Virus record (IMG/VR): IMGVR_UViG_3300042945_000144
Span: 1-21,997 of that record
Reading direction: 5' to 3' (one strand)
From: a virus
DNA: 21,997 bases
Below are positions 1 through 21,997 of this stretch, piece after piece. The stretch's first letter is position 1, and each line of letters starts with the position of its first letter. The translations under genes and the position numbers were made by a program. The notes under the pieces were generated by a model. The model saw nothing but the letters and a program-made list of their open reading frames with translations. It had not been told where the DNA came from and did no database searches.

Positions 1-617
1 CCTGTAGCCCCTGTCGGGCCGGTAGCTCCAACAGGACCCGTCGGGCCTTGGGTACCTTGTTCGCCTTGTATACCTTGTATGCCCTGAATGCCTTGCGGCC
101 CAGTTGGGCCGACAGCGCCTTGCGGCCCTTGGCTACCCGTAGCACCTGTCGCTCCCGTCGCGCCTTGAGCGCCCGTGGGGCCTGTTGGGCCTGTTAAGCC
201 GGTATTGCCTCGCGGTCCCGTTGGACCAGTCGCGCCTTGAACCCCGGTTAAACCGGGAGCACCGCGCTCGCCGACCACCTCACCGACGTTGGTGACAGTA
301 CCATCAGAAAACGTCAGGATCAAGGAGCCATCAAAGTCTATCTTAGCGCCTACGATGGAGACGCCTGTGTTTCCATCTTCACCGTCAACGCCGTCCTTGC
401 CATCACGGCCATCTTTGCCGTCACGACCGTCAGCCCCGTCCCTACCCACAATGCCGTCTTTGCCATCTTTGCCAGGCTCACCCTGTGGGCCTTGCAGCTT
501 CTCGACTTCATAGACTTTTGCGCGGATTTCGGGCAGCTCTTTACCGAGCAAAATGGCGATGGCCGCCAGTTTTGCTTCGGTTGATGCGCCAGACAGCAGG
601 ATTTTCTTGGCGTCCAT
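1..617 (-). CDS. Collagen-like (Gly-X-Y repeat) phage structural protein, partial
   Basis: The reading frame is open from an ATG at 617 to the left edge, so the C-terminus is missing. It starts inside the portal stop codon (TGATG), so translation is probably coupled to portal. After about 41 residues of N-terminal head there is a charged collagen-like block with GKDGRDGKDG-type triplets. A non-collagen stretch of about 35 residues follows (around IVGAKIDFDGSLILTFSDG), then a second neutral block rich in GPTGAT, GPQG and GIQG triplets. Collagen-like triple helices are common in phage tail fibres, head decorations and appendages. Its position just after portal suggests a virion appendage or spike, which is inference. 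The codons do not form an exact DNA repeat. The fold class is certain from the triplets; the role is not. Confidence 0.85.
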   Translation of the reverse strand, partial: MDAKKILLSGASTEAKLAAIAILLGKELPEIRAKVYEVEKLQGPQGEPGKDGKDGIVGRDGADGRDGKDGRDGKDGVDGEDGNTGVSIVGAKIDFDGSLILTFSDGTVTNVGEVVGERGAPGLTGVQGATGPTGPRGNTGLTGPTGPTGAQGATGATGATGSQGPQGAVGPTGPQGIQGIQGIQGEQGTQGPTGPVGATGPTGAT

Positions 618-2626
618 CAGTCGCCTATGATGCTTTTAAGGAAGTCCTCGTCCTTTTTGCTTTGATTGGCCTTGTCAGCCATCTGCATCTCGACGATCTT
701 GCCTTTGTTCTTGATGTCTTCTTCTTTGAGCATCAGTTCAGCGATCTTCACCCGCTTGTCGAACTCAGCCGACTCGTTGCCTGTCGGCAGGTTCTTCGTT
801 GTTGCTGAGATCACCTTGGCCTGCACTTCTTGCGGCATCAGTTGCGCTTCGGTCAGCAGCTTCTGAGCCTCTGCCCGGTTCTGCTCGGCCTGTGTGGTTT
901 GTACCGCAATCTGCGCCTGAGCCGCTTGCAGGGCCAACTGCTGCTGCACTTCTTGCATCTGCTGTGCCTGTGGGTCGGGCTGGCTCATCTGATCGAGCGC
1001 TGCCATCAGCTCGTAGCGGTTAGACAGGCTCGAGTTGCCCAAGATGCCCTTCAAGATCAGCGGCAGCACTGGGGTGTTTGGCCCCAGAGTCTGCAACAGA
1101 CCAATGAATTGCTGCTGCTCGTACTCGCGGGCGATGATGCCCAGCGTGGCCGTCGGCACAAACTTCATGTCCACGCTTGGATAGCGCTCGGGGTCGAACT
1201 GCATGTACCGAAACGCCGCCTTTTGGATGAACGGGATCAGGAAGTCCTCTTGGAAGTTGACCAGCGTGCGCTTGTACTTCTTGATGATCGTGGCCACCGC
1301 CATGCTCATCCCAGCACCGTCTCGGCTGACTTGGCTGACCATGCCTTGGCTGTCTAGCGTGCCAGTGGCTTGCAAAAGCATCCGCTCGAACTCTTTGGCC
1401 GTATTCAAGTTGTTCAGACTCGTCTCGCCGAACTTGAACGGGTACAGAATCTCGGCTGGGTTGCCGTTGACCATGAACGCTTTGCCTGGCTTGACCTCAA
1501 ACCGAGCGCCGCGTGGCAGGCGAGTGGCATCCATGCCCATCATTGGGCTGGTTGTCAGCGCCAGCGAGTCTAAGTGCGACCTGACTTGAGCGTCAATCGC
1601 CTTTTGCATGTTGTAAGACTTCTCCACCGTGCCGCGACCGAGCAAACGGTTGGGCACAGTGTCGTCTTGGTACGTCAGGACCGGGCGGTCCTTCATCATG
1701 TAAGGGTTCTCTTCGGCTTTGAGCAGCAGGCCACCGTTGGCGATGACGACAATCGCCTCCACCATGTCCGAATAGTCCTCAGCCGCCGAGTCGTCAGGGA
1801 ACAGTTCCTCAACCTCAACGTCTTTCTCTGTCAGGTACTCGCGTGGCACCAGACCGTAGTACTTCAACAGCAGCACTTTTTCGTCGCGGTACTGACTCAG
1901 CTCCTGCGTCGGCTCCAGATCGGTGTCCTCAGCGGCTGGCTGGATGTTCACCTTGCGGTAGATACCCTTTTCGATGCCTTCGACGATCTTGTGGATGCCC
2001 ACATATGACTCAATCGCCACGCCCATGCAGTCATCCACTGACGTGCCGTTGGGGTCGAACAAGAAATTCTTGGGGTTGATGGGGTTGATCTTGACCGCGA
2101 TGCGGCTTTTTTCGACCACACCGATGGCCGCTTGGCCGGGCTGCCCTGGGATCGCCTGAGTCGCTGGCTCGAAGATTTTTTCCGTCTTGACGATGATCTC
2201 GCCGATGCCCGTGCCGTAGATTTCGGCCATCAACTCGATCTGATCGATGGATTTTCTGATCTTGTCCTGCTTGAAGTCCTCCATGAGCTGCGCTTTGAGC
2301 TGCTCAACGTCGATCGGGTTCTGGTTTACGTCCCGCAGGTCGTCTTCAATGTCGAAAAAGTCGCCTTGCCCGAAAATGGCCTCGAGAATTTCTGCGTGTC
2401 TAGTTTCTACAGCTTGTTGAGTCGAGGGCGTTACGATTCTGGACCGTTCGCTGTCGCGAGTCTTATCCTCCGCTGCCCATTCGCCGCGAAAAATGCGCTC
2501 ATACTCAAGATAATCATCAAGATAGTTGGTGTCGCGCCAGTCTCTCCAACGCTGGCAATGATCAACGACGAACGCCGTCAGTTCCTTGTCGTTTTCTGTC
2601 GGCTGATCGAACTCATTTTGATCCAT
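617..2626 (-). CDS. Portal protein (P22-like podovirus type)
   Basis: This 669-residue protein is the likely portal, the dodecameric ring at one capsid vertex through which DNA is packaged and ejected. I recognise the overall pattern of large podovirus portals. There is an acidic N-terminus, a segment around residues 45-75 (FRGEWAAED followed by RSRIVTPSTQQAVE), a central wing and stem with a DGAGMSMAVATIIKKYKR helix near residue 440, and a long Gln/Ala-rich coiled coil at about 560-640. The long helical C-terminus resembles the barrel extension of P22-type portals. The ATG at 2626 has an AGGGG ribosome-binding site 6 nt upstream. The gene lies 21 nt after terL, the classic terL-portal order, and overlaps the next gene by one base. 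Length and context agree with the call; no structure-level check was possible. Confidence 0.85.
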   Translation of the reverse strand: MDQNEFDQPTENDKELTAFVVDHCQRWRDWRDTNYLDDYLEYERIFRGEWAAEDKTRDSERSRIVTPSTQQAVETRHAEILEAIFGQGDFFDIEDDLRDVNQNPIDVEQLKAQLMEDFKQDKIRKSIDQIELMAEIYGTGIGEIIVKTEKIFEPATQAIPGQPGQAAIGVVEKSRIAVKINPINPKNFLFDPNGTSVDDCMGVAIESYVGIHKIVEGIEKGIYRKVNIQPAAEDTDLEPTQELSQYRDEKVLLLKYYGLVPREYLTEKDVEVEELFPDDSAAEDYSDMVEAIVVIANGGLLLKAEENPYMMKDRPVLTYQDDTVPNRLLGRGTVEKSYNMQKAIDAQVRSHLDSLALTTSPMMGMDATRLPRGARFEVKPGKAFMVNGNPAEILYPFKFGETSLNNLNTAKEFERMLLQATGTLDSQGMVSQVSRDGAGMSMAVATIIKKYKRTLVNFQEDFLIPFIQKAAFRYMQFDPERYPSVDMKFVPTATLGIIAREYEQQQFIGLLQTLGPNTPVLPLILKGILGNSSLSNRYELMAALDQMSQPDPQAQQMQEVQQQLALQAAQAQIAVQTTQAEQNRAEAQKLLTEAQLMPQEVQAKVISATTKNLPTGNESAEFDKRVKIAELMLKEEDIKNKGKIVEMQMADKANQSKKDEDFLKSIIGD

Positions 2627-2647
2627 TTTTGACCCCTATGTCGGTGG

Positions 2648-3907
2648 CTATACCCCCGATATTACATCCATCGGCTGCCAGTCCTCGTCATCAGCGTCTT
2701 CAAAGTAGCTGGTGACAGCCAACTGGTCGATGTAGGACAGCGCATCCGGCAAATCGTCGTGAACGCCTTGCGATGGGAACAAAAGAAGTTGGTCCACGAA
2801 TGTGTCCCAGTCCTCTTCGCTGTTCAGGACGATTCTACCGTGCTCGAACCGCCCCTGCAATGACCAAATCACCCGGTCTGTTTTCTTCCGGTTGCCGTGT
2901 GTCAGGTCCACGATGTGGCTGTAGACGTTGTTTTTTCTCATCAGGTCGGACAGATACGGCAGAACCGCGTTTTTCAGCGCTCCTCTTTCGATGCCGATGG
3001 ATAGAGGCCTGTAATCGCGCATCTTCATCAGTATCTTGGCAGCCGTCTCGCGGATGTCCCAACGTCCGTGCTCAATCTCTTTGACGAACCACTTGCCGTC
3101 GTCGGTCACTTTGACCACCGCAATCGCCGACTCGTCCAGCCTTTTCTTGCTGTTGGCCGCCTGCTTGGCCACTTCTTCAAACCCAGCCAAGTCCACGGCC
3201 ACGAAGTAGCTGCCATACTGAGGCTCTTCGCCGTACTTGATCCACTCCTCTTTAAACACATCCGCGCCAGCGTTGCTGAAAGATGCAAGGTATTCCTGTT
3301 TGAACGCGAAGGTGCTCAGGGTCTTTTTGGCGCTTTCGATCTCGGTGGGGTCGATCAGCGGGTTGTCTTGCGTCGTGAAGTGCCAGCTCTTCCAGTCGCT
3401 GTCCTGGTCGTCTTGCCCCAACTTCCACAGGTCGTGAAACCAGTTGCGCCCTTTTGGCGTGCCGATGAACATCCCTCGGCCCTTGCGGTCCGACAAGGAC
3501 GCCCGAATGACCTGCTCCCAAGCCTCTGGCTTGATGTCGGCCACCTCGTCCAGAACTGCGTAGGTCAAACTTACACCGCGCAGCGTGTCCGGACGGTCCG
3601 CGCCCCTGACGTAGATACGCGCTCCGTTGACCATCGTGATGTCCAAGTTGTTCACGTGGCTTGACTGGATCACCTCCCGTCCGAGGTCCAGCAGCAGGTC
3701 CCATATGATTTGCCTCGACTGCCCCATCGTCGGGCTCACATATAAAACAGCTGAACCCGGTGGGCACTTGAGCGCCTCGATGATCAGAGTCGTCGCCGCT
3801 AGTCTGCTCTTCCCACAGCGCCGCCCTGCGGCAATCACTTTGAATCTATGGTCGTCGGCGTAGACTTGCTGCTGCCACGGCAGGAGGGAGAAATTAAGGT
3901 CAGACAT
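2648..3907 (-). CDS. terL: Terminase large subunit (packaging ATPase and nuclease)
   Basis: This is the motor that pumps DNA into the procapsid and cuts it. In the 419-residue product the ATPase has Walker A AAGRRCGKS at 26-34, Walker B YAVLDE at 116-121 and a coupling-type motif FIGTPKGRNWFHDLW near 147-161. The C-terminal RNase H-like nuclease has Asp229 (VAVDLAG), Glu297 (IGIERGA) and an Asp cluster at 374-378 (HDDLPDAL). All expected catalytic residues are visible. An upstream ATG at 3916 exists, but it touches the GGAGG ribosome-binding site. The ATG at 3907, 9 nt after GGAGG, gives the start MSDLNFS and is preferred. That start overlaps the terS end by 8 nt. Portal follows after 21 nt, which is standard packaging-gene order. 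Confidence 0.95.
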   Translation of the reverse strand: MSDLNFSLLPWQQQVYADDHRFKVIAAGRRCGKSRLAATTLIIEALKCPPGSAVLYVSPTMGQSRQIIWDLLLDLGREVIQSSHVNNLDITMVNGARIYVRGADRPDTLRGVSLTYAVLDEVADIKPEAWEQVIRASLSDRKGRGMFIGTPKGRNWFHDLWKLGQDDQDSDWKSWHFTTQDNPLIDPTEIESAKKTLSTFAFKQEYLASFSNAGADVFKEEWIKYGEEPQYGSYFVAVDLAGFEEVAKQAANSKKRLDESAIAVVKVTDDGKWFVKEIEHGRWDIRETAAKILMKMRDYRPLSIGIERGALKNAVLPYLSDLMRKNNVYSHIVDLTHGNRKKTDRVIWSLQGRFEHGRIVLNSEEDWDTFVDQLLLFPSQGVHDDLPDALSYIDQLAVTSYFEDADDEDWQPMDVISGV

Positions 3908-4241
3908 CGGTAACATCCTCCGCCGGGATCACTTGAGGTTGTTCACCAAGACCTGTGATGTTGATCGTGATGGCGCTGCGCTGACTCTTGTCCTTCTCGA
4001 ACATGCTCACTGGCAGCGTCCTGTCCATGCACATCTTCAGCGCCGCCATCTGACCTGGGTGGTCGTCGTTGAGCGCAATCTGGATCACTTTCTCCGCGAC
4101 GTCCTTGCCGCCAGAGCGGATCATCAGCTCTTTGAGTTCCTTGATGCGTTGGTGATCCGTCTTTGGTAGCACCGCAGGCGGGTTCTCTGCGTACCTCTGG
4201 ATCGTCATCTTGAGCGGTCGCCCGCGTTTCTTAGGTTCCAC
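3900..4241 (-). CDS. terS: Terminase small subunit, putative
   Basis: This 113-residue protein lies directly upstream of terL and overlaps it by 8 nt, the usual place for the DNA-recognition subunit of terminase. The start is a GTG at 4241 with AAAGGG upstream. An in-frame TAG lies just upstream with no ATG between, so GTG is the best choice. It preserves a basic N-terminal KKRGRPLK segment whose RGRP core matches an AT-hook, a minor-groove DNA-binding motif. The rest is helical and charged (KELKELMIRSGGKDVAEKVIQIAL), as expected for an oligomerising TerS. Small terminases diverge quickly, so the call rests on position, size and DNA-binding character. It is the first gene after the 850-nt control and origin region, so its promoter should lie there. 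Confidence 0.75.
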   Translation of the reverse strand: MEPKKRGRPLKMTIQRYAENPPAVLPKTDHQRIKELKELMIRSGGKDVAEKVIQIALNDDHPGQMAALKMCMDRTLPVSMFEKDKSQRSAITINITGLGEQPQVIPAEDVTDV

Positions 4242-4281
4242 TTTGCCCTTTCGGAGTTTTCGCTAGTTTACCTTTTTCAGA

Positions 4282-4329
4282 GGGGAGGGGGGTACATCAA
4301 AATTTACGGCAGCCGCTGACCCCCTCCCC
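4282..4329. repeat. G-tract/C-tract inverted repeat in the terS leader
   Basis: GGGGAGGGGGG at 4282-4292 can pair with CCCCCTCCCC at 4320-4329, giving a 10-bp stem with one bulged G and a loop of about 27 nt. Flanking T4293 and A4319 also pair. In leftward RNA it would form about 40 nt before the terS start. CATCAAAA also occurs twice (4295-4302 and 4332-4339). It could be a leader hairpin or part of a packaging or replication site; the sequence does not decide. Confidence 0.5.
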
Positions 4330-4407
4330 CCCATCAAAAAGTCAAGAATCCTAGCGTTTTCCCGTTTCCAGTTCCTACAACGTCCATTATGTAAAGTCGA
4401 GTCCAAG

Positions 4408-4496
4408 TTATGCACAGAAAAAAGAATACCAAACGCAACAACTTAAAGTTATGCACCGCCAACTGTGGATAAGTTTTGGATTTGGGCTGTGGATAA
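4408..4496. promoter_or_regulatory. Left DnaA-box cluster of the putative replication origin
   Basis: Two perfect 9-bp DnaA boxes on the minus strand (TGTGGATAA at 4464-4472 and 4488-4496, 24 bp start to start) are preceded by two plus-strand near-matches, TTATGCACA at 4408-4416 and TTATGCACC at 4449-4457. TTATCCACA is the strong consensus site for the bacterial initiator DnaA. An A-rich stretch (around 4417-4448) lies between the two variants. Together with the boxes at 4901-5101, this makes a two-cluster origin-like arrangement. The matches are certain; origin function is inferred. Confidence 0.7.
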
Positions 4497-4573
4497 CTGG
4501 GTCGGCTGGGAAAAATCGGGGGGAGAAAGTGCGAGAGGGGTGGAGGGTCCATTTCCGGGGGTCCATCGCCAAT

Positions 4574-4588
4574 TGAGAATGATTCTCA
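4574..4588. promoter_or_regulatory. Fur-box-like 7-1-7 palindrome
   Basis: TGAGAATGATTCTCA is a perfect 7-1-7 inverted repeat with G as its centre. It fits the 7-1-7 model of ferric uptake regulator sites (consensus TGATAATnATTATCA), differing in one symmetric position of each arm. It lies between the DnaA clusters, about 330 bp upstream of terS and within the leftward upstream region. It could bind host Fur or another dimeric regulator. The symmetry is seen directly; the protein is inferred. Confidence 0.45.
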
Positions 4589-4660
4589 TTCAACAATTCA
4601 TCTTTAAAACATCCACCCATCTCACCGTCACCAATGCCTCGCCAAGGGCTTTAAACGGGC

Positions 4661-4882
4661 CTACAAGCCACCATCATCCTGTGGCTGTGGGATGACAAGG
4701 ACAACGCTCTCAAGCGGCGTATCGGGCCGCAATCCAAGATTGTAGAAATGCCGATAGGTATCGATGACCTCCAAGAAGCCAGCGGAGATGTCGCCACTGC
4801 CTGCCGCCAAGAGAATTGCACGTTCAGCATCGCCAAGCTGGCGCTGGAAATACTTAACCGTTGGAGTTGCTTTGCCGACCAT
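4661..4882 (-). CDS. Small hypothetical protein inside the origin region
   Basis: This 73-residue leftward gene starts at the ATG at 4882 (MVGKATPTVK), with AGAGG 7 nt upstream. An in-frame ATG two codons earlier sits too close to that site. The protein contains a continuous amphipathic pattern (DAERAILLAAGSGDISAGF, then DTYRHFYNLGLRP) that reads like a real helical protein, unlike the nearby shadow ORFs. I do not recognise a named family. It lies between the two DnaA-box groups and downstream of the primase-helicase gene on the same strand. A role in replication initiation or control is possible, from position only. A perfect DnaA box (4901-4909) lies 18 nt upstream of its start, so DnaA could affect its expression. 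Confidence 0.65.
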   Translation of the reverse strand: MVGKATPTVKYFQRQLGDAERAILLAAGSGDISAGFLEVIDTYRHFYNLGLRPDTPLESVVLVIPQPQDDGGL

Positions 4883-4956
4883 CACCATTCCTCTAAAAAG
4901 TTATCCACAGGCTGAGTCCAAAAAACTCAGCAACCCCAAAAACCCCTGCATCGCCT

Positions 4957-5069
4957 TGACCCTTGACCCCAACCCTAAAGGGTTGGGGGTCAGGGAGGGT
5001 CAATTTTGGCGCTGTTTTGCCCCTTTTTGACCCTGACCCTGACTTTGACCCTAGGGTCATTTAGGGTCA
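4957..5069. repeat. Iteron-like TGACCC/GGGTCA cluster
   Basis: The hexamer occurs nine times in 113 bp. TGACCC is at 4957, 4964, 5028, 5034 and 5046; GGGTCA is at 4987, 4997, 5054 and 5064 (first bases). Two copies form a perfect 14-bp palindrome, TGACCCTAGGGTCA, at 5046-5059. Both orientations are mixed and spacing varies, so it is not a simple tandem repeat. It looks like a multi-site binding region for a sequence-specific protein such as a replication initiator. Confidence 0.8.
4964..4992. repeat. Long inverted repeat within the iteron cluster
   Basis: CCCCAACCC (4967-4975) and GGGTTGGGG (4980-4988) form a perfect 9-bp stem with a TAAA loop. After a single bulged G the pairing continues with TGA (4964-4966) and TCA (4990-4992), so the hairpin joins two hexamers. 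No T-run follows on either strand, so it is unlikely to be an intrinsic terminator. Confidence 0.7.
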
Positions 5070-5081
5070 ACATTTTAAAAG

Positions 5082-5101
5082 TTATCCACAGGTTATCCAC
5101 A
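5082..5101. promoter_or_regulatory. Tandem DnaA boxes overlapping the primase stop codon
   Basis: Two perfect TTATCCACA boxes lie 11 bp apart (5082-5090 and 5093-5101), both on the plus strand and next to the A/T-rich CATTTTAAAAG. The second, read on the minus strand, is TGT GGA TAA, the last two codons and stop of the primase-helicase gene. The site is therefore shared between coding sequence and origin. Confidence 0.75.
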
Positions 5102-7108
5102 GTCGTTTTTACGCAACATCATGGTACTCGCCTGCACCTCATCCACCATAACCCACCCATGTTCGGTGTTCTGAATCATGTCAGCCTGGAGCAGCGCACC
5201 GATCAGTTTGTCGTTGTAGGACGGGTTAATCATATTGCGCACGGTGCGCTCGGCGTTGCCGTCCTGGGCCAACTTATCCTTGAGGGCTGATCTGCTGAGG
5301 TAGGGCAGACCATCCCTGACTTCGGCACCGGATGCCCACCAAGCGTTTTCCCAAGTCTTGCGGTGGCCTTCGATCTTGGAGTCTTTCTTGGCGGCTGCGG
5401 CTGGGGCTTCGGCTTGGATGGGGATGGCGCTGGTGACGGGTTGATTGTCCTCGTCGTACCAGCTTGGGATGGTCACTTGTTGGAGGTCGAGATAGATTGG
5501 TTCGGCCATTTCGGCGTCTTTTGACTTGCGCTGCACCAGTTGCATGGGCTGGTTATCTTTGCCGGGGATGACGCTGATCTCTATATCCAGTGCTCCTCGC
5601 CAGGCGCTTGAGCCTCGGGCGCGGTGCTGGGCCTCGTCGGAGACGCCTGTGTGGTGAACCAGAATGACGGTGCAGTTAAACTCCATCATCAAGTTGCCGC
5701 AGGCATCCAACATGGTCTTGGCGTCTTGGGCGCTGTTCTCGTCTCCAGCAAGGAAGCGGTGCAGGGTATCGACCACCACGACCTTAGGGGTCTCGGGCAG
5801 CATCCTGATGTGCTCAAGCACTTTGAGGTAGCCAGCGGGGGTGTTCAGGTCACAGCCGTGCTTGGAGAGCCACATATTGAGCTTGCCCGATTTGTGGTGG
5901 TGCTTCCAAGCGGCGATTCGGCCACGAAGGCCGTGGTGACCCTCGCCGGCCAAGTAGACCACATGACCTGGACGCACCTTGTTGCCGCACCAGTCTGGGG
6001 TGCTGCTGGCAATGCGCAGGCACCAATCCAGCACCACAAATGTCTTGCCGCCTCCCGATGGGCCGTGAACCATCACAAGGGCTTGGTCCTGAATCCAGCG
6101 CTTGACAAGCCATGAGATGGGGCTGGGTTGGGCTGAGAACTCATCGGCGGGGATGAGCCAATCATCAGCGGTTGGTGCAAGAAGGCTGGCTAAGTCGTTG
6201 CCAGACTGCACATAATCGTTGGCGTCGCCTTGAACTGGTGGAACCACTGTGCGTGCGCCGTACTTGGCACTGGCCTGCTCGGCGTAACGCTGACCAACAC
6301 CAGAGGCGTCGTTATCGGCCACGATCACGATTTCTTGGGCTGGGCCGTGCATCTCGCGCAATTTGCCTGTGACGGGCACCAAGTTGCTGGCGCTGTAGGC
6401 CACTACGCAAGGTCGGTTGGTGGTCTCGTAAATGGTTGCCGCGGTGGCAAAACCTTCGGCCACATACAGTGGTCCAGGCTCATCCAGTGAGCCTAGCTGC
6501 CAGAACTTACCGCCAGTTTGCCCGCCGGGGTGATAGAGCTTGCCGCCTTCGTGGTCTATGTACTGGAGTGTGGAGAGCGTGCCATCTTGGTCATATAGCG
6601 GAATAACCAAACGCCCATCGGTGGTAATGCGTGCGCCGTGGCCTATAACGCCCTTGCGCTTGAGATAGGGATGCTCGGGGCTTGCCGCTGAACAGCTTGC
6701 CCAGATTTGCTCAATGGTGTTGGCTACAACCTCACGCAGCTTGGCTGTCTCAGCATCACGCAAGGCTTTTGCCTCTGTCATGCGGTGGGTGTTGGCTATT
6801 TCCTCAGTAGTGGTAAGTTTGCGGCCAATGTCGGCGCGAAACGTCACCTCTAAACCAGCACGCCAGCAACCGAAACGGCCAGATGGCACGCCATCTGAAA
6901 ATGCTACGTACCAACCGGGCTTGTCGATGCCTGGCTTGCCTTTGGTGCCCGAGCGAAAGCGGTGCAGCTTACCGTCCATCTGAATGTGATCTGGCGGCTC
7001 TAAGCCAGCCGCTTTCATGGCGTCAATGAGCTGCGCCTCTGGGGATGCAATGATTTTCTCTGGTGGTGGTGACCAAGGGCCGCCGAGGATGTTTGAAAGG
7101 TTGGCCAT
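5093..7108 (-). CDS. TOPRIM primase / RepA-like replicative helicase
   Basis: This 671-residue replication protein combines two enzymes. The N-terminal half looks like a P4-type DNA primase. It has a TOPRIM domain at about 212-300 with VAEG (Glu218) and the metal-binding ADND (Asp265, Asp267). The C-terminal half is a RecA-fold helicase of the RepA/AAA_25 type, with Walker A GPSGGGKT at 349-356, Walker B VVVVD at 443-447 and VILVHHTG at 481-488. The very C-terminus (around 580-650) looks like a winged-helix or regulatory tail. I see no clear N-terminal zinc-binding domain. The ATG at 7108 has GGAG 8 nt upstream and is 3 nt from the preceding stop. The gene reads directly into the putative origin, and its stop lies inside a DnaA box, which fits a role in starting replication there. 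Confidence 0.88.
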   Translation of the reverse strand: MANLSNILGGPWSPPPEKIIASPEAQLIDAMKAAGLEPPDHIQMDGKLHRFRSGTKGKPGIDKPGWYVAFSDGVPSGRFGCWRAGLEVTFRADIGRKLTTTEEIANTHRMTEAKALRDAETAKLREVVANTIEQIWASCSAASPEHPYLKRKGVIGHGARITTDGRLVIPLYDQDGTLSTLQYIDHEGGKLYHPGGQTGGKFWQLGSLDEPGPLYVAEGFATAATIYETTNRPCVVAYSASNLVPVTGKLREMHGPAQEIVIVADNDASGVGQRYAEQASAKYGARTVVPPVQGDANDYVQSGNDLASLLAPTADDWLIPADEFSAQPSPISWLVKRWIQDQALVMVHGPSGGGKTFVVLDWCLRIASSTPDWCGNKVRPGHVVYLAGEGHHGLRGRIAAWKHHHKSGKLNMWLSKHGCDLNTPAGYLKVLEHIRMLPETPKVVVVDTLHRFLAGDENSAQDAKTMLDACGNLMMEFNCTVILVHHTGVSDEAQHRARGSSAWRGALDIEISVIPGKDNQPMQLVQRKSKDAEMAEPIYLDLQQVTIPSWYDEDNQPVTSAIPIQAEAPAAAAKKDSKIEGHRKTWENAWWASGAEVRDGLPYLSRSALKDKLAQDGNAERTVRNMINPSYNDKLIGALLQADMIQNTEHGWVMVDEVQASTMMLRKNDCG

Positions 7109-7111
7109 TAA

Positions 7112-7933
7112 TTAGTCTCCACAGAAGCAAGCAATTGCCTCTTCATTTTTGTCGAACATGTCGGTTTGGTCTGCTGCAAATTGAATCATTGAGGCATAAG
7201 ATGGGCGGTCGGAACGAAATACCGCACCGCTTGGCTTGGACGCCAACGCCAACGCCTCCATTTTGGCCCACCAGATGCCGCGTTCTGGTTTTTCGGCAAT
7301 CAAAGATAGAACTTGTGCCCCGCCTTTTAAAAAGCAGAGATCACAGTTCCCGTGCATGGTTACCCCATTGTTGTTTGGAAGGCCAAGGTCAAATGGCTGG
7401 GCTTTCCAGAAAGCGCCAACATCTTCTTTTGTAATGCCAGCCGTAACCAATGGGATGCGGGATTTGTCAGCGATTTTGGCTGCTCGGCGTTGTTCATCTG
7501 CCCTCATTCCGACCCAATCCATCTGCTCGTTGTGGTCCCAGCCCAAAGATTTCAAATATTTGTGAATGGTGCGAATTTTCAACTCGGCAGTGCAAAACCT
7601 GGTAACTGGATTTGGAAGATAGTTCCTCTTCTTGATCAAAGCCTCAAATGGCTCACCGTTTCGGCTGGCAGTTTCAAATGAAACCCGCCTAAAAGCAGGA
7701 TCAGCATCTTGAAACTCAACCCAATGAATCTCTACATTCCATCGGTCTGAACAATCCTGAACAAAGCGCAAGGTTGCCTCATCTTCCTTGCCGGTATTAG
7801 CAAAACACACAATTGCCTCATCCGGCAGGCTCATCTGGTGAGCCTGAAGCACCCGCCAGAGCATGTAAGCACTAGTGCGGCCACCACTAAAGCTGATGCA
7901 GGTCGGCTCTGTGATCTTGAATGGGTCAGCCAT
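7112..7933 (-). CDS. PAPS reductase-like PP-loop protein
   Basis: This 273-residue member of the phosphoadenosine-phosphosulfate reductase / adenine nucleotide alpha hydrolase family has a PP-loop SFSGGRTS at 14-21 that binds ATP or an adenylated substrate. Cysteines at 114, 197 and 200 (CDLC), plus 269 and 271 (CFC at the C-terminus), resemble the iron-sulfur ligands of this family and of DndC-like proteins. Phage members are common, but their substrate is usually unknown. Possibilities are DNA or RNA thio-modification or sulfur metabolism; no dnd partner gene is present here. It starts inside the HTH gene (ATGGCTGA overlap of 8 nt) and ends 3 nt before the primase, so it is co-expressed with replication. 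The family is sure; the reaction is unknown. Confidence 0.85.
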   Translation of the reverse strand: MADPFKITEPTCISFSGGRTSAYMLWRVLQAHQMSLPDEAIVCFANTGKEDEATLRFVQDCSDRWNVEIHWVEFQDADPAFRRVSFETASRNGEPFEALIKKRNYLPNPVTRFCTAELKIRTIHKYLKSLGWDHNEQMDWVGMRADEQRRAAKIADKSRIPLVTAGITKEDVGAFWKAQPFDLGLPNNNGVTMHGNCDLCFLKGGAQVLSLIAEKPERGIWWAKMEALALASKPSGAVFRSDRPSYASMIQFAADQTDMFDKNEEAIACFCGD

Positions 7934-8111
7934 GCGTCACCTTCCGGCTTTCGAAATAGTCCGACAAAGCCTGCAAGACCTTGTGCGTGGGGTTTGCGTT
8001 GGGGTTATCTCGCACTTGGCGAATGGTGTTGTAGTGAACGCCAGTGGCCTCTGCCACCTTCATTGGCATTCGGTCTGAAAGCGCGTGGCGTATCTGTTCT
8101 AGGGTCATCAT
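7926..8111 (-). CDS. Cro/repressor-like helix-turn-helix regulator
   Basis: This 61-residue protein is almost entirely one HTH domain. The segment MKVAEATGVHYNTIRQVRDN (about 17-36) has the helix-turn-recognition-helix pattern of lambda-repressor-like proteins, followed by a leucine-containing closing helix (HKVLQALSDYF). The ATG at 8111 has AAGGA 6-7 nt upstream. It is the first gene of the leftward early operon and starts just beside the divergent promoter region. The natural target is therefore the inverted repeat at 8146-8158, giving autoregulation plus control of the rightward operon. There is no effector or cleavage domain, so it is more like Cro than CI. Whether the phage is temperate cannot be told from this gene. 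Confidence 0.85.
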   Translation of the reverse strand: MMTLEQIRHALSDRMPMKVAEATGVHYNTIRQVRDNPNANPTHKVLQALSDYFESRKVTHG

Positions 8112-8136
8112 GTTTTGTCCTTGTTAAAAAAAAATG

Positions 8137-8164
8137 TTGTGATGTGCGAATCATACGCTATAAT
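8137..8164 (+). promoter_or_regulatory. Rightward early promoter
   Basis: TTGTGA at 8137-8142 (-35) and a perfect TATAAT at 8159-8164 (-10) are separated by 16 bp. It lies 55 bp upstream of the Sak4-like gene start, which has its own AGGAG site. This is the best sigma70-type promoter in the window and should drive the rightward operon from 8219. Confidence 0.75.
8146..8158. promoter_or_regulatory. Operator-like inverted repeat between -35 and -10
   Basis: GCGAATCATACGC is a 6-1-6 inverted repeat with one mismatched pair. It fills most of the spacer of the rightward promoter and covers the -10 of the candidate leftward promoter. A dimer of the neighbouring HTH protein bound here would block both. 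Binding is inferred from position. Confidence 0.5.
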
Positions 8165-8179
8165 GTCGCTACACCACAA
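8150..8179 (-). promoter_or_regulatory. Candidate leftward early promoter, overlapping the rightward one
   Basis: On the minus strand, TATGAT (8155-8150) matches five of six -10 bases. A weak TTGTGG (8179-8174) sits 18 bp upstream as -35. It would start transcription about 30 nt before the HTH regulator gene. The -10 is good and the -35 poor, so the promoter may be weak or activator-dependent. Confidence 0.4.
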
Positions 8180-8200
8180 ACAGATTCCCTGACAGTGGTG
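8172..8200 (+). promoter_or_regulatory. Leader hairpin of the rightward early operon
   Basis: CACCAC (8172-8177) pairs with GTGGTG (8195-8200), with CAG/CTG able to pair further inside. It forms in the 5' leader, 7-8 nt before the AAGGAGAG ribosome-binding site of the Sak4-like gene. It could stabilise the mRNA or affect translation. The structure is modest. Confidence 0.4.
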
Positions 8201-8218
8201 CAAAAAAAGGAGAGCCAG

Positions 8219-8896
8219 ATGGCTATCAATTTGAAATCGACTGGCGGCCTAACCGCCAATGGTGTGAAGTTGCTTGTTTACGGGCAAGCTGGTGCAGGCA
8301 AGACCACACTGGTCAAGACGCTGCCCAATGTGATCGTACTGTCTGCCGAGGGTGGTTTGCTGTCCATTCAGGACGCTGATCTGCCTTACATCGAGATTGC
8401 AAGCATGGACGATCTGCGTGAGGCATTTACATGGTGCAGAGACAGCCAAGAGGCAACTGGCTTTCAGTCAGTGGCGCTTGACTCGATCAGCGAGGTTGCC
8501 GAGGTTGTGCTGGCCCACGAGATGAAGAAGTCCAAGGACGGGCGTGCGGCTTATGGTGAGATGAACACCACCATGCAAGAGCTTATCCGTGCGTTCCGTG
8601 ACTTGCCGGGCAAGCATGTTTACATGAGCGCCAAGCTGGAGAAGTCCACCGATGAGATGGGCAAGATGCTATACAACCCTGGGATGCCCGGCAAGAGCCT
8701 GACACAAGGCTTGCCTTACTTCTTTGATGAAGTGTTGGCGTTGCGTGTGGAGCGTGACGGCGAGGGCAATACTCAGCGTGCGCTGATGTGTGATTCAGAT
8801 GGCCTGTGGCTGGCCAAGGATCGCTCGGGCAAGCTGGAGGCTTGGGAAGCGCCAGACTTGGGTGCTGTCATTGCCAAGATCGGGGGTAAGGCATGA
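8219..8896 (+). CDS. Sak4-like RecA-fold recombination ATPase (AAA_24)
   Basis: This 225-residue phage nucleotide-binding protein has Walker A GQAGAGKT at 22-29 and Walker B SVALDS near 84-89 (Asp88). A core-only RecA fold of this size matches the Sak4/AAA_24 family, which acts in phage single-strand annealing and homologous recombination with a partner SSB. The start is the ATG at 8219, six nt after AGGAGAG; longer upstream extension would run through the promoter. It leads an operon with a DUF669 SSB-like protein, an exonuclease and a helicase, the typical Sak4 neighbourhood. It ends in an ATGA overlap with the next gene. The family call is firm; activity is by homology of pattern. Confidence 0.88.
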   Translation: MAINLKSTGGLTANGVKLLVYGQAGAGKTTLVKTLPNVIVLSAEGGLLSIQDADLPYIEIASMDDLREAFTWCRDSQEATGFQSVALDSISEVAEVVLAHEMKKSKDGRAAYGEMNTTMQELIRAFRDLPGKHVYMSAKLEKSTDEMGKMLYNPGMPGKSLTQGLPYFFDEVLALRVERDGEGNTQRALMCDSDGLWLAKDRSGKLEAWEAPDLGAVIAKIGGKA

Positions 8897-9111
8897 AAAA
8901 GAATGATCAAGCCTTTCCAGTTGGCTACAACGGTCATCCTGGCATGACGCTCAGAGATTACTTTGCGGCGCAGGCAATGCAAGGGCTGTTGGCCAATGGA
9001 TGGTGTGCATCCCTTCGCAATGATCATTATGGCGAAAACGCTGGAAACAGCACAGTTGCAATTGATGCGTACATGATGGCCGACGCTATGCTGAAAGCGA
9101 GAACGCCATGA
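8893..9111 (+). CDS. Small conserved phage protein (MTLRDYFAAQAM type), unknown function
   Basis: The 72-residue product contains PGMTLRDYFAAQAMQGLL followed, after about 25 residues, by AYMMADAMLKAR. I recognise this as a common small phage protein pattern that has no assigned function. It starts in an ATGA overlap with the Sak4-like gene and ends in an ATGA overlap with the next gene, so all three should be translated together. No catalytic motif or membrane segment is visible. Its constant position among recombination genes suggests an accessory role in early phage DNA metabolism, which is inference. Confidence 0.8.
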   Translation: MKKNDQAFPVGYNGHPGMTLRDYFAAQAMQGLLANGWCASLRNDHYGENAGNSTVAIDAYMMADAMLKARTP

Positions 9112-9503
9112 TCGAAACCACCGACATGGCCGAACTGGCTCAGATGTGGTTGGCTGCAAAGCAAAAGGAAAAAGATGCGACAGAAGATCGCCGAGATATT
9201 GAGGACCACATCAAGAAGTTGGCACGTATCTCAGACCAACTTGACAGCACCGAAACCGTTGGTGCAGCAGGGTTTGAGATCAAGATCGAAGGACGTATCG
9301 ACCGAAAGGTCGATTCAGAGAAGCTGCAAATGCTTGCCACTGAAGCAGGACTGAGCGATCACCTCTCTACACTTTTCCGGTGGAAGCCGGAAATCAACAT
9401 GTCGGTCTGGAAAGCAGCCGATGAAACCATCACCGGGCCTCTGGCTGGTGCTATTACGGCCAAGCCTGGTCGTCCATCTTTCAAAATCATCCCCAAGGAG
9501 TAA
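9108..9503 (+). CDS. Hypothetical early protein with N-terminal coiled coil
   Basis: This 131-residue protein has a charged helical N-terminus (about 10-45; KQKEKDATEDRRDIEDHIKK) likely to be a coiled coil. A central part follows with beta-strand character (GFEIKIEGRIDRKVDSEKL), and a C-terminal stretch contains RWKPEINMSVWK. It sits between Sak4-like ATPase and the DUF669 SSB-like gene, overlapping the former block by ATGA and carrying the AAGGAG ribosome-binding site of the next gene in its last codons. Proteins of this look recur in Sak4 modules, but I cannot name a function. A structural or adaptor role in the recombination complex is a guess. Confidence 0.75.
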   Translation: MIETTDMAELAQMWLAAKQKEKDATEDRRDIEDHIKKLARISDQLDSTETVGAAGFEIKIEGRIDRKVDSEKLQMLATEAGLSDHLSTLFRWKPEINMSVWKAADETITGPLAGAITAKPGRPSFKIIPKE

Positions 9504-9506
9504 ATC

Positions 9507-9992
9507 ATGGCTTTTTTATCAGAGACTTTTGACATCAACGAATTGCCTGTTGGCAACACTGGCAGCTTTGAGCCTTTGCCTGCTGGCTGGTACACCGCAA
9601 CTATCTCGCAAGCCGAGTTGAAGGCCACCAAGGCTGGCAATGGCCAATACATCAAGCTGCGCTACGACATCACTGGCCCAAGCCACCAAGGCCGAGTGGT
9701 CTTTGGCAACTTGAACATCAAGAACGCCAACCCAAAGGCTGAGGAGATTGGTCGCCAGCAGTTGGGCGAGATCATGCGTGCTATTGGTTTGGCAAAGGTC
9801 ACTGACACCGATCAGTTGATTGGTGGCCAGATCAGCATCAAGCTGGAGGTCAAGCAAGACGAACAGTATGGTGCCAGCAACGAGGTCAAGGGCTTTAAGT
9901 CTGTCTCGGGTAGTGCGGCGCCTTCTGTGCCGATGGCTGCGGCTTCTGCACCAGCGGCTGGCAAGGCCGCGCCACCTTGGGCTAAGCGTTAA
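9507..9992 (+). CDS. DUF669 family, putative ssDNA-binding protein
   Basis: The 161-residue product matches the DUF669 pattern. The N-terminal FEPLPAGWYTATISQAELKATKAGNGQ region is followed by beta-rich GRVVFGNLNI, then the helical GRQQLGEIMRAIGL, a second strand pair (GGQISIKLEVKQDEQYG), and an Ala/Pro-rich flexible tail ending PPWAKR. DUF669 proteins are believed to bind single-stranded DNA with an OB-like fold and are the usual partners of Sak4-type proteins. The ATG has AAGGAG 7 nt upstream, made from the last codons of the previous gene. It is followed by a strong hairpin that separates it from the exonuclease gene. Confidence 0.82.
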   Translation: MAFLSETFDINELPVGNTGSFEPLPAGWYTATISQAELKATKAGNGQYIKLRYDITGPSHQGRVVFGNLNIKNANPKAEEIGRQQLGEIMRAIGLAKVTDTDQLIGGQISIKLEVKQDEQYGASNEVKGFKSVSGSAAPSVPMAAASAPAAGKAAPPWAKR

Positions 9993-9994
9993 GC

Positions 9995-10027
9995 AAAAAA
10001 ATGCCCCGACTGGTTAAGGTCGGGGCA
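9995..10027 (-). terminator. Intrinsic terminator facing left, antisense to the early operon
   Basis: The minus strand carries TGCCCCGAC, an 8-nt loop and GTCGGGGCA (9-bp perfect stem, 10002-10027), followed by seven T residues (10001-9995). This is a canonical Rho-independent terminator for leftward RNA. On the plus strand the same stem is followed by AACTTC, so it should not stop the rightward operon, though it may stabilise or separate mRNAs. No leftward gene lies near it. Confidence 0.8.
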
Positions 10028-10048
10028 AACTTCATCAAGGAAGCAATC

Positions 10049-11077
10049 ATGAAAATACCCGAGAGTGATCATACCATTCAGGCGCTGATTGACAAGCACC
10101 ACGAAGCAAAAGCAGAAGCGCCTCGCCATCACATTGGAGCCAGTACGCTGGGCCATGTGTGTGACCGCTGGCTTTGGCTGTCGTTTCGATGGGCTGTGCA
10201 ACCTGAGTTCTCTGGCCGCATCCTGCGCCTGTTTCGCCGTGGGCACCAAGAAGAGGCCAACATCATTAGCGACCTGCGTGCGATTGGTCTGGATGTGCGC
10301 AAGGTGTCAAGCCAGCATCGGGTTGACTTTGGCAGCCATGTCTCAGGGTCGCTTGATGCGATCATTGACTCTGGCGTTCCTGGAGCGCCGAAGACAAAGC
10401 ATGTGGCTGAGTTTAAGACGCACAGCAAAAAGTCGTTTGATGCGCTGGTCAAAGACGGTGTGGAGAAGTCCAAGCCCGAGCACTTTGTTCAGATGCAGGT
10501 CTACATGGCTGGCACTGGTTTTGACCGTGCGCTGTATGTGGCCGTCTGCAAAGACGATGATCGAATCCACACCGAGCGCGTGAAGCTGGACAAAGATGTG
10601 GCTGAAAAGGCGATTCGCCGCGGGCACTACATTGCTTTGAGTGACAACATGCCGCCACCTATTAGCACCGATGCGAGCTGGTATCAGTGCAAGTTCTGTG
10701 ATGCCCATGAGTTCTGCCATGAGTCCAAGACCACCAAGCATGTGAACTGCCGCACCTGTGCGATGGCCACACCTTTGTCGGACTCGACCTGGCACTGCGG
10801 CAAATGGGACGATGTGATCCCGGTGGACGCACAGCGCAATGGCTGCGAAGGTCATGTCCTGCACCCTGATCTGGTGCCTTGGCAGCGCAAGGACGGGCCG
10901 AACGAATTCACCGCGGTGTACGAGATCAATGGCACGACTGTGGCCAATGGTGACCCAGAGCAAGAGGGTGTGTTTAGTAGTAAGGAATTGCTGGCGAACG
11001 CTGATGCCTGTGCGGATAAGGGCTGGACGCAGTTGCACGACATGCGCAAGCAGTTTGGTGGAAGGGTGGTGGCCTGA
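10049..11077 (+). CDS. Cas4/RecB-like PD-(D/E)XK exonuclease with Fe-S cysteines
   Basis: This 342-residue nuclease probably resects phage DNA ends for Sak4-dependent recombination. Catalytic residues are visible as Asp103 (GSLDAIID), Glu121 and Lys123 (AEFKTH), and the QxxxY-like Gln148 and Tyr152. Cysteines 38, 214, 217 and 223 have the one-plus-three spacing of Cas4/AddB-type 4Fe-4S clusters. A second set (Cys234, Cys237, Cys250, Cys266) may bind zinc in an extra C-terminal domain. The ATG at 10049 has AAGGA 7 nt upstream. An in-frame ATG at 10001 lies at the terminator hairpin, with no ribosome-binding site, and is rejected. The stop overlaps the helicase start (TGATG). Confidence 0.88.
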   Translation: MKIPESDHTIQALIDKHHEAKAEAPRHHIGASTLGHVCDRWLWLSFRWAVQPEFSGRILRLFRRGHQEEANIISDLRAIGLDVRKVSSQHRVDFGSHVSGSLDAIIDSGVPGAPKTKHVAEFKTHSKKSFDALVKDGVEKSKPEHFVQMQVYMAGTGFDRALYVAVCKDDDRIHTERVKLDKDVAEKAIRRGHYIALSDNMPPPISTDASWYQCKFCDAHEFCHESKTTKHVNCRTCAMATPLSDSTWHCGKWDDVIPVDAQRNGCEGHVLHPDLVPWQRKDGPNEFTAVYEINGTTVANGDPEQEGVFSSKELLANADACADKGWTQLHDMRKQFGGRVVA

Positions 11078-12666
11078 TGCTGCGTGAATACCAACAACGC
11101 ACCATTGACCAACTCTACGCTTGGTTCGAGGCCGGTGGCCGTGGCAACCCTTGCCTGGTGCTGCCGACAGGCTCAGGCAAGTCGCACATTGTGGCTGCGC
11201 TGTGCAAGGACGCCTTGCAGAACTGGCCCGAGACCCGTGTGCTCATGCTGACCCATGTGAAGGAGTTGATCGAGCAGAACGCTGAGAAGATGCGCCAGCA
11301 CTGGCCAGGTGCTCCGATGGGCATTTACAGCGCCAGCATTGGTCGGCGTGAGTTGGGCGAGCCGATCACCTTTGCTGGCATCCAGTCGGTGCGGAGCAAG
11401 GCGCGAGAGCTGGGCCACATTGACTTGGTGATCATTGACGAGTGCCATCTGGTCAACCACAAGGATGAGGGCGGCTACCGTGGGCTGCTGGAGCAGCTCA
11501 AGGCCATCAATCCTGCTATCAGGGTGGTGGGTCTTACGGCCACACCTTACAGACTTGGGCATGGCCTGATCACCGACAAGCCTGCGCTGTTTGATGCGCT
11601 GATTGAGCCGATCAGCATCGAGGAGTTGATCTTTAAGGGCTACCTGTCAACACTGCGATCCAAGGTCACCAAGGCCAAGTTGGATGTGACTGGCGTGCAT
11701 AAGCGCGGGGGTGAGTTCATTGAGTCCGAGTTGCAAGCCGCTGTGGACACGGATGACAAGAACCATGCTGTGGTGCAAGAGGTGATGGCTTTAGCTGGTG
11801 ACCGCAAGGCTTGGCTGTTCTTTTGCGCTGGCGTTAAGCACGCCGAGCACATTGCCGAAGCCCTGCGCCAGCAAGGTGTAACGGCTGCGTGCGTGACAGG
11901 GGACACACCAAAGAAGCAGCGCGATGAAATCATTGCCGACTTTAAGGTTGGCAAGTTGAAAGCGTTGACCAACGCCAATGTGCTGACCACTGGTTTTGAT
12001 TATCCCGACATTGATCTGGTGGTGATGCTGCGCCCCACCATGAGCGCCAGCCTGTATGTGCAGATGGCTGGCCGGGGCATGAGGGTCAAAAGCCACACCG
12101 ATCACTGCTTGGTGCTCGACTTCGCTGGCGTGGTGGCCACGCATGGCCCAATCACCAACGTACAGCCGCCAAAGAAGGGTGGCGATGGTAATGGCGAAGC
12201 GCCCCTTAAAGTTTGCGAGAACTGCGACGAGCTGGTGCATATCTCAGTGATGGTCTGCCCTGCCTGCCAGCATCCATTCCCGGTGAAAGAGGCCAAGAAG
12301 CTGCAACTGCACAATGACGACATCATGGGGCTAGAGGGACAAGAGTTGGAGGTGACAAGCTGGGCATGGCGCAAACACATCAGCAAGCAATCAGGCAAAG
12401 AGATGCTGGCGGTGACGTATTACGGCAGCCTGAGCGATGCACCAATCACCGAATACTTGCCGATTGCGCATGAGGGCTATGCCGGGCAGTCTGCTGTGCA
12501 AAAGCTGATCACGATTGCAGAGCGTGCGCAAATTGTGCGCGGTGGTTTGAATGTTCCAACGATGATTGAGATGGCGCAAAACCTGAACAACGCCACACCA
12601 CCAAGTCTGATTGAGTATCGCAAGGACGGTAAATTTTTCAAAGTAACGAGAAGGAAATGGGAATGA
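11077..12666 (+). CDS. Superfamily-2 DEAD/DEAH-box helicase with C-terminal zinc finger
   Basis: This 529-residue SF2 helicase is of the SSL2/UvsW-like type. Motifs in order are Walker A PTGSGKS at 30-36, DECH at 121-124, TATP at 154-157, the TTGFDYP motif around 304-310 and QMAGRGMR (motif VI) at 329-336. A four-cysteine ribbon follows: Cys380, Cys383, Cys394 and Cys397 (CENC...CPAC). The remaining C-terminus is of unknown fold. It is likely a branch-migrating or unwinding enzyme for recombination intermediates, since it lies between the exonuclease and a VRR-NUC nuclease. It starts inside the exonuclease stop (TGATG) and ends in an ATGA overlap. The helicase call is certain; the DNA structure acted on is inference. 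Confidence 0.93.
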   Translation: MLREYQQRTIDQLYAWFEAGGRGNPCLVLPTGSGKSHIVAALCKDALQNWPETRVLMLTHVKELIEQNAEKMRQHWPGAPMGIYSASIGRRELGEPITFAGIQSVRSKARELGHIDLVIIDECHLVNHKDEGGYRGLLEQLKAINPAIRVVGLTATPYRLGHGLITDKPALFDALIEPISIEELIFKGYLSTLRSKVTKAKLDVTGVHKRGGEFIESELQAAVDTDDKNHAVVQEVMALAGDRKAWLFFCAGVKHAEHIAEALRQQGVTAACVTGDTPKKQRDEIIADFKVGKLKALTNANVLTTGFDYPDIDLVVMLRPTMSASLYVQMAGRGMRVKSHTDHCLVLDFAGVVATHGPITNVQPPKKGGDGNGEAPLKVCENCDELVHISVMVCPACQHPFPVKEAKKLQLHNDDIMGLEGQELEVTSWAWRKHISKQSGKEMLAVTYYGSLSDAPITEYLPIAHEGYAGQSAVQKLITIAERAQIVRGGLNVPTMIEMAQNLNNATPPSLIEYRKDGKFFKVTRRKWE

Positions 12667-12854
12667 GACCTGCTGAACCTGAGTTCTTGATTCAATGGCG
12701 CCAATGGCACCGTGCTGGCCCACCGAGGTGCTGCCACACCTGTGAGCACTACGGCAACGATGGGCAATGTGTTGAGTTCTTCATGAAGCCGCCAGCCGAG
12801 TTTGCCGAGACTGTTGACGAGTGCCCCAAGTGGGAACGAGAGGTGCCGTTTTGA
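12663..12854 (+). CDS. Small cysteine-rich protein, unknown function
   Basis: The 63-residue product has a CCHTCEHYGNDGQC stretch and a later DECPKW, so four or five cysteines could bind one metal ion. The ATG at 12663 overlaps the helicase stop (ATGA) and is 7 nt after AAGGA. An ATG two codons earlier is too close to that site. It lies between the helicase and nuclease genes, ending in an overlap (TTTTGA) with the nuclease start. No named family is recognised. A zinc-binding adaptor in recombination is possible from position only. Confidence 0.7.
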   Translation: MRPAEPEFLIQWRQWHRAGPPRCCHTCEHYGNDGQCVEFFMKPPAEFAETVDECPKWEREVPF

Positions 12855-13207
12855 CTGATCGCATACCAACAGAGCACGAAGAACAACGAGAGGTTGTGAA
12901 ATGGTTTCGCCAGACCCACAGAGGTGTTCGCATTTTTGCGGTGCCAAACGGGGGCCAACGAAGCATTGCTGCTGCCACCAGATTGAAGATTGAGGGCGTA
13001 TCTGCTGGCGTGCCTGATTTGTTCATCCCTGCCTGGCGCTTGTGGGTGGAGATGAAGCGCATCAAGGGTGGCGTGCTCAGTGCCGATCAGAAGGATTGGA
13101 TCAAGTATCTTGAAGAAGTGGGTTATTGTGCTAAAGTGTGCAAGGGTGCTGATGATGCGAAAGAGCAGATCACCGCCTTTTTTAACCAACATAAGGACTC
13201 GCTATGA
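12851..13207 (+). CDS. VRR-NUC domain nuclease (putative junction resolvase)
   Basis: The 118-residue product is essentially one VRR-NUC domain of the PD-(D/E)XK superfamily. It has VPNGGQR near 31-37, Asp56 in GVSAGVPDLFI, then Glu67 and Lys69 in WVEMKR, and SADQKDW at 77-83. Stand-alone VRR-NUC proteins are found in phages and act as structure-specific nucleases such as Holliday-junction resolvases. I prefer a TTG start at 12851, overlapping the preceding stop, because GAGAGG lies 7 nt upstream. A GTG at 12821 would lengthen it by 10 residues without a good site. Context with Sak4, exonuclease and helicase supports a late recombination step. Confidence 0.87.
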   Translation: MTDRIPTEHEEQREVVKWFRQTHRGVRIFAVPNGGQRSIAAATRLKIEGVSAGVPDLFIPAWRLWVEMKRIKGGVLSADQKDWIKYLEEVGYCAKVCKGADDAKEQITAFFNQHKDSL

Positions 13208-13356
13208 CCGACCAAATCAAAGACCGTTATATGACCATTCGCTTGCCCGCAGATGTGGAGCTGGAGGTGCGCAAGCACGCTGATCGCCACACCAGAACGC
13301 TGGCTGCACAGGTGCTGCACTACATCAAACTGGGGCTGGCAAAAGAAAAGAAGTGA
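13204..13356 (+). CDS. Arc-like ribbon-helix-helix protein
   Basis: This 50-residue protein has the RHH pattern: a short beta-strand (DRYMTIRLPADV), a helix with basic residues (EVRKHADRHTR) and a second helix (LAAQVLHYIKLGLA). RHH dimers bind DNA through the paired strands and usually act as repressors. It starts in the ATGA overlap with the VRR-NUC gene and ends 84 nt before the next start. It could regulate phage promoters or be an antitoxin-like orphan; no toxin partner is seen beside it. The fold is likely; the target is unknown. Confidence 0.75.
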   Translation: MTDQIKDRYMTIRLPADVELEVRKHADRHTRTLAAQVLHYIKLGLAKEKK

Positions 13357-13439
13357 TTAGGGTTTGTCCTAGGTTGATGGTGCAGTGGGATATCGTGGTA
13401 AGATGTGGGCATCGCAACAACCAAACCGGAGTTACCAAA

Positions 13440-13706
13440 ATGGAAGCAGCTTACAACGACATGACAGAGACATACATTGGCACAGGTCGCAAAGACAGCA
13501 AAGGCCGTGAGGTTGGCTGGATTGTTGGCCTGAACAACAACGGCACAACCTTTGCCGCTTGGGTGCAAAACGCACGCAAAGTTAACGGCGAGTGGAAAGA
13601 GTTTGGTGTGCAACAGCGCAGCAAGTCTTTTCCATCGCAATCAATTGCAACTGCTTGGGCTTATGCCACTGCTCAAGTTCGCCGCCACAAATTTTTGACA
13701 GCTTAA
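13440..13706 (+). CDS. Hypothetical early protein
   Basis: The 88-residue product starts at the ATG at 13440, 8 nt after CGGAG. Longer upstream readings in the same frame have no such site. It has the appearance of a compact beta-rich domain: TYIGTGRKDSKGREVGWIVG is followed by FAAWVQNARKVNGEWKEFG and a closing helix, SIATAWAYATAQVRR. I recognise this as a recurring small phage protein without assigned function. There are no Cys clusters, membrane segments or nuclease motifs. An 84-nt gap in front may hold regulatory signals, but no strong promoter was found there. A weak terminator-like hairpin follows it. Confidence 0.7.
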   Translation: MEAAYNDMTETYIGTGRKDSKGREVGWIVGLNNNGTTFAAWVQNARKVNGEWKEFGVQQRSKSFPSQSIATAWAYATAQVRRHKFLTA

Positions 13707-13713
13707 TCAACCA

Positions 13714-13734
13714 GGGCCACTGGCCCCACCTTTT
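13714..13734 (+). terminator. Weak terminator-like hairpin
   Basis: GGGCCA and TGGCCC (13714-13726, one-base centre) form a tight GC-rich stem, with TTTT at 13731-13734 after a CACC gap. The short loop and offset T-run make it at most a partial terminator or pause site. It lies just before the ribosome-binding site of the next gene. Confidence 0.35.
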
Positions 13735-13745
13735 AGGATAACCCC

Positions 13746-13889
13746 ATGAAACACCACAAATACAACCAGCATTATCAAGTTCGTGCAGCCAAGCTGCACG
13801 CCCGTGCAGAGGCTGCACTAAGCATCGCCTTGGCGTGCTTCATTGGCATTGGCATGGCCGCATTGCTAGTTGCATGGTGGTCGTCATGA
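13746..13889 (+). CDS. Small single-span membrane protein
   Basis: The 47-residue product has a basic, His-rich N-terminus (MKHHKYNQHYQVRAAKLHAR) and one hydrophobic segment at about 23-45 (IALACFIGIGMAALLVAWW). The positive N-terminus predicts an inward N-terminus and an inner-membrane location. The ATG has AGGA 7-8 nt upstream and the stop overlaps the next start (ATGA). Small one-span proteins in phage early operons can modify the host envelope or serve superinfection exclusion or lysis. Which applies here cannot be told; no holin partner or endolysin lies nearby. Confidence 0.65.
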   Translation: MKHHKYNQHYQVRAAKLHARAEAALSIALACFIGIGMAALLVAWWSS

Positions 13890-14188
13890 GCTGCATGAAC
13901 ACCATGATGATGCACAGCCGCCAAGCTGATGAGGACAGGGCTGAGGCTTTGGAGTTTGCAATTGAGGCGCGTGCTGCCGAGCTGCTGACGCATGGCGAGG
14001 CTTGCGACCCATTTGATGGGGTGAACATTTGTGAGGCGCTGGATGAGTCAAGCACTGCTGAAAAGATGGTGCTTGGCAAAGTGTTGGCAGAGCGCAAATT
14101 CGATCAAGTTGGTATTTTGATTGAATGGCTTACCAAGTCGTATTGGGAGAAAAAGGCTGATGAGATGGCTAAGGATGAACTGGCATGA
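13886..14188 (+). CDS. Hypothetical acidic early protein
   Basis: This 100-residue protein begins at the ATG at 13886 in an ATGA overlap. Several further ATGs (MNTMMM) follow within ten codons, so the exact start is uncertain. The body is helical and acidic (QADEDRAEALEFAIEARAAELL), with a central CDPFDGVNICEALDES part and a C-terminal helical stretch containing ILIEWLTKSYWEKKADEMAKDE. No catalytic motif is recognised. It may oligomerise by helices. It belongs to the continuous run of small genes 13.2-15.8 kb. Confidence 0.65.
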   Translation: MSCMNTMMMHSRQADEDRAEALEFAIEARAAELLTHGEACDPFDGVNICEALDESSTAEKMVLGKVLAERKFDQVGILIEWLTKSYWEKKADEMAKDELA

Positions 14189-14400
14189 ACAGGTTTGAGG
14201 CGTGGGAAGCGCACAACCTGGCAAAGTTTGCACAAGACGCCACCACACGGCTGCTTGAGCAAGAAGAGTTGATCGAGAGTCTGCAAGCAGACTTGAAGAC
14301 AGCAATCCGTGCCTATCGGCACTTAGTAATCGAAGGGGCAAAAAATGACAGTCTACCCATCAGTGCCGAACAAAGATTTCAAATGGACCAGCGGGGCTGA
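14185..14400 (+). CDS. Small coiled-coil protein
   Basis: This 71-residue product begins in an ATGA overlap with the preceding gene. Residues about 5-52 form a likely coiled coil (AKFAQDATTRLLEQEELIESLQADLKTAIRAY). The last 20 residues are in a region that also encodes the start of the next gene in another frame, a 56-nt overlap. Nothing indicates a function. It could be structural, like other phage small helical proteins. Confidence 0.6.
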   Translation: MNRFEAWEAHNLAKFAQDATTRLLEQEELIESLQADLKTAIRAYRHLVIEGAKNDSLPISAEQRFQMDQRG

Positions 14401-14506
14401 CGTACAGGCCACTTGGCGCAAGTGGGGCTGGACTCCACCGTCCGAGAAGATGACGCCTCCACCGCCGCCAGTAGAGAAGGTTGAGCCACTGCGGAGATAC
14501 AAATGA
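14345..14506 (+). CDS. Small Trp/Pro-rich phage protein
   Basis: This 53-residue gene has an ATG at 14345 with AAGGGG 7 nt upstream. It reads in the +1 frame relative to the coiled-coil gene and overlaps its last 56 nt. The sequence NKDFKWTSGADVQATWRKWG, then WTPPSEKMTPPPPPVEK, resembles a small protein seen in other phages. Its Trp residues suggest a short structured N-terminus, with a Pro-rich tail. It ends in an ATGA overlap with the next gene. No function is known. Confidence 0.65.
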   Translation: MTVYPSVPNKDFKWTSGADVQATWRKWGWTPPSEKMTPPPPPVEKVEPLRRYK

Positions 14507-14688
14507 TCGAAGCACGAATGCTGAGCCGACTAGAGCAAGCAGAGATTCTGCGCCAAGTCAAAAACCTTTTGGCGGTGCAGCGCCGCAATCGCACATGGGT
14601 GCTTAGCAGCCGCATGACTGAAGAAAGCGAGAAGCAGAGCAACGCGAAGGCGTTGGAAAACTTCGCCGATTTTTTGAAAGAGTTCTGA
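14503..14688 (+). CDS. Small helical hypothetical protein
   Basis: The 61-residue product is almost wholly helical and charged (MLSRLEQAEILRQVKNLLAV, then SEKQSNAKALENFADFLKEF), with several basic residues in RRNRTW. The ATG has GGAG 8 nt upstream and overlaps the previous stop (ATGA). It could bind nucleic acid or a protein partner. There is no family match I can name. Confidence 0.6.
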   Translation: MIEARMLSRLEQAEILRQVKNLLAVQRRNRTWVLSSRMTEESEKQSNAKALENFADFLKEF

Positions 14689-14689
14689 C

Positions 14690-14782
14690 ATGACCGATTG
14701 CAAACACAAATGGGAACCGTTGAACGACGCGCCTTTGTACCGCTGCATCCGCTGCGGTGCTTTTTTAAGGATCATCAAATGA
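14690..14782 (+). CDS. Very small zinc-ribbon-like protein
   Basis: This 30-residue gene (MTDCKHKWEPLNDAPLYRCI, then RCGAF near its end) lies between two stops in the operon. Cys4, His6, Cys19 and Cys22 fit a minimal C-x-H...C-x2-C metal site. It starts 1 nt after the previous stop and ends in an ATGA overlap with the next gene. Its reality rests on the cysteine pattern and tight spacing. Similar mini zinc ribbons occur in other phages. Confidence 0.55.
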   Translation: MTDCKHKWEPLNDAPLYRCIRCGAFLRIIK

Positions 14783-14946
14783 ACTGCTGCGATGAATACG
14801 GCAATTGCCGACAGGGCCGTGATTGCCCGATACGCAAGCAATTGGAAAACGAAAAGCCAACCCCTGCTGATGGGCAGTTGGTATGGGCTGTGTTGGGATT
14901 CATTGTCCTGATGCTTGGGCTGTTGACATTGAGGAGTTGTTTATGA
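14779..14946 (+). CDS. Cys-rich N-terminus plus one membrane segment
   Basis: The 55-residue product starts in an ATGA overlap with AAGGA 8 nt upstream. Four cysteines lie in the first 16 residues (NCCDEYGNCRQGRDCP), followed by a hydrophilic linker and one hydrophobic segment at about 33-51 (LVWAVLGFIVLMLGLLTL). The Cys-rich head with C-x5-C-x5-C spacing recurs in small phage proteins. It is probably a membrane-anchored protein with a metal-binding or disulfide head. Function is unknown. Confidence 0.65.
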   Translation: MNCCDEYGNCRQGRDCPIRKQLENEKPTPADGQLVWAVLGFIVLMLGLLTLRSCL

Positions 14947-15173
14947 AAACCACGATAGAACTATGCAAAACAGTTGGTTTTCCGTTGATGGTCTTTGAGG
15001 GAGTGCCATACGTTTCGCCTGAACTTGAGCGCCTTGTTGCCCTTGTTCGTGCTAATGAGCGCGAGGCGTGTGCAAAGGTGTGTGAAGACAATGCAGACGA
15101 CTTGTCCGAAGGAGATTGGGATTCTGCTTGTATCAATTGCGCCGACCACATCCGAGAAAGGGGGAACACATGA
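14943..15173 (+). CDS. Small conserved phage protein (EREACAKVCE type), unknown function
   Basis: The 76-residue product contains LERLVALVRANEREACAKVC followed by CINCADHIRERG near the C-terminus, a frequent small phage protein pattern of unknown function. The ATG has AGGAG 7 nt upstream and overlaps the previous stop. Cysteines pair in each helix, so a helical hairpin held by metal or disulfides is possible. It ends in an ATGA overlap with a putative DNA-binding protein. Confidence 0.75.
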   Translation: MKTTIELCKTVGFPLMVFEGVPYVSPELERLVALVRANEREACAKVCEDNADDLSEGDWDSACINCADHIRERGNT

Positions 15174-15559
15174 CAACAACCAACACAGGCTCTCACGTCA
15201 TCAAAGCGCTGAAGGCGTTCGCTGAGTTTGGGCGCTTGACCGCGCAGGAGTTTGCCGACTACGCCGACATCGGACGCTACGATGCACACGCTGTGCTCAA
15301 CCGCATGAACAAACGCACCAAGGCTGGCGAGAAGCGCATCTACGTTGCAGACTGGACCCATGCACACGACGATGCACGGCGCTACCCACGGGCGGTGTTC
15401 ATGATGGGTGACAAGCCCGACAAGCCAAGGCCCAAACCGAACATCCGGCTGAACCGACAGCGCAGTGAGCACAAGTCACTCAAAGCCATCCGCATGACCA
15501 GCGTGTTCAACATGGGTTTGCCACGCGACAAGATCAGAGAAATAAGGAGATCACTATGA
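15170..15559 (+). CDS. Putative winged-helix DNA-binding protein
   Basis: The 129-residue product has an N-terminal domain that reads like a winged helix. A first helix (VIKALKAFAEFGRL) is followed by TAQEFADYADIGRYDAHAVL as turn and recognition helix, then a KRIYVADW-type wing. The C-terminal third is basic (KPNIRLNRQRSEHKSLKAIR) and may add DNA contacts. The ATG has AAAGGGGG 6 nt upstream. At the end of the early operon it could act as a regulator of middle or late genes, or modify host transcription. That is inference; the fold is a pattern-based guess. Confidence 0.6.
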   Translation: MTTTNTGSHVIKALKAFAEFGRLTAQEFADYADIGRYDAHAVLNRMNKRTKAGEKRIYVADWTHAHDDARRYPRAVFMMGDKPDKPRPKPNIRLNRQRSEHKSLKAIRMTSVFNMGLPRDKIREIRRSL

Positions 15560-15756
15560 AATGCAAATGCCATCCCGACTCGCCGTTCCATTGGGCGCAC
15601 AACCCACGGCCAAGCATCTTTTTGCAAGACCCTATATTCAGGGCCAAGGGTGTAACCGCTAGCACCGACTACCGAGCCTTTGGCATCTACAGCCGGGCCA
15701 AGCCCAGCGTCAAGCCGTTCCTGAATAAGCACGAAGTGCCTAAGGGACGGCTTTGA
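15556..15756 (+). CDS. Last gene of the rightward operon, hypothetical
   Basis: This 66-residue protein starts in an ATGA overlap with AAGGAG 7 nt upstream. It has two early Cys (CKCHPDSPFHW) and a basic C-terminus (YSRAKPSVKPFLNKHEVPKG). No family is recognised. Its stop lies only 6 nt from the stop of the convergent ejection-protein gene, leaving no room for a spacer terminator. The nested hairpin at 15798-15844 may do that job. Confidence 0.65.
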   Translation: MKCKCHPDSPFHWAHNPRPSIFLQDPIFRAKGVTASTDYRAFGIYSRAKPSVKPFLNKHEVPKGRL

Positions 15757-15762
15757 CGCTGG

Positions 15763-17634
15763 TTAATCTCCCAAGATTCCAGTGGCAGACCCAACAGCCG
15801 CAGAGCCAGTTAAAAGACCAGTTTGTGGTCTTTGCGCTCTGCGGTTTAATTCCCGCAAGATGGTGGTCTGCTCTATTGGATCAACAGTAAACAGACGCTT
15901 TTGCAAAGCCTCTGAACTCTCGCTGCTGATTCCTCTTGCCCTTGAAAGCAATGCTTGGCCACCAGCACGCAACATGCTCAAAGGGTCGCCAGTTGTAGTT
16001 GCCTGTGCAAGCGATCCAAGAAGGTTTGCCTCATCACGAACAGCACGATTTTCATCTGTACGAGAGCCGCCAAGAACACGTTGCTTGGTTGCGCTTTGCT
16101 GGCCCAAACTCTTAACGTATTGAGAAAACTCAGCGTAAGAGGCTTGATCTGGGAAAGCATTGCGAAGCAACAGCTTTTGATTTTCTGACTTAAAGATTTG
16201 CTTGGTGAAGTCGCCGCCCTTGAAATTGCCAAGGCGATTGTTTACGTCAGCCATTACACCTAAGCGGAACGCCTCTTTTTCATCAGGGTTGAGCTTTTTG
16301 ATTTTGGATGCAGCTTCTTTTGGGTCAAGTTTTTGATAGTCCTCGCCCATCTTGAAAGCGTTTTTAATGCGCTCTGCATCTGCAAACTGAGCATTTGCTT
16401 TGGCGTACTCAGGATTAAGTGATTTGATCAGGTCGTTGAATTCAGTCTTAACTTTTGTTACGTCTCGGCCATACCCTGACACTTTTCCAGTCACGCTGTC
16501 TGTTTCGGCATCAATCACACGGTCAAGACCAATCTTGATTTGGTGCAAGATGTCTGTTGGAACTGCCTGTGCGTTGCGGATGGCACTCAGATCGGGCAGT
16601 TTGTTGCCATAAACACCAGCACGCTTGACCGCTTCTTCATAGGCTTTTTGGAAAACAGGCCTGTCCACATACTTCCTAAATGGCACAGCATCAATGGCTT
16701 TGCTGTACGCATCTGGATATGCCTGGCTGGCAAGTCGTGATTGATTTGCTGTCAAAGCCTCAAGATATTCAAAGCCATTGACGTTTTTAGCCAAGCCAGC
16801 TTTTTCAACCAAACCCTTCACAATATCGTTTGGCTGATCAATCATGCGATTGACAAGGAACGACTCAGTGCCGCCCTTGGCTTTTGATTGCACAACGTAT
16901 GCACTGTAAGCCAAGTCGTTGAGGCTCTTGCCCAAGTCAGCAATGACGGGGTTGGGGACACCAATCTTGCGCAGCTCATCCAGTGCTTGCTGCGCTTCTG
17001 TTGGTGTGAGATTGTCTTTCTTGAGATAGCTTGCCAGCATCTTGGATGCGGCTGTTTCTTGGTCACCAATACCGGCAGAGTTCAGAACATTCTTGATGAG
17101 TGATCCGGCCTTGTCCACGACAATTGGCACTGAGCCACCAAGCAACCCGCCAAAGATTCCACCAACAACCGCTTCAGTCCCTGCGTCTTTTTCGGCAAAA
17201 CCGTAACCAGATGCAGCACCAGTTGCTGCGCCAATTGCTGTGCCGCGGGCAATTTGTCCTGGCACAGTTTGACCGATGACTGCGGCTTGGGTACTTGGCG
17301 CAAGTCTTCCGACCTGTCTTGCAAGGCCAAGTGGCGCAATCAAGCTGCCGCCAATCTCCAAGCCAGTTTTGGCAATTGGCATATCTTGGCCAAATTGCTT
17401 TTGCTGCTCACGCAAAAGATTGCGCTGGCGCTCATATTCAGGCCCACTGATTGAGCCAGTGCGAAGAGCCGCTTCAATCTCGTCGAGAGTGCCAAATGTC
17501 AAGCCCTGACCAATTGAACGAAGTGCCTCGGCTGGTCCAGAGTAAGGAACACCAGGCCCAAGAACAGAGGTAAAGGCTTGCGGTTGACCAGCTTGTGGTT
17601 GATCAGCCAGTGGAGCATCTTTGTAGTTTGCCAT
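15763..17634 (-). CDS. Internal virion / DNA-ejection protein, putative (largest)
   Basis: The 623-residue product is probably a virion protein released at infection to help pass DNA across the envelope. The N-terminus contains FGTLDEIEAALRTGSISGPEYERQR. A Gly/Ala-rich hydrophobic part at about 100-190 (ARGTAIGAATGAASGYGF, GGIFGGLLGG) could insert in membranes. The rest is long helices rich in Lys, Gln and Ala, including LNPDEKEAFRLGV. These features, length and place at the end of the tail block match podovirus ejection proteins, but no enzyme domain is seen. It overlaps the preceding gene by TAATG. The stop is 6 nt from the end of the opposite early operon. Confidence 0.65.
   Translation of the reverse strand: MANYKDAPLADQPQAGQPQAFTSVLGPGVPYSGPAEALRSIGQGLTFGTLDEIEAALRTGSISGPEYERQRNLLREQQKQFGQDMPIAKTGLEIGGSLIAPLGLARQVGRLAPSTQAAVIGQTVPGQIARGTAIGAATGAASGYGFAEKDAGTEAVVGGIFGGLLGGSVPIVVDKAGSLIKNVLNSAGIGDQETAASKMLASYLKKDNLTPTEAQQALDELRKIGVPNPVIADLGKSLNDLAYSAYVVQSKAKGGTESFLVNRMIDQPNDIVKGLVEKAGLAKNVNGFEYLEALTANQSRLASQAYPDAYSKAIDAVPFRKYVDRPVFQKAYEEAVKRAGVYGNKLPDLSAIRNAQAVPTDILHQIKIGLDRVIDAETDSVTGKVSGYGRDVTKVKTEFNDLIKSLNPEYAKANAQFADAERIKNAFKMGEDYQKLDPKEAASKIKKLNPDEKEAFRLGVMADVNNRLGNFKGGDFTKQIFKSENQKLLLRNAFPDQASYAEFSQYVKSLGQQSATKQRVLGGSRTDENRAVRDEANLLGSLAQATTTGDPLSMLRAGGQALLSRARGISSESSEALQKRLFTVDPIEQTTILRELNRRAQRPQTGLLTGSAAVGSATGILGD
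15798..15844. terminator. Nested inverted repeat at the convergent operon junction
   Basis: An outer 9-bp stem (CCGCAGAGC at 15798-15806 with GCTCTGCGG at 15836-15844) encloses an inner perfect 8-bp stem (AAAGACCA at 15813-15820 with TGGTCTTT at 15826-15833, loop GTTTG). It lies within the 3' coding end of the ejection gene and about 40 nt past the early operon stop. The inner stem has A and T tracts on both sides, so it may act as a weak bidirectional terminator. The structure is certain; termination is not. Confidence 0.5.
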
Positions 17635-19205
17635 TATGGTTTCACCCTTCTTACGCCATCAGGATCAACAAAAACTGTACCACTTGGGAATTTTGGATTC
17701 TTCAAAAATCTGTTGTATTCAGCCTGCGTAATGATTTGAACATCAAACTGAGGAATAACAACTGGCTGATTTGGCGGTGGAAACCCTGCATTTGCTCTGC
17801 GCTTTTGTACTGAGCTTGCTGCATCCTCTGCGCGTCGCGTGTTAATCTCAATCAATTTCTTCATTGCAGAAGCAGCCGCCTCTTTTGATTCAGAGCTTTT
17901 CAGTGCTTTTGCCTCTCGCACAGCATCACCTTCAGTTTGCGTACCTTTGTTCAATCGCAAACTCTCATTCACCAAGTTGGTGACAAACTTGTCGTAGTCT
18001 TCACGTGCCACCACATCTGGCGCACCAGACCCGGCAAGTTGACGCGCCCGAATGCTGGCCAAGTCCTTTAGGCCGAATTTAATTTCGCCAGTCTTGATTC
18101 GGTTGATGTATCCATACGCATCTGTGGCGATATTGGTTGCTGCACTTGCAGCAGAGAAGTCAGCCTCCTCTTCTTTGGCAAGATAGCTTGGCAGTGGCTT
18201 GTTGGCCTTTATATCTGCTTTTGCTTCTGCATCTTTGAGCTTCATTTGTTGCTGGAACTGAATGTTCTGAGCGGCAATCGCAGCATTCTGCTGCTGAATT
18301 AAAAGACTTTGCCGAGAGTTCTCAAGACCTTGCTGCTTGAGCAATTGCAAGGCGGCTTGATTGTCTTTAATCTGCTGCTGATTTTGTTCAAATTGCTGAA
18401 CACGCTGCGTCATTTCAGACAACTCTTTTACTCTGGCATCAGCCTTTTCAGGGTCAAGCACTCCACTAGCAAAACTCCTAGAGTATTGCTGGGCTAGTGT
18501 TTGAACATTTTTCGGGATGGTTGCATCCGTGGCGAACACAGCAAATGGATTCTCCTCACGCATTGAAGCTGCGCCAAGCCTGCGAAGGTCTGGAAGCAAC
18601 TTGGCTTGCTGAGAGATAGCCGCCTGACCCTCAGGGCCAAGCCTCATCAATTGAGGAACAACAGAGCTAATATCAAAAGACGCTGGGCGACCTGGGATTG
18701 CCACCGGCTGTCCCTGCTCATCCACCTCAACAAATTGCTGTTGCTCTGGCACAGCAGGCTGAAATGCACTTTGAATAAGGTTTTGAGCCTGTTGTGCCCG
18801 ACCCTGGGACTCCAGCGCCAGTCGGCGTTTTGTTGCCTCATCTTGACGGACAAGTGCCTGCTGGCGGGCTTTGTCAGCCTCCATTGTCAACATCAAAACA
18901 CCTTGACCATCGCCAATTTGGCGCAGCATTTGAATACCACGATCAAAGGTAGACAAGTCGTTGGGGTCTAGTTGAGATGCGATCTGCTGACGTGCGCTGA
19001 TGCGCTGCAACTCAGGGTCTTGGCCGCCAAGAGCACCGCCGATTGCGCCAGCCAAACCATAAGCACCGCGGCCAATGGCGTAATTTGCTTGCTGAAATGG
19101 GTCGAGCCTAGCAAACTGCATGGCCTGCGCATCAGCGCGTTCTTGCTGTTGCTGTTGGTACATCTGTGGCGTGACGCCAAACAGAGATTGCACGATTTCT
19201 GCCAT
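17634..19205 (-). CDS. Gln/Ala-rich internal virion protein, putative ejection protein
   Basis: The 523-residue product starts MAEIVQSLFGVTPQMYQQQQ, then has a short Gly-rich hydrophobic part (YAIGRGAYGLAGAIGGALGG) at about 42-61. Long helices rich in Gln, Ala and Lys follow, likely coiled coils, for example at about 260-350 with NQQQIKDNQAALQLLKQQG. The ATG has AAGGAG 6 nt upstream and a 10-nt spacing from the preceding stop. This composition and location between two similar genes fits T7/P22-type internal proteins that form a channel on ejection. No lysozyme or transglycosylase motif was noticed. The role is inferred from composition and synteny. Confidence 0.65.
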   Translation of the reverse strand: MAEIVQSLFGVTPQMYQQQQQERADAQAMQFARLDPFQQANYAIGRGAYGLAGAIGGALGGQDPELQRISARQQIASQLDPNDLSTFDRGIQMLRQIGDGQGVLMLTMEADKARQQALVRQDEATKRRLALESQGRAQQAQNLIQSAFQPAVPEQQQFVEVDEQGQPVAIPGRPASFDISSVVPQLMRLGPEGQAAISQQAKLLPDLRRLGAASMREENPFAVFATDATIPKNVQTLAQQYSRSFASGVLDPEKADARVKELSEMTQRVQQFEQNQQQIKDNQAALQLLKQQGLENSRQSLLIQQQNAAIAAQNIQFQQQMKLKDAEAKADIKANKPLPSYLAKEEEADFSAASAATNIATDAYGYINRIKTGEIKFGLKDLASIRARQLAGSGAPDVVAREDYDKFVTNLVNESLRLNKGTQTEGDAVREAKALKSSESKEAAASAMKKLIEINTRRAEDAASSVQKRRANAGFPPPNQPVVIPQFDVQIITQAEYNRFLKNPKFPSGTVFVDPDGVRRVKP

Positions 19206-19215
19206 GTCTTACTCC

Positions 19216-20271
19216 TTAGATGAACGCGCCGATGTCTTGGTTGCCGTAGGCTAGACCCGTGCCAAAGCCAGAGCTGCCAAGGCCAGTCTGCGAAAATGCA
19301 GCTCGTCCTCCACCACCAAACAAATTGCCCAAACCAGACGCCAAGGCAGGGTTTTGACTGCCCATTGTCAGCGCTGTGGCAAACGGGTTGTAGGCATCTG
19401 CGCGGGCCTGCGTAGCCGCAGCAGCATTGCCGCCCATAAGCAGTGCATTAGCTCCAGCCGTGCTCTGCCCCTTTGCGCCAATGTCAATGCCCAATTGCAG
19501 CGGCTGCTGGCCCAAAGCCTCCAACTGTCTTGTTTGTTGGAGATAAGCCTCATACGGACCCAAAGCCGCAGCCTGACCGCCGTAGCCTTGCGTGAGCAGG
19601 TTGCCACCTGTGCCAAACAGACCAGCACCGAAGGCCACTTGCCGCTGCCCGGCTTCTTGCGCCTGCGCTGCCAGCGCAGCGTCTTGCTGGGCCAGAGCGT
19701 TGTAGTACGCCTCCATCTCTGGGCTGGCAGCACCAAGGCCCGCAGCGCCACTTGGGCGAGCGCCTGTGGCTCCGACAGCCAAGCCGCCACGGCCAGTTTG
19801 GAACAACTGATTCTGGAGCTGCGCCATCTGACGCTCACGGCTTGGGGCCAGCAGCTCTTGCTGCCTAGACATGAACTGCTGCGCGGCCTCTTGAGGCGTC
19901 TGCGCCAGGTACTGCTGGCCAAGGCCGAACAGACCTTGAGCTGCGCCTTGCAGGGGTGCGAACTGCGCCTGCGCTTGCTCGGCTTGCGTCAGCCCACCAC
20001 CTGCCAGACCCAAGAAACGGTCTTGCATGGCCCGCAGTGCTGGATCGAGCGTGTAGCTCGCGCCCGTGACGCGGCCATCAGGCCCAGTCGTGAACTGCGA
20101 CTGACCGAAGCGCGTCGTGATGCCGACCGGACGGAAGCGGGCTTCTTCAGCCGCGAGCTGCGCTGCGCGGGTCTGGGCGTCGGCCTGTGTTTGCGCGGCT
20201 CTACGGGCTGATCTGCCTTGCAGTAAACCGCCTAAAAGAGAACCCCCCGCCGCTATGAGTGCTGCTGGCAT
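19216..20271 (-). CDS. Ala/Gln/Gly-rich virion protein, putative ejection protein
   Basis: The 351-residue product begins with a hydrophobic Gly/Ala stretch (MPAALIAAGGSLLGGLLQG), then an RSARRAAQTQADAQTRAAQL helix. A conserved-looking FRPVGITTRFGQSQFTTGPD block follows, and then low-complexity Ala/Gln/Gly sequence to the end. The ATG at 20271 is 6 nt after GGAG and 1 nt after the cupin stop. An ATG four codons earlier (20283) overlaps that site and is less likely. A membrane-active N-terminus and disordered helical body match small ejection proteins of podoviruses. It is first of the three, upstream of the 523- and 623-residue genes. Confidence 0.65.
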   Translation of the reverse strand: MPAALIAAGGSLLGGLLQGRSARRAAQTQADAQTRAAQLAAEEARFRPVGITTRFGQSQFTTGPDGRVTGASYTLDPALRAMQDRFLGLAGGGLTQAEQAQAQFAPLQGAAQGLFGLGQQYLAQTPQEAAQQFMSRQQELLAPSRERQMAQLQNQLFQTGRGGLAVGATGARPSGAAGLGAASPEMEAYYNALAQQDAALAAQAQEAGQRQVAFGAGLFGTGGNLLTQGYGGQAAALGPYEAYLQQTRQLEALGQQPLQLGIDIGAKGQSTAGANALLMGGNAAAATQARADAYNPFATALTMGSQNPALASGLGNLFGGGGRAAFSQTGLGSSGFGTGLAYGNQDIGAFI

Positions 20272-20272
20272 A

Positions 20273-20566
20273 TCAATCTCCAATCAAAACGTCGTCCACC
20301 TTTGACGGGTCTTTCTCGTCGGTGGCGTGAATACAAAACCAAACGCAATCCGTGATCGCCTTGACACCGTGCGTCAAACCAGCCTTGATCTCAATGCAGG
20401 CTGGCGCTTCAATGACTTCAACTTCCTCGCCCTTCATCACCGCCACCTTGCCACTGGCCAGGATTGACAGGTGGCTGAACTCATGCGTGTGCTTCAGGAT
20501 GGCTGTGCCTGCGGGGATAACCGCTTGCTTGGCATACAGACCATCGCTGAAGTGGTGCGTGATCAT
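20273..20566 (-). CDS. Cupin-domain protein between fibre and ejection genes
   Basis: The 97-residue product is a single cupin barrel. Motif 1 is Gly20-x5-His26-x-His28 with Glu29 nearby and Gly39 later (PAGTAILKHTHEFSHLSILASGK). Motif 2 is reduced, with KAGLTHGV (His66). Three histidines suggest a metal site. The start is the ATG at 20566, overlapping the fibre stop (ATGA) with GGAAG upstream; a GTG five codons earlier is less likely. Cupins are mostly enzymes or sugar-binding domains. In a tail cluster it may be a virion component or an enzyme acting on receptor sugars. The fold is firm, the role open. Confidence 0.8.
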   Translation of the reverse strand: MITHHFSDGLYAKQAVIPAGTAILKHTHEFSHLSILASGKVAVMKGEEVEVIEAPACIEIKAGLTHGVKAITDCVWFCIHATDEKDPSKVDDVLIGD

Positions 20567-21291
20567 GCAGTCCGCTTCCACATCGCCACGGTGATGTACG
20601 GCTGGAGGTTGGCGTTTGTGCCACTGGAGCCTGTGGAGTTGACCGTAGTGGAGGTTGATGTGCTAACCGAACCAGAAGGTGTTCCAGCAGAGACGCTTGA
20701 TGTAGTTGTTGTAGTGTCTGCGACCCCCGTGTTCCCAAAACCAAAAGAAGCACCCCCGGTCCCGGTCCCAATAGTATGCTGGTGGCCCGGCAAAGCATTA
20801 CCGCTGAAAGAAGAACTTGAAGACGACGATGCGGTGTGTGAGTGGCTAATAACAGTTGCATCCTTGCTACCACCAGTCTCTTCCAATGCGTCGAACAACG
20901 CATCGCCGCCGTCCAAACCCACCATGACTCGACCAGCGCCGAACGCTACCCATGTACCAAAGCCCAGCAGCGTTGCCGGGTTGGTCGTCACACCTGCGTT
21001 GATGTAGATGGAGCCAACGGGGTACAGTGCTTGCAATGCAGCTTGAACAAATGCAGTTGTAGCCAAGGCTGTGCTGCTGTTGCCAAACGTCTGAGTGACC
21101 GCTGTTGTGCCCGTAGGCAGCGCAGGCGTACCCGTAAACGTAGGTGATGCCAGATCAGCTTTGGTCGCCACAGCCACAGCGATGTTGACAAACTCCGTGT
21201 TGATCTCGGTGCCCTTGACGATCTTCAGAGGGTCGCCAGACGGCAGCGCATCTTTCGTGGCGAAATTCGTGGACTGTACATAATTCGACAC
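20563..21291 (-). CDS. Tail fibre / collar-type receptor-binding protein
   Basis: The 242-residue product has a fibre repeat-like segment (PTFTGTPALPTGTTAVTQTF at 50-69) followed by a tail-collar domain. That domain has YPVGSIYIN at 90-98, LLGFGTWVAFGAGRVMVGLD at 108-127, ETGGSKD near 138-144, and HxH-type motifs SHSH (149-152) and GHQH (169-172). It ends in a Ser/Thr-rich part and the typical NANLQPYITVAMWKRTA. T4 gp12-like collar domains with HxH motifs can bind metal ions along the trimer axis. The start is GTG at 21291 with AAGGAG 6 nt upstream. It lies next to tail genes, so it is likely host-binding. The domain call is strong. Confidence 0.88.
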   Translation of the reverse strand: MSNYVQSTNFATKDALPSGDPLKIVKGTEINTEFVNIAVAVATKADLASPTFTGTPALPTGTTAVTQTFGNSSTALATTAFVQAALQALYPVGSIYINAGVTTNPATLLGFGTWVAFGAGRVMVGLDGGDALFDALEETGGSKDATVISHSHTASSSSSSSFSGNALPGHQHTIGTGTGGASFGFGNTGVADTTTTTSSVSAGTPSGSVSTSTSTTVNSTGSSGTNANLQPYITVAMWKRTA

Positions 21292-21308
21292 ATCAATCTC
21301 CTTGTTGA

Positions 21309-21997
21309 TTACGACATCTTGCCGTCTTTGGACTGAATTTCAATCCGCTGAATCGACAGCGGTGCGCCACTGATATTGGACTCATACCCCGTTTGCACGA
21401 TTTTACCGCTGCCAGTGGCTTGCACGCTCAAAGTCTGCAAGGCCACGCCGTCAGAATACTGAGCGATGTCGTACTCGCCAATGCCGTATTCAGACACACC
21501 CTGCGTTGGGATCAGCGCGTTGGCCGACAGGTAGTTGGTGCTGAAGTCAAAACCCCACTTCATCGTCACGAACTGGTTCGTGCCACCGATCACCACCACC
21601 TTCAAGCGCTTGAGCAGCGACGTGACGTTGGCGTTACCCAAGTCAGCGTGGTTGGTGTAATACTGCATCCGGTAGGCCGTGGTGTGGTCTTGGTAGGTGC
21701 TGTACTTGCCGATGTAGCCGTTCTTGCCGATCAACACATCACCGTTGCGCCGCGACAACAGCGCCGTTGGCTCAATCGAGTTCCAAATCGTGACGCGGAA
21801 CGACCCATCTTGCAACTGCACGCGGGTGTCGAAGCAGTACACCTCTTTAACCGAAGGCAGCGTCATCAGGTAGAACGCCTCAGCCTCAGAATAAACGGTC
21901 TTAATGTTAGCCAGCGTCTCGCCAGCCACAATCGCCATAAAGTCGCTGCGGATGTTCTTGGACAGGTCGCCCAGAGGGGCTGACTTCTCGACGATCG
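21309..21997 (-). CDS. Tail/nozzle-type structural protein, C-terminal part (partial)
   Basis: The frame stays open to the right edge. About 19 codons before the internal ATG at 21938 read IVEKSAPLGDLSKNIRSDF without a stop, so that ATG is unlikely to be the true start and the gene begins outside the window. The visible 228 residues contain TVYSEAEAFYLMTLPSVKEV and beta-rich stretches ending GYESNISGAPLSIQRIEIQS. The pattern resembles the C-terminus of podovirus tail tubular/nozzle or DNA-stabilisation proteins, which join portal to tail. The assignment is from position before the fibre gene and fold impression. The stop at 21309 is 17 nt before the fibre start. Confidence 0.6.
   Translation of the reverse strand, partial: IVEKSAPLGDLSKNIRSDFMAIVAGETLANIKTVYSEAEAFYLMTLPSVKEVYCFDTRVQLQDGSFRVTIWNSIEPTALLSRRNGDVLIGKNGYIGKYSTYQDHTTAYRMQYYTNHADLGNANVTSLLKRLKVVVIGGTNQFVTMKWGFDFSTNYLSANALIPTQGVSEYGIGEYDIAQYSDGVALQTLSVQATGSGKIVQTGYESNISGAPLSIQRIEIQSKDGKMS

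Follow-up and report, generated by a model that had tools for sequence, protein, structure and literature searches.

Does a dense group of DnaA boxes beside the terminase genes of a freshwater phage mark the place where its replication starts, and is it host DnaA that makes the start? The window analyzed here is the whole stretch of DNA studied, i.e., the entire 21,997-base record IMGVR_UViG_3300042945_000144, which is classed as linear in IMG/VR. Judged from comparisons of sequence, the part of the window with the boxes is very probably the replication start site of this phage. The box region is flanked on the left by the probable small terminase, large terminase, and portal genes and on the right by a minus-strand gene encoding a primase-helicase of 671 amino acids. 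The boxes and the genes around them are arranged as follows:

2648-3916: TerL (Pfam Terminase_6N)
3900-4241, minus strand: probable small terminase gene, overlapping TerL and in the small-terminase position, bounding the region on the left
4408-4416, plus strand: near-match DnaA box TTATGCACA
4449-4457, plus strand: near-match DnaA box TTATGCACC
4464-4472, minus strand: exact DnaA box TTATCCACA of a second, terminase-side cluster
4488-4496, minus strand: exact DnaA box TTATCCACA, also in the terminase-side cluster and 24 bp from the box at 4464
4661-4888, minus strand: small conserved gene of 75 codons between the two box groups (around the iterons and on the terminase side)
4901-4909, plus strand: exact DnaA box TTATCCACA beyond the iterons as seen from the box pair, which is 181 bp away
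5071-5081: A/T-rich spacer that separates the iterons from the box pair
5082-5090, plus strand: exact DnaA box TTATCCACA, 11 bp from the box at 5093, a conserved spacing
5093-5101, plus strand: exact DnaA box TTATCCACA overlapping the primase-helicase stop codon
5093-7108, minus strand: gene of the proposed initiator, a primase-helicase of 671 aa with a Toprim_3 primase, a RepA-like AAA_25 helicase, and a winged-helix-like domain at its C-terminus

The five exact TTATCCACA sites claimed in the preliminary description were confirmed at 4464 to 5101, as were its two near-matches at 4408 and 4449, and a scan of the full 21,997-base record revealed zero other exact copies. From base composition, 0.12 sites per record would be expected by chance, and at least five within 640 bp has a Poisson P of ~5e-15; the frequency of once in 130 kb, which had been given per strand, really holds for both strands together. 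The region had also been described as having little coding sequence, with A/T-rich DNA beside the boxes. It is sparsely coding but not quite empty, as it holds the 75-codon open reading frame and its rightmost box overlaps the primase stop codon, and the A/T-rich DNA is present but modest, with at most 77% A+T in 30 bp; the spacer at 5071-5081 is a candidate unwinding site. No phage-encoded DnaA was found above the Pfam cut-off, the only matches being sub-threshold P-loop matches in a helicase-like frame.

Relatives were collected by a scan with the primase-helicase, which gave 80 viral loci and a further 16 in contigs of bacterial genomes or MAGs. The isolated phages that it gave were Salicola phage CGphi29, Alteromonas phages XX1924 and PB15, and Idiomarinaceae phage 1N2-2. 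The 75-codon gene was present at the same place in 38 relatives, with 52 to 100% identity, and gave no match in Pfam and PHROGs searches; the small terminase candidate likewise had no family match of its own in Pfam or PHROGs. An Rfam search found no known RNA family, a DNA search of the intergenic region against phages gave no matches, and a plasmid search returned partial-domain matches only.

Several smaller features of the surroundings were also recorded. Directly upstream of the terminase genes, positions 4282-4329 hold an inverted repeat, GGGGAGGGGG / CCCCCTCCCC, which could be a packaging or regulatory site, and similar G- and C-runs occur in L010, L025, and L032. At 4575-4590 there is a perfect 7-1-7 palindrome, TGAGAATGATTCTCA, which resembles a Fur box and is kept in the close relatives L006, L007, and L013-L016; CGphi29 has a similar sequence, TGAGAATAATTATCA, 3' of its primase. 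A PAPS-reductase-like gene (7112-7933) lies between a Cro-like gene and the primase-helicase gene in the window, while the latter two adjoin each other in annotated isolates.

Between the boxes we found a set of repeats and stem-loops that the preliminary description had not mentioned:

4957-5070: nine TGACCC iterons, some direct and others inverted; TGACCC clusters nowhere else in the record
4948-5014: stem-loop II, in which GCATCGCC pairs with GGCGCTG (conserved), with an iteron stem and an apical CTTTAG hairpin (CTAAAG on the given strand)
5027-5070: stem-loop I, built from inverted iterons

As single-stranded DNA, this element folded far better than shuffles of it (z of -6.7 and -7.0). Nearly all relatives share a core of ~100 to 200 nt directly after the primase stop codon. 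In it, short words recur in both orientations, together with a GGGGCAAA-like block and an apical hairpin whose cap is usually CTTTAG; most relatives also have a CGATGC-like block. Where the downstream sequence was long enough, almost every relative had this core element, even MAG contigs with identity as low as 35%; the exceptions were L062, in which the usual downstream element is lost or displaced and DnaA boxes occur only from 968 bp onward, and L090, which has no clear element. L132 and L133 carry the iteron element in a different order and have a second iteron-rich stretch beside a long palindrome (GGGACAAGGTAT...).

The words themselves differed widely, with about 16 across the relatives: TGACCC (the window), GCCCCC, GGTAAC, and GGAAC; GGGGACA (CGphi29), GGTTCA (XX1924 and PB15), and GGTACA (1N2-2) in the isolates; and CGGACC, CGTAAC, AGGACA, CGGGACA, GGGGGACA, CCGTACC, CGAACA, GGTATA, and GGTGCCA in MAG contigs. 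In 20 larger records, each word clustered only at the site 3' of the primase, which in three isolates comprises two adjacent stretches. Across the apical stems of 13 distinct hairpins, 98.1% of cells were paired, a percentage inflated by their having been chosen as hairpins; the informative part is the double changes, seen in 33 cells and matched in 0/500 shuffles. Shuffled and slid controls were far below the apical hairpins in both pairing and covariation score. The aligned sequences thus indicate that the arms vary by compensatory substitutions, the structure being conserved and the sequence not.

We then compared the DnaA boxes across the relatives. In the viral loci, the 1.2 kb that follow the primase stop codon contained 225 exact boxes (0.42 expected), and the remaining 576 kb of flanking DNA held 0 (2.99 expected). 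One or more boxes were found just 3' of the primase gene in 65 of the 68 viral loci with at least 300 bp of downstream sequence, and whole-record searches of relatives gave a few stray boxes, at background level. In most relatives the spacings around the iterons are conserved, with a pair 11 to 12 bp apart and a third box 179 to 182 bp off. Orientation and place vary by clade, and one clade has boxes only ~580 to 870 bp downstream. CGphi29, 1N2-2, XX1924, and PB15 have zero exact boxes, or one or two scattered ones, and keep the iteron/stem-loop element. The family therefore has a box cluster beyond chance, as a DnaA-dependent origin should, but boxes are not conserved in all its members.

Two further side observations concern the boxes of particular relatives. 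The Alteromonas phages L087 (~5600) and L088 (~5590) carry a single DnaA box upstream of the primase, within the divergent promoter region, and this lone box lies near their GC-skew minimum. In G005, the 33,904-bp record of L029, the second cluster seems to be split in two, with the DnaA boxes at 34 and 33,895 as its halves, which suggests that the map is circular or circularly permuted and nearly complete.

Could the boxes serve a function separate from an origin? They might titrate host DnaA as a datA-like decoy, or be DnaA-controlled promoters on the terminase side. The second cluster (4408-4496) does lie upstream of the terminase operon, one clade has boxes only there, and a weak promoter-like site overlaps the box pair, although it was not above shuffle expectation. 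In other clades, however, the boxes bracket the iterons at fixed spacing, and the 1 to 6 boxes per genome would be few for titrating an abundant protein; we regard this explanation as unlikely. Alternatively, host DnaA on the five boxes could be the main initiator and load the phage helicase. The clustering in most relatives, the spacings conserved around the iterons, and the perfect consensus of the boxes in phages with no DnaA of their own above the Pfam cut-off would fit such a role. Against it, the isolated relatives retain iterons without box clusters, for which reason we reject the boxes as the core of the origin, and the boxes flip orientation or shift by ~600 bp between clades, making this rather improbable. 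Since they are absent, single, or scattered in the isolates, the DnaA boxes look accessory. Hence, of the phage origin put forward in the preliminary description, the origin itself is well supported here, and DnaA boxes as its core mechanism are not.

Attention therefore turns to the adjacent protein. The primase-helicase matched AAA_25 (E=3.5e-36) and Toprim_3 (E=4.4e-12) in Pfam and DNA primase in PHROGs, and the closest solved helicase by profile was RSF1010 RepA (1g8y, E=9.3e-6, profile positions 323-503). Two segments at its C-terminus are of interest:

5096-5386, minus strand: residues 575-671, the C-terminal winged-helix-like domain, supported by AlphaFold2 and covariation
5189-5293, minus strand: residues 606-640, the word-switching segment, which covaries with the iteron word

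The AlphaFold2 model of the domain (pLDDT 86) has the order H-E-H-H-H-E-E-H, which fits a winged-helix topology. A Foldseek search with the model gave a best E of 0.096, which is not significant; winged helices were frequent among the top matches.

The iteron word and residues 606-640 covaried beyond the identity of the protein body (partial Mantel r=0.77, 0/5000 permutations, 22 proteins). This was clearest in pairs of near-identical phages. L045 and L056 share 97.1% identity over residues 1-560 and 22.9% over 606-640, and their words are GCCCCC and GGTAAC, respectively; L047 and L048 repeat the pattern with 95.7% and 20.0%. L074 and L068, with bodies 99.1% identical, have the words GGTAAC and GGAAC, respectively, and their DNA falls to 48 to 66% identity only at 0 to 200 bp after the stop codon, being mostly 82 to 100% identical on either side. 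Divergence within this last pair is limited to the iterons and the domain. At one position of the putative recognition helix within 5189-5293, most phages with GG-words have Lys or Arg, and the three CG-word phages with an alignable domain (L129, L130, and L135) have Asp; it is possible, post hoc, that this is a recognition rule for GG- versus CG-words.

These pairs also bear on which protein reads the words. Within each of the two main swap pairs, the Cro-like protein encoded upstream does not differ at all and is therefore not the reader, and ORF75, the small gene downstream, was not found in the GGTAAC and GCCCCC clades. The C-terminal region of the primase-helicase is thus the probable reader as far as these comparisons go. 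Part of the covariation may be linkage, because the iterons lie within 200 bp of the codons of the domain. It could accordingly be argued that the iterons are operators for a replication or copy-number regulator and not an origin, the domain and word traveling together by linkage only. That all copies of a word change together makes linkage alone insufficient and calls for a sequence reader, and the only other regulator nearby, the Cro-like protein, stays constant; with L074 and L068 nearly identical on both sides of their iterons as well, we find this explanation quite improbable. A packaging (pac/cos) site for the small terminase, or a transcription terminator, is a highly improbable reading of the repeats and hairpins, even though the terminase genes adjoin in the window and the hairpins lie 3' of a gene, because the iterons go with the primase and not with the terminase (the small terminase of XX1924 is >5 kb off, and the iterons are still with the primase), no intrinsic terminator or terminator-like site with a T run was found, and a terminator does not need nine copies of one word.

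A replication origin is further favored by the location of the element, which is fixed beside an initiator-type gene. The preliminary description had looked to a cumulative GC-skew minimum for support. In the window this minimum falls at 5158, and four members of its clade (G001, G004, G017, and G005) likewise have theirs at or close to the element; the skew of the window is not explained by gene direction alone, since the switch falls between same-strand genes. In other clades and in the isolates no minimum was seen at the element, so that GC skew supports the origin in the window's clade only and fails as a general proof. No match to DNA polymerase family A, B, or III-alpha was found in 16 records, and a host polymerase is therefore probably used. 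PMC6518143 and PMC12629253, which are on or mention isolated relatives, describe no origin.

Taken together, we consider it likely that ~4900-5101 is a self-encoded replication origin, that the adjacent primase-helicase is its initiator, and that host DnaA assists in some lineages. From the observed position of the element, its repeats, and the covariation of the hairpin arms and of the domain with the word, we infer the following course. The winged-helix-like domain would bind the TGACCC iterons just behind its own gene, as the covariation suggests. Binding would allow the RepA-like helicase ring to load and unwind the duplex, with the stem-loops and the A/T-rich spacer helping by being extruded or melted. 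The Toprim domain would then prime, perhaps at an exposed hairpin, and host polymerase would extend the primer. In the lineage of the window, host DnaA on the boxes at both sides would probably help to open the duplex, much as in plasmids of the P1 or pSC101 type; this accessory step is the least certain. Binding domain and iterons would form a cassette, swapped or changed together, that gives each lineage its own origin address.

How does this origin compare with known systems? It is a variant of a known Rep-ori kind, consisting of a Toprim/RepA-helicase/winged-helix fusion with a many-worded iteron and stem-loop origin and optional DnaA boxes. DnaA boxes flank initiator iterons in P1 oriR, pSC101, and F, but the initiator of these is of another kind, and boxes are absent in some members of the phage family. 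In phage P4, the helicase is of SF3 type and ori is far from crr. The phage studied here has an AAA_25 helicase and no SF3 helicase, which sets it apart from P4 alpha, a single protein with Toprim primase, helicase, and C-terminal winged-helix origin binding that has repeats at its origin (described in part in PMC4234260). IncQ RSF1010 has iterons and shares the RepA-like helicase by sequence match, and its hairpins serve priming (PMC4234260); it uses three separate proteins, RepA/RepB'/RepC, in place of one fused protein, and no separate RepB' or RepC was seen here. The primase-helicase ORF904 of pRN1 also has a C-terminal winged helix, with a stem-loop origin just downstream that is conserved in structure and not in sequence, and similar stem-loops have been noted in bacteriophages such as BIP-1 (PMC4234260). 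The phage element likewise is a downstream stem-loop of conserved structure and variable sequence, but pRN1 combines an archaeo-eukaryotic primase with an SF3 helicase and lacks iterons, as opposed to Toprim_3 and AAA_25 here.

There are parallels as well with the Rep-iteron modules of SaPIs (Staphylococcus pathogenicity islands) and PLE satellites, with which the phage family shares multi-copy iterons adjoining an initiator gene and an initiator DNA-binding domain that covaries with iteron sequence. The C-terminal domain of SaPI Rep binds iterons directly downstream of its own gene (PMC7581432). The phage differs in its fused primase and helicase, the helicase being RepA-like (AAA_25), in the covarying stem-loop within the site, and in the DnaA boxes flanking it, the likeness being one of layout. 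In the PLE satellites of Vibrio cholerae, the binding domain of RepA covaries with the iterons of the origin and is exchanged as one module with them, as origin swaps proved; selection for this swapping appears to come from a phage nuclease directed at the origin (PMC8263062). PLE RepA binds through an N-terminal RepA_N domain, whereas the phage family has its binding domain C-terminally, on a primase-helicase; the family also has about 16 words, in full phages rather than satellites.

We tentatively suggest, as a possibility that goes beyond the origin itself, that this widespread family possesses a hypervariable origin-address cassette, in which domain and iteron/stem-loop element co-diversify into many mutually exclusive words and are swapped between near-identical phages. 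Host DnaA would be an optional helper, and the diversification and swapping would probably reflect the exploitation of shared addresses by satellites, co-infecting phages, or origin-cutting nucleases. From sequence alone, one phage family yields many origin words, each naturally matched with a binding domain, including pairs of phages nearly identical except for the origin/domain cassette. With such a series, the recognition rules of the initiator and the cause of address diversification (interference, hijacking, or superinfection) become directly testable, and it points to probable replication start sites in Alteromonas phages XX1924 and PB15, Salicola phage CGphi29, and Idiomarina phage 1N2-2.
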